This document shows positions 1 to 64,000 of a stretch of DNA of 64,000 nucleotides, one piece after another. Each line of letters opens with the position of its first letter. Position 1 is the first letter of the stretch. The translations under genes were made by a program, and so were the position numbers. The DNA comes from Agromyces subbeticus DSM 16689. Its GTDB lineage: Bacteria; Actinomycetota; Actinomycetes; Actinomycetales; Microbacteriaceae. Under the pieces are notes generated by a model, which made no database searches, was not told the DNA's origin, and saw nothing but the letters and a program-made list of their open reading frames with translations. The stretch covers positions 682,001 through 746,000 of the forward strand of contig NZ_ATXG01000001.1 of assembly GCF_000421565.1 (NCBI RefSeq). The letters are read 5' to 3'.

Positions 1-867
1 GTCGCCGAGGCGATCAGCTGGCACTGGGTGTTCCTCGGTGTGATCGTGCTGATGGTTCCGGCCGCGGCGATGATGCTCGCGCCGATCCTTCGCGTGCGCG
101 ATCAGGTGCAGGGCGACCCCTCGGTGCAGTGGAGCATCAGCCGAGTCGGCTGGGCGACCCTCACCGCTGCTGCAGCGCTCGGGGTGTCGCTCTCGAAGGA
201 ACTCGGCGACCCGTGGCGCTGGGTCGTCGCGTTCGCCGCGATCGCGCTCGCCGCCTACGCCGCCCGGCCGTTGCTGCCGCCGGGCACCCTTCGGGCCGCG
301 CGCGGCATGCCCGCGACCGTGATGCTCAAGCTCATCGTGGCCGGCGCGTTCTTCGGCAGCGAGATCTACCTGCCGTACCTCTTCATCGAACGCTACGAGT
401 TCTCACCGAGCCTCGCGGGTGCGGTGCTCACCGGCGCCGGCGTCTCATGGGCAGCGGCATCGTGGCTGCAGGGCCGGCTCGAACGAGTCTCGAACACCCA
501 GGCCGTGGTCTGGGGGTCGATCCTGCTCGCGGTGGCGCTCGTCGTGGTGCTGGCCGTGGCGGTGTTCACCCTGCCGCCCGCGATCGCGTTCGTCGCGTGG
601 ACGCTCGCCGGTGCGGCGATGGGCTTCATGTACCCCCGCTTCTCGGTCGCAGTGCTCGCGCTCTCGCCGGTCTCGGCGCAGGGCTTCAACAGTGCAGCCC
701 TCACGATCTCGGAGTCCCTCGGTGCGGCCATCGCCCTCGCCATCACGGCGCTCGTCGCGAGCGCGGCCGGCGCCGGCATGTTCGCCGCGGACTTCGCGGT
801 GACCGCGGCGATCGCGATCGTGGCCGTGCTGTTCGCGAGCCGAGTGCGGCCGCGCGCCGAGAGCTGA
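1..867 (+). CDS. MFS transporter, C-terminal part (gene begins before the window)
   Basis: The reading frame is open from base 1 and ends with TGA at 865-867, so only the last 288 residues are present. They contain about eight hydrophobic segments separated by short loops and ending in a short Arg-rich tail, which is the pattern of the C-terminal half of a major facilitator superfamily exporter. The segment rich in Phe/Met/Tyr near position 610-640 and the Gly/Ala-rich helices fit the DHA2/EmrB-like drug exporter style, but the substrate cannot be told. The gene is convergent with the next one, 50 bases away. Confidence 0.8.
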   Translation, partial: VAEAISWHWVFLGVIVLMVPAAAMMLAPILRVRDQVQGDPSVQWSISRVGWATLTAAAALGVSLSKELGDPWRWVVAFAAIALAAYAARPLLPPGTLRAARGMPATVMLKLIVAGAFFGSEIYLPYLFIERYEFSPSLAGAVLTGAGVSWAAASWLQGRLERVSNTQAVVWGSILLAVALVVVLAVAVFTLPPAIAFVAWTLAGAAMGFMYPRFSVAVLALSPVSAQGFNSAALTISESLGAAIALAITALVASAAGAGMFAADFAVTAAIAIVAVLFASRVRPRAES

Positions 868-917
868 GCGAGGAGCGCCCGCGCGAGACCGACGGGAGCG
901 CGCGGGGCCGCGCGTCG

Positions 918-1457
918 CTACTTCGCCGCGCGCTTCGGCGCGATGAGGCTGCGCCCGCCGAGGAACTCGACCATCTCGACTGCCGTCGCCTCGAGCACCG
1001 GCCCGCGGCCGAACTCCCAGCCGGCGTCGGTGGCCCGAAGGGCGTGCCACTTGATCACGGCGCGAATCTCGGTCGGGGCGGTGGCCGCGAGATGGAGCGC
1101 CACCGCTCCGCTCGTGAGCGGGGCGAGCATCGGCGCCAGCGTGGTCTGGCGCACCACGGCGAGGTACAGCAGAACGGCGTGGCTCAGCAGTCGCACCGGG
1201 ATCTTGCGAGGCCCGGTGCGTGCGAAGTGGGCGAGGCCCCGCAGTCGTGCGGCGGGCTCGCTCTCGGTCGGCTGCACGCCTCGGGGCACGACCCTCGCCA
1301 GGTCTCGATCGGCGAGGTGCACGGATGGCTCGGTGTCGATCACGACGGCGGCCTGCTCGAGCACCTCGGCGTACTCCACGCGACGGTCGGAGTGCACGGC
1401 CGATTCGTCGGCCCGGTCTCCTTGCGAGAGCGGGAGGTACCGCATGAAGTCGTTCAC
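918..1457 (-). CDS. Hypothetical protein (179 aa)
   Basis: I do not recognise this family. The GTG at 1457 is chosen as start because GAGGAG lies a suitable distance upstream on the minus strand; the open frame continues further upstream, but through the operator region of the neighbouring regulator. The protein is soluble-looking, Arg/Ala-rich, with a hydrophobic stretch in the middle (residues about 95-130) and a basic Lys/Arg end. It is divergent from the LacI-type gene at 1640, and the palindromes at 1535-1616 lie between them, so both could be under the same control. Function unknown. Confidence 0.6.
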   Translation of the reverse strand: MNDFMRYLPLSQGDRADESAVHSDRRVEYAEVLEQAAVVIDTEPSVHLADRDLARVVPRGVQPTESEPAARLRGLAHFARTGPRKIPVRLLSHAVLLYLAVVRQTTLAPMLAPLTSGAVALHLAATAPTEIRAVIKWHALRATDAGWEFGRGPVLEATAVEMVEFLGGRSLIAPKRAAK

Positions 1458-1534
1458 GACTCCATTCTCCTCGCTCCGTTCTCGCTCTCGACCGCATGAG
1501 GACGTTCGGAGCGCTTCTCGCGCGCCCGAATTCG

Positions 1535-1564
1535 ATGTGACTGTCACACATGTGACGGTCACAT
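1535..1564. promoter_or_regulatory. Tandem operators, ATGTGAC(n)GTCACAT type
   Basis: Two adjacent palindromes are visible: ATGTGACTGTCACAC at 1535-1549 and the perfect ATGTGACGGTCACAT at 1550-1564. The same half site recurs at 1601-1616 and at 2741-2756. They sit between the divergent genes at 918-1457 and 1640-2659 and are the kind of site bound by LacI-family dimers, so self-regulation of the LacI gene is inferred. Confidence 0.7.
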
Positions 1565-1580
1565 TCCTCGTCGCGGATGG

Positions 1581-1616
1581 CATACTGAATGCTCGAACGC
1601 ATGTGAACGTGCACAT
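1581..1616. promoter_or_regulatory. Probable -10 and third operator upstream of the LacI gene
   Basis: A CATACT -10-like hexamer at 1581-1586 is followed by ATGTGAACGTGCACAT at 1601-1616, with ATGTG/CACAT arms. The operator would lie just downstream of the transcription start, a position suited to repression of the LacI-type gene. Confidence 0.5.
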
Positions 1617-1639
1617 GCGCATCGCGAACGGGGTTGATC

Positions 1640-2659
1640 GTGTCAGACGAGCTGCAGCGGGGGCGAGCCCCGAGCATCCGCGATGTGGCCAGGCTCGCCG
1701 GCGTCTCTCACCAGACTGTCTCGCGCGTGCTGAACCACCACCCGAGCCTCCGCCCCGAAACGAAGCAGCGCGTGCTCGACGTCATGGCCGAGCTGCAGTA
1801 CAAGCCCAACCGCGCCGCGCGGGCCCTCGTCACGAGCCGCTCGCGCACGCTCGGAATCCTCGCGGCGTCGAGCACGCAGTACGGCCCGGCGTCGAGCATC
1901 GCGGCGATCGAGACGGCTGCGAGGGCGGCCGGCTACTGGGTGAGCACGGCGAACATCGAGTCGTCGGATGCCGCGTCGATCGCCGACGGCCTCGAGCACC
2001 TCGCCGCGCAGAGCATCGAGGGACTCGTCGTCATCGCGCCGCAGGTGCGCGTGTTCGACACCCTCGCCCAACTCTCGATCGACGTGCCGTTCGTCACCCT
2101 GCAGACCACCGATCGCGACCTCGGCCCGACCCTGTCGGTCGACCAGATCGCGGGCGCGAGGCTCGCGACCCGGCACCTGATCGAGCTCGGCCACCGCAAC
2201 ATCTACCATCTCGCCGGACCGCAGGACTGGATCGAGGCCGAGGCGCGAATGCGCGGGTTCCTCGATGAGATGAGCGCTCAGGATGTCGCGACGACTGCGC
2301 CGATCCTCGGTGACTGGACCGCGGAGTTCGGATACTACGCCGGGCGAGAGCTGCTCACGGTGCGCGACTTCACCGCGATCTTCGCGTCGAACGACCAGAT
2401 GGCCCTCGGGCTGATGCACGCCGTGCGCGACGCCGGGCTCGACATTCCGCGCGACGTCTCGATCGTCGGCTTCGACGACATCCCCGAGGCGGCGCACTTC
2501 TGGCCACCGCTGACGACGGTGCGGCAGGACTTCGCCGAGATCGGCCGCCGTTGCGTCGCCCTGCTGATCGGGGCACTCGACCCGAGCGCGCTCGAGCATC
2601 GCCAGTCGATCGTGCCCGAGCTCATCGTTCGCGGCTCCACGGGAGCGCCGTCGTTCTGA
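1640..2659 (+). CDS. LacI-family transcriptional regulator of the first pentose operon
   Basis: A 339-residue LacI/GalR protein. The N-terminal helix-turn-helix (about residues 12-35, containing RDVARLAGVSHQTVSRVLN) is followed by the hinge and a periplasmic-binding-protein-like sensor domain to the end, including the conserved FASNDQMALGLMHA and SIVGFDDIPEA segments. GTG 1640 is preferred over TTG 1634 because the GGGG stretch is better spaced. ATGTGA-type palindromes occur upstream of this gene and upstream of the following operon, so it probably represses itself and that operon in the absence of a pentose or derivative. It shares the HTH and effector-domain signatures with the regulator at 12177-13337, a likely paralogue. 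Confidence 0.9.
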   Translation: MSDELQRGRAPSIRDVARLAGVSHQTVSRVLNHHPSLRPETKQRVLDVMAELQYKPNRAARALVTSRSRTLGILAASSTQYGPASSIAAIETAARAAGYWVSTANIESSDAASIADGLEHLAAQSIEGLVVIAPQVRVFDTLAQLSIDVPFVTLQTTDRDLGPTLSVDQIAGARLATRHLIELGHRNIYHLAGPQDWIEAEARMRGFLDEMSAQDVATTAPILGDWTAEFGYYAGRELLTVRDFTAIFASNDQMALGLMHAVRDAGLDIPRDVSIVGFDDIPEAAHFWPPLTTVRQDFAEIGRRCVALLIGALDPSALEHRQSIVPELIVRGSTGAPSF

Positions 2660-2699
2660 GCCCCGCGCCGTCTCGTTACCGTTCTGTAACCCGGCCGAG

Positions 2700-2756
2700 T
2701 TGACAGATCGATCGATCGTGGGGCTAACATGAAACTCGCCATGTGAACGGTCACAT
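2700..2756 (+). promoter_or_regulatory. Promoter and operator of the aldolase-ABC transporter operon
   Basis: TTGACA at 2700-2705 and TAACAT at 2725-2730 (19-base spacer, long) form a plausible promoter. The palindrome ATGTGAACGGTCACAT at 2741-2756 lies ten bases after the -10 and matches the sites in front of the LacI gene, so repression by that protein is likely. Confidence 0.65.
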
Positions 2757-2801
2757 TGATCGGGCACCGGCAGCAACCCTGGCCCGACAAAGGAGTCCGA
2801 C

Positions 2802-2879
2802 GTGACCACCGCATGCTCCGCGCACGACAGCCGCCTGGCTTTCCGCCCGGCCGCCGCGTGCCGAAGGACCGTGCGATGA
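2802..2879 (+). CDS. Possible leader peptide (25 aa) coupled to the aldolase
   Basis: GTG 2802 has a good AGGAG at 2791-2795 and opens a 26-codon frame whose TGA (2877-2879) overlaps the ATG (2876) of the aldolase as ATGA. The peptide is Ala/Arg-rich with two Cys and resembles nothing I know. It may be a translational-coupling leader, or a chance frame; the aldolase ATG has its own GAAGGA seven bases upstream. Confidence 0.35.
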   Translation: MTTACSAHDSRLAFRPAAACRRTVR

Positions 2880-3796
2880 GCGGATTCGGGCCGCAGGTCG
2901 AGGTGACGATCGCGCGCGTTCGCGCCGACATCGCCAAGCGTCACGCCGACCTCGTGAAGTACGGCCTCGTCGTGTGGACGGGAGGCAACGTCTCGGGCCG
3001 AGTGCCCGGCGCCGACCTCTTCGTGATCAAGCCGAGCGGCGTCGGCTATGACGAACTGGCGCCCGAGAACATGATCCTCTGCGACCTCGACGGCAACGCC
3101 GTGGCGGGCACGCCCGGCAGCGAGCAGGCGCCCTCGAACGACACCGCGACGCACGCCTACGTCTACCGCAACATGCCCGAGGTCGGCGGCATCGTGCACA
3201 CCCACTCGACCTACGCCTCGGCGTGGGCGGCTCGTGGCCAGCAGATCCCGTGCGTGATCGCGCCGATGGCCGCGGAGTTCGGCGGCCCGGTGCCCGTGGG
3301 CCCGGTGTCCACGATCGGCGATGACTCGATCGGCCGGGGCATCGTCGAGACACTCGCGGACCATCGCAGCCGAGCGGTGCTCATGCGCAACCACGGCCCG
3401 TTCACGATCGGCGCGACCGCGCGAGACGCCGTGAAGGCCGCGGTACTGCTCGAAGACGTCGCGCGCACCGTGCACCTCGCTACTGAGGGCGGCACTGTCG
3501 AGCCCATGCTGCAGGGCGAGGTCGACGGACTCTTCAGCCGTGCGCAGCTGGCCGGCACGCGCTCGCGCTCCGCCGGGCGTGCGAAGTCGGCCAAGGCCGC
3601 CGCGAAGTCGTCGGCGAAGGCCGCGGCAACGACCGCGAAGCCGACGAAGGCCGCCAAGACCACGAAGACCACGCACTCGACGACAACGAAGGCGACGGCA
3701 GCGGCGACGACCGCCGCGCCCGCCTCGACCGCCACGACACCGCAGACCGGAGCGGCGGCATCCGATGCCCGCCAGAAGGTCGCAGACCGACGATGA
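2876..3796 (+). CDS. Class II aldolase/AraD-family protein with a histone H1-like C-terminal tail
   Basis: Residues 1-227 are a class II aldolase/L-ribulose-5-phosphate 4-epimerase domain: the substrate loop TGGNVSGR (35-42), KPSG (52-55), and metal ligands His108, His110 (VHTHS) and His173 (RNHGPF). It is very similar to the AraD-type protein at 8214-8963. In that paralogue Tyr241 (VYGQ) matches the C-terminal catalytic Tyr of AraD; here the aligned position is Gly/Ala, so epimerase activity is doubtful and an aldolase role possible. Residues 228-306 form a Lys/Ala/Thr-rich low-complexity tail like actinobacterial H1/HU tails. ATG 2876 is chosen because it follows GAAGGA; upstream codons do not match the family. 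First gene of the transporter operon. Confidence 0.85.
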   Translation: MSGFGPQVEVTIARVRADIAKRHADLVKYGLVVWTGGNVSGRVPGADLFVIKPSGVGYDELAPENMILCDLDGNAVAGTPGSEQAPSNDTATHAYVYRNMPEVGGIVHTHSTYASAWAARGQQIPCVIAPMAAEFGGPVPVGPVSTIGDDSIGRGIVETLADHRSRAVLMRNHGPFTIGATARDAVKAAVLLEDVARTVHLATEGGTVEPMLQGEVDGLFSRAQLAGTRSRSAGRAKSAKAAAKSSAKAAATTAKPTKAAKTTKTTHSTTTKATAAATTAAPASTATTPQTGAAASDARQKVADRR

Positions 3797-3934
3797 CGCA
3801 TCGATCGGCCACAAGGCTTGCGCAGCCCGCCCCCACGGGCCGGCGCGAGGGGAGACGACCGGCATGGACACGGCCGACTCCGTCTGTCACCAAGACAACG
3901 ACGTCCATTGATTGACACAGTGAAAGGACACACC

Positions 3935-5062
3935 GTGAAGAACTCGAAGAAGGTGCTTCTCGCAACGCTCGCGGCCGGGTCGATGCTCGCGCTCGCCGCG
4001 TGCTCGGGCGGCGCCGGCGGCGACAGTGGTGACGGCGGCGGCGAAGGCGGCCTCATCGGCGTCGCGATGCCCACGAAGAGCTCGGAGCGCTGGATCCAGG
4101 ACGGCGACGCCGTCAAGGAGCAGCTCGAGGAGCAGGGCTTCACCGTCGACCTGCAGTACGCAGAAGACGACATCCCGACCCAGGTCTCGCAGATCGAGAA
4201 CATGATCACCAAGGGCGCAGAAGCCCTGATCATCGCCTCGATCGACGGCACCACGCTCACGAGCGTGCTGCAGGATGCCGCTGACGCGGACATCCCCGTC
4301 ATCGCCTACGACCGCCTCATCCGCGACACCGAGAACGTCAACTACTACGCGTCGTTCGACAACTTCGTCGTCGGCCAGCAGCAGGCATGGTCAGTGCTCA
4401 ACGGCCTCGGCCTCGCTGAGCTCGACGGCACCCCGATCGAGGGCGCGCCCGCAGGGCCGTTCAACATCGAGCTGTTCGCCGGCTCGCTCGACGACAACAA
4501 CGCGTTCTTCTTCTTCGACGGTGCGATGGACGTGCTCCAGCCGCTCATCGACGACGGAACGCTCGTCGTGAAGTCGGGTCAGACCGACATCGAACAGGTC
4601 GCGACGCTCCGCTGGGACGGCGAGACCGCTCAGAGCCGCATGGAGGACATCCTCACGGCCGACTACTCCGACGGCTCGACCGTCAACGCGGTGCTCTCGC
4701 CGTACGACGGCATCTCGCGCGGCATCATCTCGGCCCTCACCGACGCCGGCTACACGGTCGGCGAAGGCTGGCCGGTCATCTCCGGCCAGGACGCCGAGCT
4801 CGACTCGGTCAAGGCGATCAACTCGGGCGAGCAGTTCGCGACCATCTTCAAGGACACTCGTGAACTCGCGTCCGTCGCGGTCGACATGGCTGCCGCCATC
4901 CTGAACGGCGAAGAGCCCGAGGTGAACAACACCGAGGACTACGACAACGGCGTGAAGGTCGTGCCGTCGTTCCTGCTCGAGTCGCAGATCGTCGTCAAGG
5001 ACAACATCACCGAGGTTCTCGTCGACAGTGGCTACTGGACCGAAGAGGAAATCAAGGGTTAG
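3935..5062 (+). CDS. chvE: Multiple-monosaccharide ABC transporter, substrate-binding lipoprotein
   Basis: A 375-residue secreted binding protein of the ChvE/XylF (CUT2) type. The signal peptide ends in a lipobox (ALAACSGG, Cys near residue 24), followed by a Gly/Asp-rich linker and the two-lobed sugar-binding fold starting at [16 protein letters not shown]. Motifs such as [17 protein letters not shown] and PVIAYDRLI are typical of this family. GTG 3935 has AAAGGA at 3923-3928. It feeds the ATPase and permease encoded just downstream; arabinose, xylose, galactose or related sugars are the expected ligands, with the linked araBAD genes favouring a pentose. Confidence 0.88.
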
Positions 5063-5197
5063 TCAGCACCGGTACACGTCGACCGGATTCGGTTGCCCCG
5101 CGTGTCGGGGCCTGAGCGGGAGTACTCTCGCCTCAGGTCCCGACCGCGGCGGTATCCAAATCCGGTCGCCCCACCCGGCAATGAAGCAGGAGCAAGG

Positions 5198-6727
5198 ATG
5201 ACCACCAACATTCTCGAGATGCGCGGCATCACGAAGACGTTCCCGGGCGTGAAGGCCCTGTCGAACGTCACCCTCGGGGTCGAGCGCGGCGAAGTGCACG
5301 CCATCTGCGGCGAGAACGGCGCCGGCAAGTCGACCCTCATGAAGGTGCTGTCGGGCGTCTACCCGCACGGCACCTACGACGGCGACATCGTCTTCGAGAA
5401 CGAGACGGTGGAATTCCGCGACCTCACCGACAGTGAGGCCAAGGGCATCGTCATCATCCACCAGGAACTGGCGCTCAGCCCGTACCTGTCGATCGCCGAG
5501 AACATCTTCCTCAACAACGAGTTGAAGGGCCGCGGCGGCCTCATCGACTGGAACAAGACGAACTTCGAGGCGTCGAAGCTGCTCGCCCGGGTCGGCCTGC
5601 GCGAGAACCCGACGACCAAGATCATGGACATCGGCGTCGGCAAGCAGCAGCTCGTCGAGATCGCGAAGGCGCTCTCGAAAGAGGTGAAGCTCCTCATCCT
5701 CGACGAGCCCACCGCGGCACTCAACGACGAAGACTCCGATCACCTGCTCGACCTGATCCTGCACCTCAAGGGGCAGGGCATCACGTCGATCATCATCAGC
5801 CACAAGCTCAACGAGATCAAGAAGGTCGCCGACTCGGTGACGATCATCCGCGACGGCAAGACGATCGAGACGATCGCGAAGCAGGATGTCACGGAAGACC
5901 GCATCATCAAGGACATGGTCGGCCGTGACCTCGAGCACCGCTACCCCGACCACACGCCGAACATCGGCGAAGAGCTGCTTCGGGTCGAAGACTGGACGGC
6001 GCACCACCCGCAAGACACCTCGCGCGTCGTCGTCGACAGCGTCAACATCAACGTGCGCGCCGGTGAGATCGTCGGCATCGCCGGCCTCATGGGCGCAGGG
6101 CGCACCGAGTTCGCGATGAGCCTCTTCGGGCAGTCGTACGGCTCGAGAATCAGCGGTCGCGTGTTCCTGCGCGGCAAGGAGATCAAGACGCGCACGGTCG
6201 CCGAGGCGATCGACCACGGCATCGCCTACGCCACCGAAGACCGCAAGACCTACGGCCTCAACCTCATCGAGGACATCAAGCGCAACATCTCGATGGCGTC
6301 GCTCAAGAAGCTCGAGAAGTACGGCCTCGTGCACGACAACGAGGAGTACAAGGTCGCCAACGAGTACCGCAAGTCGATGAACATCAAGGCGCCGAACGTG
6401 CTCGTGAAGACCGGCAAGCTCTCGGGCGGCAACCAGCAGAAGGTCGTGCTGTCGAAGTGGATCTACTCCGACCCCGACGTGCTCATCCTCGACGAGCCGA
6501 CCCGCGGCATCGACGTCGGCGCGAAGTACGAGATCTACTCGATCATCAATCGCCTCGCCGCCGAGGGCAAGGGCATCATCGTGATCTCGTCGGAGCTGCC
6601 AGAGCTCCTCGGCATCTCCGATCGCGTCTACGCGCTCTCCGAGGGCCGCATCACGGGTGAGCTCCCGGTTGAAGAAGCCACCCCCGAGGCGATGCTCAAG
6701 CTCATGACCATGGAAAAGCCCCGCTAG
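5198..6727 (+). CDS. mmsA: Multiple-monosaccharide ABC transporter, double ATP-binding subunit
   Basis: A 509-residue CUT2-type ATPase with two fused nucleotide-binding domains. The first has Walker A GENGAGKS and Walker [12 protein letters not shown]; its signature is the degenerate [15 protein letters not shown] typical of these proteins. The second has the altered P-loop GLMGAGRTE, signature [14 protein letters not shown] and Walker [16 protein letters not shown] 5198 follows AGGAGCAAGG. It energises import by the permease at 6770-8020; the symbol follows the MmsA/GguA group, which the sequence resembles best. Confidence 0.9.
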
Positions 6728-6769
6728 GGCTCGGCGAACCCCGAGACACGACGAAGACACGGAGACACC

Positions 6770-8020
6770 ATGTCGAACACCCCAACCCAGACCCCGCCCA
6801 CCGGCGACACGCAGGCGGTCGGCGCGAACATCAACCCGGTCAGGAACTCGTTCACCGAGCGCCTGAGCCACGTGCTCGCCGACCTCGGCAAGAACGGCAT
6901 CTTCATCGCGCTCATCGCGGTGGTCGTGCTGTTCTCGATCCTCACCAACGGCATCCTGCTGCGGCCGCAGAACATCTCGAACCTCGTGGTGCAGAACGGC
7001 TACATCCTCGTGCTCGCGATCGGCATGGTGATGGTCATCATCGCCGGCCACATCGACCTCTCGGTCGGTTCGGTGGCAGCCTTCGTCGGCGCCTGTTCCG
7101 GTGTCTTCGCCGTGCAGTGGGGCATGCCGTGGTGGCTCGCGGTCATCCTCTCGCTCGGCATCGGCGCGCTCGTGGGCGTCTGGCAGGGCTTCTGGATCGC
7201 CTACGTCGGCATACCGGCGTTCATCGTGACTCTGGCCGGCATGCTCATCTTCCGCGGCCTCGCACTCGTCGTGCTCGGCAACGCGAACATCGGCTCGTTC
7301 CCGGTCGAGTACCGCGCGCTCGGCAACGGCTTCCTCACCGACGTGTTCGGCGAGTTCGAGATCGATCCGCTCACGCTCGGCGTCGGTGCGATCGCCATCA
7401 TCGCGCTCATCGTGCAGCAGGTGCGCACCCGCCGCGGCCGCCAGAAGTACGGCCAAGAGGTCGAGCCGATGACCTGGTTCATCATCAAGCTCGTGCTCGT
7501 CTCGGCCGCGATCGGCTTCTTCGCCTACTCGCTCGCCTCGTACAAAGGCATCCCGATCACGCTCATCATCCTCGCGGTGCTCGTGCTGGTCTACGGCATC
7601 GTCATGAACCGCACGGTCTTCGGCCGCCACATCTACGCGATCGGCGGCAACCGCCACGCGGCCGAGCTGTCGGGCATCAAGACGCGTCGCGTCGACTTCT
7701 GGCTCTTCGTGAACATGGGCGTGCTCGCGGCGCTCGCCGGTCTCATCTTCACCGCGCGATTGAACCTGGCAGGCCCGAAGGCCGGTGACGGCTTCGAGCT
7801 CGAGGCGATCTCGGCGGCCTTCATCGGCGGTGCGGCCGTACAGGGCGGTGTCGGCACCATCGGCGGTGCGATCATCGGTGGTCTCATCATCGGTGTGCTC
7901 AACAACGGCATGTCGATCATGGGCATCGGCATCGAGTGGCAGCAGGCCGTCAAGGGCATGGTGCTGCTGCTCGCGGTGGCGTTCGACGTCTACAACAAGC
8001 GCCGCTCGGGCGGTCAGTAG
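6770..8020 (+). CDS. mmsB: Multiple-monosaccharide ABC transporter, permease
   Basis: A 416-residue integral membrane protein with about ten predicted membrane segments and the BPD_transp_2 fold of CUT2 permeases; the central cytoplasmic insert (about residues 215-240, RTRRGRQKYGQEVEPM) and the coupling motif region around AIGGNRHAAELSGI are characteristic of the XylH/GguB/MmsB group. It starts 42 bases after the ATPase gene and is the last gene of this operon; strong hairpins follow at 8035-8112. Confidence 0.9.
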   Translation: MSNTPTQTPPTGDTQAVGANINPVRNSFTERLSHVLADLGKNGIFIALIAVVVLFSILTNGILLRPQNISNLVVQNGYILVLAIGMVMVIIAGHIDLSVGSVAAFVGACSGVFAVQWGMPWWLAVILSLGIGALVGVWQGFWIAYVGIPAFIVTLAGMLIFRGLALVVLGNANIGSFPVEYRALGNGFLTDVFGEFEIDPLTLGVGAIAIIALIVQQVRTRRGRQKYGQEVEPMTWFIIKLVLVSAAIGFFAYSLASYKGIPITLIILAVLVLVYGIVMNRTVFGRHIYAIGGNRHAAELSGIKTRRVDFWLFVNMGVLAALAGLIFTARLNLAGPKAGDGFELEAISAAFIGGAAVQGGVGTIGGAIIGGLIIGVLNNGMSIMGIGIEWQQAVKGMVLLLAVAFDVYNKRRSGGQ

Positions 8021-8034
8021 CAGCAATCATGAAC

Positions 8035-8112
8035 GGGCGGATGTCGTGTGCAGGTCACGCGGCATCCGCCCCTTCGTCGTTTCAGGGCAGCGGATGCCGC
8101 GGCATCCGCTGC
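8035..8112 (+). terminator. Two hairpins after the transporter operon
   Basis: GGGCGGATG at 8035-8043 pairs with CATCCGCCC at 8063-8071, and a perfect 26-base palindrome with 13-base arms occupies 8087-8112. Neither has a long T-tract, but both lie between the transporter operon and the ara promoter and probably stop or slow transcription. Confidence 0.5.
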
Positions 8113-8125
8113 TGCAGATCTCGGG

Positions 8126-8175
8126 TTGAGGCGCTGGGTCGTGAGCGCTAACATGGGAATTCCGTTAGCGCTAAC
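8126..8175 (+). promoter_or_regulatory. araDBA promoter with two GTTAGCGCTAAC-type operators
   Basis: TTGAGG (8126-8131), a 17-base spacer and TAACAT (8149-8154) form a promoter. GTGAGCGCTAAC at 8141-8152 overlaps the -10 and the perfect palindrome GTTAGCGCTAAC at 8164-8175 lies just after the expected start. This core is the classical LacI-family half site and differs from the ATGTGA operators of the first operon. The regulator at 12177-13337, at the end of this operon, is the natural candidate binder. Confidence 0.7.
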
Positions 8176-8213
8176 AAAGCTGGCGTGAGAACGCGTCCGA
8201 CAGAGGAGTCACC

Positions 8214-8963
8214 ATGCCCGATGCCACCGAGCAGCACGCCAGCGGCGTCGACGGCAGGCCCGAGTTCACCCCCGAGATCGAGGCGGCCATCGCGACCGTG
8301 CGCGCTGACGTGGCGCGGCTGCACGGCGAGCTGACCCGCAACGGGCTCGTCGTCTGGACGGGCGGCAACGTCTCGGGCCGAGTGCCCGGCGCCGACCTCT
8401 TCGTGATCAAGCCGAGCGGCGTGAGCTACGACGACCTCGCCCCCGAGAACATGATCCTCTGCGACCTCGACGGCAACGTGATCCCGGGCACGCCCGGCTC
8501 CGACCGCAGCCCGTCGAGCGACACCGCGGCGCACGCCTACGTCTACCGCAACATGCCCGAGGTCGGCGGTGTCGTGCACACGCACTCGACGTTCGCGGTC
8601 GCCTGGGCGGCACGCGGCGAGTCGATCCCGTGCGTGATCACCGCGATGGCCGACGAGTTCGGCGGCCCGATCCCCGTCGGCCCGTTCGCGATCATCGGCG
8701 ACGACTCGATCGGCCGCGGCATCGTCGAGACGCTCAGCGGTCACCGTTCGCCGGCGGTGCTCATGCAGAACCACGGGCCGTTCACGATCGGTGCCGACGC
8801 GAAGGCCGCGGTCAAGGCCGCCGTCATGGTCGAAGACGTCGCGCGCAGCGTGCACTACGCCCGCGAGGCGGGCCCCCTGATCCCCATTCCGCAAGACGCG
8901 ATCGACCGGCTCTACGACCGGTACCAGAACGTCTACGGGCAGAGCGAAGAGGCACGTTCATGA
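8214..8963 (+). CDS. araD: L-ribulose-5-phosphate 4-epimerase
   Basis: A 249-residue class II aldolase-family protein. Metal ligands His122 and His124 (VHTHS) and His187 (QNHGPF) are present, as is the C-terminal Tyr241 (VYGQ) that acts in E. coli AraD, and the substrate loop TGGNVSGR (49-56). Length is close to that family (about 230). It converts L-ribulose 5-phosphate to D-xylulose 5-phosphate, the last step of arabinose breakdown. The gene overlaps the next one by ATGA and begins the araD-araB-araA operon. It is a close paralogue of the gene at 2876-3796 but lacks the basic tail. Confidence 0.9.
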   Translation: MPDATEQHASGVDGRPEFTPEIEAAIATVRADVARLHGELTRNGLVVWTGGNVSGRVPGADLFVIKPSGVSYDDLAPENMILCDLDGNVIPGTPGSDRSPSSDTAAHAYVYRNMPEVGGVVHTHSTFAVAWAARGESIPCVITAMADEFGGPIPVGPFAIIGDDSIGRGIVETLSGHRSPAVLMQNHGPFTIGADAKAAVKAAVMVEDVARSVHYAREAGPLIPIPQDAIDRLYDRYQNVYGQSEEARS

Positions 8964-10582
8964 CCGAGTCCACCGACCCGCAGGCGCGCGCGCTCGCCGA
9001 CGCCAAGGCTGCGATTCTCGAGGGGCGCACCTCGCTCGGCATCGAGTTCGGCTCCACCCGCATCAAGGCCTGCCTCGTGGGCGACGACCCCACGGTCGTG
9101 CTCGCCGTCGGCAGCCACGAGTGGGAGAACCGCTTCGAGGGCCGCGTGTGGACCTACTCGCTCGACGACGTGTGGACGGGCCTGCAGGCGGCCTACGCCG
9201 ACCTGGCTGCTGACCTGCGGCGCCGCTACGACGTCACGCCGTCGACCTTCGGCGCGATCGGCGTCTCGGCGATGATGCACGGCTACCTCGCCTTCGACGC
9301 GAACGACGAGCTGCTCGTGCCGTTCCGCACCTGGCGCAACACCTCGACCGGGCCGGCTGCGGCCGAGCTCAGCGAGCAGTTCGGCGTGAACATCCCGCTG
9401 CGCTGGTCGATCGCCCACCTGCACCAGGCCATCCTCGACGAAGAGCCGCACGTCGGGCAGCTCGACTTCGTCACCACGCTCGCCGGTTACGTGCACTGGC
9501 GGCTCACGGGTCGCAAGGTGCTCGGCGTGGGCGACGCCTCGGGCATGTTCCCGATCGATTCGACGACGAACGACTACGACAGCTCGCTGCTGGAGGTCTA
9601 CGGCCGGCTCGTGGCGCAGCGCGCACCCGGCGTGCATCTCACCGAACTGCTTCCGGCAGTGCTGCCCGCCGGCCGGGCCGCCGGTGAACTCACCCCCGAG
9701 GGCGCTGCGCTGCTCGACCCGTCGGGCGCGCTGCAGCCCGGCGCGCCGCTGTGCCCGCCCGAGGGTGACGCCGGCACGGGCATGGTCGCGACCGGCTCGG
9801 TCGCCCCGCGCACCGGCAACGTCAGCGCCGGCACGAGCATCTTCGCGATGGTCGTGCTCGAGCGGCCACTCGAGCACGCGCACCACGAGCTCGACCTCGT
9901 GACCACGCCGGCGGGCGACCCCGTTGCGATGGTGCACTGCAACAACGGCGCGAGCGAGCTCGCGGCGTGGGCCGGCATGTTCGCCGAGTTCGCCGGTGCC
10001 GCCGGCCTCTCGGTCGACAACGACACCGTGTTCGAGGTGCTCCTGCGGCAGGCCCTCGACGGCGAGGCCGATGCCGGCGGGCTGCTCGCCTACAACCACC
10101 TCGCCGGCGAACCGATCGCGGGACTCACCGAGGGGCGGCCGCTCTTCGTGCGCACCCCCGACAGCCGCCTCACGCTCGCGAACTTCATGCGCGCCCAGGT
10201 CTACGGCGTCTACGGCACGCTCAGCCTCGGCATGCGCGTGCTCGCCTCCGAGGGCGTCGAGCTCGACCGCATGCTCGCCCACGGCGGCATCTTCCGCACC
10301 GCCGGTGTCGCCCAGGGGTTCCTGGCCGGGGCGCTCGACGCCCCGGTCGCCGTCGGCGAGACGGCGTCGGAGGGCGGGGCCTGGGGCATCGCCGTGCTCG
10401 CGTCGTACCTGTCGTCTGCCGCCGAGATCGACCTGGCGGGCTACCTCGACGAGCGCGTCTTCGCGAGCGCCGAATTCGACACCGTCGACCCCGAACCGGC
10501 GGATGTCGCCGGCTTCGCCGCCTTCCTCGACCGCTACCGGTCGGGGCTGGCCGTCGAAGCCGCCGCCGTCGACGCGCTGTGA
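8960..10582 (+). CDS. araB: Ribulokinase-like FGGY carbohydrate kinase
   Basis: A 540-residue FGGY-family kinase. The N-terminal ATPase motif is [15 protein letters not shown] (about residues 23-37), and the C-terminal half carries the second actin-like domain ([20 protein letters not shown]). Its place between araD and araA implies phosphorylation of L-ribulose to L-ribulose 5-phosphate. This actinobacterial form is often labelled xylulokinase; the araDBA context favours ribulokinase. Translation is probably coupled to araD through the ATGA overlap. Confidence 0.85.
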
Positions 10583-10640
10583 ACGCCGCACCGACCATGA
10601 ACTTCCCACCACTCACGAACCTCGCACCAGGGAGAACCGC

Positions 10641-12164
10641 ATGACCCGCACCCCGCTCACCACCTCGCTCGACAGCTACGAGGTCTGGTTCCTCACCGGC
10701 AGCCAGAACCTCTACGGCGAAGAGACGCTCCGCCAGGTCGCCGCGCAGTCGCAGCAGATCGCCGACACTCTCGGCGACGCCGCGGGCGTGCCCGTGAAGG
10801 TCGTCTGGCAGCCCGTGCTGAAGGACTCCGACTCGATCCGCCGCATGACCCTCGAGGCCAACGCCGCCGACAACGTCATCGGCCTCATCGCGTGGATGCA
10901 CACCTTCAGCCCGGCCAAGATGTGGATCGCCGGCCTCGACGCCCTGCAGAAGCCGCTGCTGCACCTGCACACCCAGGCCAACGTCGAGCTGCCGTGGGGC
11001 GAGATCGACTTCGACTTCATGAACCTCAACCAGGCCGCGCACGGCGACCGCGAGTTCGGCTACATCCAGACCCGGCTCGGCGTCGCCCGCAAGACCGTCG
11101 TCGGCCACGTCACCGACCCGCGCGTGCAGGGCGAGATCGGCACCTGGCAGCGCGCAGCGGCCGGCCTCGCGGCATCCCGCAGCCTGAAGCTCGCTCGCTT
11201 CGGCGACAACATGCGCTACGTCGCCGTCACCGAGGGTGACAAGACCGAGGCCGAACTGCGGTTCGGCGTGCAGGTCAACACGTGGGGCGTCAACGAGCTC
11301 GCCGAGGCCGTGCACGCGGCATCCGATGCCGAGATCGACCTGCTCACCGCCGAGTACGAAGACCTCTACGACGTCGTGCCCGAGCTGCGCAAGACCGGCG
11401 AGCGGCACGAGAGCCTGCGCTACGGCGCGGCGATCGAGCTGGGACTCCGCTCCTTCCTCGAAGAGGGTGGGTTCGGCGCGTTCACGACGAGCTTCGAAGA
11501 CCTCGGCGCGCTGCGGCAACTGCCGGGCCTCGCGGTGCAGCGACTCATGGCCGAGGGATACGGCTTCGGTGCAGAGGGCGACTGGAAGACGGCCGTGCTC
11601 GTGCGCATCGCGAGCGTCATGGGCGCGGGCCTGCCCGGTGGCGCCTCGCTCATGGAGGACTACACCTACGACATGACGCCCGGCGACGAGCTCATCCTCG
11701 GCGCGCACATGCTCGAGGTCTCGCCGTCGCTGACGACCGCGAAGCCGAGCCTCGAGGTGCACCCGCTCGGCATCGGCGGCAAGGAGGACCCCGTGCGTCT
11801 CGTCTTCACTGCCGACCCCGGCCCCGCCGTCGTCGTCGCGATGAGCGACATGCGCGACCGGTTCCGCCTCACGGCGAACGTGGTCGAGAACGTGGCGCCG
11901 CGGCATCCGCTGCCGAACCTGCCCGTCGGCCGCGCCGTGTGGAAGCCGGCCCCCGACTTCGCCACGAGCGCTGCAGCGTGGCTGACGGCCGGCGCGGCGC
12001 ACCACACGGTGATGTCGACCGCGGTCGGCGTCGAGGTGTTCCGCGACTTCGCCGAGATGTCGAAGACCGAGCTGCTCGTCATCGACGAGGCGACCACGCT
12101 GCCCGGCTTCCAGCACGAAGTACGCTGGAACCAGGCTTACTACCGACTGGCACAGGGCCTCTGA
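10641..12164 (+). CDS. araA: L-arabinose isomerase
   Basis: A 507-residue AraA. The N-terminus [21 protein letters not shown] and the downstream blocks [43 protein letters not shown] and [18 protein letters not shown] are family signatures, containing the metal-binding Glu and His residues. It interconverts L-arabinose and L-ribulose. ATG 10641 is preceded by AGGGAGAA. It lies 58 bases after araB and ends just 12 bases before the LacI gene. Confidence 0.96.
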
Positions 12165-12176
12165 TCGGGGCGGTTC

Positions 12177-13337
12177 ATGGCTGCGCGGGCATCGCGGGGG
12201 AGTGAGGCGGCGGCTGGTGCCGCCGGTGCTTCCGGTGCGCCGGGCGGGGTCGGCACGGCCGCCTCGGCCGGCGTGACCGCTACGGATGCCGCACCCACCG
12301 CGCCCACCGTGCCGACCGCCGAGGCGCCCGGCACCGGCGTGCCGACGATGTTCGACGTCGCGCGACTCGCCGGCGTCTCGCATCAGACGGTGTCGCGAGT
12401 GCTCAACGACCTCACGGGCGTCGCGGCGTCGACGAAGGTGCGGGTCGAGCAGGCGATCGCCGAGCTCAACTACACGCCGTCGCCGGCAGCGCGCGCGATG
12501 GCGAAGCGCCGCTCGGGCAACCTCGGGCTGATCCAGGCGGGGCGACCTGACTACGGTCCGTCGAACGCCGCGCTCGGCTTCAACGAGGCCGCGCACGAGG
12601 CCGGCTACACGGTGAGCCAGGCGAGCATGCGCTCGCTCGATGCCGACGTGCTGCGGCAGGCCGTGCACCGGCTCGCGCTGCAGCGGGTCGAGGCGATCGT
12701 GCTCATCTCGGGCGAACGCGAAGGCGTCGGCGTGCTCGGCGGCATCGACGCGGGGGTGCCGCTCGTCGTCGTCGCGTCGGAACCGGCGCCGGGCCTGCAC
12801 CGCGTCGCGATGGACCAGTACGAGGGCGCGCGCCTCGCGACACGGCACCTCATCGAGCTCGGCCACCGGTCGATCCGACATGTCGCCGGGCCACGCGAAT
12901 CGATGGATGCCGCGGAGCGCCGCCGCGGTTGGGTCGATGTCATGCGCGAGCACGGGCTCGCGGCGCACGAGCCGATCGAGGGCGACTGGCTCGCGGCATC
13001 CGGATACGAGGCCGGCCTTCGCCTCGCCGCCGACCGCGACGCGACCGCCGTCTTCAGCGCCAACGACCAGATGTCGCTCGGCCTGCTGCACGCCTACCGC
13101 GAGGCCGGCGTGCGGGTGCCCGACGACGTGAGTGTCATCGGGTTCGACGACATCCCCGAGGCGGCGCACTTCGCCCCGCCCCTCACGACCATGCGGCAGG
13201 ACTTCGACGTGCTCGGCCGCGACGTCGTCGCCACCGTGCTCGACGTGCTGCGCGGCGAAGCGGAAGCCGCCGACCGCACGTCGCGCGTGCCCGAACTCGT
13301 CGTGCGCGCGAGCACGGCACCCCCCGCCCGGCGCTGA
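12177..13337 (+). CDS. LacI-family regulator of the ara operon
   Basis: LacI/GalR protein of 386 residues if ATG 12177 is used; residues 1-57 are an Ala/Gly/Pro-rich low-complexity stretch before the helix-turn-helix (TMFDVARLAGVSHQTVSRVLND), so the internal ATG at 12348 is a possible real start. The sensor domain ends with IGFDDIPEAAHFAPPLTTMRQDF, closely matching the regulator at 1640-2659. Being the last gene of the araDBA operon, it probably controls the GTTAGCGCTAAC sites at 8141-8175. No clear ribosome site precedes 12177. Confidence 0.85.
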   Translation: MAARASRGSEAAAGAAGASGAPGGVGTAASAGVTATDAAPTAPTVPTAEAPGTGVPTMFDVARLAGVSHQTVSRVLNDLTGVAASTKVRVEQAIAELNYTPSPAARAMAKRRSGNLGLIQAGRPDYGPSNAALGFNEAAHEAGYTVSQASMRSLDADVLRQAVHRLALQRVEAIVLISGEREGVGVLGGIDAGVPLVVVASEPAPGLHRVAMDQYEGARLATRHLIELGHRSIRHVAGPRESMDAAERRRGWVDVMREHGLAAHEPIEGDWLAASGYEAGLRLAADRDATAVFSANDQMSLGLLHAYREAGVRVPDDVSVIGFDDIPEAAHFAPPLTTMRQDFDVLGRDVVATVLDVLRGEAEAADRTSRVPELVVRASTAPPARR

Positions 13338-13386
13338 CCCCGGCGCTGCCCCGGCGCTGACCGACGGGAGCCGCTGCGTGCCGCTC

Positions 13387-13464
13387 ACAACTCCGGAGTG
13401 AGACGCCGACACGCCGATGGCACGGCGCGACACGCCGTGGTGAGGCCAGAATCTCCGGAGTTGT
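13387..13464. repeat. Intergenic inverted repeat with CTCCGGAG ends
   Basis: ACAACTCCGGAG at 13387-13398 and CTCCGGAGTTGT at 13453-13464 are exact inverted copies flanking a 54-base GC-rich spacer that itself holds ACGCCG/CGGCG repeats. It lies between two convergent genes. It could be a bidirectional terminator or a small dispersed palindromic element. Confidence 0.5.
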
Positions 13465-13516
13465 GCACGCCGACGCTTGTCGTGCGAGCGTCGGCGCCCG
13501 CCGTCGGCTCGCCCGC

Positions 13517-13900
13517 CTAGCCCTGCTGGCTGTAGTCGGGCAGTTGCTGCAGCGTCCAGCGGTTGCCGTCGGGGTCCTTCAGCGTGACGAAGCGGCCCCA
13601 GGCCTGCTCGTCGACGCCCTCGGCCTCGACGCCCTTCGCGCGAAGCTCGGCGAGCGCCGCGTCGGCATCGGCGACGACGACCTGGATCACGTCGAGCGTT
13701 CCCGGTTGCACCGCGCTGCCGAGCCCCTTGCCGATCGAGATCGAGCACGCCGATCCAGGTGGCGTGAGCTGCACGAAGCGCAGCTCTTCGTTGACCTGCT
13801 GGTCGTGGTCGGCGTTGAAGCCGAGCTTCTCGACGTAGAACTCCTTCGCGCGGTCGACGTCGGTGACGGGCACGAAGATGAGTTCGATCTTCCAGTCCAT
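13517..13900 (-). CDS. VOC-family (glyoxalase/bleomycin-resistance-like) protein
   Basis: A 127-residue single-module vicinal-oxygen-chelate protein: the beta-alpha-beta-beta-beta start (KIELIFVPVTDVDRAKEFYVEKLGF) and the end (FVTLKDPDGNRWTLQQLP) are typical. Metal-ligand His/Glu positions are not all evident, so enzyme activity versus binding role is uncertain. Single gene, divergent from the glycosylase-like gene at 14108 across about 200 bases. Confidence 0.85.
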   Translation of the reverse strand: MDWKIELIFVPVTDVDRAKEFYVEKLGFNADHDQQVNEELRFVQLTPPGSACSISIGKGLGSAVQPGTLDVIQVVVADADAALAELRAKGVEAEGVDEQAWGRFVTLKDPDGNRWTLQQLPDYSQQG

Positions 13901-14107
13901 GGTGACTCCTCACAGTTCGGTACGTGGCGGTACGGTGCGGTTCGGATCGGTGCGATGCGTCTCATCGAATCGTCTGCTTCCACGATCGGCAACGAAGCGG
14001 ACAGTTTCCGTCCGCATTCGGCGCTGGTCGACGACGAGCGGATGCCGCTGCGGCGCCGTGCTCGTACCGCCCGTGACCTCGGCGCGGCACGGTGAAAGGA
14101 TGGGCGC

Positions 14108-14683
14108 ATGGCATTGCACATCACCGGAGACCCGGCAGCAGACGAACTGCTCAGCGACGACGCGTTCGCGCTGCTCACGGGAATGCTCCTCGACCAGCAG
14201 GTGACCATGGAGTCCGCGTTCGCCGGGCCCGAGAAGATCCGCGCGCGCATCGGCTCGATCGATCCCGCGACGATCGCGGGGTACGAGCCCGAGGCGTTCG
14301 TCGAGGTGTTCAAGCAGACCCCCGCCGTGCACCGTTTTCCCGGATCGATGGCCGGTCGCGTGCAAGCGCTCGCCGAGGCCATCGTCGATGACTGGGGCGG
14401 CGAGGCATCCGCGATCTGGACGCAGGGCGACCCTTCGGGTGCCGAGGTGCTCGCTCGGCTGAAGAAACTGCCCGGCTTCGGCGACCAGAAGGCGCGCATC
14501 TTCCTCGCGCTGCTCGGCAAGCAGCGCGACCTCACCGCGCCCGGCTGGCGCGAGGCCGCCGGCGCCTACGGTGAAGAGGGAGCGTTTCGCTCGGTCGCCG
14601 ACATCGTCGACGCCGAGTCGCTCACGAAGGTGCGCGCCACGAAGCAGGCGGCGAAAGCCGCGGCCAAGGCCGCGAAGGCCTGA
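14108..14683 (+). CDS. HhH-GPD-type base excision DNA repair protein
   Basis: A 191-residue small HhH-GPD family protein. LTGMLLDQQVTMESAF near residues 18-34 and the helix-hairpin-helix LKKLPGFGDQKARIFLALLG (about 118-137) are those of the actinobacterial group related to 3-methyladenine glycosylases. It probably binds DNA and excises damaged bases. The final residues form a short Lys/Ala-rich tail. GAAAGGATGGGC lies upstream of the start. Confidence 0.85.
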   Translation: MALHITGDPAADELLSDDAFALLTGMLLDQQVTMESAFAGPEKIRARIGSIDPATIAGYEPEAFVEVFKQTPAVHRFPGSMAGRVQALAEAIVDDWGGEASAIWTQGDPSGAEVLARLKKLPGFGDQKARIFLALLGKQRDLTAPGWREAAGAYGEEGAFRSVADIVDAESLTKVRATKQAAKAAAKAAKA

Positions 14684-14725
14684 GCCTGCCCGGTGCGGCT
14701 CGGTCGCACTCTTCGCCTGTCGCGC

Positions 14726-15523
14726 TCAGCCGACGAGGAACCCCGCGACCTTCAGCGCCATCGACTTCGGCTCCCAGGCGTGATCGGCGGCGGGCGCGGT
14801 GTCGAGCACGGCGTTCGTCAGGTTCTCGATGAGCGAGTCGGCGGCGGGGCGCATCATGTCGAGCGTCTGCTCGCCCACGAGCACGAGGGTCGGTTGCGTG
14901 ACGCCGGCCCAGAGGGCGGCTCGCGGTGCGCTCTGGGTCCACGCGAGTGCCTCGGCGTCGGGCTCGAGGCTCGGCCCCATCGCCGTCATGATCGGCCAGT
15001 CCGGGCTCGCTTTCGCGCCCTCGAGCCACTCGGGCGGCATGTCCTTCATGAAGTACTCGATGGTCGCGTCGGGGTCGCCCGCCGCGAGGTGCTCGCGAAG
15101 CCCGGTGAGGAACAGCTCGCCGTTCGTGCCGAGCTCGTCGGTGAGCGGAACCTCCCACAGCACGAGCTTCGAGATGGGGAGCCCGAATGCCGCGGCGGCG
15201 AGTGCGATCGCCCCGCCCGAGGAGTTCGCGAACAGCGCGACGGCGTCATCGGCGCCCTCGGTGGCCTCGGCGATGAGCGCGGCCACGTCGTCGAGGGTCT
15301 GCGCGAGCGTGATGGGGGAGCTGGCAGGGCTCTCGCCGCGCCCGCGCCGATCGAAGCGCACGACCGAGAAGCCGTGGCTCGCGAGCTCGGTCGCCATCTC
15401 ACCGCTCGCGGGGTCGAACGCACGAAACTGCATCGCCCCATCGACGAGGATGACGGGCGGGCCCGAGCCCACTCGCTCGTAGGCGATCTTCGTGCCGTCT
15501 GCTGAGGTCACGTACTCGGTCAT
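14726..15523 (-). CDS. Alpha/beta hydrolase
   Basis: A 265-residue alpha/beta-hydrolase-fold protein. The oxyanion region VILVDGAM, the DRRGRGES motif after strand 4 and the nucleophile elbow ANSSGG (Ala in place of the first Gly of GxSxG) are visible; the late His is in ADHAWEP and the acid probably in LVLVGEQTLD. Substrate unknown. A GAGGAGT sequence precedes ATG 15523. Confidence 0.85.
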   Translation of the reverse strand: MTEYVTSADGTKIAYERVGSGPPVILVDGAMQFRAFDPASGEMATELASHGFSVVRFDRRGRGESPASSPITLAQTLDDVAALIAEATEGADDAVALFANSSGGAIALAAAAFGLPISKLVLWEVPLTDELGTNGELFLTGLREHLAAGDPDATIEYFMKDMPPEWLEGAKASPDWPIMTAMGPSLEPDAEALAWTQSAPRAALWAGVTQPTLVLVGEQTLDMMRPAADSLIENLTNAVLDTAPAADHAWEPKSMALKVAGFLVG

Positions 15524-15663
15524 CGTCGACTCCTCACTCCCGTGGGGTCAGGCTACCGAGCACCCGTGACAGCCGCATCCGTCGGCGTGACACCTTGCGC
15601 GCCCGTGGACCCGCTTGCCCGGTGGACCCGCGTGCCGCGCGTTCACGAAACGGCCAGCGCTCC

Positions 15664-16536
15664 TCAGCCGAGACGAGCGGATGCCGCGACCGCGAGCGAC
15701 TCGGCCGCCGCCAGCGCGGTGTCGACCGACTCGTCGGGCGTCATCACGGCGAAGAGGTAGGCGCTCTCGCCCGTGATCTGCGCGACCGTGCCGCCGGTGG
15801 TGCCGACCCGCCCGATGCCGACGAAGTCGGGCAGCGCGGTGCCCTGCTCGAGCGCCGAGACGGGTTCGTGCGCGCCATTCAGGTAGTCGTCGGTGAACTC
15901 GCCGGCGGGCAGCACCGAGACGAGCACGGTCGTGCCGGCCGCCTCCCACTCGCACTCGGCGAAGCCCTCGCCGAGGTCGGAGCCCGAGGGCGCCGGCACG
16001 GCCGTGCCGAAGAGGGCGGCGAGCTCGTCGTCGGTCACGAGCGCGCAGGTCTCGTTCGCGCCGCCCGCAGCTGCCCCGGCCTCGCCGCCGCACTGCTCGC
16101 CGATCGCGGCCGCAATGGTGTCGAGGTGCGCGACCGATTCGGGGGTCGCCTGGGTGTCGAGCACACCGGCCAGGGCCTCCTCCTGTGCGGCACGGTCGTC
16201 GCCCGCGGCATCCGCTGCCGTGACCGCCGAGCCGAAGATGCTCGCGACCGCTGCCCATTCCGCGGCCACCGCAGGCGGCGGGTCGAGCGACTCGAGGCCC
16301 GCGTCGATCGCGCGCGCGGAGTCGAGCAGCGTGTTCGGATCGAAGTTCGCGTTGAGCTCGGTGAGGGTGCCGGCGAGCTCGGTGAGCTCGCCGCACGATG
16401 CATCGACGGATGCCTCGGGCGGCGTGGAGCTCGCGGGCGACTCGTTCTCCCCTGGCGTCGCGGCCGGCGAGCCGTTGCTGCACGCGGTGAGTGCGAGCAC
16501 GGCGAGGCCGAGCAGTGCTGCGGTGGTGGTGCGCAT
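15664..16536 (-). CDS. Secreted lipoprotein of unknown function
   Basis: A 290-residue protein with signal peptide and lipobox (LALTACSNG, Cys about residue 19), followed by a Pro/Ser/Thr-rich linker and an Ala/Asp-rich globular region containing several Cys (CGELTEL, EQCGGE, CALVTDDEL, CEWEAAG). The C-terminal part with LVTDDELAALFG resembles the DUF3558-like lipoproteins of actinobacteria, which is only a tentative link. Its ATG overlaps the TGA of the preceding surface-protein gene by one base, so the two are co-translated. Confidence 0.75.
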   Translation of the reverse strand: MRTTTAALLGLAVLALTACSNGSPAATPGENESPASSTPPEASVDASCGELTELAGTLTELNANFDPNTLLDSARAIDAGLESLDPPPAVAAEWAAVASIFGSAVTAADAAGDDRAAQEEALAGVLDTQATPESVAHLDTIAAAIGEQCGGEAGAAAGGANETCALVTDDELAALFGTAVPAPSGSDLGEGFAECEWEAAGTTVLVSVLPAGEFTDDYLNGAHEPVSALEQGTALPDFVGIGRVGTTGGTVAQITGESAYLFAVMTPDESVDTALAAAESLAVAASARLG

Positions 16537-17492
16537 CAGCGTTCCTCTGTTCGGGCGGCGGCATCGGTGACGGTGCCGACGAAGACACCTCGTCGCAACC
16601 GACGCGTGCCGACGAGCGCTGCCCCCGCGAGCAGCAGGGCGAGACCCGCGGATGCCGCGCCGAGGTCGGCACCGCTCTCGGCGAGCCGCTTGCCCGTGGC
16701 GGCCGGTACCGGCGCGGTGCCGGCGGGAGCCGCCCCCGGTGCCGGAGCAGGCGGCACCGACGGCTCGACGGGGTCGACCGGGTCGACCGGCTCGCCCGCG
16801 AACGTCAGCGTGCGGGTGATGTAGTCGGCGGGGTCTTCGACGGGCGCCCCCGATCCGCAACTCACCGCCATCACGATGACGTCGCCGGGCTCGCTCGCGA
16901 TCGGGGTCGGCACGACGAACGAGAAGTTGCCGCTCGCGTCGGCCGTCGTGTCATCGAAGTGGGTCACCGGCGGCGGGCCTGGAAAATCGACCGCGATGAA
17001 GACGGCCTCGGCCGCGTCGCATCCGCTGCCGTTCACCGTGAACGACTCACCCGGCACGACCCCTGCGGCGGGAGTAAGCACGGCGGTGAGCGGCGCGCCT
17101 GCATAGGTCAGCGCGCCGAAGCCGATCACCGTCTGCGCGCCGTCGCACGTGACCGTCACGCCGAACTGGGCGATCGGCGGGGTGATCTCGGGCAGCTCGC
17201 CGGGCGCACCGTGCACGGCGACGGTGGCGGTGAAGGCGCCGGTGCCGTCGGCGGTGACGGTCGTCGACTTCGAGCTCGAGGCGCCGCCGATCGCGGGAAT
17301 CCACGTGCCGACGATGACCTCGCCTCCGGCGGGGCATCCCGCGCCGGTCACGTCGATGGTGCCGCCGGGCACCACGACCGTCGGGGTGAACGATGCGGTC
17401 GGCGCCGCCATCGCGGCCTGCGCCGGAAGCAGCACCGCGGCGAGTGCGAGCGCCGAGGCGGCGCCGAGGGTGGCGAGTCGTAGGGGTCGCAT
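16536..17492 (-). CDS. Cell-wall-anchored surface protein (LAESG sorting signal)
   Basis: A 318-residue exported protein: N-terminal signal peptide (to about AAMAAP), two Ig-like beta-rich domains each with a conserved GxGC motif and paired Cys, a Pro-rich wall-spanning region (PVDPVDPVEPSVPP), then LAESG, a hydrophobic segment and an Arg tail (TRRLRRG). LAESG is a variant of the LAxTG signal recognised by class E sortases. The second ATG (17492) is better spaced from GAGGA than the first (17501). It is the upstream gene of the lipoprotein pair. Confidence 0.75.
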   Translation of the reverse strand: MRPLRLATLGAASALALAAVLLPAQAAMAAPTASFTPTVVVPGGTIDVTGAGCPAGGEVIVGTWIPAIGGASSSKSTTVTADGTGAFTATVAVHGAPGELPEITPPIAQFGVTVTCDGAQTVIGFGALTYAGAPLTAVLTPAAGVVPGESFTVNGSGCDAAEAVFIAVDFPGPPPVTHFDDTTADASGNFSFVVPTPIASEPGDVIVMAVSCGSGAPVEDPADYITRTLTFAGEPVDPVDPVEPSVPPAPAPGAAPAGTAPVPAATGKRLAESGADLGAASAGLALLLAGAALVGTRRLRRGVFVGTVTDAAARTEER

Positions 17493-17597
17493 GGGTTCCA
17501 TTCCTCAGGTCGTCGGCGGGCACGGGTGCCCTACGCTTGATGCCACCAGCCCGGCGGGCGGCTGTCATCCGTAGCGACTACGGGAGTGTGAGCGAAG

Positions 17598-20402
17598 ATG
17601 CACCTCAGATCGCTCGAGCTCGCCTCGCTCATCGAGACCGTCGGTTCGGTCGAGGCGCCGAGCGTGCTCGTCGCCGGCGAGGCCGGGGCGGGCAAGAGCT
17701 GGCTGCTCGCACGCCTGCGCGATCGGCTCAGCGCGGGCGCGGGCGCGGGCGAAGAGGCCGACGCGGCCGACGCAGGCACCGACGCAGCCGCTGCCGCTGC
17801 CGCTGCCGCCGCCCGCCCCGCACCTCTCCTGCTCGCCGCGAGCGGCCACGCCGCCGAGGAGCAGCTGCCGTTCGCGGCCCTGCACCAGCTGCTCGAGCCG
17901 CTCCTCGACCGGCTCGACACCCTCGTCGAACCGCAGCGACTCGCGCTCGCGGGGGCGCTCGCGCTCGAGGTCGCGACCCCGCACGAGCGGTTCGCCGTCG
18001 CCCTGGGCGTGAAGGCGCTGCTCGAGACCGCCGCGCGCGAACGGCCGGTGGCGCTCATCGTCGACGACCTGCACTGGGTCGACGAGTCGACTCGTCAGGT
18101 GCTGCTCTTCCTCGCGCGGCGGCTGCGCGGCACGGGGGTGTCGCTCGTGTGCGCCACGCGCCCGCCGGTCGACATCGACGTCGCCGACGCCTTCGACCGG
18201 CGCATGTCGCTCACCGCCCTCGACGACGCGCAGAGCCGCGAGCTGCTGCGGCAGCGCTACCCCGAGCTCGGCACGATCGCGGCCGGCCGGGTGCTCTCGC
18301 TCGCTCGCGGCCTGCCGCTCGCGCTCGTGCAGCTGCCCGCCGAGCTCGACCCGCCGCAGCGGCGCGACGAGCAGCCGCTGCCCGAGGTGCTGCCGACGGG
18401 CGACCGCCTCGCGCAGCTCTACGCCACCCGCCTCGCTGCGCTCGACGAACCGGCGACGGTGGCCGCGCTCGCCGTGTGCCTTGCGCCGCTCGACCGCGAC
18501 GAGGCGAGCCGGGTGCTGGCGCAGCTCGGGCTCGACGCGACGGCGCTCGACGAGCCGCAGCGGCTCGGGCTCATCGAGGTTCGCGCGGCACGGTTCGAAC
18601 CGAGTCATCCGACGCTCGCGCCCGTGCTCATCGCCGTCGCAACGCACGAGCAGCGGGCCGCGGCGCACCGCGCGCTCGCGACCGTCTTCGCCGACGACGT
18701 CGAGCGAGTGGCGCTGCACGTGTGGGCCGAGCCCGGTGCCGACCCGAGCCGGGTGGCGAGCGCGCTCGATGCAGCGGCGCAGAGCGCGGCTGCCCGGTTC
18801 GCCTACCCCGAGGCCGCCGAGTTCTGGGAACGGGCGATCGCCGCGGCATCCGACAGCCCCAAGGTGCCCGAGTGGCAGGCTGCCGCCTTCGCGGCCTATT
18901 CGCGCATCGGTGCGCGCGCCCCGGCGCTGCGCCTCGTCGAGGCGATGATGGCGTCGAGCGATGACGCGGTGCAGCTCGCCCGCTGGCAGATCGACAAGCT
19001 GCGGCTCGGCTTCTGGACCGACGCCGACCGGTCGCGCGACGACCGCAGCGTCGAGCTCGCGGCAGCGGCGGCCACCCGCGAGCCAGGGGTCGCGGCCGAG
19101 CTCGTCGTGACGCACGCGATCGAGCTCGCGGTGTTCGGCGAATTCGCCGCCGCCGCCGAGTTGCTCGAGCGAGCGCACGTCGCAGGGGTGATCGACCGCT
19201 CGCGCACCGACGCAGCGCCGAGCCTCGTCGACGAGTTCATTCGTGTGATGCTCGCCGATGACGCCGGCCTCGACCTCGGCAGCTGGCGCGAGCGGATGCT
19301 GCGCGCCGACCCCGGCACGGCGAGCGGGGCGTTCCCCTTCATCACCCTGCAGCTCGCGTGGCACGGACGCACCGACGACGCGCTCGCCCTCGTCGCCCAC
19401 TTCGACGCGGTCGCCGCAGCCACGAACGTCGCCGGGCCGCGCACCACCGCGCTCGCCGTCGAGGCGGTCGTCGACGTCGTCACCGGGCGGTGGGATGCCG
19501 CGGCCGACCGGTTCGCGGAGTGCGAGCAGCTCTGCATCGACACCGGAATTCTCGGGCCGCTCAGCTACATCCGGTTGCGGCACGCGTGGCTCCTCGCGGC
19601 GCGCGGGGCCACCGACGAGGCGCTCGCGCTGTGCGAGCTCGCGGTGCCCGATGCCGAGCGCACGACGCCCCTCTTCCGGCACATGCTGTGGTGCGCCCAG
19701 GGGCTCGCGAAGCTCAGCGCCGGCGAGCTCACCGAGGCGATCGCCGTGCTCGACGCGGCGGCCGAGCTCGAAGAGCGCGTCGGCATCGTGCAGCCGGGCT
19801 ACAGTTCGCGGTTCGGCGACTGGTTCGAGGCGCGGTGGCGATATCGCGATCCGGATGTCGCGGGCCAGCGCCGCGCGCTCGAGCGCTTCGAGTCGCGCAT
19901 TCACGCCGTCGGCAACCCGGCGGCCGCGATCGCGCTGCGCTGCCGGGCACTGCTCGCGCCGGCGGCTGACGTCGACGCGGCGTTCGGGGCGGCGCTCGGC
20001 GCGCACGATCGAACCGGAGATCCGTATCAGGCGGCGCGCACCAAGCTGCTCTACGGTATGCGGCTGCGGCGGGCACGCCGCAAGGCCGACGCCCGCGCAC
20101 CGCTGCGTGAGGCGGCCGACGCCTTCGACGCCCTGGGCGCATTCGGCTGGGCGGCGGGGGCGCGCTCAGAGCTCGCGGCGTGCGGTGAGCGCCGACCGGT
20201 GACCGCGCCGGGTGACCCGCTCGCCGAGCTGACGCTGCGCGAGAACGAGATCGCGCGCCTTATCGCGGCGGGCCTCTCGTCGGCGGCTGCGGCGGCACGG
20301 CTGAGCGTCTCGGTGCGCACGGTGGACTCGCACCTCGCGTCGATCTACCGCAAGCTCGACGTGCACGGGCGGGCCGAGCTCGTGGAGTTCGTCGGGCGTT
20401 GA
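17598..20402 (+). CDS. Large ATP-binding LuxR-family (LAL) transcriptional regulator
   Basis: A 934-residue signal-transduction ATPase regulator. Walker A is GEAGAGKS (about residues 27-34), Walker B ALIVDDLHWVD (about 150-160), followed by a long helical TPR-like region and a C-terminal LuxR helix-turn-helix (LTLRENEIARLIAAGLSS to VRTVDSHLASIYRKLDVHGR). An Ala-run insertion (about 55-75) interrupts the ATPase domain. This is the LAL/MalT-like architecture; the inducer and targets cannot be told. Nothing adjacent is obviously its regulon. Confidence 0.9.
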   Translation: MHLRSLELASLIETVGSVEAPSVLVAGEAGAGKSWLLARLRDRLSAGAGAGEEADAADAGTDAAAAAAAAAARPAPLLLAASGHAAEEQLPFAALHQLLEPLLDRLDTLVEPQRLALAGALALEVATPHERFAVALGVKALLETAARERPVALIVDDLHWVDESTRQVLLFLARRLRGTGVSLVCATRPPVDIDVADAFDRRMSLTALDDAQSRELLRQRYPELGTIAAGRVLSLARGLPLALVQLPAELDPPQRRDEQPLPEVLPTGDRLAQLYATRLAALDEPATVAALAVCLAPLDRDEASRVLAQLGLDATALDEPQRLGLIEVRAARFEPSHPTLAPVLIAVATHEQRAAAHRALATVFADDVERVALHVWAEPGADPSRVASALDAAAQSAAARFAYPEAAEFWERAIAAASDSPKVPEWQAAAFAAYSRIGARAPALRLVEAMMASSDDAVQLARWQIDKLRLGFWTDADRSRDDRSVELAAAAATREPGVAAELVVTHAIELAVFGEFAAAAELLERAHVAGVIDRSRTDAAPSLVDEFIRVMLADDAGLDLGSWRERMLRADPGTASGAFPFITLQLAWHGRTDDALALVAHFDAVAAATNVAGPRTTALAVEAVVDVVTGRWDAAADRFAECEQLCIDTGILGPLSYIRLRHAWLLAARGATDEALALCELAVPDAERTTPLFRHMLWCAQGLAKLSAGELTEAIAVLDAAAELEERVGIVQPGYSSRFGDWFEARWRYRDPDVAGQRRALERFESRIHAVGNPAAAIALRCRALLAPAADVDAAFGAALGAHDRTGDPYQAARTKLLYGMRLRRARRKADARAPLREAADAFDALGAFGWAAGARSELAACGERRPVTAPGDPLAELTLRENEIARLIAAGLSSAAAAARLSVSVRTVDSHLASIYRKLDVHGRAELVEFVGR

Positions 20403-20520
20403 GCTGCGGCATCCGCTGCAGTGTCGGTGGGTGGTGGCAACATGGGGGTCACAACACCATATGTAGGGGTCGGCACCGCGAATCGCCCCCAAGGGTTCCG
20501 ATTCGCGACACGCCCGGCAT

Positions 20521-20641
20521 CCGTCCACAGGCCAAGAGATTTCGAACTCACGGGGTGTGGATAACCTCAGCGGCTGCCGCAGAAATACGCCGATCGTCGC
20601 GACATCCGTTGTTCACAACCGGTGGAGAACCCGGTGGATAA
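20521..20641. promoter_or_regulatory. Cluster of DnaA-box-like sites
   Basis: TGTGGATAA at 20556-20564 is an exact DnaA box (TTATCCACA on the other strand). Nearby are TTGTTCACA (20609-20617, one mismatch to TTGTCCACA), GGTGGATAA (20633-20641, one mismatch) and CCGTCCACA (20521-20529, two mismatches). Four sites in 120 bases just upstream of a ribonucleotide reductase operon suggest coupling of dNTP supply to replication initiation, as known for E. coli nrdAB. Confidence 0.5.
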
Positions 20642-20654
20642 CTACACGAATGTA

Positions 20655-20702
20655 ACTACCGCATGTTGTGGCAGTCGAGTTCCGCGACTACTAGATGTAG
20701 TA
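20655..20702. promoter_or_regulatory. Paired NrdR boxes
   Basis: ACTACCGCATGTTGTG at 20655-20670 and ACTACTAGATGTAGTA at 20687-20702 align base for base at most positions and resemble the NrdR consensus (ACAC-ATAT-T-GTGT type). Their start-to-start distance of 32 bases, about three helix turns, is the spacing known for NrdR tandem boxes. They precede nrdH and should mediate repression by the ATP/dATP-sensing NrdR. Confidence 0.75.
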
Positions 20703-20767
20703 TTGAGGTACCAAATAGCAACACCGGGGGACGGGCTCCTCCAGAGCCTGAGAACGAGGGGAAAACA

Positions 20768-21001
20768 ATGACGGTTACGGTCTACACCAAGCCTTCTTGC
20801 GTCCAGTGCAACGCGACGTATCGTGCCCTCGACAGCAAAGGCATCGAGTACGAAGTGCTCGACCTGTCTGTCGACGAGAACGCCCTTGCACAGGTCAAAG
20901 AGCTGGGGTACCTGCAAGCTCCGGTCGTCATCACCGATGAGGGCCACTGGTCGGGCTTCCGCCCCGACAAGATCGACGAACTCGCCTCCCGTCTGGCCTG
21001 A
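20768..21001 (+). CDS. nrdH: NrdH glutaredoxin-like redoxin
   Basis: A 77-residue redoxin with the active site Cys11-Val-Gln-Cys14 and the typical end WSGFRPDKIDEL. It supplies electrons to the class Ib ribonucleotide reductase NrdEF. ATG 20768 follows GAGGGGAAAAC. First gene of nrdHIE-F. Confidence 0.95.
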   Translation: MTVTVYTKPSCVQCNATYRALDSKGIEYEVLDLSVDENALAQVKELGYLQAPVVITDEGHWSGFRPDKIDELASRLA

Positions 21002-21059
21002 TCCCTTCGGCCTAGCAGCAGCCAGTGAGCTCGGGGGAGTGAACCGGTGGGGTTTCGAG

Positions 21060-21113
21060 ATGGCGCTCAAGCGCCTCCTCAACCCGCAGAACGTCGCGAA
21101 GGAAGCACCATGA
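21060..21113 (+). CDS. Possible 17-aa coupling peptide between nrdH and nrdI
   Basis: ATG 21060 opens an 18-codon frame whose TGA (21111-21113) overlaps the nrdI start (21110) as ATGA. It could couple translation across the nrdH-nrdI gap, or be a chance frame. No known family. Confidence 0.2.
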
Positions 21114-21526
21114 CGAATCTGGTCTACTTCTCGAGCGTTTCAGGCAACACGAAGCGCTTCATCGAGAAGCTCGGCCGCCCTGCGGCCCGCATCCCGCTGC
21201 ATGCCCGCGAGGGTGCATTGCACGCCGACGCGCCCTACGTGCTCGTCGTGCCGACCTACGGCGGTGGCGACGGCAAGGGCGCCGTTCCGAAGCAGGTCAT
21301 CCGCTTCTTGAACGACCCCGACAACCGCTCGAACATCCGCGGCGTGATCAGCGCCGGCAACACCAACTTCGGGTCGGCCTTCGGTCTGGCCGGCGACATC
21401 ATCGCCGCAAAGACCGGGGTGCCGCACCTCTACCGGTTTGAAGTATTCGGAACCCCTGACGACGTTCGCGCCGTCGACGATGGATTGGACGCATTTTGGC
21501 AAACGCAGCAGCAACTGACGGCGTAG
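21110..21526 (+). CDS. nrdI: NrdI flavodoxin-like protein
   Basis: A 138-residue flavodoxin-like protein: [17 protein letters not shown] is the FMN phosphate loop and [23 protein letters not shown] and [11 protein letters not shown] are family blocks. NrdI supplies the oxidant used to assemble the dimanganese-tyrosyl cofactor of NrdF. GAAGGA lies seven bases before ATG 21110; the nrdE frame follows almost directly. Confidence 0.95.
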
Positions 21527-21531
21527 CGCTC

Positions 21532-23664
21532 ATGGACGCACCGCGCGCGGTGAGTGGCATGGATTACCACTCGCTCAACGCGATGCTGAACCTCTACGGC
21601 CCGAACGGTGAGATCCAGTTCGACAAAGACCGTGAAGCGGCGCGCGAGTACTTCCTGCAGCACGTCAACCAGAACACCGTCTTCTTCCACTCGCTGAAAG
21701 AGCGCCTCGACTACCTCGTCGAGAAGGAGTACTACGAGCAGGCCGTGCTCGACCAGTACTCGTTCGAGTTCATCACCAAGCTCAACGGCCTCGCGTACTC
21801 GAAGAAGTTCCGCTTCGAGACGTTCCTCGGCGCGTTCAAGTACTACACGAGCTACACGCTCAAGACGTTCGACGGCAAGCGCTACCTCGAGCGCTTCGAA
21901 GACCGCGTCGTCATGACCGCGCTCGGCCTGGCCCAGGGCGATGAGAAGCTCGCCGTGAACCTCGTCGAAGAGATCATCGGCGGCCGCTTCCAGCCGGCCA
22001 CCCCCACCTTCCTCAACACGGGCAAGGCGCAGCGCGGCGAGCTCGTCTCCTGCTTCCTGCTGCGCATCGAAGACAACATGGAGTCGATCTCGCGCGGCAT
22101 CAACTCCGCCTTGCAGCTCTCGAAGCGCGGCGGCGGCGTTGCGCTCTCGCTCAGCAACATCCGCGAGGCCGGCGCCCCGATCAAGCAGATCGAGAACCAG
22201 TCGTCGGGCATCATCCCGGTGATGAAGCTGCTCGAAGACAGCTTCAGCTACGCCAACCAGCTCGGTGCCCGCCAGGGCGCCGGCGCGGTGTACCTCAGCG
22301 CGCACCACCCCGACATCATGCGGTTCCTCGACACGAAGCGTGAGAACGCCGACGAGAAGATCCGCATCAAGACGCTCTCGCTCGGCGTCGTCGTGCCCGA
22401 CATCACGTTCGAGCTCGCCAAGAACGGCGAAGACATGTACCTCTTCTCGCCGTACGACGTCGAGAAGGTCTACGGCAAGCCGTTCGGCGACATCTCGGTC
22501 ACCGAGAAGTACCGCGAGATGGTCGACAACCCGCGCATCAAGAAGACGAAGATCAACGCGCGCGAGTTCTTCCAGACCCTCGCCGAGATCCAGTTCGAGA
22601 GCGGCTACCCCTACATCGTGTTCGAAGACACGGTGAACAAGGCGAACCCCATCAAGGGCCGCATCAACATGTCGAACCTCTGCAGCGAGATTCTGCAGGT
22701 CAACACGCCGACCACGTACAACGAAGACCTCTCATACAACGAGATCGGCAAAGACATCTCGTGCAACCTCGGTTCGCTGAACATCGCGCTCACGATGGAC
22801 TCGCCCGACTTCGGCAAGACGGTCGACACCGCCATCCGCGGCCTCACCGCCGTGTCGAACATGAGCCACATCACCTCGGTGCGTTCGATCGAAGACGGCA
22901 ACGACAAGTCGCACGCCATCGGCCTCGGCCAGATGAACCTGCACGGCTACCTCGCTCGTGAGCGCATCTTCTACGGCAGCGAAGAGGGCATCGACTTCAC
23001 GAACATCTACTTCTACACGGTGCTGTTCCACGCCCTGCAGGCGTCGAACAACATCGCGAAAGAGCGCGGCGAGACCTTCGACGGCTTCGCCGACTCGAAG
23101 TACGCCTCGGGTGAGTTCTTCGACAAGTACACGGATGCCGCGTGGGTGCCCGCGACCGCCAAGGTCACGCAGCTCTTCGCCGACTCGAACGTGCACATTC
23201 CGACGCAGGAGGACTGGAAGACGCTGAAGGCCTCGATCCAGGAGCACGGCATCTACAACCAGAACCTGCAGGCCGTGCCGCCCACAGGTTCGATCTCGTA
23301 CATCAACAACTCGACCGCGTCGATCCACCCGATCGCGTCGAAGATCGAGATCCGCAAAGAGGGCAAGCTCGGTCGCGTCTACTACCCGGCGGCGTTCATG
23401 ACGAACGACAACCTGGAGTACTACCAGGACGCCTACGAGATCGGCTACGAGAAGGTCATCGACACCTACGCCGCGGCGACGCAGCACGTCGACCAGGGCC
23501 TCTCGCTCACCCTGTTCTTCAAAGACACGGCGACGACCCGCGACATCAACAAGGCGCAGATCTACGCATGGAAGAAGGGGATCAAGACGATCTACTACAT
23601 CCGCCTGCGTCAGATGGCCCTCGAGGGAACTGAGCTGGAGATGTGCGTCAGCTGCGCGCTTTAA
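21532..23664 (+). CDS. nrdE: Class Ib ribonucleotide reductase, large subunit
   Basis: About 710 residues (711 codons including stop), the usual NrdE length. It has the N-terminal block [14 protein letters not shown], the active-site segments [25 protein letters not shown] and [19 protein letters not shown], and the C-terminal redox pair CVSC that exchanges with NrdH. It reduces ribonucleoside diphosphates. ATG 21532 is chosen; an in-frame TTG at 21496 would overlap nrdI and an ATG at 21559 is also possible. Unusually, a homing endonuclease gene follows instead of nrdF. Confidence 0.95.
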
Positions 23665-23665
23665 T

Positions 23666-25494
<1,829 letters not shown>

Positions 25495-25546
25495 TCGCTG
25501 GTTGACAGCAGACCCAAGCACCATTCCGCAGGTCCCGTGGAGCCCA

Positions 25547-25560
25547 CCCCAGTACTGGGG
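25547..25560. terminator. Palindrome after nrdF
   Basis: CCCCAGTACTGGGG is a perfect 14-base palindrome 52 bases after the nrdF stop, followed by a second GC hairpin (GCCGG ... CCGGC near 25598-25616). It may end the nrd transcript. No T-tract. Confidence 0.4.
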
Positions 25561-25649
25561 GGACGGTTGCTGGGGATGTCCCTGCGATCATCAAGGGCCG
25601 GGCCTTACGGCCGGCAGCGCGCCGCCGAGAGCAGGCGCGAGGGGTGATC

Positions 25650-26948
25650 ATGGCGCGAACGCGCTCGTCAGTGCGTAGTCGTTCAGAGATCAGCGCCACC
25701 GGGCTCGTGGTCGCGCTGGCGCTGGTGTTCTCGGGTTGCGCCGCGGGCTCCGAGCCTGCGGGGTCGCCGCCCTCAACGAACTCGCCCCCGGCGCAGGAAG
25801 TGACGCCGCTCACGCAAGCGGCGCTGGCTTCGATTCTTGCGACGTCGGTCGAAGAGCACCTCGTGCCGGGCGCCTTCGCCGTGGTGACCACGCCGGAAGG
25901 CACGGTCTCAGCCGGCTATGGCACGACTTCCCTCGGCGAGGACACGACACCGCAGGCGTCTGACGTGTTCCGCATCGGCTCGGTCACGAAGACGATGACG
26001 GCAGCGGTGATCCTGCAGCTGGTCGGCGAGCAGAAACTTGCCTTGACCGACCCGATCGAGCAATTCGTGCCGGGCGTGCCGAACGGGCAGGACATCACGA
26101 TTGCAAACCTGTTGCAGATGCGCAGCGGCCTGCAGAACTACCTCGACACCGACGGGTTCGCTGCCGTCTTCGATCACGACATGACGACCGTGTGGACTCC
26201 GCAACAGCTCGTGGACTTCAGCTTCGCCTACCCGGCCGTCTCCGCTCCCGGCACCGCGTTCGACTACTCGAACACCAACACGACGTTGCTCGGGATGGTT
26301 GCCGAGCAGTTGGACGGCAAGCCGCTGCCCGACATCATGCACGACCGGCTCTTCGAACCGCTCGGCATGACCGACACCGAGCTTCCGAGCGCGACCACGA
26401 CCACCCTGCCAAGCCCGTCGATTCAGGGGTACCAGTACGGCACCTTCCCCATCAATCACCGCCCGCTTCTCACCGCTGATCAACAGGCCGCCGCCGTGGC
26501 GGGCACCCTGCAACCCGACATCGTGACGGTGCAGAGTCCGTCATGGTCGTGGGCAGCCGGCGGTGTCGTCTCGACCGCGGACGACCTGATGAAGTGGGCG
26601 GAGGCGCTGTCGGGCAGCGATCTGCTCGGCGTCACCCTGCACACGACCTGGCTCGATGACGTCGAGCCGATGGACCCGTCGAATCCGGAGAACGGCCCTC
26701 AGTACGGCCTCGGCATCGAGCAGACGCGGTTCGGGTCGAATCGGCTCTACCTGCACGAAGGCGAGCTGCCGGGATTCAACACGTTCGTGGCCACCGACCC
26801 CGCGCATGGGGTGAGGTTCGCCATCTGGACGAACCTCGCCCTCTCGCCTGACGGACAGGCCACGGCGAAGGCCGTCGCGGGCGCGCTGATCGGCGAGCTC
26901 TACCGCACGAAACTCGGCACTCCGGCTGCGTCTCCGACCGGCGGATGA
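25650..26948 (+). CDS. Serine hydrolase lipoprotein (class C beta-lactamase/DD-peptidase fold)
   Basis: A 432-residue exported lipoprotein. The lipobox is in VFSGCAAG; the beta-lactamase/D-alanyl-D-alanine carboxypeptidase fold follows, with catalytic SVTK (in FRIGSVTKTMTAAV), the YSN motif (FDYSNTNTTLLG) and HEG in place of the third KTG/HxG motif (LHEGELPGFNTF). It may act on peptidoglycan peptides or esters; beta-lactam resistance cannot be inferred. ATG 25650 is chosen over GTG 25644 by spacing from GCGAGGGG. It is the first gene of the accessory stretch that begins at the nrdF stop. Confidence 0.85.
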   Translation: MARTRSSVRSRSEISATGLVVALALVFSGCAAGSEPAGSPPSTNSPPAQEVTPLTQAALASILATSVEEHLVPGAFAVVTTPEGTVSAGYGTTSLGEDTTPQASDVFRIGSVTKTMTAAVILQLVGEQKLALTDPIEQFVPGVPNGQDITIANLLQMRSGLQNYLDTDGFAAVFDHDMTTVWTPQQLVDFSFAYPAVSAPGTAFDYSNTNTTLLGMVAEQLDGKPLPDIMHDRLFEPLGMTDTELPSATTTTLPSPSIQGYQYGTFPINHRPLLTADQQAAAVAGTLQPDIVTVQSPSWSWAAGGVVSTADDLMKWAEALSGSDLLGVTLHTTWLDDVEPMDPSNPENGPQYGLGIEQTRFGSNRLYLHEGELPGFNTFVATDPAHGVRFAIWTNLALSPDGQATAKAVAGALIGELYRTKLGTPAASPTGG

Positions 26949-27102
26949 CCTGAGCGCGGCGCTCCGCTCGATACTGAGCGGATGGAGTCCGCCACGGGCA
27001 CGCGCCAGGAATGGTGTCGCCCGCACGCGATCCACTAGATTGAACTTCCTCGCCGGACCAAGGTCGGCGTCCCCTACGAATCGCACGGATCAGATAGGCC
27101 GA

Positions 27103-27962
27103 ATGAGATCAAGCACGAGCGGTCACGCGAACGAATCCGAACCGGTCCCCGAGGCGCTCCCGTATTCTGCGCCTGAAGGTTGGCTGCCGGATTCGCAATA
27201 TTTCCCGACCTCGGTCATCTGGGTCGTGGGTGGCGTCGCGATTGCGGTCGGCATTGGTTCAGCACTGCTCACCTTGGCGGGGTCGCTGGTGTGGGGCATC
27301 GAGCTTTCGGGCTGCTGGCACTGACCGCCACCGCGTTCGGCCTCTTCGCTGTGCGACGGAGTCCTCCAACGCTGATCAATGCCGTGACGCTCGGCCGAGC
27401 CACGGCGCGGCCGGTCGACGACTGGGTGCACTTCTGCCGTGAGCGCCCGGTGCGGATCTGGAGCGTGCTGTGGTTGATCTTGATGGGGCTCGGCACCGGT
27501 GTGCTGCTCTGGCTCGCGATGCCGGGCGTGCTGGGTGCACCCGGCGGCCTCTGGTGGCTGTTCCTGTTCGTTCCCTTGCTCGTGCTCTGCCTCGTGCCCA
27601 TTGGGGCCGGGCTGCTCCAACTCATCCTCGACGGCAAGAACACCTCCTTCGGCAGGATCCCGGTGGGACTCACCCTCAGCCGTCATGGCGTGGGGCGGTA
27701 TCTGGTCGCCGGCGGTGTGAGGTGGGTGCCGTGGGAGATGATCGCCGGCGTTGAGACGCAGCTACACTCTCGCGTCAGCATCAAGCGCATCGGCAAGGCC
27801 GAGCCATTGGATTTCACCGCGGGCGTCTTTGAGCAAGACGCGGTGCTGCTGTACTGCGCGGTGCGCTTCTACGCCGAGCACCCCGAACTGCGCAAGGAGC
27901 TCAGCACGATCGTCGCGCAGCGCCGCTTCGAAAGTTGGGATCGCGCGCTCAGCGTCCGCTGA
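27103..27962 (+). pseudogene. Frameshifted membrane protein gene
   Basis: Frame one (ATG 27103 to 27324) encodes a hydrophilic start and one membrane segment (SVIWVVGGVAIAVGIGSALL), then stops. The next frame (open to 27962) continues with a second hydrophobic segment (AFGLLALTATAFGLFAV), two more (WSVLWLILMGLGTG, WWLFLFVPLLVLCLVPIGAGL) and a soluble C-terminal domain. The two pieces join naturally near 27290-27320 if one base is lost or gained, giving a protein of about 285 residues. An alternative is a separate 223-residue protein starting at GTG 27291. Family unknown. Confidence 0.5.
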
Positions 27963-27973
27963 GAGACCGAGGT

Positions 27974-28079
27974 CTCTCGGCGTTCTCGCCCAACGCCCAC
28001 GAGAACCACCGCTTCCTCTCGAGGAGCGGCTCGTCGTGATCGGCATGATTGTGACTGACGGTGAGGACTGGGACTTCTC
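27974..28079 (+). pseudogene. Decayed copy of the nrdF 3' end
   Basis: This stretch aligns with nrdF 25381-25493. In translation it reads LSAFSPNAHENHRF and then, after a frame change, VIGMIVTDGEDWDF, against [14 protein letters not shown] and [15 protein letters not shown] in nrdF: about 26 of 37 residues identical by eye. A four-base and a three-base deletion break the frame. It lies directly after the frameshifted membrane gene and is followed by unrelated DNA. It looks like the displaced end of an earlier nrdF left by integration or recombination. Confidence 0.75.
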
Positions 28080-28448
28080 GGGTGTTGTGAGAGCTTTCTA
28101 GGGCCCGGCCAAGCGCCGGCATAGCGTGTTGGAGGCTGTAGCGGTTGAGGTAGGTTCACCGGGCGGTTTCGCGGGCGGATGTTGCGAGAATGGGTAACGA
28201 GTGGATTCATGGGCGGTGACCCATTTCCCCGGGCCGCTCACTACGTCTTGCGCTGGGGGCCGGCTTGCGAACTGCCGACAGCTGCGGTGCCGTTGCCTTC
28301 CGTCACCCAGTTTCATCGCGCTAGCGAGCGCCTCATCTTTGCACGCACTCCTCGGGCGGTACTCAGGCGTGGCGGCAGCACCTCGTCGCGTCGCTGTATC
28401 TGTCGGAGCCGCAGCGGCCCTGTCAGTGGTCGCACGGACAATGACGAT
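28080..28448. other. Intergenic stretch without a recognised gene
   Basis: About 370 bases. Open frames exist on both strands but none looks like a protein family. I see no tRNA, repeat or clear promoter here; GGGCCCGGCC near 28101 and GGGCCGGG near 25595 are similar GC strings on either side of the 2.5 kb segment, too short to weigh. Confidence 0.4.
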
Positions 28449-28727
28449 GTGGCAGACCTCTACACCAAGAATGGCCGCCCGCTTCGGCGTTCGGGTGACA
28501 AGCTCTTTGCGCGCTCCGGAACGTACGTCGGCCGCATCAAGGGTGACTACGTTTTCGACCCCTCGGGCCGCTACGCCGGCACTATCGCCGGAGACCGCGT
28601 GGCGTATCGATCGACTCACACTGCGCGGACTACCGGTCCGTCTGTCTCTGCGAATCGCGCTGGCAGCGGTGCCGCCAATCGTGGCGCCTCGGGTATGTGG
28701 GGCGACGAGCCGTCGTTTCCTGACTGA
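28449..28727 (+). CDS. Small beta-repeat protein next to the GHKL-nuclease gene
   Basis: A 92-residue protein if GTG 28449 is used. The first 55 residues hold repeated short motifs: LYTKNGRPLRR, LFARSGTYVGRI and VFDPSGRYAGTI, each a strand-Asn/Ser-Gly-Arg turn-strand. This resembles the small 4-fold beta-flower type domain, a tentative link. The remainder is a Ser/Ala/Gly/Arg-rich tail ending in EPSFPD. Its stop is 15 bases before the start of the ATPase-nuclease gene, so the two are probably one unit. Confidence 0.5.
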   Translation: MADLYTKNGRPLRRSGDKLFARSGTYVGRIKGDYVFDPSGRYAGTIAGDRVAYRSTHTARTTGPSVSANRAGSGAANRGASGMWGDEPSFPD

Positions 28728-28742
28728 GCCGGAGGGCTGGAA

Positions 28743-30764
28743 TTGAACACTGGCCCTACAGTAAGTCTTGTGAGGGACCTTCCGCTTTCCGCCGGTGGCG
28801 ACCTGGTCACCCGGCTGGCGCGCGAGCGTGACCCCGTGCGTGCCGTGGTCGAGCTCGTCTGGAATGCCATTGATGCTGAAGCCGACACCGTCCGTGTCCA
28901 GCTCGCTCGCTCGGACATGGATGCCATCGAGAGTGTGACTGTCGAGGACGATGGCCATGGCATCACCTCCGATGAGGTGCAGGCGACCTTCGGACGCATC
29001 GGTGGATCGTGGAAGGCGCTCGCGACGCGCTCGAAGAACGACAAGCGAGGACTGCACGGGAAGCTCGGCGAAGGTCGTCTGCGTGCCTTCGCTCTGGGGT
29101 CGCGGGTGACGTGGGAAAGCGAGGGCGTCAATACGGCGGGCGAGCGCGAGCGCGTCGTCATTGAAGGAGCCAAGGAGCGGGCAGAGCCGTTCGGCTGGGA
29201 CGCGGTCCCATCGAGCGCCACCGAGACTGGCACTGTCGTGACTGCGCTCAACGAGCAGGACCGGAACCTGAACTCGCTGATCAGCGACACTACGCTGAAC
29301 ACGCTCACCTCCCACTTCGCACCGGTGCTGCTTAACGACGAGTCGCTAACGGTCATCTTCGACGGGGCCAAGCTGGATCCCGCCGACGAGATCCTCGACG
29401 ACACGACGGTCGATGTTGAGCTTGACAGCGACCCGAGCGCCGTCGTCTTGGTCCGCATCATCGAGTGGCGAACGGGTAAGCACCGGGCGGTCTACTTCGG
29501 CGAGGATGCCGAGCGCTTCGTTGTGGAAGCCTCCGGCTCCGAGGTGGAGAGTCAGGCAGCGTTCTCGGCCTACGTCACGTGGGCTGGCTTCGATGTTGAG
29601 TCTCTCGCCGATCTCGGTCTCGGCGATATGGCCCCCGATCCGGCCGGAGCCGTCTGGCGCGCTACTCGCACTGCCGTCAAGGAGCACTTCGCGTCGCGCC
29701 GGCGCGCGCGTCGTCGGGATCAGATCGACGAGTGGAAGTCCAAGGGCATCTACCCGTACAAAGAGGCGCCCGCTACTGAGGCGGACAAGGCAGAGCGCGC
29801 AGTCTTCGACATCGTCTCAAGCGCACTCGTGCCGCAGATACCGAAGCGCAAGGACGGCGCGCAGCTGACGCTCAACTTGCTGCGGGACGCACTCAAGACT
29901 GATCCTGAGAACCTGGCGCTCCTGGTGAGCGAGTTCGTCGCGCTTAGCGAGCAGGACCGCCAGGCGCTAACGAAGCTGCTCAGCGAGACAACACTGGCCG
30001 GCATCATCCGTAGCGCCAATCTCGTCACGAGCCGAAGCAAGTTCCTCGCTGGCCTTGAGCACCTCCTCTTCGACCCCGACGACTCCAAGAAGGTCGGCGA
30101 GCGGGACCATCTCCACAAGATCCTCGAGCACGAACTTTGGATCTTTGGCGAGGAGTACCACTTCATGAACAGCGAGCGAGGGCTCACCCAGATGCTGCGG
30201 ACGCACCTCAAGCTCGAGGGGCTGCCGACCGGCAATGTCGAGCCGGTTAAACGATGGGACGGGAAGAGCGGCCGTGTCGACCTCCACGTCGCCGCCAAGT
30301 CCCAGGAGCACGACCGCGTGCGGCACCTGGTCGTCGAGCTCAAGGCGCCGGGCATCACAGCTGGGCGCGGCGAGCGCGACCAGATCGAGGACTACGTCAA
30401 CGTGGTCGTCAAGACGTCAGCGTTCGCCAGCGAGCGGGCCATCTGGGACTTCATCCTCGTCGTGACGGACTACGACGACGTGATCGAGAACTCCTTTAAG
30501 AGCGAGGGCCGCGAGCTTGGCCTCGTCCTCGAGCCAGACAAGAAGCCGGGCCGTCCGACGGTGCGCGCGTATGTTCGTCGCTGGCGGGACATCATTGACG
30601 AGAACAAGCGGCGTCTGGACTTCGTGTCGAGTTCGCTCGAGTTTGATCCGTCCCTCGCTGAGGGTCTCGCTTTCATCCGCAATGAGTACGCGGAGATGCT
30701 GCCGGACGACGTCGGGACTACCGAGGCGTCGAGCGGTGACGAGCAGCGAGCGGCCCTGCTCTGA
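28743..30764 (+). CDS. GHKL ATPase fused to a PD-(D/E)XK-like nuclease (candidate defence protein)
   Basis: A 673-residue protein. The N-terminal part is a GHKL (Hsp90/MutL/histidine-kinase) ATP-binding domain: N-box Glu37-x-x-x-Asn41 (ELVWNAIDAEA), G1 box EDDGHG (68-73) and G2 GKLGEG (106-111). The C-terminal part (about 455-640) looks like a Shedu/DUF4263-type PD-(D/E)XK nuclease: EHELWIFGEEYHF, then Asp513 (GRVDLHV) and Glu532-Leu-Lys534 (VVELKAPG). TTG 28743 is supported by GGAGGG seven bases upstream. The combination suggests an ATP-gated nuclease as in anti-phage systems. Composition differs from the core genes; function is inferred, not shown. Confidence 0.75.
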   Translation: MNTGPTVSLVRDLPLSAGGDLVTRLARERDPVRAVVELVWNAIDAEADTVRVQLARSDMDAIESVTVEDDGHGITSDEVQATFGRIGGSWKALATRSKNDKRGLHGKLGEGRLRAFALGSRVTWESEGVNTAGERERVVIEGAKERAEPFGWDAVPSSATETGTVVTALNEQDRNLNSLISDTTLNTLTSHFAPVLLNDESLTVIFDGAKLDPADEILDDTTVDVELDSDPSAVVLVRIIEWRTGKHRAVYFGEDAERFVVEASGSEVESQAAFSAYVTWAGFDVESLADLGLGDMAPDPAGAVWRATRTAVKEHFASRRRARRRDQIDEWKSKGIYPYKEAPATEADKAERAVFDIVSSALVPQIPKRKDGAQLTLNLLRDALKTDPENLALLVSEFVALSEQDRQALTKLLSETTLAGIIRSANLVTSRSKFLAGLEHLLFDPDDSKKVGERDHLHKILEHELWIFGEEYHFMNSERGLTQMLRTHLKLEGLPTGNVEPVKRWDGKSGRVDLHVAAKSQEHDRVRHLVVELKAPGITAGRGERDQIEDYVNVVVKTSAFASERAIWDFILVVTDYDDVIENSFKSEGRELGLVLEPDKKPGRPTVRAYVRRWRDIIDENKRRLDFVSSSLEFDPSLAEGLAFIRNEYAEMLPDDVGTTEASSGDEQRAALL

Positions 30765-30834
30765 GGTGAGTTCACGGATGATCTGCATGATGTTGTCGCG
30801 GTAGCGCGGCTGCACTCGGTGGACCCGCCGATAG

Positions 30835-30855
30835 TTAGCATTCCCGGAATGCTAA
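30835..30855. promoter_or_regulatory. 21-base perfect palindrome (operator or recombination site)
   Basis: Arms TTAGCATTCC and GGAATGCTAA meet at a single central C. The arms are AT-rich compared with the surroundings and no T-tract follows, so this is unlike a terminator and more like a dimeric repressor operator or a site for a recombinase. It overlaps the start of the small frame at 30849. Confidence 0.5.
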
Positions 30856-31007
30856 ACATGATCATGCGCGCGTGGCTCGCTTGTGCGGAGTGGGGACGCG
30901 TAGCCATCCAAGCCAACGGTGACCCAGACGCGATGCGGGCCCTCGACGAGGCGTACAAGAACGCCCGATCAATCGATAAGGCAGGTGGCGCCGGGGCTAA
31001 TCAGTGA
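30849..31007 (+). CDS. Possible small protein (52 aa) behind the palindrome
   Basis: The frame from ATG 30849 (other ATGs at 30858 and 30864) encodes MRAWLACAEWGRVAIQANG followed by a polar helix (MRALDEAYKNARSIDKAG). Composition looks protein-like, but there is no clear ribosome site and no known family. Confidence 0.3.
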   Translation: MLNMIMRAWLACAEWGRVAIQANGDPDAMRALDEAYKNARSIDKAGGAGANQ

Positions 31008-31095
31008 CCTTAGTTCAAGCAGTCCGGACCAGCCATCGGGCATAGGCGCGCAGGCAATCGAACGCGAGTGACTATGGCTGCCGAAGACCGCGCCT

Positions 31096-32802
31096 CTAGA
31101 ACCCAAACAATGTGACGATCGCGTTTTCGATGGCTCCGAACACCTGCGCGATCAGGACGCCGAACCCGGTCCAGAAAGCACCCCAACCGACCGTCATCAC
31201 CACAGCCACCAGCGCGACGAGCAAGGACAGAACGCTGATGCCGAATCCCCAACGCTGCGTTCGCATGCCCTCCACGGATGCCGTCAATGAGGCCACCACG
31301 CCCAAGATTTGTCGAGTATCTGCGTCCGCTTGAATCAAGAGGTCGGCCTGTTCTCTCTGGACGTTCGCGAGGTAGTCAAGTTGATTTTCCGGGGCTTTCG
31401 GCGCCTCCCCCGGCTGCCGGTATTTCGGATCCAATTCGGTCTCGAACTCCGGGACATTCCATTTGTACGTGTAAGCATCCGAAGTGAGCGCCTTGATGCC
31501 CGCTGCGATCGCGAGGGTATCGAGACTTCCCCTAAGGAATGACTCTCGCAGGCTCTTGATGCTCCTAATTGATCGCTTTCCGTGAAGCGCGTACGCCGCG
31601 TCACGCGACTTGGCAGACTGCCGGGCCTTGAGAGAGAGTAGGGAACTGATCGCCAACCGTGACATGTAGCGACCCACGTCTTCGCTCACCCGGGCCGTGA
31701 TCGCGCGTATCGTCCGCGGGCGGCCGTTGAAGTATGGCTCGTCGTCGCTAAGAATGTCCGAGAGTCGTCCCGAAAGGTTGAACAGATCGGGCTCATCGAT
31801 CGGCGAACGTCGATCCGGCTGGTACTCGCTAAATCGCAATCCCGGCAACTCCGGGGCGACAGTCTGATAAAACTGTTGTGCGATTCCCAAGGCAGGCAAG
31901 TAATTGCCTATGTCGCGCATGTTGCTTTCGAAAGGCGCGGCAATAGTGGTGACGAGTAGATCCATTACAGGGAGATGGCCTTGAGCCTCCAATGCGAATA
32001 CGCCGGGAACTCGACGCGAAAGCCACCGACGAACACCGGCTCGCATGCGGGCGCGCTCCTGTTCGATCAGCTCCCCAGACATCTGAATTCGGCTGCGGAT
32101 GCTATGACCACCGCCGCGTAGAGGCTTGATCTCAGGCTCAGGAACAACGTGAAGCAATCGGTCGAGCGCCAAGGATTCCGGCTCGCTCAGCTCGAATGCG
32201 GCGACGATCGCCGTCAGCGAGTTCTGGAGTTCGATCATGGTGATCTCAATCGAACGGTATTCCTTGGGTAGTCGGGTCGGCGTGTATCCCATGAGGTGTG
32301 CGGCTGGCTCGTCCGCAGACAGAAGCCGGGCAAGAGTCGTTGAGTTGACCGTCCCTGTTACCCGTGCTCGCCGCACCCGTTCCTGAACGTCGCCATGAGC
32401 GGATGGCCACGTCGCACGCCATCCGGCCTTTTGGATATTGCGAGCCATTGAGGCCGCGTAGCTCGGGGGGAACATCTCGACTGCCCAGATCAGCGGCAGG
32501 TGAACCTTCTCGTCCGCCGGAACGACGATGTTGTATAGCGGATGCGTCAGCGGCCGAGATCGTTCGTGCTGAAGGCTCTCCGACCTCAACAGCCAGTTGT
32601 GGAATCTGCTGAGGCAACGCCGAATCGGCTTCGGTGTGAACCTGTAGCCGCTCCAGCCCATGAACCGACGTAACTGGGAAGACGCAGCATCGGACCAATG
32701 ACGCGGGCGGCTCGTCTCTCGTTCCTCGGTGGGCACATCAGGAACCCCGTCGGATGAGTTCGGCGGCCCAGCGGCCCTCTGGACCCGTCGAGAGTGCGTC
32801 AT
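31096..32802 (-). CDS. Unknown 568-aa protein with C-terminal membrane hairpin
   Basis: I do not recognise this family. The first about 470 residues are soluble, Arg-rich and mostly helical, without a signal peptide; a conserved-looking block is PLYNIVVPADEKVHLPLIWAVE. A Gln/Glu-rich helix (NQLDYLANVQREQADLLIQAD) leads into two hydrophobic segments at the end (GFGISVLSLLVALVAVVMTVG and FWTGFGVLIAQVFGAIENAIV). A large soluble domain with a terminal membrane hairpin, next to nuclease genes in a low-GC accessory region, is compatible with a membrane-acting defence effector, but this is speculation. ATG 32802 gives the longest frame. Confidence 0.6.
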   Translation of the reverse strand: MTHSRRVQRAAGPPNSSDGVPDVPTEERETSRPRHWSDAASSQLRRFMGWSGYRFTPKPIRRCLSRFHNWLLRSESLQHERSRPLTHPLYNIVVPADEKVHLPLIWAVEMFPPSYAASMARNIQKAGWRATWPSAHGDVQERVRRARVTGTVNSTTLARLLSADEPAAHLMGYTPTRLPKEYRSIEITMIELQNSLTAIVAAFELSEPESLALDRLLHVVPEPEIKPLRGGGHSIRSRIQMSGELIEQERARMRAGVRRWLSRRVPGVFALEAQGHLPVMDLLVTTIAAPFESNMRDIGNYLPALGIAQQFYQTVAPELPGLRFSEYQPDRRSPIDEPDLFNLSGRLSDILSDDEPYFNGRPRTIRAITARVSEDVGRYMSRLAISSLLSLKARQSAKSRDAAYALHGKRSIRSIKSLRESFLRGSLDTLAIAAGIKALTSDAYTYKWNVPEFETELDPKYRQPGEAPKAPENQLDYLANVQREQADLLIQADADTRQILGVVASLTASVEGMRTQRWGFGISVLSLLVALVAVVMTVGWGAFWTGFGVLIAQVFGAIENAIVTLFGF

Positions 32803-33092
32803 GCAAGGAGTGTGTCAGGTGCCGACGACGGCCAGGCAGACGACACGAAGCAGCGTTTTGACAGATTGCAGCGAATTGAGACGCGCCTTCAGGTGTGCGG
32901 TAAGCGATCCTCTGGGGAACATCCGCTGACGGACCAGTCGCGGGCGGGAGAGCACGAGGCTTGCCGACGCCAAATTTTTTTCCTTGGCCGCCGAGCTAGC
33001 ACTAGGTCTCCGAGCGTGTGAGCAAGTCATGGCCCTCAATGCCGATCCCAAACTCAGCATTAGTCAGCAAGCAATCTGAGTAGTCGATCCGG

Positions 33093-34193
33093 CTAGCCAT
33101 CTCCAACCCGGACGGTCGCCTGATCATCGGTGCCGTCCGTCGCGTCGGCGCGAAGGCTGGGGTCGAACGTCCAGACCGCCAGCGTGACCCCGTTTCGGGG
33201 GTCGCCGCCCTGAAGTTCAGTCCTCACGCGTGAGCTGATGTCGCTCAAGGCGTATGCCCTCGGGAAGCTCTCCCAGATGAGCGGGTCATACCTTGGGTGC
33301 GAGGACCACAACCCCCAGAAGAGATCCCCCTCGATCATCTGAACAGAACCGTCGTTGAACCGATAGAGCGGGAGGAGTTCGTCGTTGACAGCAGCCACGA
33401 CGAGATTGACTGAACGCGTTAGCTCGGTGATCAGTACGCCGGCGACGGCACCGTCGACGCCGAACTGGGAGATTGCCTCCGTGTATCTCTGCTCGCCATC
33501 GCTGCCGCCGAACCAAGTCTCCTTGTGCCGCCGCCGGATCGAATGTTGATCACGCTCGAGAACGAACGAGTCCGTCAAATGCCTGATGAGCACATCAAGC
33601 ACCGCTCGATGCGTTTCAAACGCAGCCGCAAGCTTCGGGTAGCGCGGAGGCCAATGCACTCCAGCGAGCCAGCTAGCCGTTTCCGTGAGTGACCGCCATT
33701 GAGCGCTGCTGACATACGGGTAGACGAAGTTGAGGCAACGGGTGAGCTCCTCCCATCCCGCAAGGTTAAGGGTGGCTTCCCAACGGTCGATCCGCGCCGC
33801 AAGCGCCACCTCCAGGCGGTTCCGGTCCTTATCGACATTGTCCATTGCGACATCGACTCGCGCCTCGTGCGCTGCCTTCATCTTCAGCACCTCAGCCACC
33901 GGCCACGCGCGACCGTTGTCCTTGTCGATAACTGTGTGATGGGTGGGGCAAAGAAGGACCAAGTTCTCGTAGTCGTTGAGTGTCTCAGTTGGGTATCGGG
34001 GTTCGTGGCGGGGCCCCGTTGGCTTCGATGACCGGATGTGTGCTTCCTCTCCGATCACTCCTCCGGTGCCACTGAATGCTTGGTCCGGTTTTTCGAGATC
34101 GCTGATGAGGCGCTGCGCGCACCCGGGAAATGCGCACCGGTTTCCGGCGTTCCCCCACAACGTCTTCCGCACCTCAACGCGCAGGTTGACCAA
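33093..34193 (-). CDS. HNH endonuclease-domain protein
   Basis: A 366-residue protein with an N-terminal HNH domain: Cys20-Cys25 (RCAFPGC), His52 (EEAHIRS), Asn77 (YENLVLLC), Cys82 and His85-His86 (CPTHH). This is the zinc-supported HNH form found in many mobile and defence proteins. The C-terminal about 240 residues are helical with no family I recognise. TTG 34193 is chosen because AAGGGGG lies six bases upstream. It is transcribed towards the 2-TM gene, 290 bases away. Confidence 0.75.
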   Translation of the reverse strand: MVNLRVEVRKTLWGNAGNRCAFPGCAQRLISDLEKPDQAFSGTGGVIGEEAHIRSSKPTGPRHEPRYPTETLNDYENLVLLCPTHHTVIDKDNGRAWPVAEVLKMKAAHEARVDVAMDNVDKDRNRLEVALAARIDRWEATLNLAGWEELTRCLNFVYPYVSSAQWRSLTETASWLAGVHWPPRYPKLAAAFETHRAVLDVLIRHLTDSFVLERDQHSIRRRHKETWFGGSDGEQRYTEAISQFGVDGAVAGVLITELTRSVNLVVAAVNDELLPLYRFNDGSVQMIEGDLFWGLWSSHPRYDPLIWESFPRAYALSDISSRVRTELQGGDPRNGVTLAVWTFDPSLRADATDGTDDQATVRVGDG

Positions 34194-34490
34194 TGTTCCC
34201 CCTTGAGATAGTTCTTCAGCCCTACCAGTCGGACAACGACGGTGCCCGCAGCTTCAGGGTAGCGAGGACGGCGTTCCGTGGCTGGTCGTGCCCGTTGGGG
34301 TTCCGCGAGCGAGCGCGTAATGCCGTGCGCCGATCGGCTTCCGGACGTCCGGAGCCATCACCCGTGCCGAGCTGATCGCCTCCACGGAGGCGGATCCCTG
34401 AGAAATGGGCGGCGAAAGCGTGAGGTGCAGCGTATGGGCGCAACGCGCAGCCAGAACGTCGTGCGGCCCGAAAGGTGCGAGGCTTTCCGA

Positions 34491-35012
34491 ATGACTGATC
34501 CATTCCTTGAGGCTTTCGTTCCTCAGTTGCTCGCCACCATTGTCGGCGGCGTGATCGGTGTCTTCGCCGTATGGCTAGCTTTCGGATGGCAGCGGCGAGC
34601 GTCGGCCCAGGACGGGGTGGACCAGGCTGTCGAGTACCTGCTGCGTCGCATCGCTGAATACGTCTCGGACCTCGATGCCTATAAGCGGGACATCGGTCTA
34701 GTGAACTGGTCCGCCGGCCAACGACCGCAGCGTTACGTTCCGCACGCCGCTGGCGTGTCAATCGCAGTCGAGCTACTGCGGATGCGTACGAAGGGCAAAG
34801 AGCGGAAGGTTGCTGATGAGGTCGGCAAGGCATGGAGCCTCGCAGCCGCCGCGACTCTCGACAAACGAGGCACCGCATGTGGCTTCCTGGCTGGGGCAAT
34901 CTCAGACTGGCGGTTGGGTGCTTCTCCCAGCGAAATCGCTGACGGTCTGGAAACAGTGCGACAGCTCGCACTCAAGGACGACGAATCCGAGATCGGCACA
35001 GTAGAGAACTGA
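34491..35012 (+). CDS. Small membrane-anchored hypothetical protein (173 aa)
   Basis: An N-terminal hydrophobic helix (FVPQLLATIVGGVIGVFAVWLAFGWQ, about residues 7-32) is followed by a soluble, helical, charged domain. No signal cleavage site is evident, so the protein is probably anchored with the bulk in the cytoplasm. ATG 34491 fits the start of the membrane segment; a longer upstream frame is low quality. Divergent from the HNH gene; function unknown. Confidence 0.6.
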   Translation: MTDPFLEAFVPQLLATIVGGVIGVFAVWLAFGWQRRASAQDGVDQAVEYLLRRIAEYVSDLDAYKRDIGLVNWSAGQRPQRYVPHAAGVSIAVELLRMRTKGKERKVADEVGKAWSLAAAATLDKRGTACGFLAGAISDWRLGASPSEIADGLETVRQLALKDDESEIGTVEN

Positions 35013-35189
35013 GCGGGTCGAAGCTCAGTGCATCGTGGATGTCTTCTGCCCATAAAGGGATCGGCTTACGGGCTAGCACCGGGTGAGCGGCGAACAGTAG
35101 CCGTCGGCATACGACGTGGAGCCGGAGCAGTGTTCTGGATCGACGTTGGTGTTGAGCCCCACGTGGTTGCCGCAGGGGAGAATCGAGGT

Positions 35190-35663
35190 ATGACGACGCC
35201 GGCCGAGTTTATCGACCGCACGCTTAAAGCCGAGGGATCCGAAGTGCGGGCGCGGGCGGAGGCCGACCGGATCGGCAACGGCCTCAAGTTCTACGGCGCA
35301 TCGGTCGGCGCGGTGCGCGGCACGGTGCGGGACGCCGATCGGCGGTATCCCGGGATGTCGCACGACGAGTTCACCGCGCTCGCCGCAGAGCTGTGGGCGG
35401 AGCCCGTGTTCGAGCGCCGGCTCGCGGCGATCGTCCTCCTGCAGCGCTCGCTGCCCATGCTGCGGGGGAGTGACCTCACCCGCATCGAGCAGTTCGCGCG
35501 CGAGGCGCACGTCCCCGAGCTCATCGACCCGCTGGCCATCGACGTGGTTCGCCCGCTGCTCGAGCGGTTGCAGGAGCCGGATGCCACGCGCGCACGACGC
35601 ATCATCGCTCGCTGGTCGGAGTCCAACGAGCCGAATTTGCGCCGCGCCGCCGGCATGCTCTGA
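35190..35663 (+). pseudogene. Truncated DNA alkylation repair protein (AlkD-like)
   Basis: The 157 encoded residues match the N-terminal two-thirds of AlkD-like HEAT-repeat proteins (RYPGMSHDEFTALAAELWAEPVFERRLAAIVLLQ, PLLERLQEP, IARWSESNEPNLRRAAGML). Family members are about 220-230 residues; the C-terminal repeats are missing and the stop lies exactly at the start of the duplicated block at 35657-35784. The protein is probably non-functional and truncated by recombination. Confidence 0.65.
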
Positions 35664-35784
35664 TTCGGCATGAAGGCGAGACTGTGCCGGTGACGAATAT
35701 CGAGCTGGCGCGCGAGGTCGGCACGGTTACCCGCCACGACGCCCAGCGCATGGTGCGGTGGAGCGTCGACCTCGAGCCGTTCGA
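35657..35784 (+). repeat. Partial duplication of the SUMF1-like gene start
   Basis: 35657-35784 matches 36574-36704 at most positions, from GCTCTGA through TCGGCATGAAGG to CTCGAGCCGTTCGA, with one codon missing. It encodes VTNIELAREVGTVTRHDAQ and RWSVDLEPF against VTDIELARIEAGTVALHDAR and RWSVDLEPF in the intact gene. The two copies flank the surface-protein gene at 35795-36442 and one cuts off alkD. Confidence 0.75.
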
Positions 35785-35794
35785 CGCGACTCGG

Positions 35795-36442
35795 TCAGCG
35801 CGACGCGGATGCAGTCCTACGCCGCAACACCACCACGGCGGCGCCCGATGCGATGAGCGCGAGGGCAACGAGGCCGATCGTGCCGTCGAAGCCGGTCTCG
35901 GCGAGCTGCTGCTTCGGCGCTGCCGGAGCAGCAGCAGCCGCTGCAGCGGGGGCAACATCTGCGGGCGCTGGCGCAACAGGCACCGTCGGGACTTCGGTCT
36001 CTACCGGCGCGGTGATCGTCAGAGGCACCCAGTCGGACGTCAACCAGGTTCCATCCGACAGCTGCCGTGCCTGCACGGCGAACGCGGGCTGATCGGGGCT
36101 GTCTGCCGTTGCGGGTTCCCACGGGTCGACGTGAATCTCGAATGCCCCGTTGTCGTCGGTCTCGAACTCTTCGGCCGGAGAGAAAGAGGTGTCCGGCCCG
36201 ATGCGGCCGTACACGATGTGCCCAGGCTCGTTCGGGATGAAACCGGAACCGGTGACCGTGAAGCCGTCTTCCCATCCGCCGGCGACGAACTCGGTGCGAT
36301 CGATCACGATGACGGGACTGTCGTCGTCGGGAGTCTCGGGCATATCGTCGGCCACCGCCGAAGTTGCGGCGAGGCCGGCGAGCAGGATGCCCGCGGCCAC
36401 GGCGATGGCGCCATTTCGGGCGGCCGTGACGTGTCTGATCAC
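35795..36442 (-). CDS. Cell-wall-anchored surface protein (LAETG sorting signal)
   Basis: A 215-residue exported protein: signal peptide ending near TSAVADD, one Ig-like beta domain (VIVIDRTEF to TITAP), a Pro/Ala-rich spacer, then LAETG, a hydrophobic segment and an Arg-rich end (VLRRRTAS). The layout matches the protein at 16536-17492, and LAETG is the typical class E sortase signal of actinobacteria. It lies inverted between the two copies of the SUMF1 5' sequence, so it may have arrived by the same rearrangement. Confidence 0.75.
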   Translation of the reverse strand: MIRHVTAARNGAIAVAAGILLAGLAATSAVADDMPETPDDDSPVIVIDRTEFVAGGWEDGFTVTGSGFIPNEPGHIVYGRIGPDTSFSPAEEFETDDNGAFEIHVDPWEPATADSPDQPAFAVQARQLSDGTWLTSDWVPLTITAPVETEVPTVPVAPAPADVAPAAAAAAAPAAPKQQLAETGFDGTIGLVALALIASGAAVVVLRRRTASASR

Positions 36443-36606
36443 TTGTAGTTCTTTCGTTCGGGGAGTCCGGAGCCGAGCCGGGGATTCGCCCGATGAAGAT
36501 CGAGCGTGGACACCATATCAATGTGGTGCGGCGTGTGATGAGCAAAGCACCTTCCGCCGACATTCCCGCACTTGCTCTGAGTCGGCATGAAGGGGAGACT
36601 GCATCG

Positions 36607-37350
36607 GTGACGGATATCGAGCTCGCCCGCATCGAGGCCGGCACGGTCGCCCTCCACGACGCCCGCCGAAAGGTGCGGTGGAGCGTGGACCTCGAGCCGT
36701 TCGAGATCGGGGTGTACCCGGTGACGCAGGAACAGCTCGCCGAGATGCTCGGTGAGACCGCGACGCATCCACGCCGGCCGGCCACGGGCGTGAGTTGGCT
36801 GCGTGCGATTCGGTTCTGCAATGCGGCATCCGAGTGGGAAGGGCTCGACTCCGTCTACACCTTCGATGGCGAGGATGTCACCTGGCATGTCGACGCCGAC
36901 GGGTACCGTCTGCCGACCGAGGCCGAGTGGGAGTTCGCGTGCCGGGCCGGGTCGACGCGCCCGCACTACGGCCCGCTCGACGAGGTCGCCTGGACGAGCG
37001 CCGACGGCGTGACGGCACCGCAAGACGTCGGCGGCAAGCATCCGAATCTCAACGGGCTCTTCGACACCCTCGGCAACGTGTGGGAGTGGTGCTGGGACCT
37101 GCTCGACCCTGCCCGCTACGACGCCTACCGCGTGTTTCGCGGTGGCGGGTTCGCCGATGACGCTTGGAGCGTGCGGGCCTCGGTGCGCCGGGGCGGCGCC
37201 CCGCGCATGCACCACCCCGACGTCGGGTTCCGCGTCGCGCGCGGCGGGTTCGATGCGACGGATGCCGCGCAGGGATGGTCCGCGGAGGCAGACGAAGAGC
37301 GCGCGGCGATCGACGGCGCGCTGCCATCCGGATGGACGCCGCGCCGCTAA
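36607..37350 (+). CDS. SUMF1/FGE-sulfatase-domain protein
   Basis: A 247-residue formylglycine-generating-enzyme-like protein: PVTQEQLAEML, PATGVSWLRAIRFCNAAS, YRLPTEAEWEFACRAGS, NLNGLFDTLGNVWEWCWD, FRGGGFADDAW and VGFRVAR are the family blocks in order. The paired Cys of true FGE are not clearly conserved, so a general SUMF1 role (modification or binding) is safer than sulfatase activation. GTG 36607 follows AAGGGGAG. Its first codons are duplicated at 35690. Confidence 0.88.
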   Translation: MTDIELARIEAGTVALHDARRKVRWSVDLEPFEIGVYPVTQEQLAEMLGETATHPRRPATGVSWLRAIRFCNAASEWEGLDSVYTFDGEDVTWHVDADGYRLPTEAEWEFACRAGSTRPHYGPLDEVAWTSADGVTAPQDVGGKHPNLNGLFDTLGNVWEWCWDLLDPARYDAYRVFRGGGFADDAWSVRASVRRGGAPRMHHPDVGFRVARGGFDATDAAQGWSAEADEERAAIDGALPSGWTPRR

Positions 37351-37380
37351 CCGATCTGCCGCTGCCGCGAGCGACGTGTG

Positions 37381-37998
37381 TCAGCCGGCCGTGTCGCCGA
37401 CGTGGCGCAGACCTGCGAGCACATGGGCGATGCGGGTGCGGAGTTCGTCGGCGTCGGGCATGCCGAGGTGGAAAGCCAGGCGGTGGTAGATGGGGCCGTA
37501 CAGCAGGTCGAGGGCGACGCCGAGGTCAGCATCCTCAGGAATCTCGCCTGCACGCTGTGCCGACCGCAAGCGATCTTCGAAGAGCACGATGTTCGGCCGG
37601 ATGATCTGCTCGCGGAGCTGGGTCGCGAGCGCCGGATCGCGCTGCGCCGCGGCGATGATCGCGGCGACCGGCGACGTGTCCTGCGGGATGTAGAGCGCCA
37701 CGACCGCGGTCAATTGAGTGTGCAGGTCGCTCGCGACATCACCGGTGTCGGCGTGGCTCGCCGTGCTCGTGGTCAGGTCGGAGACCGCCTCGAGCAGGAT
37801 CGCGCCCTTCGAGGGCCACCATCGGTAGATGGTCTTCTTGCTGACCCCGGCGCGCTTCGCGATCGCCTCGATCGTCAACTGGGCGAATCCGGTCTCCCGG
37901 CAGAGTGCCATCGCGGCTTCGAGGACCGCGACGCGAGCACGCTCGCTGCGTCTGCTGGGATCGGGCGGCGTGGTCACCGAATTCTGCGGCGTGGTCAC
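37381..37998 (-). CDS. TetR-family regulator
   Basis: A 205-residue TetR protein: helix-turn-helix in ERARVAVLEAAMALCRETGFAQLTIEAIAKRAGVSKKTIYRWWPSKGAIL (about 19-66), then a TetR_C_11-type ligand domain. It is divergent from the DUF1048-like gene; two 21-base inverted operators lie between. It probably represses itself and that gene. Confidence 0.9.
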   Translation of the reverse strand: MTTPQNSVTTPPDPSRRSERARVAVLEAAMALCRETGFAQLTIEAIAKRAGVSKKTIYRWWPSKGAILLEAVSDLTTSTASHADTGDVASDLHTQLTAVVALYIPQDTSPVAAIIAAAQRDPALATQLREQIIRPNIVLFEDRLRSAQRAGEIPEDADLGVALDLLYGPIYHRLAFHLGMPDADELRTRIAHVLAGLRHVGDTAG

Positions 37999-38010
37999 TC
38001 TTTGCAGAGT

Positions 38011-38089
38011 ACACGCTACGTGTCGTGTTGTCTTCCCACTCGGCTATCTGCTACGTTCTGCACACAACACAACACGACACGTAGCGTGT
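38011..38089. promoter_or_regulatory. Pair of inverted operators between TetR and DUF1048 genes
   Basis: 38011-38031 and 38069-38089 are exact inverted copies of a 21-base sequence. Each contains the palindromic core ACACGNNNCGTGT (ACACGCTACGTGT and its complement) plus an extra CGTGT half site. Spacing between centres is 58 bases. They are the expected targets of the adjacent TetR protein. Confidence 0.8.
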
Positions 38090-38143
38090 CGTTAGGAAAC
38101 CAGTGATGACGCCCGGCGGCGTCGCGCGGAGCAGAGGAGCATC

Positions 38144-38551
38144 ATGAGCGTGGCAACTGGATGGCCCGGTGGGATGGCCGATGCAACTGCCGACACGGCG
38201 AATATTGAACGGTCCGGCGCCCGTGGGCGTCAGCTGGCGGCTCAGTACCGCGCAGCCATCGATGCCGTAGAGCGGTACCTGGTGCGCCGGGGCGACCTCA
38301 TCAGCGGCGACATTCTCGAACGCCTGCTCGATGACCTGGCCGACCTGTTTGAGCAGAGCGCCGCCGAAGGCGTCGCGGTGCGGTTGATCGTGGGGGAGGA
38401 CCCGGTGGAGTTCGCCGACCTGTTCCTCGGCAACTACGCCGAGGGTGAGGCGATCGACGCCGAGCGGAGCCGACTGCGCGAGACGATCGATGCGATCGTC
38501 AGCGGTCTGGACGACCCTCTTACGCGTAGGCGAGAGAGGTCGCTCCCATGA
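38144..38551 (+). CDS. DUF1048-family protein
   Basis: A 135-residue helical protein whose core (YRAAIDAVERYL, ERLLDDLADLFEQSAAEG, IVGEDPVEFADLFLGNY) matches the DUF1048 family, small cytosolic proteins often next to a transcription regulator. Its 3' end overlaps the convergent gene at 38520 by 32 bases. Regulated probably by the neighbouring TetR. Biochemical role unknown. Confidence 0.8.
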   Translation: MSVATGWPGGMADATADTANIERSGARGRQLAAQYRAAIDAVERYLVRRGDLISGDILERLLDDLADLFEQSAAEGVAVRLIVGEDPVEFADLFLGNYAEGEAIDAERSRLRETIDAIVSGLDDPLTRRRERSLP

Positions 38552-38750
38552 CGATGAAGAGTGCGCCGGAGACGGCACCGGCGACGCCTCCGAGCGTCAA
38601 GAAGAGCCCGCCCCGCACGTGAAACCACGCCACATCCAGCGGCGGGACGTTATCGGCGAGCCAATCGGCGATCTGGTGTCGGCCAACGATCAAAACCGGC
38701 GCGATGCACACCTGGATGATCCCTGCGATGAGCAATGCGGTTGGTGTCAC
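38520..38750 (-). CDS. Small membrane protein (76 aa)
   Basis: Two hydrophobic helices (TALLIAGIIQVCIAPVLIVG and GGLFLTLGGVAGAVSGALFIVMG) joined by a loop. GTG 38750 starts ten bases after the CPBP protease gene, so they form an operon. No family recognised. Confidence 0.6.
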   Translation of the reverse strand: MTPTALLIAGIIQVCIAPVLIVGRHQIADWLADNVPPLDVAWFHVRGGLFLTLGGVAGAVSGALFIVMGATSLAYA

Positions 38751-38760
38751 GACGCGGGAG

Positions 38761-39570
38761 TCAGGCCACGAGCCCGTAGGCGCTGGCGGTCGCGAAGAGG
38801 TTCCACGCGGCGTGGGCGACGATCGATGGTGCCGTGCGCCGGGTTGCCATTGCGAGTGCGCCGTAGACGATGCCCGCGAACAAGGTGGCTGCGGCGAGGC
38901 TGACGCCGTTGACGCCGCCGAGCACCTGCGGCAGGTGCAGTGAGGCGAAGATCGCCGCGGTGACGAGCACGGCGGCGTTCGTCGCCCGGAAGCTGCGGTC
39001 TTGGTCCGGCGCGTATCCATCGAACCAGCTCTTCAGCGATGGCTGCAGCATCCCGCGAAAGACGACCTCTTCGATGAACGGCGCGCTGACGACGGAGAGC
39101 ACGAGCATCGGTACCCAGATCGTCGGGTCGGGCGTGACGATCACGTTCGTGTCGAGCCCGCCGGGGTCGCCGAAGATCATCAGCGCGAAGGCGATGAAGA
39201 TCGGCCCTCCGAACCACATCACTGCAAGTGCCGCCGGGATCGCGACCAGGTCGACCCACCGGAACGACAGGCCGTAGTCGCGGATGAGACTGCCGGTGCC
39301 CCACCTTCGCGAGACGAACACGATCCAGGCGATGACGAGCACCGGCATGGCGAAACTCAGTGCCAGCCAGACCGGGTATGTCACCCACTCGACCGGAATG
39401 ATCGATGGCCCGATGATGCAGACGACGAAGATGGCGACCCCGCCGAGGGCATGAAGAAGACCCCATCGATGGGCCGACGGGGTCGTGGGCGCGGGGGCGG
39501 TGATGACGTCTACGTCGATGACGGTACCGGATGGATCGCCGTCGGCAGAACCGTTCTTCGTCGACGTCAT
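38761..39570 (-). CDS. CPBP-family intramembrane metalloprotease
   Basis: A 269-residue membrane protein with about seven hydrophobic segments and the CPBP/CAAX-protease motifs EEVVFRG (Glu-Glu and Arg), FASLHLP (His) and HAAWN (His-Asn). These glutamate intramembrane proteases process prenylated or bacteriocin-type substrates, or act in immunity to them; the substrate is unknown here. N-terminal 35 residues are polar. Confidence 0.88.
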   Translation of the reverse strand: MTSTKNGSADGDPSGTVIDVDVITAPAPTTPSAHRWGLLHALGGVAIFVVCIIGPSIIPVEWVTYPVWLALSFAMPVLVIAWIVFVSRRWGTGSLIRDYGLSFRWVDLVAIPAALAVMWFGGPIFIAFALMIFGDPGGLDTNVIVTPDPTIWVPMLVLSVVSAPFIEEVVFRGMLQPSLKSWFDGYAPDQDRSFRATNAAVLVTAAIFASLHLPQVLGGVNGVSLAAATLFAGIVYGALAMATRRTAPSIVAHAAWNLFATASAYGLVA

Positions 39571-39579
39571 CGGAGAAGT

Positions 39580-39993
39580 TCAGTCAGCGGCCGCTGCAGC
39601 CTCCCGCGGCGGGTTGAACATGAACTCGAAGCGGATGCCGTTGTCGTCTTCGACGAACGACGCGTAGTAGCGCGGGTTGAACCGCGTGAACACCTTCGGT
39701 TCGCGTACGGCCGTCCAGCCGGCAGCGACCGCGATGGCGTGCAAGCGGTCGACCTCTTCGCGTGAGTCGATGGGGAAGGCGAGGTGCTGCCAGCCGACCC
39801 TTCCGTGCTGATGCGGGCCGGTGTCCGTCTCGCGCGCGGGGAAGAGGATCAGCTCCTCCTCGCCCAAGGACCAGGAGACGCTGCCGTCGGCATCCTGCCG
39901 TGTGCAGCCGAGCGCCTGCATCACCGGATCGAACTGGGCGATTGAGCGAGGCAGGTCGTCGACGGTGATGCCGAGGTGATCGAAGAGAGGCAT
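39580..39993 (-). CDS. VOC-family protein
   Basis: A 137-residue glyoxalase-fold protein (LFDHLGITVDDLPRSIAQFDPVMQALG, GWQHLAFPI, ASFVEDDNGIRFEFMFNP). Ligand-type residues His6, His70-ish and Glu near the end are present. It begins the cluster ending with the CPBP gene, nine bases upstream of it. Confidence 0.85.
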   Translation of the reverse strand: MPLFDHLGITVDDLPRSIAQFDPVMQALGCTRQDADGSVSWSLGEEELILFPARETDTGPHQHGRVGWQHLAFPIDSREEVDRLHAIAVAAGWTAVREPKVFTRFNPRYYASFVEDDNGIRFEFMFNPPREAAAAAD

Positions 39994-40013
39994 TCGGACA
40001 TCTTATGAGAGCG

Positions 40014-40487
40014 CTACAGCTCGAGCGAGTAGGAGAACGCGCGCTCGCCGGTGTCGGGGTTCACGCCGCTGAACCCGTGGCGCTCGTAGAAGCGCTGCGC
40101 ATCGACGTCTTCGGAGTCGACGTTGATCTCGATCGCCGAGACGCCGAGCGCTTCGGCGTCAGCGAAGAGCAGGTTGATCATCGCCGTGCCGAGCCCATGG
40201 CCACGTTGATCGGGTGCGACGTAGAGTTCGTCGAGCAGCGCCACCGGCCCGTCGTACCAGACGTTGCTTCGCAGCGTCACGAGCGCGACTCCCACCGCCG
40301 GTTCACCGGCGAGGTAGGCGATCGTGTCGGACTCGGCGAGCAGCGAGTGCAGCCGTTCGGTCAGCACTGCTGTGCCGGGCGTGGGGGTGTCGAACTCGGT
40401 GTTGAAGTCGTGCAGTAACTGCGCCACGACCTCGGCATCGTCTGGTGTGGCACGTCGAGCATCGGGACTCGCGGGAAGGTCCGACAT
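40014..40487 (-). CDS. GNAT-family N-acetyltransferase
   Basis: A 157-residue acetyltransferase: acceptor region VALLDELYVAP, the acetyl-CoA loop DQRGHGLGTAMI and the final EDVDAQRFYERHGFSG are typical. ATG 40487 is preferred to the upstream GTG 40505. Substrate unknown. Confidence 0.88.
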   Translation of the reverse strand: MSDLPASPDARRATPDDAEVVAQLLHDFNTEFDTPTPGTAVLTERLHSLLAESDTIAYLAGEPAVGVALVTLRSNVWYDGPVALLDELYVAPDQRGHGLGTAMINLLFADAEALGVSAIEINVDSEDVDAQRFYERHGFSGVNPDTGERAFSYSLEL

Positions 40488-40528
40488 GAAGGCCAGAATA
40501 ATCACGCCGGGCTCGACGCGCCACGTCG

Positions 40529-41203
40529 CTATGCGGCGGCTCTCAGGGGCTCGAGGGCGGCGAGGATGAGGTCGAGGCCGAAGGTGAACTCATCGGCTGG
40601 GTCATAGCCGCCAGCGACGAGCGCCGCGGCGGACTCGTTGAGGTAGGGGAACTCCTCAGGAGGAAGCTGGGGCAGGTAGACGCCCTCGCCCATGTCCGCG
40701 AACTCATCGGCGGTGTCGAACGGCAGACCGGCTTCCTGCAGGGCGAAACCGTAGACATAGCTGTCGAGCAACCAGTTGGCGTGCGTCGCCATCACGACCG
40801 TGAAGCCAGCCCTCCGCAGGCAGGCGGTGACCGCCTCGTGGTGGCGGAGGTTCGCGGGCCCCGGCGACGTGCGCGACTCCAACAGGCCGATCGCCCACGG
40901 GTGGCCTGCGAGAACCTGTCGAGTGGATACTGCCCGCCGTCGCATCGCCGACTGCCAGCCGGTCTCTTCGAGCGGGAGCTCGATCTCCTCGAACACGAGG
41001 TCGACCATGGCGTCCAGCAGCTCGTCTTTGCTCGCCACGTAGCGGTAGAGCGACATCGCGCCCGCGCCGAGCTCGCCAGCGAGGCGGCGCATGCTCAGCC
41101 CGTCGACCCCCTCGCGGTCGGCGAGCCGGACCGCCTCGACCACCATGCGCTGCTTGCTCAGCCCCGCGTCCGACGCGACCTGGCGTTGTTCTCTCGCAGA
41201 CAC
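40529..41203 (-). CDS. TetR-family regulator (TetR_C_1 type)
   Basis: A 224-residue TetR protein; the helix-turn-helix is GLSMRRLAGELGAGAMSLYRYVASKDELLDAM. The C-terminal half resembles the Tet-repressor-like domain. GTG 41203 has GAGGAG four bases upstream; GTG 41215 is an alternative. It faces the DUF6326-like gene across operators at 41236-41282. Confidence 0.88.
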   Translation of the reverse strand: MSAREQRQVASDAGLSKQRMVVEAVRLADREGVDGLSMRRLAGELGAGAMSLYRYVASKDELLDAMVDLVFEEIELPLEETGWQSAMRRRAVSTRQVLAGHPWAIGLLESRTSPGPANLRHHEAVTACLRRAGFTVVMATHANWLLDSYVYGFALQEAGLPFDTADEFADMGEGVYLPQLPPEEFPYLNESAAALVAGGYDPADEFTFGLDLILAALEPLRAAA

Positions 41204-41228
41204 GGTTCTCCTCACACTCTCGACCGGC

Positions 41229-41282
41229 TTGACAAGCGTACAGCGTACGCGTCATAGTACGGTGTACGCGTACAGTGTACGC
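41229..41282 (+). promoter_or_regulatory. Promoter and two GCGTACAnTGTACGC operators
   Basis: TTGACA (41229-41234) and CATAGT (41253-41258), 18 bases apart, form a promoter for the downstream gene. GCGTACAGCGTACGC (41236-41250, in the spacer) and the perfect palindrome GCGTACAGTGTACGC (41268-41282) are two copies of one operator, presumably for the divergent TetR protein. Confidence 0.75.
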
Positions 41283-41331
41283 AACGGCTGCCACGCCGGC
41301 GGCCGGACCGCTTCTCTCGAAAGAAGAACCG

Positions 41332-41820
41332 ATGACCATTCGAACGAAAACGTCGAACCTGCTCGGCAGCCCGCCGATCCCCGTGCGGGCCAAGCTCGCC
41401 GCCGCATGGACCAGCTTCATGTTCCTGTACGTCTACGTCGACGTCCTCAACTTCTACAAGCCCGGCGTCGTCGACGGCATCCTGAACGGCCTCGTCTGGA
41501 GGTTCGAGGTCAGTTCGACGTTGTTGACCGTCATGCTCGCGTCGGTGGCGATCCCGGCCCTGATGGTGATGCTCTCCATGACGCTGCCCGCCCGGCTCAA
41601 CCGCGTCACGAACCTCGTCGTCGCATCGCTCTACATCCCCTACTCGGTGTTCAACGCGGCGGGAGCGACCTGGGAGTGGGCCTTCTTCTACGGCCTCTCC
41701 ATCGGAATCGAGGTGCTGCTCCTGGCCTTCATCCTGCGCTCCGCGTGGACCTGGCCTCGAACTCCCGCCGTTCCAGCCGGTCCCGCGACGACCGACCTTC
41801 GGCAGCAGGCATCCGTGTAA
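41332..41820 (+). CDS. DUF6326-like membrane protein
   Basis: A 162-residue protein with four hydrophobic segments; the start AKLAAAWTSFMFLYVYVDVLNFYKPG is typical of the small family I know as DUF6326. ATG 41332 follows GAAAGAAGAA. Probably a TetR-controlled membrane protein; transport or stress role unknown. Confidence 0.75.
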   Translation: MTIRTKTSNLLGSPPIPVRAKLAAAWTSFMFLYVYVDVLNFYKPGVVDGILNGLVWRFEVSSTLLTVMLASVAIPALMVMLSMTLPARLNRVTNLVVASLYIPYSVFNAAGATWEWAFFYGLSIGIEVLLLAFILRSAWTWPRTPAVPAGPATTDLRQQASV

Positions 41821-41904
41821 ACGCGCCTCGTAAGCCCGACGGCGTGAAGCCCGCCGTCGCGGCCACCGGGCGGATCATGACCAGCTCCGTCGTGCAGCAA
41901 CGTG

Positions 41905-42294
41905 CTACAGATCGAGGTCGTCGAACTCGCGCCGTAGGTACTTCGGCGCCTGCACCCGCCAGGCCTCGGTCACGAGCTCGGCGAGATGGTCATTGTCGAT
42001 GCCGGCCATGCGAAACGCAACCTTCGGCTCGCCCCAGCTCGTCGTGGTGCCGAGAAATACCTCGGGCGCCATCTCGCGAAGGGCCAGCGCCTCGACAGGG
42101 TCGGCCACCTTGACACCGACCACGAGCTCGGCGGCGATGATCTCGCGCACGTCTGCCGGGATGCTCGGCCACGGGTGGCACTCCCACGCGTAGAGCCTGC
42201 CGCGCACGAACCACGCGGCACCGCCGGTGGTCGCACGCTCTTCACTTCCTGGGAGCGCATCGGCGGTACGCCGCAGGTCATCAAGGGTCGCCAC
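41905..42294 (-). CDS. MmcQ/YjbR-family DNA-binding-fold protein
   Basis: A 129-residue protein of the MmcQ/YjbR family: it starts DDLRRTADALPGSEE, has WFVRGRLYAWE and ends VTEAWRVQAPKYLRREFDD. The fold (CyaY-like) is known but a specific function is not. Single gene. Confidence 0.85.
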   Translation of the reverse strand: MATLDDLRRTADALPGSEERATTGGAAWFVRGRLYAWECHPWPSIPADVREIIAAELVVGVKVADPVEALALREMAPEVFLGTTTSWGEPKVAFRMAGIDNDHLAELVTEAWRVQAPKYLRREFDDLDL

Positions 42295-42360
42295 GGTGCG
42301 AGCCTATGGCGTGCAACCGACACCTGAGCGCCGCCCGGTTGGCGGGCGGGCGCAGTCGGC

Positions 42361-43374
42361 TCAGAGCCCCCAGTAGTGGGAGGCGGCTGACCCGTTCGCG
42401 TTGCTCGCAACAGCCTTGACGCTGACGTACGACATCGGCCCTGCCCCGACTGGGCATGTCACTGGGATGCTGACGGTGCCTGATGACCCACCCGACGTGA
42501 GGTGACTGAAACCGCCGGTCGCCAGGTAGTCGCCGTCGGTCAGGGCGTAGTAGATATCGACGGTGTTGCCCTCGCGGGCTTGCCAACCGAAGCTGAGCGT
42601 GACGACTTGGCCCGAGGGGTTCTCGCCGCAACTCGCGCGCTCGCCGGGCCACATCCCCGTGATCGCAGGATCATTCGGATGACCCGAACCGCCCGCGCTC
42701 GAAGGGGCGTCTCCAGATTCGCCTCCGCTCGAACCATCCGCTTGCGCGTTCGCTTCTGCAGCCTGCTTCGCGGCGGCGGCAGCGGCGTCCGCCGCGGCCT
42801 GGCCGGCCTGCTGAGCGACGACGACGGCGTCGGAGGCGACCTTCACGTGGGCGAGTGCTGCCGCGACGTCATCGGCGGTCGCGAGGTCGGCGACCGCTCG
42901 GGCGAGCGATTCGCTGGATGCGCCAGCGAGTGGGCTCGCAGCGATGAGCGCTTGAGCCTGCACTTCGGCACTGGCGACGAGGGCCTTCAAGGCGTCGTCG
43001 ACGGCATCGACAGCAGCCGACACCGCCTCGAGGTCGTCGCCCGCGAGGGCGAACGCGAGCTTCACGCGCGCTGCTTCGAACGCCGCCGCGGCGTTGGGTT
43101 GCACTGCCGCACCGAGCGAGGCGGTGAGCCCGTCGAGCCCTGCGTTGAGTCGGGACCCGGAGCCCTTCGCGTCGGCGAGCGCCTCCGCAGCGGCCTGCTG
43201 CTCGGCCGCCGCCTCCGTCGCGGCGATCTCGAGGGAGAGCTGCCGATTGTGCGCGTCGACGGCCACCGCGGCGACCGGAATCGAGACGGCGCCGAGCACG
43301 ATGACGGCGCCGGCCGCTGCGGTCGAGACCTTCGCCCACGCCGGAAACGCAATGAACCGACTCACGAGCTTCAC
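42361..43374 (-). CDS. Exported or membrane-anchored Ala-rich coiled-coil protein
   Basis: A 337-residue protein: one N-terminal hydrophobic helix (VSTAAAGAVIVLGAVSIPVAAVAV), a long Ala/Glu-rich helical region (about 40-215), a Ser/Gly-rich linker, and a C-terminal beta domain with two Cys (SCGENPSG, PVTCPVGAGP) that looks Ig-like. GTG 43374 is chosen by GAAGAAG upstream. Function unknown; likely outside the membrane. Confidence 0.65.
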   Translation of the reverse strand: MKLVSRFIAFPAWAKVSTAAAGAVIVLGAVSIPVAAVAVDAHNRQLSLEIAATEAAAEQQAAAEALADAKGSGSRLNAGLDGLTASLGAAVQPNAAAAFEAARVKLAFALAGDDLEAVSAAVDAVDDALKALVASAEVQAQALIAASPLAGASSESLARAVADLATADDVAAALAHVKVASDAVVVAQQAGQAAADAAAAAAKQAAEANAQADGSSGGESGDAPSSAGGSGHPNDPAITGMWPGERASCGENPSGQVVTLSFGWQAREGNTVDIYYALTDGDYLATGGFSHLTSGGSSGTVSIPVTCPVGAGPMSYVSVKAVASNANGSAASHYWGL

Positions 43375-43388
43375 AGCGGGTGTCTTCT

Positions 43389-43730
43389 TCAGATCGCGGC
43401 GGTGACCGCGAACTCCACGAAGAAGTCGGGGGTGGCGAGCTTCGCCTCGACGGTCGCTCGGGCGGGCGGGTTGGCGCCGTCGACCCAGGAGTCCCACACG
43501 GAGTTCATCTCGGCGAAGGTCGCGATGTCGGCCAGGTAGATGGTGACGCTGAGGAGCTTGGACTTGTCGCTGCCGACGCCCGCGAGCAGTTCGTCGACGC
43601 GCTGCAGGGCGGCACGGCTCTGCTCGCCGGTCGAGGCGCCCTCGGCGACCTGGCCGGCGAGGTACACGGTGTTGCCGTGAACGACCGCCTGGCTCATGCG
43701 GGGGCCGGGCTCGACGCGTTGAATGCTCAC
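43389..43730 (-). CDS. RidA-family (YjgF/YER057c/UK114) protein
   Basis: A 113-residue RidA-like protein: VVHGNTVYLAGQVAEGAS, RVDELLAGVGSDKSKLLSVTIYLADIATFAEMNSVWDSWV and PARATVEAKLATPDFFVEF are the conserved blocks, the Arg of PxRxTV being the imine-binding residue. Such proteins hydrolyse reactive enamines/imines. GTG 43730 has GAGGAG upstream. Confidence 0.9.
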   Translation of the reverse strand: MSIQRVEPGPRMSQAVVHGNTVYLAGQVAEGASTGEQSRAALQRVDELLAGVGSDKSKLLSVTIYLADIATFAEMNSVWDSWVDGANPPARATVEAKLATPDFFVEFAVTAAI

Positions 43731-43862
43731 AGAATCTCCTCGAGTGGTGGGGCGAACGAAGCACAGACTATCGAGTGGCGGGCGCGGCGCGGGGCGGCGC
43801 CGACCACACGAGACTCCGGATGTCGCGGCAGCCGTCACCCGTCACCCGGCGGCCGTCGTCGG

Positions 43863-44249
43863 TCAGCCATCGCTCACGCGCATGCCCGCCGAGCCCAGCA
43901 CGCGCTCGACCGTGAGTTCGAGCACGACCCGATGCGGGTTGACGCGCGGCTGACGGTAGCGGGCGGCGTAGAGCTCGACGGCGAGAGCGACCGAATCGGG
44001 GTCGGAACTCACGCGAACCGGGCCCTCGAAGCTGATCCAGCGCCGCCCGTCGAGGGTGTTGACGCTGGCTCGGCCGCTGCGCTCGGCGTTGACGAACTTC
44101 TGCGAGCCGCCGCTGCCGATGATGCGCACGACCCCGTCGAGGTAGGTGATGCCGACCGGCACCGAATGGATGCGCCCATGCCGATCGAGGGTCGAGAGCG
44201 TGGCGAGGTGGTACTCCGAGAGGAACTCCCGGGCGAGGTCGGTCAGCAT
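43863..44249 (-). CDS. PPOX-class F420/FMN-dependent protein
   Basis: A 128-residue split-barrel flavin/F420-binding protein (EFLSEYHLATLSTLDRHGRIHSVPVGITYLDG, ...FVNAERSGRASVNTLDG). It resembles the TIGR03618-type F420-dependent oxidoreductases of actinobacteria. Ten bases downstream of the SRPBCC gene, so probably the third gene of the ArsR-SRPBCC operon. Confidence 0.8.
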   Translation of the reverse strand: MLTDLAREFLSEYHLATLSTLDRHGRIHSVPVGITYLDGVVRIIGSGGSQKFVNAERSGRASVNTLDGRRWISFEGPVRVSSDPDSVALAVELYAARYRQPRVNPHRVVLELTVERVLGSAGMRVSDG

Positions 44250-44258
44250 GCCGTGCCG

Positions 44259-44936
44259 TCAGCCCATCTCGGGCGGCGGCAGCTCGCCCGTGTACATGCC
44301 GTAGGTGCGGTCGGCGGCGGCCTTCGCAGCATCCTGCGCAGTGCCGTCGAGTTGCTGCGCCGCAGCCCAGGCGTCGGCCGAGAGTCGCATGAACGACGTG
44401 CCCTCGTCGGTCATGACCCACGCCGCAGCCTCGTCGGGGGCGATGCCGCCCGCGCCGCCGACGAAGTGCAGCGCGAGGCCGAGCAGGCCTTGGTCCCAGC
44501 CGATGCCGGTGGCCGACGGCCCGAACTGCTCCCACATGCCCTCGGGCAGGCTCGCAGCCGAGGCGACGTTCTCGAGCTCGAGGCGAGTCGACGAGGCATC
44601 CACCTCGACGAGCCGGATGTTCACGATCGCGGGCTCGCCCATGCCCATGCCCCACGTGATGGTGTAGCCGGCAATGCCATCGTTCGGCGGATCGCAGCGT
44701 TTGATCTCGCCGCCGGCATTGCCCTCGAACTGGTAGCTGCCGCCGAGCCTCAGGTCGCCGCTGATCGGCAGGAACCAGCGCGGAATGCGCTCGGCCGAGG
44801 TCACGGCGTCCCACACGTCATCGATCGGAGACGGGTAGGTCTGGGCGAGCGTCTGCACATAGGCGAGCGCGTCGTCGACCTCTTTCGTCTCGATGCTGCG
44901 CGTGACGGCGTCGATCTGTGCGTTCACGTCAACCAC
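44259..44936 (-). CDS. SRPBCC (AHSA1-like) protein
   Basis: A 225-residue START-fold protein: QTYPSPIDDVWDAVTSAERIPRWFLPISGDLRLGGSYQFEGNAGG is the AHSA1/SRPBCC start and WDQGLLGLALHF the C-terminal helix. These bind hydrophobic ligands or act as co-chaperone-like proteins and are commonly paired with ArsR regulators. GTG 44936 lies one base after the ArsR stop. Confidence 0.88.
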   Translation of the reverse strand: MVDVNAQIDAVTRSIETKEVDDALAYVQTLAQTYPSPIDDVWDAVTSAERIPRWFLPISGDLRLGGSYQFEGNAGGEIKRCDPPNDGIAGYTITWGMGMGEPAIVNIRLVEVDASSTRLELENVASAASLPEGMWEQFGPSATGIGWDQGLLGLALHFVGGAGGIAPDEAAAWVMTDEGTSFMRLSADAWAAAQQLDGTAQDAAKAAADRTYGMYTGELPPPEMG

Positions 44937-44937
44937 T

Positions 44938-45327
44938 TCAGTGCTCCTTCGGTGTCAGGGTCGCGGATGGATGGTCGCGCCCGCGCTCGCCGACGGCAGC
45001 TTTGCGTTGCGCCAGCCGGCCGCGCGCGAGCTCGGTGCCGAGCGCGTCGAGCTTCGGTTGCCAGAAGCGCCGGAAGGTGTCGAACCAGGCGTCGGCCTGG
45101 GCGAGCGGTTCGGGGTCGACGGCGTAGAGGCGCCGCGCCCCATCGGGTCGCACGGTGACGAAGCCCGACTCCCGCAGCACTCGGAGGTGCTGCGAGACCG
45201 CGGGCTGCGAGATGCCGAACTCGGCCTGGATGACGCGGCCGACGTCGCCGGCCGGCGCCTCTCCGTCGGCGATCAGCTCGAGGATGCGGCGTCGCACCGG
45301 ATCTCCGAGAACATCGAGCGCGTGCAT
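44938..45327 (-). CDS. ArsR-family regulator
   Basis: A 129-residue winged helix protein (ALDVLGDPVRRRILELIADGEAPAGDVGRVIQAEFGISQPAVSQHLRVLRESGFV). ATG 45327 is chosen because the in-frame ATG at 45366 lies upstream of the likely -10 at 45349-45358. It probably controls its own operon (SRPBCC, PPOX). Confidence 0.88.
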   Translation of the reverse strand: MHALDVLGDPVRRRILELIADGEAPAGDVGRVIQAEFGISQPAVSQHLRVLRESGFVTVRPDGARRLYAVDPEPLAQADAWFDTFRRFWQPKLDALGTELARGRLAQRKAAVGERGRDHPSATLTPKEH

Positions 45328-45348
45328 GCTGCCATGATTGCACGCGTG

Positions 45349-45358
45349 CTTATATAAG
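45349..45358 (-). promoter_or_regulatory. -10/palindrome CTTATATAAG of the ArsR operon
   Basis: A ten-base palindrome, unusually AT-rich for this genome, about 21 bases before the ArsR start; it can serve as -10 and as a symmetric ArsR operator. GCACGCGTGC directly next to it is another palindrome. Confidence 0.5.
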
Positions 45359-45509
45359 TCAAACATTATCTACGCCGTGAGGGGAGTGCTCTCCATTCGC
45401 ACCGCACCACGTCGCGTGGTGAGATCGGTGTGCGCGACATGGGCGCGCTCGGGGCGCTTGCTTCGGTTGCGTCGGGGCCAGCCCCGATGCATCCGAAGAC
45501 CGCGTGCCC

Positions 45510-45521
45510 TAGGGTCGCTGC
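45510..45521 (+). promoter_or_regulatory. Leaderless promoter of the KAS III-like gene
   Basis: TAGGGT at 45510-45515 is followed by exactly six bases and then ATG 45522. No ribosome site is present. This is the arrangement of actinobacterial leaderless transcripts. Confidence 0.55.
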
Positions 45522-46655
45522 ATGGGTTCGATGGCGACGGCGTATCTCACGGGCTTCGGCGCCTACCTTCCGGGTGACCCGGTCGACAACGACGGCATCG
45601 CGGCGCGGCTCGGCGGCGACGACGCGGTCACCGAGCGCATCCGGCGCCGGGTGCTCGACGCGAACGGAATCCGGCAGCGCCACTACGCGCTCGACGAGCA
45701 CGGCGAACCGACCGAGCTGAACGAAGAGCTCGCCGTCAAGGCGCTGCAGGCGGCGCTCGACGACCGCGGCATTCGAGCCGAAGACCTGCGCATGCTCGCC
45801 TGCGCCACCACGATGGGCGACGTGCTCGTGCCGGGCTTCGCGTCGATGGTGCACGGGCGCCTCGGCGGCGGGCCGATGCAGCTGCTGAGCGCGTCGGGCG
45901 TGTGCGCCTCGAGCCTCGCGGCGCTGGATGCCGCGGTGAGCAAGATCCGGCTCGGAGACCACCCGCGTGCGGCGGTCGTCGGCTCGGAGCTCTCGAGTCG
46001 CAGCCTGCGGCAGCGCCGCTTCGACGGCATCCGCGCCGGCATGGACTCCCACTTCCTGCGCTGGATGCTCTCCGACGGCGCTGGCGCGGCGATCGTCGAG
46101 TTCCAGCCGCATCCGACCAAACCGTCGCTGCGGGTCGACTGGGTGCGCCAGGTCTCTCTCGCGCACGAGCACGACGTGTGCATGCGCTCCGGCATGAGCG
46201 GCGCCGAGCCGAGCGTCGGCCGCACCTGGCAGGACGTCGACATCGCGGATGCCGACGCGGCCGGCATGTTCGTGCTGCGCCAAGACGTGAGCATGCTCGA
46301 CGACCTCGCCGAGGCAGGCTTCCGCCAGTTCGAAGAGCTCGTCGACATCGGGCTCGTCGACGTCTCGCACCTCGACCACGTCGTCTGCCACTACAGCACC
46401 AACGCGTTCCGCGACCTCGCGTTCGACGCGCTGAGCCGCCGCATCCCGAACCTGAACACCGACCGCTGGTACTCGAACCTCGAGACGCGCGGCAACACCG
46501 GGTCGGCGAGCATCTTCATCGCCCTCGAAGAGGCCTGGCGCACCGGCCGCTTCGCGCCAGGCGAGACGGTGCTGCTCGCGGTGCCCGAGTCGGGGCGCTT
46601 CTCATTCGCCTTCGCGCATCTCACCGTCGTGGCCCCGCCCGGGCACGCCTCATGA
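45522..46655 (+). CDS. 3-oxoacyl-ACP synthase III-like condensing enzyme
   Basis: A 377-residue thiolase-fold protein. The catalytic triad of KAS III enzymes is visible: Cys128 (SASGVCASSL), His290 (CHYSTNAF) and Asn325 (RGNTGSAS). The N-terminus (TGFGAYLPGDPVDNDGIAARLG) and the linker IRRRVLDANGIRQRHY are FabH-like, but a long insert (about 195-260) and the divergent sequence place it away from housekeeping FabH, nearer the OleA/secondary-metabolite type. It is followed 64 bases later by the di-iron oxidase gene, suggesting a fatty-acyl-derived product. Confidence 0.85.
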   Translation: MGSMATAYLTGFGAYLPGDPVDNDGIAARLGGDDAVTERIRRRVLDANGIRQRHYALDEHGEPTELNEELAVKALQAALDDRGIRAEDLRMLACATTMGDVLVPGFASMVHGRLGGGPMQLLSASGVCASSLAALDAAVSKIRLGDHPRAAVVGSELSSRSLRQRRFDGIRAGMDSHFLRWMLSDGAGAAIVEFQPHPTKPSLRVDWVRQVSLAHEHDVCMRSGMSGAEPSVGRTWQDVDIADADAAGMFVLRQDVSMLDDLAEAGFRQFEELVDIGLVDVSHLDHVVCHYSTNAFRDLAFDALSRRIPNLNTDRWYSNLETRGNTGSASIFIALEEAWRTGRFAPGETVLLAVPESGRFSFAFAHLTVVAPPGHAS

Positions 46656-46719
46656 CCGCAGCCCGCGCCACATCGGCCCGCACCACCTCACCCAGACGCA
46701 CCACGCAAGGAGCAGCAGC

Positions 46720-47442
46720 ATGACGATCGACAGCAGCACCGCGACATCCGACACCATCAGCACAGCGGATGCCTCGGCGCCCGCCGGCGTCGACATCCTC
46801 GCCGAGCGGCTCGCCGACGTCTGGGTCGAGCTCGAAGAGCGTCTCGACCGGGTGCCCGTGCTCAGCCGACTCGCGGCCGGCACGGTGACCCTGCACGACT
46901 ACCAGCGGCTGCTCTTCAACCTGCGCCAGCAGGTCGTCGACGGCTCGCCGTGGATCTCGCGCGCCGCCTCGAACTTCGACATCGACCACTTCGAGCTGCG
47001 CACGGCGGCCATTCGCCACGCCGAAGAGGAGCACCGCGACTACCTCATGCTCGAGCGCGACTACGTGGCGATCGGCGGCTCGCTCGCCGAGCTGCGCGCC
47101 GGCCGCAAGAACCTCGGCTCCGAGGCGCTGTCGGGCTACATGTTCCACTACGCCGACCAGCCGAATCCCGTCGGGCTGCTCGGGGCCATGTTCATCATCG
47201 AGGGGCTCGGCGCCAAGCGCGCCGCAGGGTGGGCCGCACGATTCCAGGAGGTGCTCGGACTCGCCGACAGCCAGGTGCACTTCATGCGCTACCACCAGGA
47301 TGCCGACAGCGCGCACACCGGCGACCTCGAGGCGATTCTCACCTCGGGCATCATCGACGACGGTGCCGCCGACGAGATCGTGCGCTGCGCGCAGGTCGTC
47401 GCCCGCCTCTACGCCCTGCAGCTGGAAGAGCTGGACCACTGA
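46720..47442 (+). CDS. Haem-oxygenase-like iron-containing oxidase
   Basis: A 240-residue helical protein of the haem-oxygenase-like di-iron oxidase/iron-containing redox enzyme family. Candidate ligands are spread as in that family: HAEEEH (100-105), Glu161 (FIIEG), and His187/His192/Asp196/His199 in VHFMRYHQDADSAH. Known relatives include UndA (fatty-acid decarboxylase giving 1-alkenes) and other N- or C-oxidising enzymes. AAGGAG precedes ATG 46720. The next gene starts one base after its stop. Confidence 0.8.
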   Translation: MTIDSSTATSDTISTADASAPAGVDILAERLADVWVELEERLDRVPVLSRLAAGTVTLHDYQRLLFNLRQQVVDGSPWISRAASNFDIDHFELRTAAIRHAEEEHRDYLMLERDYVAIGGSLAELRAGRKNLGSEALSGYMFHYADQPNPVGLLGAMFIIEGLGAKRAAGWAARFQEVLGLADSQVHFMRYHQDADSAHTGDLEAILTSGIIDDGAADEIVRCAQVVARLYALQLEELDH

Positions 47443-47443
47443 C

Positions 47444-48295
47444 GTGGCGGAGTTCGTTCGCTCCGATCCCAGCATGTGGGAGGCGATCTACGCCGACCCC
47501 TCGGTGCCGCTCGACCGCGCTCTGGTGCGACTGATCATCGACGATCAGCGCCGTCTCTCGCGGCGCTGGGTCTACCCGATCGCCCGCGTGCTCTCGCGGG
47601 TGCTCGTGGCGCTCATCTCGATCGTCAAGCGAGTGCTGCCTTTCCGGTGGATGCCGCTGCGCGTGATGGACGCATTGTGCGTCTGGTTCCTGCGGCGGTT
47701 CGTGTCGCCCGACGCCGTCGAGCTGCTCATTCGGCATTTCGTCGTCGAGACCAACCTCGTCAACTTCATCATCCGCAACACGCCCGTTGCGATCGCGCCC
47801 GTCACGCTCCGACCCGAGAAGCTCGCCGGGCTCGGCGACCATGCCGTCGTCGAGCACGACGTCAACGTCTACGACCTGCTCATCGCCCTCGACGAGGTGC
47901 AGCTGACGCGACCCGAGACGCTCGACTTCACGCAACTCGACATCCCGCCGCTCGACGCCGAACGGGGGCGCCGCCGGTTGCTGCGCCTCGACATCCAGAC
48001 GGCCCTCTGCTTCATGAACATCCCGTTCTCGATGGCGCTCACGGTCGAGGAGTACCGCCGTGCGGTGCACTCCATCCGGTTCGATGACTCGTTCCTCGAG
48101 ATCCTCGCCCTCGTCACCGATGACGACACGTTCCGCCACTGGAAGCTCGCGGGCATGAGCCTCTGGATGGACTCGAACGTCGACGTGCCCCGCATGGTCT
48201 ACCGACACGCGCTCGTGTGCGAGTACGCCCACGCCCGCCTGGTGAAGCTCGCCGGCGGAGCCTATCCGCGCCAGACGAGCGTCGAGTTCGACTGA
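47444..48295 (+). CDS. Membrane-associated protein of unknown function (DUF6999-like)
   Basis: A 283-residue protein; residues about 40-85 carry hydrophobic segments (WVYPIARVLSRVLVALISIVKRVLPF and MDALCVWFLRRFV), the rest is soluble with conserved-looking blocks LLIRHFVVETNLVNFIIRNTP and VVEHDVNVYDLLIALDEV containing many His/Asp/Glu. I associate it loosely with DUF6999, unverified. It is translationally linked to the oxidase (one-base gap), so it probably acts in the same pathway. Convergent with the flavoprotein gene three bases away. Confidence 0.65.
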   Translation: MAEFVRSDPSMWEAIYADPSVPLDRALVRLIIDDQRRLSRRWVYPIARVLSRVLVALISIVKRVLPFRWMPLRVMDALCVWFLRRFVSPDAVELLIRHFVVETNLVNFIIRNTPVAIAPVTLRPEKLAGLGDHAVVEHDVNVYDLLIALDEVQLTRPETLDFTQLDIPPLDAERGRRRLLRLDIQTALCFMNIPFSMALTVEEYRRAVHSIRFDDSFLEILALVTDDDTFRHWKLAGMSLWMDSNVDVPRMVYRHALVCEYAHARLVKLAGGAYPRQTSVEFD

Positions 48296-48298
48296 CCG

Positions 48299-50065
48299 CT
48301 ACTCGACGAGCTTGCCCGCGGTCGACACCTCGCGCATGAGGGTCGCGATCTCGGCCGGGATGGGCGGGATCTGTTCGCGGGTCACGCCCGCCGACGGCGA
48401 CCAGACGAGGTTCACCTGCAGCGCGGCATCCGTCTCGGGGTAGTCGCTGCGGTTGTGGCAGCCGCGGGTCTCGCGTCGCTCGAGCGCCGCCTCGAGCGTG
48501 GCGCGCGCGGCGAGCGATGCCGACTTGAGGTCGAAGGCGTGCGCGAGATCCTGGTAGCCGGCGATGTCGGGATGCACGCCGACATCCGTCATGCGCGCCT
48601 CGATGGCGTCGAGTTCCGCGAGCCCGGCGGTGAGACCGGCCTCGTCGCGCACGACGCCGGCGTGCTCGGTCATGGTGTCGCGGATGGCACGCTGCAGGGC
48701 GCGCACGTTTTCAGTGCCATCGGATGCCAGCAGTGTCGCGATCTCGTCGCGCGCGGTCTGCACGGCAGACGCCGAGCGCTGCTGCGCGGTGAGCGAGCGT
48801 GAGTACGACGCCGCGGCCTGACCCACGATGCGCCCGAAGACGAGCAGTTCGATGAGCGAGTTGCCGCCCAGCCGGTTGGCGCCATGCAGACCACTGGATG
48901 CCTCGCCGATGGCGTAGAGCCCCGGGACATCGGTGCCGTGGTCGTCGGGCCGAACCCACACGCCGCCCATCGAGTAGTGCGCGGTGGGCGCGATCTCTAT
49001 CGGCTGCTTCGTGATGTCGAGCATCTGCAGCTCGAGCATGGTCTGGTAGACGCGGGGCAGGCGCTGCATGATCGTCTCGCGGGGCAGGTGCGAGACATCC
49101 AGCCAGACGCCGCCGTTGGGGGTGCCGCGCCCTTCTTTGATCTCGGTGTAGCAGGCGAGGGCCACCCGGTCGCGGGTCGAGAGCTCGAGCCGCTCGGGAT
49201 CGTACTTGTGCATGAAGCGCTCGCCGAGGCCGTTGGTGAGGATGCCGCCTTCGCCGCGGGCCGCCTCGCTGATGAGGGTGCCGGCCGCGTTCTCGGGCTC
49301 GATGATGCCCGACGGGTGGAACTGCACGAGCTCGGGGTCGCGCACCCGGCCGCCCGCCTCGACGGCGAGGCGCCACGAGTCGCCCGTGTTTTCGTCGCGA
49401 CGCGATGACGTGCGCCGCCAGATGCGGTTGTGGCCGCCGGCTGCCAGAATCACGGCATCGGCGTGGATGAGGTAGCGCGTGCCGTCGTCGACGTCGAAGC
49501 CGTACGCGCCGAAGACCGCGCCGTCGTCGTTCACGAGGATCCGCGTGATGTAGACCGTGTCGAGAATGGGCACGTTCAGCTGTGCTGCGCGGTTGATGAG
49601 CGTGCGCTGGATCTCGAGCCCCGTGTAGTCGCCGGCGAACGCCGTGCGGCGGTAGGTGTGGGCGCCGAAGAAGCGCTGCGAGATCCGGCCGTCGTCTTCG
49701 CGGGCGAACGGCATGCCGTAGCGCTCGAGGTCGTCGATGCCGCGGGCAGCGCCCTTCGTCACGATCTCGACCGTGTGCGGGTTCGCGAGCAGGTAGCTCT
49801 CTTTGAGCGTGTCGGCGGCGTGCTGCTGCCAGCTGTCGTCGGCGTCCATCGTGGCGAGGGCGGCGTTGATGCCGCCGGCGGCGAGGGAGGTGTGGGCGTC
49901 GGACTTCGGGCGCTTGCCCAGGGCGAGCACGTCGACGCCCGCCTCGGCGAGCTCGATGGCGGCGCGCAGGCCCGAGCCGCCGGTGCCGATGACGAGCACG
50001 GTGGTAGAGATCTGGCGCTCGGGGGTGGTGCCGGGGGTGCTTGGCGCGGTGCTTCTGCTGCTCAT
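48299..50065 (-). CDS. FAD-dependent fumarate reductase/aspartate oxidase-type flavoprotein
   Basis: A 588-residue flavoprotein: dinucleotide-binding GTGGSGLRAA (27-36), HTSLAAGGINAAL, QFHPSGI, GEGGILTNGLGERFM, APTAHYSMGGVWV, IGEASSGLHGANRLGGNSL and RSDYPETD are blocks of the succinate dehydrogenase/fumarate reductase/L-aspartate oxidase group, with the substrate Arg and His in place. The usual iron-sulfur and membrane subunits are absent nearby, as are nadA/nadC, so it acts alone or with distant partners. Divergent from a LysR gene. Confidence 0.88.
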   Translation of the reverse strand: MSSRSTAPSTPGTTPERQISTTVLVIGTGGSGLRAAIELAEAGVDVLALGKRPKSDAHTSLAAGGINAALATMDADDSWQQHAADTLKESYLLANPHTVEIVTKGAARGIDDLERYGMPFAREDDGRISQRFFGAHTYRRTAFAGDYTGLEIQRTLINRAAQLNVPILDTVYITRILVNDDGAVFGAYGFDVDDGTRYLIHADAVILAAGGHNRIWRRTSSRRDENTGDSWRLAVEAGGRVRDPELVQFHPSGIIEPENAAGTLISEAARGEGGILTNGLGERFMHKYDPERLELSTRDRVALACYTEIKEGRGTPNGGVWLDVSHLPRETIMQRLPRVYQTMLELQMLDITKQPIEIAPTAHYSMGGVWVRPDDHGTDVPGLYAIGEASSGLHGANRLGGNSLIELLVFGRIVGQAAASYSRSLTAQQRSASAVQTARDEIATLLASDGTENVRALQRAIRDTMTEHAGVVRDEAGLTAGLAELDAIEARMTDVGVHPDIAGYQDLAHAFDLKSASLAARATLEAALERRETRGCHNRSDYPETDAALQVNLVWSPSAGVTREQIPPIPAEIATLMREVSTAGKLVE

Positions 50066-50129
50066 GCTTCAACGGTAGGTTCGAGCGTTCGATTACTCCA
50101 ATGCATATGCGTGGTCGTGACGATGCAAG

Positions 50130-50141
50130 TACGCTATCGAT
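50130..50141 (+). promoter_or_regulatory. Leaderless promoter of the LysR gene
   Basis: TACGCT at 50130-50135 then six bases and GTG 50142. Just upstream, GCATATGC (50103-50110) is a palindrome in the divergent region and may be part of the LysR binding site. Confidence 0.5.
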
Positions 50142-51080
50142 GTGAACCTCGAACAACTGCGCAGCTTCGTCGAGGTGGCCCGGTTCGGCAACTTCACCCG
50201 GGCGGCCGAAGAGCTCTACCTCGCCCAGCCCTCGCTGAGCCGCCAGATCGCCGCGCTCGAGCACGATCTCGGTGCCGAGCTGTTCCACCGCGCGCGCGGC
50301 GGCAGCACCCTGACCGTCGCGGGGGAGTCGCTGCTGCCGCTCGCCCGGCGCATGCTCGCCGACGCCGAATCGGTACGCCGCGAGCTCGCCGAGCTCGCAG
50401 GCCTGCAGCGCGGCCGGGTGCGCCTCGGCGCGACGCCGACGCTCTGCATCAGCCTCGTCGCCGAGGTGCTCAGCGCCTTCCACGCCGCGTATCCCGCGAT
50501 CGAACTGCACCTGTCTGAACAGGGTTCGCGCCGATTGCTCGACGAACTCGCCGGTGGCGAGCTCGATCTCGCCCTGATCACCACGTCGGATGCGACATCC
50601 GCTGACCGCTTCACCGTGACGCCGCTGCTCGTCGAAGAGCTCGTGGTCGTGTCGTCGGCCGGGGCGCCGCCCCTCACCACTCGCGCCACCATCGAACTCG
50701 CGGATGTCGCGGCGTTGCCGCAGATCGTCTTGAGTCCGAGTTACGACCTGCGGGCCACGACGGATGCCGCCTTCCGAGCCGCCGATCTCACGCCCGAGGT
50801 GCTGCTCGAGGGAGTGGAGATGGATGCCGCGCTGCGGTTCGTGGAACGCGGGCTCGGCGTCGCGATCGTGCCGGCGATGGTGCTCATCGATCGGCCGGGG
50901 TTGCGGTCGGTGCGGCTCGGCGCGCCCACACTCGACCGTACGATCAGCGTCGCCCGCCCTGCCGATGTCGCGCCGACTGCGGCCGTCGAGGTCATGGGGC
51001 AGACGATCACGGCGAGTGCGACGGCGTTCGCGGCACGCGCCGGGAAGACGATGCGCGTGGCCGGTGGGGGCGGGCGCTGA
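50142..51080 (+). CDS. LysR-family regulator
   Basis: A 312-residue LysR protein: N-terminal winged HTH (MNLEQLRSFVEVARFGNFTRAAEELYLAQPSLSRQIAALE) and a substrate-binding co-inducer domain from about residue 90. Divergent from the flavoprotein at 48299-50065, which it probably regulates in the usual LysR manner. Confidence 0.92.
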   Translation: MNLEQLRSFVEVARFGNFTRAAEELYLAQPSLSRQIAALEHDLGAELFHRARGGSTLTVAGESLLPLARRMLADAESVRRELAELAGLQRGRVRLGATPTLCISLVAEVLSAFHAAYPAIELHLSEQGSRRLLDELAGGELDLALITTSDATSADRFTVTPLLVEELVVVSSAGAPPLTTRATIELADVAALPQIVLSPSYDLRATTDAAFRAADLTPEVLLEGVEMDAALRFVERGLGVAIVPAMVLIDRPGLRSVRLGAPTLDRTISVARPADVAPTAAVEVMGQTITASATAFAARAGKTMRVAGGGGR

Positions 51081-51139
51081 TGCCCGCGTGACACGACGAC
51101 CAGTTCGTCGGCAGCCCGTTCGCGGTCTTCCCTCGTGCC

Positions 51140-51181
51140 GAGTGTGCACTCCCAGCCCAGAGTGGGGCGACGAGTGCACTC
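51140..51181. promoter_or_regulatory. Two palindromes upstream of the repeat-peptide operon
   Basis: GAGTGTGCACTC (51140-51151) and GAGTGCACTC (51172-51181) share the half site GAGTG/CACTC and are spaced about three helix turns apart. They lie about 190 bases before the small repeat protein gene and could be the operator of its promoter. The regulator is unknown. Confidence 0.45.
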
Positions 51182-51368
51182 TCGCTCTCGCGGAGCGTTT
51201 CGACGGCCTCCCGAGGCCGCGCACGGCCGGCGCTGGGCGCGCGTTGAGCGGACCCGAGTGGGGGCGGGCCGATACAGAGGGAGGGCGAGGGCGCTGTTGC
51301 CGTCAACCCGTTTCGCCCGAACCTCGCCCTCGCTACGCTGAGCGGGCAGGCAAGGGAGAGGAACGCGC

Positions 51369-51629
51369 ATGACGATCAACGATGACGACATCACCCTCGA
51401 GCCGGGTGCCGAGGGCGAAGGCATCGCCGACGGCGGCGCCAACCCGCAGGGACACGATGGCGGAGCCGACGGGTCCGCGTCCGAGGGTGGCGAGGGCACT
51501 GCCGACGGGGGAGCGAACCCCGGGGGCCACGACGGTGGAGCCGATGGTTCGGCGGCTGCGGGGGAGGGCACTGCCGATGGCGGCGCGAATCCCGGTGGCC
51601 ACGACGGCGGCGCCGACGGTTCGGCGTAG
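51369..51629 (+). CDS. Triple-repeat Gly/Asp-rich small protein, candidate precursor peptide
   Basis: An 86-residue protein: an acidic leader of about 16 residues (MTINDDDITLEPGAEG), then three 21-residue repeats at 17-37, 42-62 and 66-86, each reading EG(I/T) plus ADGGANP(Q/G)GHDGGADGSA. The protein ends exactly with the third repeat. There is no signal peptide, no hydrophobic part and no Cys. GGGAGAGG precedes ATG 51369, and the stop overlaps the next gene by one base. Multi-core layout beside an oxygenase suggests a ribosomally made, modified peptide; a metal (Ca)-binding acidic protein is the alternative. Confidence 0.75.
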   Translation: MTINDDDITLEPGAEGEGIADGGANPQGHDGGADGSASEGGEGTADGGANPGGHDGGADGSAAAGEGTADGGANPGGHDGGADGSA

Positions 51630-52870
51630 TGACGGGCTCGGAGCGCGGGTCGACCAATCGGCCCGCGCTTTCGCGCTGCATCCGCGTCTCGGCTGACGAG
51701 TTCGCCGAGCGGCACTGGGGCCGAGAGCCATTGCTCTCGCCGGCGAGCGAGCTCGACGGCGAGCACGGCTTCGACGACCTGTTCTCGGCGGGTGCCGTCG
51801 ATGAGCTCGTGACCCGCCGCGGCGTGCGCACCCCGTTCATCCGCATGGCGCACGAGGGCTCGGTGCTCGCGGCATCCGCCTACACCGGCTCGGGTGGTTT
51901 CGGCGCCGAGGTCGTCGACCAGGTCTCGAGCGACAAGGTGCTCGCCGAGTTCGCGGGCGGCGCGACCATCGTGCTGCAGGGGCCGCACCGGCTGTGGCCG
52001 CCGATCATCGATTTCACGCGCGAGCTCGTCGACGACCTCGGCCACCCCGCGCAGGTCAACGCCTACGTCACCCCGCCCTCGTCGCAGGGCTTCGACCCGC
52101 ACTACGACACCCACGACGTCTTCGTGCTGCAGATCTCGGGCGAGAAGTACTGGCGCATCCACGCGCCCGTGCACGTCGACCCGCTGCGCACGCAGCCGTG
52201 GGAGCAGCACCGGGCCGCCGTCGCCCGGGCGGCCACGCACGAACCCGTGATCGACGCGGTGCTGCGACCCGGGGAGGCGCTCTACCTGCCGCGCGGCTGG
52301 ATCCATTCGGCCACCGCGCTCGGCGCGACATCCGTGCACCTGACCGTCGGCCTGGCCGCCTTCACGCGCGCCGACCTCGTCGACGCGCTCCTCCGCCGGG
52401 TCGGCGAGAACCCCGCGCTGCGCACGTCGCTGCCGCTCGGTGTCGACCTGCGCGACCCCGCGGCGCTCGCGCCGATCGTCGAGCAGACGGTGCAGGCGCT
52501 CATCGAGACACTGCAGCAGACGGATGCCTCGCGGCCGGCCGCCGTGCTCAGTGCGCGCTTCGATGCTGACACCCGCGCCGAGCCCGTCGCCCCGCTCGCG
52601 ACGCTCGACGCGCTCGCGACGCTCGACGCATCGACGCGGGTGCGGTGGCGCGGCTCGCTGCCGGTGCGCATGACGACCGCCGACGACCGGGTGCGCATCG
52701 TCGGGCGCATGAAGACGCTGTCGCTGCCCGCCGAGGCCGAGCCGGCCGTGCGCCGGTTGGCGACGGGCGACCCCGTCACGGCCGGCGAGTTGCCCGGCCT
52801 CGACGCCGAGAGCGCGGTCGTCGTCGTGCGTCGGCTCGTGCGCGAGGGCTTCGTGGTGGCGCCCGCGTGA
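51629..52870 (+). CDS. JmjC/cupin-type Fe(II)/2-oxoglutarate oxygenase
   Basis: A 413-residue protein of the cupin_4/JmjC (RoxA/YcfD-like ribosomal oxygenase) group. Iron ligands are His158-x-Asp160 (DPHYDTHDVF) and His226 (PRGWIHSATAL); EKYWRIH and GEALYLPRGW are further family motifs. The C-terminal about 140 residues form a winged-helix-like domain as in RoxA. Relatives hydroxylate Arg or His side chains of ribosomal proteins. Start GTG 51629 overlaps the repeat peptide stop (TAGTG) and the end overlaps the next start (GTGA), implying that the peptide is its substrate. Confidence 0.85.
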   Translation: MTGSERGSTNRPALSRCIRVSADEFAERHWGREPLLSPASELDGEHGFDDLFSAGAVDELVTRRGVRTPFIRMAHEGSVLAASAYTGSGGFGAEVVDQVSSDKVLAEFAGGATIVLQGPHRLWPPIIDFTRELVDDLGHPAQVNAYVTPPSSQGFDPHYDTHDVFVLQISGEKYWRIHAPVHVDPLRTQPWEQHRAAVARAATHEPVIDAVLRPGEALYLPRGWIHSATALGATSVHLTVGLAAFTRADLVDALLRRVGENPALRTSLPLGVDLRDPAALAPIVEQTVQALIETLQQTDASRPAAVLSARFDADTRAEPVAPLATLDALATLDASTRVRWRGSLPVRMTTADDRVRIVGRMKTLSLPAEAEPAVRRLATGDPVTAGELPGLDAESAVVVVRRLVREGFVVAPA

Positions 52871-53790
52871 CCCTCGCCGTCGAGCACTGGGCGCCGTGCA
52901 GCGATCGCGCCCGGGAGCGCAACGATCCGCTGGCCGGCACCGGCCCGCGGGGCCTGCGCTGGTTCCTCATCGAGGTGCCGGGCAGCTGGGGGCAGAACGC
53001 GCTGCTCGACGCGCCGTTCGACCGCGAGCTCGGTCGCGCCCTCGTGCGGCGCATCGAGGGCGCGGGCATGCGGCCGCTCGCGATCCGGCGCACCGGCCGC
53101 AGGGTCGCTTCGGCCACGCAGCGGTGGGCGATCGTCGACTCGAGGCCAGGTTACGAGGGCGTGGTGTGGGGCGAGGCAGCGGATGCCGCGGGGCTGCTCA
53201 CCGTGCCGCTCGACGGGTCCACCGGCATCCCCTCGTCTCGGCCGGTCTATTGCATCTGCACGCACGCCCGGCACGACCAGTGCTGCGCCGTGCGCGGGCG
53301 TCGGGTGGTGACCGCGCTCGCCGGGGCGCGCCCCGACGAGACATGGGAGTGCTCGCACCTCGGCGGCGACCGGTTCGCCGGCACGATGGTGGTCTTCCCG
53401 CACGGGCTCTACTACGGGTACGCCGACGACGGTGACCCCGTGCGCATCGCCGACGCCTTCGACGCCGGGCGACTCGTGCCCGAGCGCTATCGGGGGCGCA
53501 GTTCGCTGACGCATCCGGTGCAGGCGGCCCAGCACTTCGCTCGCGAGGCGTTCGGCGATGACGGCATCGATGCCTTCGCCCCGATCGCCGAGGAGTCGAC
53601 CGAGACGGGGTGGCGGGTGCGCCTCGCCGGCGATGGCGACCGGGCCGGAGGCGGCGGCCGAGATGGCGGCGGCAGCATCGTCATCGAGGTCGACGAGACG
53701 CAGTCGGAGCCACTGCTGTCGACGTGCGCGGCCACTCGCTTCGTTCGCGTGCGGCAGTATGCGCTCCGTTCGATCGGCGCCGAGGGCTGA
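52867..53790 (+). CDS. Sucrase/ferredoxin-like Fe-S protein
   Basis: A 307-residue Suc_Fer-like protein: a thioredoxin-like [2Fe-2S] ferredoxin domain with Cys129, Cys131, Cys139/140 (YCICTHARHDQCCAVRG), Cys162-x-His164 (WECSHLGGDRFAGTMVVFPHGLYYG) and a Gly-rich linker before a short C-terminal beta domain. It may pass electrons to, or activate, the oxygenase upstream. Overlaps the previous gene by GTGA; last of the three-gene operon. Confidence 0.85.
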   Translation: MTLAVEHWAPCSDRARERNDPLAGTGPRGLRWFLIEVPGSWGQNALLDAPFDRELGRALVRRIEGAGMRPLAIRRTGRRVASATQRWAIVDSRPGYEGVVWGEAADAAGLLTVPLDGSTGIPSSRPVYCICTHARHDQCCAVRGRRVVTALAGARPDETWECSHLGGDRFAGTMVVFPHGLYYGYADDGDPVRIADAFDAGRLVPERYRGRSSLTHPVQAAQHFAREAFGDDGIDAFAPIAEESTETGWRVRLAGDGDRAGGGGRDGGGSIVIEVDETQSEPLLSTCAATRFVRVRQYALRSIGAEG

Positions 53791-53913
53791 GTTCGCACGA
53801 GGGCTCGCGGGCTTCGAGTGTTCGGTCGGCGAAATGCTGGTGCGGAGTCGCCGGAGCGCGGGTACTGTGAAGGGGCGGGCACCTGAACCAACGCCCGAAC
53901 GGAGCGAGCACCG

Positions 53914-54819
53914 ATGTCGTGGCATGACGATTCTGACGCCGATGAGTACGGCGAGCAGCGTCCAGCCCGCGAGCGCAAGACTCCTGCGCAGCTCGCTCGG
54001 CGCGCGGCGGGCGCGGCCGGTCTCGTCGCCGGAATCGTGGTGCTCGTGGTCGGCGCGATCTTCGCGGTGAACGTCATCGGCATGGCCGCCAACCCCGGTG
54101 GATTCGCGGCGCCGCCCGCCTACGGGTCGAACATGGCGCTGCCGCCGATGGCCGGGCAGTCTGAGCAACAGGATCTGAACGCGCCCGCCGACGGCGACAC
54201 CACGACGTTGGACGACTCGTCGGGCCTCTCCGGTTCGGAGTTGGCGCCGGCGCCGATGGCGTCGATCGATCCCGAGTGGATCGCGAGCATCGCCTCGGCC
54301 ACCGACATCCCGGGCCGCGCGTTGTCGGCGTACGCGCTCGCCCACGTCATGATCACCGAGTCCGACGCCGAGTGCGGCCTCGACTGGGCGACGATCGCCG
54401 CCATCGGCGCGATCGAGTCGGATCACGGCAGTCACGGCGACACCGTGCTCGACGAGCAGGGCAACACCCGGCCGGCGATCATCGGCCCGGCGCTCGACGG
54501 CAACGGGGTCGCCAGCATCGAAGACACCGACGGCGGCCTGCTCGACGCAGACACCAACTGGGATCGCGCGGTCGGGCCGATGCAGTTCATCCCCTCGACC
54601 TGGGCCGAGTGGGCGAGTGACGCGAACGGCGACGACGTCTCCGATCCGCACCAGATCGACGACGCCGCGCTCGCGACAGCCCGGTACCTCTGCGCTTCGG
54701 GGCCGATGATCAGCGCAGAGACCTGGCGTGCTGCCGTGTTCTCGTACAACCACGACAACGACTACGTCGATCACGTGGCCCGGGTCGCGAACGAGTTCGC
54801 TCAGGCGGCCGCGGGCTAG
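53914..54819 (+). CDS. Membrane-anchored lytic transglycosylase (SLT_2/MltB-like)
   Basis: A 301-residue protein: cytosolic polar start, one membrane helix (LVAGIVVLVVGAIFAVNVIG, about 37-56), a low-complexity linker and a lysozyme-like domain with the catalytic Glu in AAIGAIESDHGSHG and blocks RAVGPMQFIPSTWAEWASD and ATARYLCASG. It cleaves peptidoglycan glycan strands outside the cell. A TACTGT -10-like box lies near 53865. Its end overlaps the convergent dehydrogenase gene by four bases. Confidence 0.88.
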   Translation: MSWHDDSDADEYGEQRPARERKTPAQLARRAAGAAGLVAGIVVLVVGAIFAVNVIGMAANPGGFAAPPAYGSNMALPPMAGQSEQQDLNAPADGDTTTLDDSSGLSGSELAPAPMASIDPEWIASIASATDIPGRALSAYALAHVMITESDAECGLDWATIAAIGAIESDHGSHGDTVLDEQGNTRPAIIGPALDGNGVASIEDTDGGLLDADTNWDRAVGPMQFIPSTWAEWASDANGDDVSDPHQIDDAALATARYLCASGPMISAETWRAAVFSYNHDNDYVDHVARVANEFAQAAAG

Positions 54820-55694
54820 CCTCGGCCGGTCATCATCAACTCCACCACGCTGGAGAAACTCTCACCGGAGTAACCGGCATCCATGCCGCGCCGGAAGAAC
54901 TCGAGCACCGTGCCCGGAAGCGTGCCATCGACTCCCGCGTCGGTGTTCGTGTGCAGCACATGCTCGGCACTCGCCATTCCCATGGCGATGCGGTCGACGT
55001 CGCCCGTGTGCTGGCCGTCATCGATGCGCTCGGCGTAGAAGGTGAAGAACCCGGGCAGCGAGTTCGCCGTGTCGACGGCATGCGGCAGGATGTCGGCTGC
55101 CGACAGGCCGTTGGCCTGCGCGAGGGCGATGGCCTGCCAGTAGCTCAGCATCGACGTCCAGAACATGACCATGCCGATCTGGTACATGAGCGCCGCCTGC
55201 CCGGGGTCTTCTCCGCGATAGTCGGTGCGCCCCGTGATCACTTCGAGCGCGGAACGGTGGCGGTCGAACGCGTGCTGCGGCCCGCTGTAGAAGGTCGACG
55301 ATTCCGCCCGGCCGATGCCTGACGGCGGTACCGTGACGCCGCCGGTGAGCTGCACGGCGCCTCGCTCGGCCGCCCAGAGGGCCGCGGCGCGTGCCTTCTC
55401 GGGCGTGTCGGAACTGAGGTTCACAATGGTGCGGCCGGCAAGAGCGTCGATTGCCGTCTCGAGCGTCGCGTACATGGCCGCGTAGTCGGTGAGGCTGAGG
55501 ATCACCAGTTCGTTGGCGGCGAGAGCCTCCTCGACGTTCGACGCGAGCACGGCGCCGCGCTCGACCAGGGCATCTGCGCGGGACGCGGTGCGGTTCCAGA
55601 CGGTGACCTCGTAGCCGCGGTCGAGGAAGGCACCGGCCATGGCTCGCCCCATGGGGCCGAGTCCGATGACGGTGACGGAATGGCGGGTGTTCAT
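54816..55694 (-). CDS. NAD(P)-dependent imine reductase/beta-hydroxyacid dehydrogenase-like protein
   Basis: A 292-residue two-domain protein: Rossmann motif VTVIGLGPMGRAMAGAFLDRGYEVTVWNRT (8-37) and the central helix region QIGMVMFWTSMLSYWQAIALAQANG. The substrate Lys of hydroxyisobutyrate dehydrogenases is not seen (the aligned region has Tyr/Gln), as in imine reductases. TetR operators lie upstream; the TetR gene at 55795 is divergent. Confidence 0.85.
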   Translation of the reverse strand: MNTRHSVTVIGLGPMGRAMAGAFLDRGYEVTVWNRTASRADALVERGAVLASNVEEALAANELVILSLTDYAAMYATLETAIDALAGRTIVNLSSDTPEKARAAALWAAERGAVQLTGGVTVPPSGIGRAESSTFYSGPQHAFDRHRSALEVITGRTDYRGEDPGQAALMYQIGMVMFWTSMLSYWQAIALAQANGLSAADILPHAVDTANSLPGFFTFYAERIDDGQHTGDVDRIAMGMASAEHVLHTNTDAGVDGTLPGTVLEFFRRGMDAGYSGESFSSVVELMMTGRG

Positions 55695-55708
55695 GCGTGC
55701 TCCTCGTC

Positions 55709-55772
55709 TAGAACGAACGCTCTATTCAGTGCGTGATGCGAATGTAGCACAGTCCTAAAACGAACGCTCTAT
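55709..55772. promoter_or_regulatory. Repeated TetR operators
   Basis: AACGAACGCTCTAT occurs at 55712-55725 and 55759-55772, each inside an imperfect palindrome of the form TAGAACGAACGCTCTA. One overlaps the start region of the dehydrogenase gene, the other the promoter of the TetR gene. Confidence 0.75.
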
Positions 55773-55782
55773 ATATTTGCGA

Positions 55783-55794
55783 TAGGGTGGCTGC
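55783..55794 (+). promoter_or_regulatory. Leaderless promoter of the TetR gene
   Basis: TAGGGT at 55783-55788, six bases, then ATG 55795. The same TAGGGT-N6-ATG layout is seen at 45510-45522. Confidence 0.55.
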
Positions 55795-56376
55795 ATGCAG
55801 ACCAACACGCGCGATCGGGTCGTCGTCGCCGCGTCGCGCCTGCTGCAGCGGCAGGGCTACGTCGGCACGGGAATCAAGCAGATCGCCCAAGACGCGCAAG
55901 CGACCCTGGGCTCGGTCTATCACTTCTTCCCCGGTGGCAAGGCGGCGGTCGCCGTCGCAGCGATCGAGCACAGCACCGAGGAATTCGCGACGATCCTGCG
56001 AACGGCTCTGAACAGCGAGGAGGCTGCGGTGTCGGCGGTGATGGCCTGCGCCACGCAACTCGCCCATGAACTCGCCGAGTCCGGCTGGATCGACGGCTGC
56101 CCGGTCACGGCGACCGCCCTCGAGACGCTCGGCACCGACCCCGAGATCCAGCAGGCGTGCGCCGACGCGATACGCAGCTGGGAGCAGCTCGTCAACGACA
56201 AGCTGCTGAGGTGCGGCTTTCCCTCGGACACCGCTGCAGAATTGGCGACGACCGTGATCTCGGCGCTGGAAGGCGCCGAAGTCACCGCACAGGTGAACCG
56301 CACCGCGGAACCGCTCCTGGTGACGGGTCGGCAGCTCGCCCGACTCGTCGGGTCGTACGACGCCGGCAGGGCTTAG
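55795..56376 (+). CDS. TetR-family regulator
   Basis: A 193-residue TetR protein; the HTH is TRDRVVVAASRLLQRQGYVGTGIKQIAQDAQATLGSVYHFFPGGKAAV and the C-terminal part resembles LmrA/YxaF-type repressors. Divergent from the imine-reductase-like gene, with shared operators. Its stop overlaps the convergent YdeI-like gene by four bases. Confidence 0.9.
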   Translation: MQTNTRDRVVVAASRLLQRQGYVGTGIKQIAQDAQATLGSVYHFFPGGKAAVAVAAIEHSTEEFATILRTALNSEEAAVSAVMACATQLAHELAESGWIDGCPVTATALETLGTDPEIQQACADAIRSWEQLVNDKLLRCGFPSDTAAELATTVISALEGAEVTAQVNRTAEPLLVTGRQLARLVGSYDAGRA

Positions 56377-57062
56377 CCGAGGCTGCCTCCGGATGCGGCG
56401 CCGCGAGCCTCGGCCGCCGCGGCCGCGGCCCGTTCGGCCCACTTCGGCGTCTCGCCGTAACGCTGGAACGCCACGAGCCGCCCCGCAGCGCTGTCGTCGA
56501 TGAGCTGCCCGAGTCGCCGTTCGCGTGTGGCCTCCTGCTTCGCGGAGAGCACCCAATGGGTGACCTGGCGACGATAGGTCGGTGTCGCGGCCTGCCAGAA
56601 GGCGGAGGCCGCGGCATCCGCTTCGAGTCGTGCCGCCGCCTCTGGAGGCAGCTCGCTGTTCGGGTTCTCGTGCGAGTAGACACCCGACCGGTCGTCGCGT
56701 CGCCGCTCGAACGCGGCGATGCCCGCCGGGCGCATGCGGCCCTCGGTGGTGAGCTTCTCGACGAGGGCGATGTTGACGCTCGACCAGATGCTGGCGGTCT
56801 TGCGCGGGGTCCACCGTTGACGACGGGCGTCATCGTCGATGCGCTGGGAGACCGAGTCGATCCATCCGAAGCACAGCGCCTCGGGCACCGCCTGCTCCCA
56901 GGTGAGGCCGCGATCGGGTACGTGCTTCTTGTAGAGCCCCATCCAGAGCTCGGTCGCCGTCTCGTGATTGGCCTCGAGCCAGGCACGGAACTCGTCGGGG
57001 CCCGAGAAGAAGACGGCGGGCCGCTCTGCGCTGCCGCCTGGAGTGCCGATGCTCGTGGTCAT
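56373..57062 (-). CDS. YdeI/OmpD-associated-family protein
   Basis: A 229-residue protein: FFSGPDEFRAWLEANHETATELWMGLYKKH, ALCFGWIDSVSQRIDD, RWTPRKTASIWSSVNIALVEKL and the C-terminal YRRQVTHWVLSAKQEATRERRLGQLI are the conserved parts. ATG 57062 is chosen over the upstream ATG at 57110 because the family starts there. Linked to stress resistance in some bacteria; mechanism unknown. Confidence 0.85.
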   Translation of the reverse strand: MTTSIGTPGGSAERPAVFFSGPDEFRAWLEANHETATELWMGLYKKHVPDRGLTWEQAVPEALCFGWIDSVSQRIDDDARRQRWTPRKTASIWSSVNIALVEKLTTEGRMRPAGIAAFERRRDDRSGVYSHENPNSELPPEAAARLEADAAASAFWQAATPTYRRQVTHWVLSAKQEATRERRLGQLIDDSAAGRLVAFQRYGETPKWAERAAAAAAEARGAASGGSLG

Positions 57063-57179
57063 GGCACGAGTCTGCCAGTCGGCGCCGTCACCGCGCCGGT
57101 GTGATGTCATTCAGGGGCACTGGGTACCAGCACTCTCGAACGCAAGCGCCGAGTGCCTTGTTTCCGGAGCCCCTCGGTG

Positions 57180-57198
57180 TAGTAGTATTATCCTACTA
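57180..57198. promoter_or_regulatory. Promoter with an operator around the -10 of the sugar ABC operon
   Basis: TAGTAG (57180-57185) and CTACTA (57193-57198) are inverted arms that frame TATTAT (57186-57191), a good -10. Such AT-rich DNA is exceptional here. A repressor binding the arms would cover the -10 directly. The regulator is not in the window. Confidence 0.55.
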
Positions 57199-57303
57199 AT
57201 TGATTCCTGCTCGTTCTGCTTGGATATCGATCACCGACGAGCAACGTAGCTGAGAACGGCCAGGCCACCAACGGAGGTGCCTGTGCGGAGAGAGGACTGA
57301 CCC

Positions 57304-58629
57304 ATGTACTCATTCAAGGCCAGCACCGGGCGACGACGCGCGTCCATCGCGGGAGTCGCGCTTGCCACGGCGGCACTGCTCTCTGGATGCGCCGTCTTCC
57401 AGGGTGATTCCGGAGCGTCGACGGACGGCGACGGCCTCGTCTTCTGGTCGATGTGGGAGCGGGGCGAACCGCAGAGCGAGGTGCTCCAGGGTGCCATCGA
57501 CGAATTCGAGGAAGAAGAAGGAATCACCGTCAAGGTGCAGTGGGCCGGTCGGGACGTCGGCACTCGCGTGCAGACGGCCACGAACACCGGTGACGTTCCC
57601 GACTTGGTCGACGACGCCGTCGAGGTGCTGCTCGCCGGCGCCGAGGCGGGCGTGTACCAGGGCCTTGCGTCGGTCTACGAGCGCGAGATTCCGGGGGAGG
57701 ACCAGACGGTTGCCGACGTGATTCCCGCGGAATACGTCGAGCCGTACATCAACGATGACGGCGAACCGATCGTCGTTCCGCACAGCGTCACCACCACGTC
57801 GATCTGGTACGACGGCAACAAGCTGCCGGGGGTGGCGGAGGCCCCACCCGCGACGTGGGACGAGTTCCTCGCACTCGTCGCCGAGGCGAAGGCGGCCGGG
57901 CAGACGCCGTTCGCGGCGGACGGCACCATTCCCGACTACAACGCCTACTGGCTCGGGCAGATGGTGCTGCGCCAGATGGGTCCGGGCTGGCTCAACGACG
58001 CCGCGCACGACGAGACCGGAGAGGCGTTCAAGGATCCCGAGTTCCTCGCCGCCGCGGAACGACTGCAGCAGCTGGTCGATGCCGGCTACTTCATGGAGGG
58101 CTATCAGGGAAGCAAACTGCCTGCGCAGGAGCAGGCCTGGGCAGCGGGCGATGCCGACTACCTGATGATGGGGTCGTGGGCGCCGCTCGGCAAGGAAGAG
58201 GTGGCACGAGAAGGCGCGAGCTGGCGAACGTTCCCGCTTCCGCTGGCCGACGGCGGAGTGAACTCGGTCGAGGCGAACCTGCTCGGGTTCGGAATTCCCA
58301 CCGACGCGAAGAACAGCGAGAACGCCGAGAAGTTCATCGCCTTCTTCATGGAGAAAGACCGCATCGGCGGGATTTCGTCGGAAGCCAACCAGCTCACGCC
58401 CCGGGCGGACGTCGAGCCGCCGGCCGACCTCGTCGACGTGGCAGCGATGCTCGAGAGCGCGGAGTCGGCCCACCGATACCTCGATGGTCTCCCGTCGGAG
58501 CTGCCTGACTGGTGGACCGGCGTGTTCCTCCCCGCCGACGACAAGCTGTTCTTCGGTGAGATCACGGCCGAGCAGTTCGTGGATCAACTGTCCCAGGAGT
58601 CCGCCGAGTTCTGGAAGAACAACGGATGA
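57304..58629 (+). CDS. Sugar ABC transporter, substrate-binding lipoprotein
   Basis: A 441-residue CUT1-type (family 1) extracellular solute-binding lipoprotein. The lipobox is LLSGCAVF; FWSMWERGEPQSEVLQGAIDEFEEEEGITVKVQWAGRD opens the binding domain and NVDLV/PHSVTTTSIWYDGNKLPG are typical. GAGAGAGGA precedes ATG 57304. First gene of a tightly packed operon; oligosaccharide ligand not identifiable. Confidence 0.9.
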   Translation: MYSFKASTGRRRASIAGVALATAALLSGCAVFQGDSGASTDGDGLVFWSMWERGEPQSEVLQGAIDEFEEEEGITVKVQWAGRDVGTRVQTATNTGDVPDLVDDAVEVLLAGAEAGVYQGLASVYEREIPGEDQTVADVIPAEYVEPYINDDGEPIVVPHSVTTTSIWYDGNKLPGVAEAPPATWDEFLALVAEAKAAGQTPFAADGTIPDYNAYWLGQMVLRQMGPGWLNDAAHDETGEAFKDPEFLAAAERLQQLVDAGYFMEGYQGSKLPAQEQAWAAGDADYLMMGSWAPLGKEEVAREGASWRTFPLPLADGGVNSVEANLLGFGIPTDAKNSENAEKFIAFFMEKDRIGGISSEANQLTPRADVEPPADLVDVAAMLESAESAHRYLDGLPSELPDWWTGVFLPADDKLFFGEITAEQFVDQLSQESAEFWKNNG

Positions 58630-59579
58630 CGGATCTCAAGCACAGCTCCGCCTCGTCGGCGACATCCGGCGCTGGCGGCGCCACGAGTCCGCTCGATGCG
58701 CAGCGTCGTCGACTGCGACTGCCGTTCATCCTGCCGGCCGTCATCTTCTATACCGTGTTCTTCGTCGCCCCGTCGCTCGCCTCATTCGTCATCAGCCTCT
58801 ACCGGTGGCGAGGGGCGGGGGACGAGCCCGAGTGGCTGGGCCTCGGCAACTTCCTCCGGCTGTTCAACGACGACATCTTCCGTGGTGCTTTCGTCAACAC
58901 GCTGATCGTGCTGCTGGTCGTGGGCGCGATCATCTTCGCGCTCGGGTTCTTCTTCACGGCGTTCGTCGCGGAGATGCGAGGAAAGCACCTGCTGAGGGCG
59001 CTGATCTTCTTCCCCTCGCTGGTCAACCCGGTGGTGTTGGCGATCGCCTGGGGGTTCATCCTCGACCCCACCAGAGGCGCGCTCAACACCACGTTGGAGG
59101 CGATCGGTCTCGGTAACCTGAAGCAGGTCTGGCTCGGTCCCCAGCTCATCTTCCCCATGATCCTGCTGACCATGGCTTGGATGACGGTCGGTCTCTTCAC
59201 CGTGATCCTCATGGCCGGCGCCGACCGGATCCCGGTCTCGTTGTACGAGGACTGCGACCTCGCAGGAGCGTCGATCGGGCAGCGATTCCGGATGGTGACG
59301 TTGCCGCTGCTGTGGGAAGTCGCTGCGGTCGCTGCGGTCCTCTGGGTGATCACGGCAGTGAAGGCGTTCGAGTTCATCTACGCCTTCGCCGGGGTCGGGA
59401 CAGCGCCACCGCGATCGACCTGGACCGCCTCGGTCTACGTCTACATGCAAGGATTCGGCAGCCAGGGGCTTCCTGAGCTCGGACGCGCGAGCGCGATGTC
59501 GGTCGTGATGCTCATCGTCGTCGGCGTTCTCGTGGTCGTGCTGCGAAGGCTGATGAGCCGACAGAAAGTGGAGTTCTGA
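58626..59579 (+). CDS. Sugar ABC transporter permease (MalF-type)
   Basis: A 317-residue permease with six hydrophobic helices and the EAA-loop region YEDCDLAGASIGQRFRMVTLPLLW. Overlaps the binding-protein gene by ATGA and the next permease gene by one base. Forms the channel with the downstream subunit. Confidence 0.92.
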   Translation: MTDLKHSSASSATSGAGGATSPLDAQRRRLRLPFILPAVIFYTVFFVAPSLASFVISLYRWRGAGDEPEWLGLGNFLRLFNDDIFRGAFVNTLIVLLVVGAIIFALGFFFTAFVAEMRGKHLLRALIFFPSLVNPVVLAIAWGFILDPTRGALNTTLEAIGLGNLKQVWLGPQLIFPMILLTMAWMTVGLFTVILMAGADRIPVSLYEDCDLAGASIGQRFRMVTLPLLWEVAAVAAVLWVITAVKAFEFIYAFAGVGTAPPRSTWTASVYVYMQGFGSQGLPELGRASAMSVVMLIVVGVLVVVLRRLMSRQKVEF

Positions 59580-60505
59580 TGGCCGTGCAGTTCGCTGACC
59601 AACGCACGTCGGAGCCGAGGCCGCGCCCGCGAGGCGGCACCGGACGTCTGCGGCGCGGTACCCCCGCCCCACTCGCTCGCCGTCGCACGCCACTGCGCAT
59701 GCTGGGGATGGCCGCGGTGTGGCTGTGGGTGCTGTTCAACCTCGCGATCTTCGTCTGGATGCTGTTGTCGTCGCTGAAGAGCGACGGAGAGGTCTTCGCC
59801 GATCCCTGGGGTCTGCCCAACGTCTGGCGCTTCGACAACTACGTGCGCGCCTGGGAGGGGTCGGATCTCGGGACGGCGACGCTCAACTCGGTATTCCTGG
59901 TTGCTGCGGCATCCGTCTTCACGGTCGCGATCGGCGCGCTCGCCGCCTATCCGCTGTCGCGGCTGCAGTCGCGCAGCAGCAATGTGACGCTGATGTACTT
60001 CGTGTTGGGCATGGGAGTGCCGCTGCAGAGCATCGTGGTTCCCGCCTACATCGCGATGGCGGGGCTCAACATGACGAACACCCTCGGCGGACTGTTCCTG
60101 CTCTACGTCGGGTTCTCCCTGCCGTTCACGGTCTTCCTGCTCACGGGGTTCTTCCGTACCCTTCCCACGAGACTCGAGGAAGCGGCCGCGCTCGACGGGT
60201 GCTCCGCGTTCCGAACGTTCCGAAGTGTGATGCTTCCGCTCGCGAGACCGGGAATCGTGACGGCGCTTCTGCTCAATGTCGTCAGTCTGTGGAACGAGAC
60301 GCTGCTCGCGCTCATCTTCATCATCGACGACGGCAGACAGACTCTGGCACTGGCGATCCTCGGTTTCTACGGGACCATGCTCTACAACAGCGCGTGGGGA
60401 GCGCTCTTCGCGGGAGTCTGCATCGTGGTGCTGCCGATGCTGCTCCTGTACCTCTGGCTGGGCAAGAACATCATGGACGGCATGACACTGGGAGCGACGA
60501 AATGA
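59579..60505 (+). CDS. Sugar ABC transporter permease (MalG-type)
   Basis: A 308-residue permease; basic N-terminus of about 40 residues, then six helices and the EAA loop EEAAALDGCSAFRTFRSVMLPLARPG. Partner of the upstream permease. Its stop overlaps the ATPase gene start as ATGA. Confidence 0.92.
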   Translation: MAVQFADQRTSEPRPRPRGGTGRLRRGTPAPLARRRTPLRMLGMAAVWLWVLFNLAIFVWMLLSSLKSDGEVFADPWGLPNVWRFDNYVRAWEGSDLGTATLNSVFLVAAASVFTVAIGALAAYPLSRLQSRSSNVTLMYFVLGMGVPLQSIVVPAYIAMAGLNMTNTLGGLFLLYVGFSLPFTVFLLTGFFRTLPTRLEEAAALDGCSAFRTFRSVMLPLARPGIVTALLLNVVSLWNETLLALIFIIDDGRQTLALAILGFYGTMLYNSAWGALFAGVCIVVLPMLLLYLWLGKNIMDGMTLGATK

Positions 60506-61644
60506 GCATTGACAACATGACGGATGAAGTTGCGGCTCTGATCGAGCCCACCGGCGTCGACGCCGTGTCCTTCAGGGGCGCCACGCGCTACTACCCGAAG
60601 TCGGATGTCGCCGCGCTCGACGGGTTCGACCTCGAGGTAAGCGCCGGCGAGTTCATGGTGCTCGTCGGGCCCTCGGGCTCGGGAAAGTCGACGGCGCTGC
60701 GCATGCTCGCGGGCCTCGAGGGCGTCGACGCCGGCAGCATCCACATCGGTGACGTCGATGTCACTCATCTGCCGCCGATCCAGCGGGACATCGCGATGGT
60801 GTTCCAGGACTACGCGCTCTACCCGCACATGACGGTCGCCGAGAACATCGGCTTCCATCTCAAGGTCGCGAAGGTCTCGCGCGCGGAGATCACGGCGAGG
60901 GTGAACGTCACCGCCGAGATGCTCGGACTCACGCCGTACCTCGGCCGACGCCCGGCAGCCCTGTCGGGCGGGCAGCGTCAGCGCGTCGCGATGGGCCGCG
61001 CGATCATCCGCCGTCCGAAGGTGTTCCTCATGGATGAGCCGCTCTCGAACCTCGATGCGAAGCTGCGCACGCAGACGCGCAACGAGATCGCCCGGTTGCA
61101 GCGCGACCTCGGCATCACGACGATCTACGTCACCCACGATCAGGTCGAGGCGATGACGATGGGCGATCGTGTCGCGGTGCTCCGAGACGGAGCCCTGCAG
61201 CAGTGCGACCGACCGAAGCGGCTGTACCAGCGCCCCGCCAATACCTTCGTCGCGACCTTCATGGGGACGCCGTCGATGGCGCTCCTCGATGCGCACCTCG
61301 ATGGGGAGGCGGCTGCGCTGCCGGGGCACGCGCCGATCGCGCTCACTCGCGAGCAGCGGGCAGCGCTGACAGGTGGGCATGTGATCGTCGGCGTGCGGCC
61401 CGACGCCGTCTCGGTCGTGCCGGCCGGTCAGGGCATTCCGGGCACCGTCGAGGTGATCGAGGAGCTCGGAAACGAATCCTTCCTCTACGTGAGAGCCGAG
61501 TTGGCAGGACAATCGGCCACCATCGCGGTGCAGGACCGTGACGGCGTCATGGAGATCGCACCCGGAGCGATGGTGGGTCTTCGGGTGTCGCCCGACATGG
61601 TCCATCTCTTCGACGGTGGAACCGGCCTGCGCCTGCCCGACTGA
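60502..61644 (+). CDS. Sugar ABC transporter ATPase (UgpC/MsmK-type)
   Basis: A 380-residue CUT1 ATPase: Walker A GPSGSGKS, Q-loop FQDYALYPHM, signature LSGGQRQRVAMGRAI, Walker B VFLMDEPLSNLD and switch THDQ, then a C-terminal TOBE domain. Many actinobacterial CUT1 operons lack their own ATPase; here one is included, which suggests a self-contained import system. Confidence 0.93.
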   Translation: MSIDNMTDEVAALIEPTGVDAVSFRGATRYYPKSDVAALDGFDLEVSAGEFMVLVGPSGSGKSTALRMLAGLEGVDAGSIHIGDVDVTHLPPIQRDIAMVFQDYALYPHMTVAENIGFHLKVAKVSRAEITARVNVTAEMLGLTPYLGRRPAALSGGQRQRVAMGRAIIRRPKVFLMDEPLSNLDAKLRTQTRNEIARLQRDLGITTIYVTHDQVEAMTMGDRVAVLRDGALQQCDRPKRLYQRPANTFVATFMGTPSMALLDAHLDGEAAALPGHAPIALTREQRAALTGGHVIVGVRPDAVSVVPAGQGIPGTVEVIEELGNESFLYVRAELAGQSATIAVQDRDGVMEIAPGAMVGLRVSPDMVHLFDGGTGLRLPD

Positions 61645-61681
61645 CCAGCTCTCTTCCCCGTCGACGAATGGACGACCTCCG

Positions 61682-63640
61682 ATGACCACGCTTCACCTCG
61701 ATTCACTGCGCCTGCCCTCCGCCGACCTGGGCCCTCTCAATCCGCTGGCGCCGCTCGTTCGCTCCGGCGACCCGCACGAGGGCCTTCCACCAGAGATCGA
61801 CGATCCGGCGATGCTCGAGAGGGTCGGGTACGGGCGGCTGCGCTCGCTGATGCCCTACCTCACCCAAGACGGGTACCACCGTGTGCGCACCGACCGCGAG
61901 CAGCCGACCGCGGTGCTCGAGAACGAGCTGCTGCGAGCGACCTTCCTGCTCGGGCTCGGAGGGCGACTGTGGTCGCTGATCCACAAGCCGACCGGCAGGG
62001 AACTGCTCTATCGGAACTCGGTCTTCCAGCCCGGCAACCTGGGGCTGCGCAATGCCTGGTTCGCTGGCGGCGCCGAATGGAACCTCGGCACCACCGGGCA
62101 CACGGCGCTCACCTGCGAACCCCTGCACGCCGTTCGGGTCGATGACGCCGACGGCACGCCGGTGCTGCGCCTCTACGAGTACGAGCGGTCGCGGGAGCTG
62201 CTGTTCAGCATCGATTTCTCGCTCCCCGAGGGCTCGGCGGTGCTGCTCGCCGCCGTGAGGATCACGAACCCGAACGCCGATCCTGTTCCGCTGTACTGGT
62301 GGTCGAACATCGCGGTCCCCGAGCACGATGACGTTCGTGTGATCGCCCCGGCGAACCAGGCGTTCCACTACGCATACGATCGGGGATTGCACGTCATCCC
62401 CGTTCCGGAGCACGGTGGGCGAGACGTCAGCTACCCCGCCACGGCTCCCGGCGCAGCCGACTGGTTCTTCGACTGCCGTGCGGCGGGGCGGCCGTGGATC
62501 GCGGCGCTCGATGGCGAGGGCCATGGTCTCGTGCACGTCTCGACGGAGCGGCTCGTCGGCCGCAAGCTCTTCGCCTGGGGGAACGGCGTCGGCGGTCGCA
62601 ACTGGCAGGAGTTCCTCTGCGGCCCCGGTGAGCGCTACCTGGAGATCCAGGGGGGAGCCGCCGCGACACAGTTCGAGCACGAGCGTTTGGCTGCAGGGGA
62701 GACGTGCTCGTGGGTGGAGGCATTCGGCTTCGCGGAGGCGGATCCGCAGGCGGTGCATGGCGCGTGGGGCGATGCGCAGCGTGCCGTCGAGCGCGTCGCC
62801 AAGGAGCTCGCACCGCGCGCGCTCCTCGAGAACGAGCTGGCGGCAGCTGCTCGGCGCAGAGACCTCCCGCCCACGGACGTGCTGCATCGGGGCTCCGGAT
62901 GGGGCGCACTCGAGGAGCGGCGCCGGGAGCTGGCCGGAGAGCCGGCACTGGCGTCGCCGGGAACGCCGTTCATCGCCGAAACGCTCGGGCCCGAGCAGGC
63001 GGTCTGGATGGAACTGCTCGCGACCGGAGAGCTCCCGGTCGCCGACCCCGATGAGGCCCCCCGCTCGTACGTCGTGGGCGAGGGGTGGCGGCGGCCTCTC
63101 GAATCGGCCGGCGACGATTGGAACTCGTGGATGCACCGTGGCCTCGCCCGCTGGCACGCGGGGGATCGGGATGGCGCCTACGCCGCGACCGCACGCTCGG
63201 TTGAACTCCAGCCGACGGCCTGGTCGCTGCGCAACCTGGCGGCAATGGAACGCGCGGCCGGACGAGCAGATCGCGCGGCCGAGCACTTCCTCGCTGCTAG
63301 GAAGCACGCCCCCGAGCTGCGACCGCTGCTCATCGAGACGCTCGTCGCCCTCATCGAGGCCGGATCGGCCGGGGAAGCGCTCGAGATCATCGATGCGCTG
63401 GACGCTCGTGAGCGAGTTGTTCGTCGGGTCCGCATGATCGAGCTCCGGGCCGCCCTGGCATCCGGCGAACTGGAACGGGCCGCCGCGCTGCTCGAGGGCC
63501 ATCTCGTGGCCGAGCTCGTGCCCGACGACCTGCAGGAGGGAGAGGACTCCCTCTTCGCTCTGTGGACCGAGTTCCATGCGCTTCGCGGAACCGATCCTGT
63601 ACCGGCGCTTCCCGCCGAACTCGACTTCCGGATGGGCTGA
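61682..63640 (+). CDS. DUF5107/TPR protein of the sugar operon
   Basis: A 652-residue protein: an N-terminal DUF5107 domain of the galactose-mutarotase-like beta-supersandwich kind (LENELLRATFLLGLGGRLWSLIHKPTGRELLYRN, NAWFAGGAEWNLGTTGHT, IQGGAAATQFE) to about residue 390, and a C-terminal TPR region (about 480-640, with GDRDGAYAATARSVELQPTAW and AAEHFLAARKHAPELRPLL). No signal peptide, so it is cytosolic. It likely processes or senses the imported sugar. ATG 61682 follows the ATPase gene by 37 bases. Confidence 0.8.
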   Translation: MTTLHLDSLRLPSADLGPLNPLAPLVRSGDPHEGLPPEIDDPAMLERVGYGRLRSLMPYLTQDGYHRVRTDREQPTAVLENELLRATFLLGLGGRLWSLIHKPTGRELLYRNSVFQPGNLGLRNAWFAGGAEWNLGTTGHTALTCEPLHAVRVDDADGTPVLRLYEYERSRELLFSIDFSLPEGSAVLLAAVRITNPNADPVPLYWWSNIAVPEHDDVRVIAPANQAFHYAYDRGLHVIPVPEHGGRDVSYPATAPGAADWFFDCRAAGRPWIAALDGEGHGLVHVSTERLVGRKLFAWGNGVGGRNWQEFLCGPGERYLEIQGGAAATQFEHERLAAGETCSWVEAFGFAEADPQAVHGAWGDAQRAVERVAKELAPRALLENELAAAARRRDLPPTDVLHRGSGWGALEERRRELAGEPALASPGTPFIAETLGPEQAVWMELLATGELPVADPDEAPRSYVVGEGWRRPLESAGDDWNSWMHRGLARWHAGDRDGAYAATARSVELQPTAWSLRNLAAMERAAGRADRAAEHFLAARKHAPELRPLLIETLVALIEAGSAGEALEIIDALDARERVVRRVRMIELRAALASGELERAAALLEGHLVAELVPDDLQEGEDSLFALWTEFHALRGTDPVPALPAELDFRMG

Positions 63641-63642
63641 AC

Positions 63643-64000
63643 GTGGACATCGTCGCAGTGCACAACACCCTGAAGGTCCGACCCCGCGATGCGTGGCCAC
63701 TCGGTGCGTCACATGTCGATCTGGCCGCGGCGGGCAACCAGGCGGAGATCGGCCAGCTGGTGCTCCGCGCGGCTGCGCCGACCCGCGGGGTCCCCATCTC
63801 GTCGACCCCGCTGACCGGCCCCGATGGGGCGACACTGCCGGTGGAGCTGTTCCGCCAGCACTACATCCGCGTCGAGCGGGTGACGACGCCGGCATTCGAG
63901 CCCGGCTGGTACCCCGACGCGCTCGAGCCGCTGACGGGCACGATCGATCTCGAGGCGGACACCAACCTGTCGGTGTGGCTGAAGGTCCACGTGCCCGAAG
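63643..64000 (+). CDS. DUF4091-like glycosidase, N-terminal part (runs off the window)
   Basis: From GTG 63643 the frame is open to the end (119 codons). The sequence VELFRQHYIRVERVTTPAFEPGWYPDALEPL and the closing LSVWLKVHVPE match the N-terminal domain of DUF4091-type glycoside-hydrolase-like proteins. It starts two bases after the DUF5107 stop, so it belongs to the sugar operon. The catalytic part is beyond the window. Confidence 0.65.
   Translation, partial: MDIVAVHNTLKVRPRDAWPLGASHVDLAAAGNQAEIGQLVLRAAAPTRGVPISSTPLTGPDGATLPVELFRQHYIRVERVTTPAFEPGWYPDALEPLTGTIDLEADTNLSVWLKVHVPE

Follow-up and report, generated by a model that had tools for sequence, protein, structure and literature searches.

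The 64,000-nucleotide stretch of Agromyces subbeticus DNA that was analyzed (the window) contains, on the forward strand at positions 28743 to 30764, a gene for a GHKL ATPase-PD-(D/E)XK nuclease, a single frame of 673 amino acids for which full-length homologues were found. The gene begins with TTG, a start that is credible because the aligned start residue is encoded by ATG in relatives (for example, MNTGPTVSL in L021) and GGAGGG lies directly 5' of it. Its dN/dS, 0.06 to 0.11 across six loci, indicates purifying selection.

Residues 33 to 131 of the product matched Pfam HATPase_c_3 (E 1.2e-15). This match and sequence invariance define the GHKL ATP-binding boxes (28851 to 29078, forward strand), which are the N box (E37-N41), the G1 box (D69-G73, as D69-x-G71-x-G73), and the G2 box (H105-R112, with H105-G106-x-x-G109-x-G111). 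In the full-length family alignment, 46 rows in which the window was counted and near-identical rows were retained, N41, D69, G71, G73, H105, G106, G109, and G111 were kept in every row and E37 was kept in 45, the remaining row being gapped. A smaller alignment comprised 21 relatives with identity down to ca. 28%, and because identity in the family falls that low, the invariance of the motifs is far beyond chance. The PDB sequences that best matched the ATPase part were MutL chains. A full-length structure model built from ten sequences, in which residues ca. 201 to 334 were strand-rich and followed by a long helix, was too poor (pLDDT 54) to be used for claims about the fold.

A second gene on the same strand (28449 to 28727) starts with GTG, encodes a 92-amino-acid beta-flower-like protein, and ends 15 nucleotides before the nuclease gene. 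The protein matched the Pfam beta-flower models PF21784 and PF21785 weakly, with 17.3 bits (cut-off 25) and 16.5 bits (cut-off 38), both below the cut-offs. A profile of the protein found the gene annotated as a "4-fold beta flower protein" in L184 (E 6.9e-10). The open reading frame is considered real because its dN/dS was 0.03 to 0.24 across 15 pairs from six loci, a sign of purifying selection. To our knowledge, the beta-flower fold received its name in 2023, with no function assigned to it. None of the matches listed in a literature search, which had most subscription journals outside its scope, tied beta-flower proteins to defense.

Relationship of the nuclease domain to Shedu proteins

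The predicted C-terminal nuclease domain comprises residues ca. 425 to 640 (30015 to 30662, forward strand), as delimited by hhalign comparison with SduA_C proteins, an AlphaFold model, and VIA. Eleven of its residues (E453, H458, E470, D513, E532, K534, P536, Q547, Y551, W568, and W614) were invariant in all 46 full-length rows. Thus the C-terminus, which has the restriction endonuclease (RE) fold, carries the E-D-ExK pattern, in the form of E453/E470, D513, and E532-x-K534. E470 (30150 to 30152) is an acidic residue before the core. D513 (30279 to 30281), the putative metal-binding aspartate of the nuclease motif, aligns with the invariant D263 region of SduA_C proteins; the ExK motif (30336 to 30344) aligns with their E-I-K; and the glutamine of the Q547-x-x-x-Y551 motif (30381 to 30395) aligns with their invariant Q310 region. 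The initial annotation had assigned the three GHKL boxes and an Asp513/Glu532-x-Lys534 pattern to one 673-amino-acid chain, and all of these lie where it put them, kept in 45 or 46 of the 46 rows.

The C-terminus could not be named by Pfam, PADLOC, or NCBIfam. The Pfam SduA_C model (DUF4263, PF14082) matched none of the 21 aligned family members, window included (E up to 1), and the family search of the window's own genome gave no SduA_C match. PADLOC SduA matches were weak and were confined to 3/21 members and 1/21 members. HSDR_N_2 was the sole Pfam hint for the window protein (E 0.14) and matched 17 of the 21 members (best E 8.2e-5). A PDB sequence search with the nuclease profile, made from an alignment (A4) that leaves out L105, a contig-edge nuclease with additional sequence after it, was also rejected as it returned only a chance helical repeat.

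Profile-profile comparison by hhalign was more informative. Against SduA_C proteins gathered from other genomes, the nuclease family gave a probability of 95.8% over 169 columns, and 98.1%, 94.0%, and 96.1% when the same sets were aligned differently. Among the controls, HSDR_N_2 reached 70.4% over 75 columns, PDDEXK_1 1.6%, and Mrr_cat 0.5%; NucS gave 1.0%, a weak control since that set consists of close relatives of low diversity. The SduA_C alignment extends from the E453 helix through D513, E532-x-K534, and Q547 to the C-terminal W614 helix, and the likeness therefore exceeds the common catalytic core.

An AlphaFold model of residues 396 to 673 (33 sequences, pLDDT 85) matched restriction-fold nucleases. 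The first three ranks by VIA were taken by Shedu structures, namely, E. coli SduA 8ps4 (Z 10.4) and 8ps5 (Z 9.8) and Bacillus cereus SduA 8ti9 (Z 9.4), followed by N.BspD6I (Z 8.8) and EndoMS (Z 8.6), so that the lead of SduA was small, less than 2 Z units. The nuclease core resembles those of the SduA structures from B. cereus (8ti8/8ti9) and E. coli (8ps4/8ps5), at a structural-alignment identity of 9 to 14%. The top Foldseek match was EndoMS/NucS (E 8.5e-4), and SduA was not among the best 50 Foldseek matches listed. By profile-profile and VIA comparison, the predicted PD-(D/E)XK C-terminus is nearest to the Shedu/DUF4263 core, and we regard it as a putative Shedu-type nuclease that is remote from the DUF4263 model. 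The initial annotation had proposed a DUF4263 (Shedu) nuclease and had made its reading depend on a C-terminus within the PD-(D/E)XK clan. Profile-profile and VIA comparison place the C-terminus in that clan. The Shedu proposal stands as a nearest relationship (hhalign, 94 to 98%; VIA ranks 1 to 3) but not as a match to the Pfam model (0/21).

Gene content of the exchange site

In blastn comparisons with L021 to L024 and L027, the DNA common to these relatives and the window was a block at 28421 to 30726 (forward strand; left edge between 28421 and 28449, right edge between 30706 and 30726) that holds the beta-flower-like and nuclease genes, plus a 51-bp scrap in three of the relatives. The relatives also share flanks with each other. 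Upstream is a divergent gene (DIV), and downstream, where present, are a convergent UzuA gene (PADLOC E 8.8e-93) and then a gene referred to as C2. The 51-bp scrap (30772 to 30822, reverse strand) is 84% identical to L021, L022, and L027 and is a remnant of the 3' end of C2, encoding PRYRDNIMQIIREL, which may be compared with PRYRDNIVEIIREQ at the end of C2. Because this scrap is the end of C2, the window has probably lost UzuA and most of C2.

Beta-flower genes elsewhere were sought in two scans. In the first, 28 of 299 genomes matched at an E value of ≤1e-3; the 7 below 1e-7 were used and the 21 at ca. 1e-4, mostly inside long frames, were left out. In the second, 5 of 317 matched and 2 were used. 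In four genomes (L198 to L201), the beta-flower gene is at the head of RmrT and RmrA; two of these genomes also have HamA and two have UzuA (PADLOC E values, scored on the L190 copies, of 2.2e-48 for RmrT and 2.4e-122 for RmrA). We take Rmr to be Rosmerta and Uzu to be Uzume. In L202 the beta-flower gene is followed by a serine recombinase, and an LmuB-like gene is close by; in L188 no same-strand cargo follows it within the stretch examined. The swappable cargo across L021 to L024, L027, L188, and L198 to L202 comprises the GHKL-nuclease gene or RmrT/RmrA with or without HamA. These gene orders indicate a Microbacteriaceae defense-gene exchange site in which DIV and the beta-flower gene are constant and are followed by swappable cargo and then by UzuA and C2. 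The site, a swappable defense slot with a beta-flower-like gene at its head, provides a defined context for seeking a role for that fold.

The same 92-codon gene with the same 15-nucleotide spacing precedes the nuclease gene in 5 of the 10 relatives from genome contigs (L021 to L024 and L027), or 6 of 11 loci with the window added. What is new here is this two-gene cassette, which in relatives occupies one slot of an exchange site that otherwise holds the PADLOC Rmr genes.

Several variant loci were also observed. In Microbacterium sp. MYb62 (L026, 8210 to 10165), the nuclease gene has an internal stop near residue 340, DIV is present, and the beta-flower gene is absent. The Curtobacterium plasmid pS16 (L039, 7998 to 8735) encodes a stand-alone 245-amino-acid nuclease half that keeps D and ExK and is 94.6% identical to L023. 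The idea that this short nuclease is a plasmid-borne inhibitor was dropped because of that identity and because it lies beside a UzuA remnant; it is more probably a truncated copy of the same locus. The L109 copy, without a GHKL domain, begins where a transposase-like frame, so named from reading the translation, overlaps it. On a Mycobacterium intracellulare plasmid (L183, 5992 to 6270), a beta-flower relative with 60% identity lies between kasB and an integrase cluster, and no nuclease of the window family was found around it in that stretch.

Predicted function and alternative explanations

The combination of a GHKL ATPase and a nuclease in one chain is a known architecture, described in 2008 and tested in 2025, and the window protein is therefore not a candidate for a new kind of system. 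paraMORC3 (Iyer, Abhiman and Aravind 2008, PMC2292703) has been described as comprising GHKL and S5 domains and a C-terminal RE-fold nuclease with E-D-ExK, as often standalone without conserved neighbors, and as prevalent among proteobacteria and bacteroidetes. Compared with that description, the window protein is similar in its intact ATP-binding motifs and its RE-fold nuclease bearing E-D-ExK and differs in being actinobacterial. A beta-flower neighbor is found at 6 of the 11 close loci of the window family. At those 11 loci, the window and its ten relatives from genome contigs, four probes found no methyltransferase near the nuclease gene, with the limit that distant types would escape these probes.

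The second precedent is VcSduA of the Vibrio cholerae WASA lineage. According to the 2025 report (PMC12137116), VcSduA is a single-gene system with GHKL and DUF4263 domains that protects against phages and requires both domains to do so, the substitutions E27A and K557A each abolish defense, and the protein is assigned to Shedu type I-D. As described there, VcSduA resembles the window protein in having an N-terminal GHKL domain and a C-terminal PD-(D/E)XK domain in one chain, with both centers kept in the window protein. Unlike VcSduA, the window protein has no Pfam DUF4263 match and has a beta-flower leader gene. The motif spacing, taken from the published residue numbers rather than from aligned sequences, is 530 residues in VcSduA (E27-K557) and 497 in the window protein (E37-K534). 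By its predicted domains, the window protein combines GHKL with a Shedu-type nuclease in one chain, as in Shedu type I-D or VcSduA-like defense, and it belongs to the architecture of paraMORC3 and VcSduA. A recently validated defense architecture is thereby extended to actinobacteria.

We consider it likely that the product of 28743 to 30764 is a solitary, ATP-gated anti-phage DNA-cutting protein of the paraMORC3/VcSduA kind. The chain joins an ATPase domain to a catalytically complete Shedu-related nuclease, full-length relatives have all retained the catalytic residues (E37 being gapped in one), the family is patchy and is carried by plasmids and prophage contigs, and close relatives sit beside the known defense genes UzuA, RmrT/RmrA, and HamA at the same site.

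GHKL domains dimerize on ATP and clamp DNA. From this property of the family, and by analogy with VcSduA, ATP binding would cause the paired N-terminal domains of a dimer to close on DNA as a clamp, and closure of the clamp would bring the C-terminal nuclease domains into action. The activated nuclease would then cut invading phage DNA, with the ATP state gating the cutting. Because no methyltransferase was found beside the close relatives, foreign DNA might be told by a cue other than a missing methyl mark, such as free ends, topology, or a bound protein. The beta-flower-like protein encoded upstream might modulate the nuclease, or its gene may be only a standing gene of the exchange site.

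Full-length copies were found in 7 of 199 related genomes, the window's own genome counted, and in 2 of 296 genomes across the phylum. Same-genus copies, 32 to 42% identical, sit on separate branches of the gene tree, which departs from the species, as expected of genes moving between lineages. On plasmids there were 49 matching records, of which 35 covered at least 80% of the query. The family is present in two Pasteurella phages, and in one of them, Pmp3, the gene lies among tail and anti-repressor genes. A scan of viral contigs with the single window sequence found no relative; with the alignment as the query, 28 loci were found. Such carriage would fit a protein whose main targets are plasmids or competing mobile elements and whose beneficiary is the carrier element and not the cell. 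However, chromosomes or large contigs house both the window copy and its nearest relatives, with other defense genes next to several of them, and anti-plasmid and anti-phage roles are compatible, so that a service mainly to the carrier element seems unlikely.

Relatives with methyltransferases raise the possibility that the protein provides the restriction activity of an ordinary restriction-modification system, with the host-protecting methyltransferase encoded elsewhere in the genome. P0002, a 668-amino-acid protein from an actinobacterial genome, combines a GHKL N-terminus with a C-terminus of the Pfam SduA_C family; its SduA_C score in hmmscan was 23.5 bits, below the 27-bit cut-off, and a genome search placed it, with its neighbors in frame, at the cut-off. 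Together with eight plasmid relatives P0002 forms a clade that matched the window family end to end in profile-profile comparison (99.9% over 544 columns) and in which Pfam SduA_C matched two of nine members. An annotated DNA cytosine methyltransferase adjoins the gene in seven of the eight plasmid loci; at L205, the remaining one, a restriction endonuclease is present. In the window family itself, the more divergent members are near Dcm in L038, an N-6 methylase in L041, and a type ISP enzyme in L042. In addition, the best NCBIfam match of the window protein was the BbrUII/HgiDII restriction enzyme family (NF050001), which it resembles in the GHKL-type ATPase part only, residues 35 to 130, with 47.1 bits against a cut-off of 550. 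In contrast to the P0002 clade, the window and its close relatives gave no methyltransferase with the four probes, blind as these are to distant types, and the restriction-modification explanation is judged to be quite unlikely for the window protein. With methyltransferases annotated at 7/8 loci of one clade and found by the probes at 0/11 of the other, the sister clade has the appearance of restriction-modification and the window clade that of a solitary system. This contrast, between a clade without an accompanying methyltransferase and a sister clade nearly always with one, is useful for the question of how a GHKL-gated nuclease spares host DNA.

The methyltransferase-paired GHKL-SduA_C-like proteins of the P0002 clade (L203, L204, and L206 to L210) are encoded on plasmids of Rhizobium, Deinococcus, Pantoea, Acinetobacter, and a haloarchaeon. 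They are candidates for a restriction-modification form of the Shedu nuclease.

The initial annotation had suggested the protein encoded at 28449 as a partner of the nuclease. The association itself was borne out at 6 of 11 loci, but the gene also heads unrelated cargo, which weakens the case for an exclusive partner, and nuclease relatives lack it. It is possible, if doubtful, that the beta-flower-like protein contributes to the working of the system as a small regulator or trigger dedicated to the ATPase-nuclease. If that were so, the six-locus cassette would be a new two-component form of GHKL-Shedu defense and the beta-flower fold would gain its first testable role. A toxin-antitoxin-like pair in which the beta-flower protein restrains the nuclease would be consistent with the two-gene block, its fixed spacing in six loci, and the purifying selection, and also with the beta-flower gene being intact in 6/6 loci with the nuclease and in 1/4 with RmrT/RmrA (two copies with stops and one truncated). 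However, the nuclease gene is intact in L025, 84% identical and without a beta-flower gene, the relatives in L028 to L030 also lack that gene, and beta-flower genes lead other cargo, all of which makes such a pair very unlikely. Least probable of all, to the point of being hardly credible, is a housekeeping repair protein in which a MutL-like ATPase is joined to a NucS/EndoMS-like nuclease, as the MutL and EndoMS matches of the two halves might suggest, because the family is patchy (7/199 full-length) versus a NucS_C match in 40/40 genomes, the hhalign probability to the low-diversity NucS set was 1.0%, and the gene tree departs from the species.

Two further genes lie close to the nuclease gene in the window. 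The gene between the nuclease and HNH genes (31096 to 32802, reverse strand) encodes a 568-amino-acid protein with a hydrophobic C-terminus, for which there was no family match over cut-off in Pfam, PADLOC, or NCBIfam. The HNH gene (33093 to 34193, reverse strand) encodes 366 amino acids that include an HNH domain (Pfam HNH_2, E 1.2e-4) and a C-terminus without a family name; the protein gave PADLOC HNH effector matches (best E 1.4e-29), and the gene is a candidate second defense gene.

Follow-up and report, generated by a model that had tools for sequence, protein, structure and literature searches.

What small molecule, if any, is made by three adjacent genes of Agromyces subbeticus DSM 16689 is the question raised by this locus, which lies in a window of 64,000 nucleotides (the whole stretch of DNA that was analysed) within a genome of 4.3 Mb. 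The genes follow one another on the forward strand and encode a KS III-like synthase of 377 amino acids (45522–46655, with an ATG start and a stop at 46655), a haem-oxygenase-like oxidase of 240 amino acids (46720–47442, ATG start), and a protein of 283 amino acids belonging to the DUF6999 family (47444–48295, GTG start). Exactly one base separates the stop of the oxidase gene from the start of the third gene, and an AAGGAG-like sequence at 46706–46711 of the same strand is, as far as its letters tell, the ribosome-binding site of the oxidase gene. The three genes apparently form one operon, and the coordinates, reading frames and one-base gap given in a preliminary description of the locus are all borne out by the sequence.

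A -10-like hexamer, TAGGGT (45510–45515, forward strand), lies 6 nt upstream of the ATG of the synthase gene. The pattern TANNNT is found at a spacing of 6–7 nt before the synthase start in 38 of 48 relatives, and its chance at a spacing of 4–9 nt is 0.005 (0.5%) per position of the window, so that the leaderless promoter proposed earlier is well supported. Loci of Isoptericola and Pseudactinotalea (L047, L049, L050, and L052) lack TANNNT and have in common GGTGTGG(C/A)TGAATA a few bases upstream of the ATG, perhaps a different type of leaderless promoter.

The strongest evidence that the three genes act as a cassette is their joint inheritance. Each gene is found in 18 of 60 Agromyces genomes, and the 18 are identical for all three; the other 42 genomes have none of them. 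A scan for relatives of DUF6999 yielded 49 loci in Agromyces, Microbacterium, Cellulomonas, Demequina, Isoptericola, Pseudactinotalea, Leifsonia, Schumannella, Brachybacterium, and Asanoa, and the synthase and oxidase genes lie upstream of DUF6999, in the same order, in all but two of them. Of these two, one starts at a contig end and the other is a truncated extra copy whose genome holds an intact trio elsewhere. The trio recurs in order across several families of Micrococcales, and it is also found in the same order on a Pseudoalteromonas plasmid, at about 42, 45, and 25% identity for synthase, oxidase, and DUF6999, respectively. In at least 20 loci, the oxidase gene begins before the synthase gene has ended, with an overlap of four bases, and in Asanoa the two proteins are fused into one reading frame. 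The three proteins also agree in their pairwise distances, which correlate with r of 0.69–0.77 when the two most divergent loci are left out. In the wider samples the cassette is rare, with DUF6999 carried by 10 of 299 members of the family and 4 of 396 members of the phylum, and a presence scan, which does not record gene order, found matches to all three protein families in Caulobacter vibrioides. Genes flanking the trio are mostly not conserved between loci, so the trio behaves as a portable unit, and the flank comparison found no fourth gene conserved with it, although short genes could escape the simple ORF calling on which it was based. No PADLOC match marked the trio as a defence system. 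A literature search found neither the combination nor DUF6999 described; “resorcinol” clusters have been reported, uncharacterised, in some Microbacterium genomes.

Several individual loci show features of their own. The synthase of the window is 95–97% identical to those of A. allii-type loci (L048, L092, and L093) and its DUF6999 protein only 79%, while the corresponding values relative to A. ramosus (L013) are 92% and 95%, a discordance suggestive of recombination within the operon, close to where the oxidase and DUF6999 genes meet. In Brachybacterium squillarum (L061, 6311–8549), a synthase without its C-terminus continues in frame as the oxidase, and the DUF6999 protein lacks residues of about 119–178, which would fit a decaying or misassembled copy. 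Finally, Cellulomonas sp. KH9 has a solitary, N-terminally truncated second DUF6999 gene (L056, 8001–8663) in addition to its intact trio at L035.

The synthase is best placed by its sequence near StlD and DarB, ketosynthases that make cyclohexanediones and dialkylresorcinols. Its best NCBIfam model, by far, is the StlD/DarB model NF005293, at 320 bits relative to a curated cut-off of 450 bits, and its product may therefore differ from those of StlD and DarB; relatives from Asanoa and Pseudoalteromonas score 347–372 bits. The nearest solved relative is StlD itself (5gk0, E 2e-64), and the Cys128-His290-Asn325 triad, already recognised as intact in the preliminary description, aligns with that of StlD and is invariant among relatives wherever they cover it. 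In two trees, StlD, the flavodoxin-linked synthases, and those of Bacteroidota cluster together with the trio synthases apart (bootstrap 92–93, SH-aLRT 91–93), in a topology for which the FabH outgroup is too distant to provide a root. The protein is a probable StlD/DarB-type β-ketoacyl synthase. A housekeeping FabH was considered and rejected, as the synthase reaches only 72 bits with TIGR00747 (cut-off 292), a model matched at 312 bits by a separate FabH encoded in the same genome (G000:C18). Two findings had been named beforehand as arguments against a dedicated pathway, namely a trio that is not conserved together and a synthase restricted to housekeeping fatty acid initiation; given the conservation of the trio, all-or-none within the genus, and the separate FabH, neither applies.

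The oxidase matches PF14518 (E 9e-10; 39.1 bits, cut-off 28.9), and its AlphaFold2 model (pLDDT 90) has the seven-helix fold of the haem-oxygenase-like dimetal oxidases (HDOs). The best fold matches by Foldseek and VIA are 3dde, CADD, TenA, heme oxygenase, PqqC, and UndA, with VIA Z values of 25.7 for 3dde, 23.9 for CADD, 19–21 for PqqC and TenA chains, and 19.4 for UndA. The best profile match is likewise Sden_3740 (3dde), at E 1.6e-9; UndA is absent from the profile matches, and the profile search gave no sequence-level match to characterised HDO members in the PDB. A second PF14518 protein of the same genome (L063, C7:14083–14607; 200 bits) is unrelated to that of the trio and weakly similar to BesC.

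The spread of His, Glu, and Asp residues that had earlier been called family-like in the oxidase has held up, as seven residues (H100, E104, D107, E161, H192, D196, and H199) are invariant in 74 trio oxidases. The published dimetal HDO motif, E-H-E-H-(D/E)-H, is shared by about 85% of the sequence groups (PMC11363339). Five of its six positions are filled in the oxidase by E104, E161, H192, D196, and H199, but the canonical His of α-1 is D107 in all 74 proteins, so that the full motif is absent, in a ligand register taken from sequence alignments to 3dde and three HO-like relatives rather than from coordinates. H100, E104, and D107, in the pattern H-x3-E-x2-D, face the same side of their helix, and H100 may substitute as the third His ligand. 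Iron binding with an atypical ligand set is predicted on these grounds, and the deviation from the HDO motif in α-1 makes both the number of metals and the reaction less certain.

The third protein matches PF22523 (DUF6999) at 321.5 bits (cut-off 27), over positions 3–274 of the 275 in the profile. Its model is all-helical (pLDDT 79), and sequence profiles found no match in the PDB, nor did fold comparison give a usable one (best Foldseek E 0.38; VIA Z 3.4). The idea of a second haem-oxygenase-like protein was dismissed, since profile comparison gave it a probability of 1% and the Foldseek matches to HDO chains are noise (E about 3, probability 0.01–0.03). To call it a membrane protein, as had been done at first, was an overstatement. 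Its most hydrophobic 19-residue stretch has a mean Kyte-Doolittle value of 1.89, residues 44–64 form a strongly amphipathic, Arg/Lys-rich helix (moment 0.64), and residues 31–75 hold ten Arg/Lys and two Asp/Glu; an amphipathic and basic helix of this kind suggests peripheral contact with the membrane at most, not a span. H98, E102, H138, D139, D183, E203, H255, and E260 are invariant and are kept even at 25% identity, so the protein looks like an enzyme.

Taken together, these observations are compatible with a self-contained biosynthetic cassette for a fatty-acid-derived small molecule, in which the synthase would act first, the oxidase second, and DUF6999 last, a reading to which we give roughly even chances. 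What the analysis establishes is the order of the genes and their joint inheritance, an intact catalytic triad in the synthase and its kinship with StlD, and the HDO fold of the oxidase; the chemistry is what we infer from them. Judging by its family, the synthase would join two fatty-acid-derived thioesters from primary metabolism, the cassette itself having no carrier protein, and its product would probably be a 2,5-dialkyl-cyclohexane-1,3-dione or a related β-dicarbonyl. From its fold and ligands, the oxidase, as a haem-oxygenase-like non-haem iron enzyme, would then use O2 to aromatise, desaturate, or hydroxylate that product, occupying the place of the flavodoxin-like, DarA-type partner of other DarB systems. 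The weakest step is the third, where our guess is that the lipophilic product would be completed or handled by DUF6999, as a helical enzyme in peripheral contact with the membrane. The position of the synthase below the StlD/DarB cut-off and the departure of the α-1 ligands from the HDO motif both count against this scheme. It is also conceivable, though here we lean somewhat towards doubt, that an O2-dependent HO-like iron enzyme with the H-x3-E-x2-D pattern and DUF6999 have together replaced the DarA-type step, yielding an undescribed class of oxidised, acyl-derived metabolites shared across phyla.

The preliminary description had likewise proposed a short pathway to a fatty-acyl-derived small molecule or hydrocarbon, and of this the dedicated small molecule is well supported while the analogy with OleA and UndA has not stood, as the synthase is nearest to StlD/DarB. 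In such a hydrocarbon pathway, an OleA-like synthase would provide a β-keto acid and an UndA-like oxidase would decarboxylate or cleave it to an alkene or ketone. KS III-type enzymes do include OleA, and the oxidase shares the overall fold of UndA. However, in addition to the placement of the synthase, UndA is absent from the profile matches of the oxidase and comes after Sden_3740 and CADD in the fold comparison, an Asp takes the place of the canonical α-1 His, and the trio has no further conserved companion gene; alkene formation of the UndA type, suggested earlier, now seems quite improbable.

A different fate for the acyl chain is conceivable, in which the synthase would make a chain or β-ketoacyl intermediate that is attached elsewhere, the oxidase would desaturate or hydroxylate it, and DUF6999 would be a transferase acting in membrane lipid modification. 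The amphipathic basic helix of DUF6999 would suit membrane contact, and its invariant residues are enzyme-like, but neither an acyltransferase nor a carrier is conserved nearby and DUF6999 matches no known transferase fold, a missing match being weak evidence; we hold this reading unlikely. Still another doubt concerns the oxidase itself, which could be a metal-free member of its fold, like PqqC or TenA, and catalyse a cyclisation or hydrolysis of the synthase product. PqqC and TenA do match its model almost as well as its best partners, and the canonical α-1 His is missing. Set against this are the invariance in 74 proteins of E104, E161, H192, D196, and H199, together with H100 and D107 from the same side of the helix, and the presence of five of the invariant residues in a BesC-like protein and in two further HO-like proteins, which leave a metal-free oxidase very unlikely.

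If the cassette reading is correct, an easily cloned set of three genes for a new metabolite class would be at hand in common actinobacteria of the soil as well as in a marine gammaproteobacterium, and DUF6999 would gain its first functional context. Moreover, the oxidase would be an HO-like iron enzyme that departs from the standard ligand motif, and would offer an oxidative substitute for DarA. According to the authors of work on FlcD, new chemistries will likely come to light among HDOs whose metal motifs are undetermined or unusual (PMC11363339).

Among known systems, the HDOs UndA, BesC, SznF, CADD, and FlcD share with the trio oxidase the fold and the ligands of α-2 and α-3 (E161; H192-x3-D196-x2-H199), and differ from it in α-1, where the trio oxidase has D107 at the His position and H100 four residues before the Glu. 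Sden_3740 of Shewanella denitrificans, whose function is unassigned, is the best match by both profile and fold, yet it keeps the α-1 His that trio oxidases lack. A further HO-like protein, about 24% identical to the oxidase, is encoded on plasmids of Salinivibrio and Variovorax in a short conserved operon with a “thermostable hemolysin”, an AMP-binding enzyme of the acyl-activating type, and an SDR (L078, 3817–7470; L079, 3828–7508). These operons have other partners, with no StlD/DarB synthase or DUF6999 annotated, and their HO-like protein retains E-x2-H in α-1; the arrangement looks like another, uncharacterised acyl-processing pathway.

The closest parallels are the systems of DarA/DarB, for dialkylresorcinols, and of StlD, for isopropylstilbene. 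Heterologous darB and darA of Chitinophaga gave a dialkylresorcinol (PMC3992019), Pseudomonas mutated in darA or in darB no longer makes its dialkylresorcinol (PMC6403133), and in Azoarcus DarB is annotated as a cyclase and DarA as an aromatase (PMC3949708). A related synthase followed by a flavodoxin-like protein is encoded on a Streptomyces plasmid and in a second actinobacterium; the two flavodoxin-like partners are 47% identical to each other, begin with a flavodoxin-like YSQ(T/S)GQL motif, and matched no family model. This partner is probably DarA. A search that is weak as a negative returned no relative of the Streptomyces partner in the window's genome. Like the trio, the DarA/DarB and StlD systems are cassettes of a few genes that use fatty-acid intermediates and rely on a synthase of the same family with an intact Cys-His-Asn triad; the trio differs in that the place of a DarA-type partner in the cluster is taken by an oxidase with the HDO fold and by DUF6999.

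Follow-up and report, generated by a model that had tools for sequence, protein, structure and literature searches.

A gene for a small acidic repeat peptide, a gene for a JmjC_2-type oxygenase and, usually, a gene for a Suc_Fer-like protein form a cassette that points to an undescribed, RiPP-like kind of modified peptide. Initially seen as a single operon, this set of genes is present across the phylum. The repeats of the peptide are very probably the substrate of the oxygenase, a reading that we prefer because the peptide and the oxygenase are conserved as one unit, the peptide has a leader followed by a repeated core, and the enzyme carries a domain similar to the RREs of RiPP enzymes.

Organization of the cassette

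The cassette was analyzed in a 64,000-nucleotide stretch of the Agromyces subbeticus DSM 16689 genome (the window), where it comprises the following features.

51352..51363, + strand: likely Shine-Dalgarno-like stretch AAGGGAGAGGAA, 5' of the peptide gene
51369..51629, + strand: precursor-like peptide gene, stop codon included (86 aa; 12 Asp, 6 Glu, no Lys or Arg)
51369..51413, + strand: leader MTINDDDITLEPGAE (15 aa), with the conserved acidic-hydrophobic motif NDDDIT
51414..51479, + strand: repeat 1, GEGIADGGANPQGHDGGADGSA (22 aa)
51489..51554, + strand: repeat 2, GEGTADGGANPGGHDGGADGSA (22 aa)
51561..51626, + strand: repeat 3, GEGTADGGANPGGHDGGADGSA (22 aa); its end is the final residue of the peptide
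51629..52870, + strand: JmjC_2 (PF08007) 2OG/Fe(II) oxygenase (413 aa) with a full-length NO66/MINA53-like fold; its GTG start overlaps the TAG of the peptide gene (TAGTG)
52583..52867, + strand: winged helix at the C terminus of the oxygenase, similar to RREs by structural matches, probably leader-binding
52867..53790, + strand: Suc_Fer-like (PF06999) putative [2Fe-2S] protein, the accessory third gene; its GTG start overlaps the TGA of the oxygenase gene (GTGA)

Both overlapping junctions are located where the initial annotation had placed them. That annotation also described the peptide as a leader plus three nearly identical 21-aa units that end at the last residue; this layout holds, except that the unit is 21 to 22 aa long and repeat 1 differs from the others at two positions. 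The repeats are spaced by 25 and then 24 aa, and the array, with a TRF score of 251, is the top tandem repeat of the window (the runner-up scores 74) and far from chance. Between repeats 2 and 3, all differences are synonymous (9 of 18 synonymous sites, 0 of 48 nonsynonymous ones), and between species the peptide gene shows pS values of 0.39 to 0.63 and pN values of 0.01 to 0.12. Synonymous change in a near-constant protein indicates that the peptide is translated and is under strong purifying selection.

The peptide had no family match in searches of Pfam, NCBIfam, PHROG, or PADLOC. A defense system was rejected, as there was no PADLOC match, and so was a virus origin, since only the JmjC domain matches PHROGs (function unknown), with no match for the peptide or the Suc_Fer-like protein. 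Upstream, and seemingly without relation to the cassette, the window encodes a succinate dehydrogenase/fumarate reductase-like flavoprotein (48299-50065, - strand) adjoining a LysR regulator (50142-51080).

Linkage and phyletic distribution

Searches with the oxygenase as the query retrieved 80 close relatives, and the same peptide is encoded 5' of the oxygenase in all 78 that had upstream sequence. Homologs of the oxygenase were found in 58 of 396 genomes sampled from the phylum (E ≤ 1e-10) and in 58 of 297 genomes of the class (E ≤ 1e-50; about a fifth of the genomes, 39 of 115 genera), the phylum-wide presence counts being raw ones that ignore kinship between genomes; other classes of the phylum also carry the cassette. 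Under a fixed criterion, an acidic repeat ORF lies directly 5' of 83 of the 88 sampled homologs scoring at least 200 bits and of none of 11 distinct loci that score lower (leaving out one row, a fragment of the already counted L214), compared with a background of 179 of 3,450 other long ORFs. For two of the five homologs that failed this criterion (L158 and L177), visual inspection does reveal an acidic leader-repeat peptide. Thus, the outcome that the initial annotation had named as contrary to its proposal, oxygenases mostly without a repeat-peptide neighbor, is not what the genomes show.

Within the genus, the oxygenase, the repeats, and PF06999 are present in the identical 17 of 60 genomes, and none of the three is found in the other 43. 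The peptide and the oxygenase, usually together with the Suc_Fer-like protein, are gained and lost together. No conserved flanking genes were found even within the genus, so the link between peptide and oxygenase is more than synteny, and the all-or-none presence combined with unconserved flanks marks the cassette as an autonomous unit. A larger gene cluster was considered and rejected: there is no other conserved neighbor beside the cassette, and nothing that would encode a transporter, a protease, or self-protection is linked to it. The genes usual for RiPP leader removal and export, which are not obligatory, are likewise absent from the cluster.

Three further observations concern individual loci. 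A metagenome-assembled genome labeled Rhodococcus (L073), whose organism label in the tree is Cyanobacteriota, carries an actinobacterial cassette and is likely a case of contamination or mislabeling. In two related genomes (L145 and L213), the precursor position is occupied by a nonrepetitive acidic protein ending in DDPEL(S/A)GADL...EPGA; both belong to the clade with a degenerate leader described below. Single-copy matches to the pattern GHDG(G/A)ADG in other genomes do not lie beside a homolog of the oxygenase and were left uncounted.

The oxygenase

The oxygenase matches the JmjC_2 profile PF08007 (E = 1.5e-29) and displays the HxD...H triad and the 2OG-binding Lys of this family (the ROX group); it is the only JmjC_2 protein encoded in the source genome. 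Its iron ligands, His158, Asp160, and His226, which the initial annotation had listed as intact, are invariant among the homologs, as are the 2OG-site residue Lys173 and Tyr146, the counterpart of NO66 Tyr328. The structure model is confident (pLDDT 90, pTM 0.84) and matches NO66 with a Z score of 29.4 over 385 residues, followed by MINA53 (27.7), YxbC (20), and YcfD (about 19), in agreement with the sequence profiles (NO66, 3e-28; YcfD, 1.6e-8). The characterized enzymes closest by both profile and fold are therefore NO66 and MINA53, rather than RoxA/YcfD as first suggested. The latter, a uL16 arginyl hydroxylase, shares the superfamily and the domain order with the cassette enzyme but is a more remote match in both sequence (E about 1e-8) and fold (Z about 19), acts on ribosomal L16, and has no known peptide partner.

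NO66 (RIOX1) and MINA53 (RIOX2) have in common with the cassette oxygenase the full-length fold with the C-terminal winged helix, the iron ligands, the 2OG-site Lys, and the Tyr328 equivalent. However, the cassette enzyme has Val115 in place of NO66 Arg297 (a position assigned by alignment), has a repeat-peptide partner, and is patchily distributed. A further difference lies in the contacts with the substrate. NO66 grips its target His through Tyr328 and Ser421; the former is present as Tyr146, whereas the position of the latter is Gly241, and it is Gly in every peptide-linked homolog examined, including those with His-containing cores. The His pocket is thus incompletely retained, which argues against a simple transfer of histidyl specificity, with the limit that Gly241 takes away a single His contact only.

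When the winged helix was compared in isolation, the best structural matches were NO66 and MINA53, followed by PqqD (Z score of 7.0), TbiB1 (6.6), and the PbtF RRE (6.4), with ThcOx, MccB, McbB, and LynD/TruD-type RRE domains among the further matches at Z scores of 5 to 7. The resemblance of the modeled domain to the leader-binding RREs of RiPP enzymes is suggestive, although at this Z level it may possibly reflect merely a common arrangement, and the presence of the same domain in NO66 and MINA53, which are not known as RiPP enzymes, counts against the RRE interpretation. The oxygenase did not match the PF05402 profile. Among RiPP enzymes, a leader-binding RRE is frequent but not required. 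A 2025 survey independently described PF08007 JmjC domains to which RRE-like folds are fused, as well as JmjC homologs from bacteria in RiPP-like contexts (PMC12710340).

In one clade (L143 to L145, L160, L204 to L207, L209, L210, L213, and L215), most leaders have a degenerate DDDI motif, and the winged helix of the enzyme has likewise diverged in its last helix. Both changes probably go back to one and the same event, which makes the clade a natural experiment on leader recognition. A contingency comparison of leader motif and winged-helix completeness was dropped as statistical proof, since the motif is loose and, by eye, the pattern is essentially that of one clade. The same clade, two of whose loci encode a nonrepeat acidic protein, weakens the case for leader guidance.

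Peptide cores and the candidate target residue

Among 229 repeats of the close relatives, three Asp residues are present in all 229, Asn in 227, and His in 224, and the core of this lineage can be written ADGGANPxGHDGGADGSA. Outside the lineage, the leader motif persists, as L(S/T)DEDIET or DDDIT, while the repeats differ completely: the unit is replaced by EGPADGGATPGQHDGGADGSA, EGPADGGAEGTPGVQDGGADGGA, tandems of ADGG (such as ADGGADGG), DADGTDGDATD, or DGTDQGVPGGTYGPRDAS. Enzymes adjoining the ADGG-type cores form one supported tree group (98/97). The Asp fraction reaches up to 40%, and the distant cores lack Cys and aromatic residues; 81% of their Asp residues follow Ala, Thr, Gly, or Ser, and 90% precede Ala, Gly, Ser, or Thr. 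At one locus (L163), a divergent repeat, ADGTDQGVxGGTYGPRDAS, with Tyr and Arg, is found 5' of the same oxygenase. RiPP precursors have this architecture, in which a conserved leader is joined to a repeated core that changes, and the cassette combines a small precursor of this kind with an adjacent tailoring enzyme.

The initial annotation had pointed to one Asn, one His, and several Asp residues in each repeat. Among the 163 cores compared, all contain Asp (7 or more within the final 60 residues), whereas His is missing from 39, Asn from 59, and both from 33. Whole lineages are without His and Asn, so that neither is supported as the shared target, while Asp among small residues is universal. 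Asp is probably the residue modified, judging from the composition of the cores. It could also be that Asp-rich low complexity is itself the function of the peptide and that Asp is common for that reason.

An unlikely alternative is that the repeats are substrates with His (or Asn) as the target, as in NO66 and MINA53, and that the specificity has shifted in the distant relatives. The near constancy of His and Asn in the close repeats, the retained Tyr328 equivalent, and the fact that the closest solved enzymes are histidyl hydroxylases fit this proposal, but the three Asp residues in the same repeats are more constant still, related oxygenases adjoin cores devoid of both His and Asn, and the Ser421 equivalent is Gly even next to His-containing cores. 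The substrate of NO66 contains a stretch, NPVEHPFGGG, that NPxGHDGG resembles; this likeness was also considered and rejected, as the residue hydroxylated in that substrate is His216 of the NHQH motif.

It is rather improbable that the oxygenase, as a ROX enzyme similar to NO66 or YcfD, acts on a protein of the ribosome or on some other protein of the cell, with the acidic peptide acting as its regulator, inhibitor, or decoy. Such a role would suit the full-length ROX-type fold and the single JmjC_2 gene, and acidic repeats could serve as a competitive mimic. However, the oxygenase occurs in a minority of genomes (58/396 in the phylum, 58/297 in the class, and 17/60 in the genus) while ribosomal targets are universal, the pair persists though the core sequence turns over completely, and the multirepeat layout is typical of a multisite substrate. 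Slightly less probable still is an unmodified peptide that binds metals or other ions through its charge, the oxygenase and the Suc_Fer-like protein acting on another molecule of the pathway: the high Asp content, distant cores free of Cys and aromatic residues, the adjacent iron enzymes, and the absence of RiPP export genes agree with it, but the conserved leader and the RRE-like domain on the neighboring enzyme do not, nor does the upstream region, in which no IdeR or Zur box was found above the shuffled expectation, so that iron or zinc regulation was rejected.

The Suc_Fer-like protein

The third protein matches PF06999 with E = 4.6e-14 and 53.4 bits (cutoff, 34.9). Its gene lies directly 3' of the oxygenase in 148 of the 170 homologs that score at least 200 bits and have sufficient sequence, and is located elsewhere or missing in some genomes, which makes it an accessory component. 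The cassette proteins retain C11, C131, C139, C140, H164, C287, and a GGDRFA stretch. The ligand motif of the bis-histidinyl [2Fe-2S] thioredoxin-like ferredoxins Apd1 and Aim32 is CX8CXnHX3H (PMC8482512). The cassette proteins share its CX8C...H spacing (C131-X8-C140...H164) but differ in having the additional invariant Cys11, Cys139, and Cys287 and, instead of HX3H, H164-X3-D168, with Asp replacing the second His ligand in 37 of 38 homologs. Hence, of the Cys set initially described as intact, the cysteines of CX8C are indeed kept, whereas the second His of the motif is Asp. The sequence makes a [2Fe-2S] cluster with an altered ligand set likely. No solved structural relatives of this protein were found by sequence.

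Proposed function and relation to known systems

The genes, their linkage, the selection on the peptide, the folds, and the conserved leader with its variable core are observed directly, and from them we infer the chemistry of the cassette. The NDDDIT leader would dock on the enzyme's winged helix, which resembles an RRE, and the JmjC active site, supplied with Fe(II), O2, and 2-oxoglutarate, would then act on the repeats many times. The most probable change would be addition of OH to the C-beta of Asp within (A/T/S/H)-D-(G/A), the most economical proposal because Asp is the sole candidate in all cores and related enzymes perform C-beta hydroxylation. The Suc_Fer-like protein would most likely serve as a [2Fe-2S] reductant and so maintain the activity of the iron center, or else perform a second tailoring step. 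Taken as a whole, a leader-guided JmjC oxygenase that hydroxylates Asp many times per peptide, with the Suc_Fer-like protein as an accessory, is somewhat favored over the sum of other possibilities. The product would remain intracellular or exit by general routes. For peptides dense in beta-hydroxy-Asp, metal binding is a plausible function, though one that we regard as doubtful for this product.

RRE-guided RiPP systems resemble the cassette in that a leader and core peptide adjoins a tailoring oxygenase. In contrast to them, the cassette has the oxygenase as its only constant enzyme, an Asp-rich, Cys-free multirepeat core, a Suc_Fer partner, and no linked transporter or protease. The idea, put forward in the initial annotation, that the repeats are substrates has gained from the linkage, the leader-core layout, and the RRE-like domain, while an exported RiPP of the classical kind is not indicated. 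As for related chemistry, BipG, a JmjC enzyme of biphenomycin biosynthesis, hydroxylates Orn in a RiPP precursor (PMC12707348), and beta-hydroxylation of Asp in a RiPP is reported for SmaO, as cited in PMC13097080. The open literature that was searched contained no description of the cassette, which, with subscription papers outside its scope, is weak evidence of absence.

The broadest version of this proposal, to which we give slightly less than an even chance, is that of a phylum-wide, so far undescribed class of ribosomal peptides whose tandem repeats are hydroxylated at Asp by one leader-guided JmjC enzyme, with poly-beta-hydroxyaspartyl products that have a conserved role inside the cell, for example in handling metals. 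If the proposed function is correct, a lone JmjC oxygenase would define a RiPP-like class, and the cassette would offer a route, encoded in genes, to peptides rich in hydroxylated Asp. The ribosomal oxygenases, including human NO66 and MINA53, would moreover be connected through their winged helix with the leader-binding domains of RiPP enzymes. The cassette, present in 58 of 297 genomes of the class and also in further classes of the phylum, has apparently been overlooked so far.
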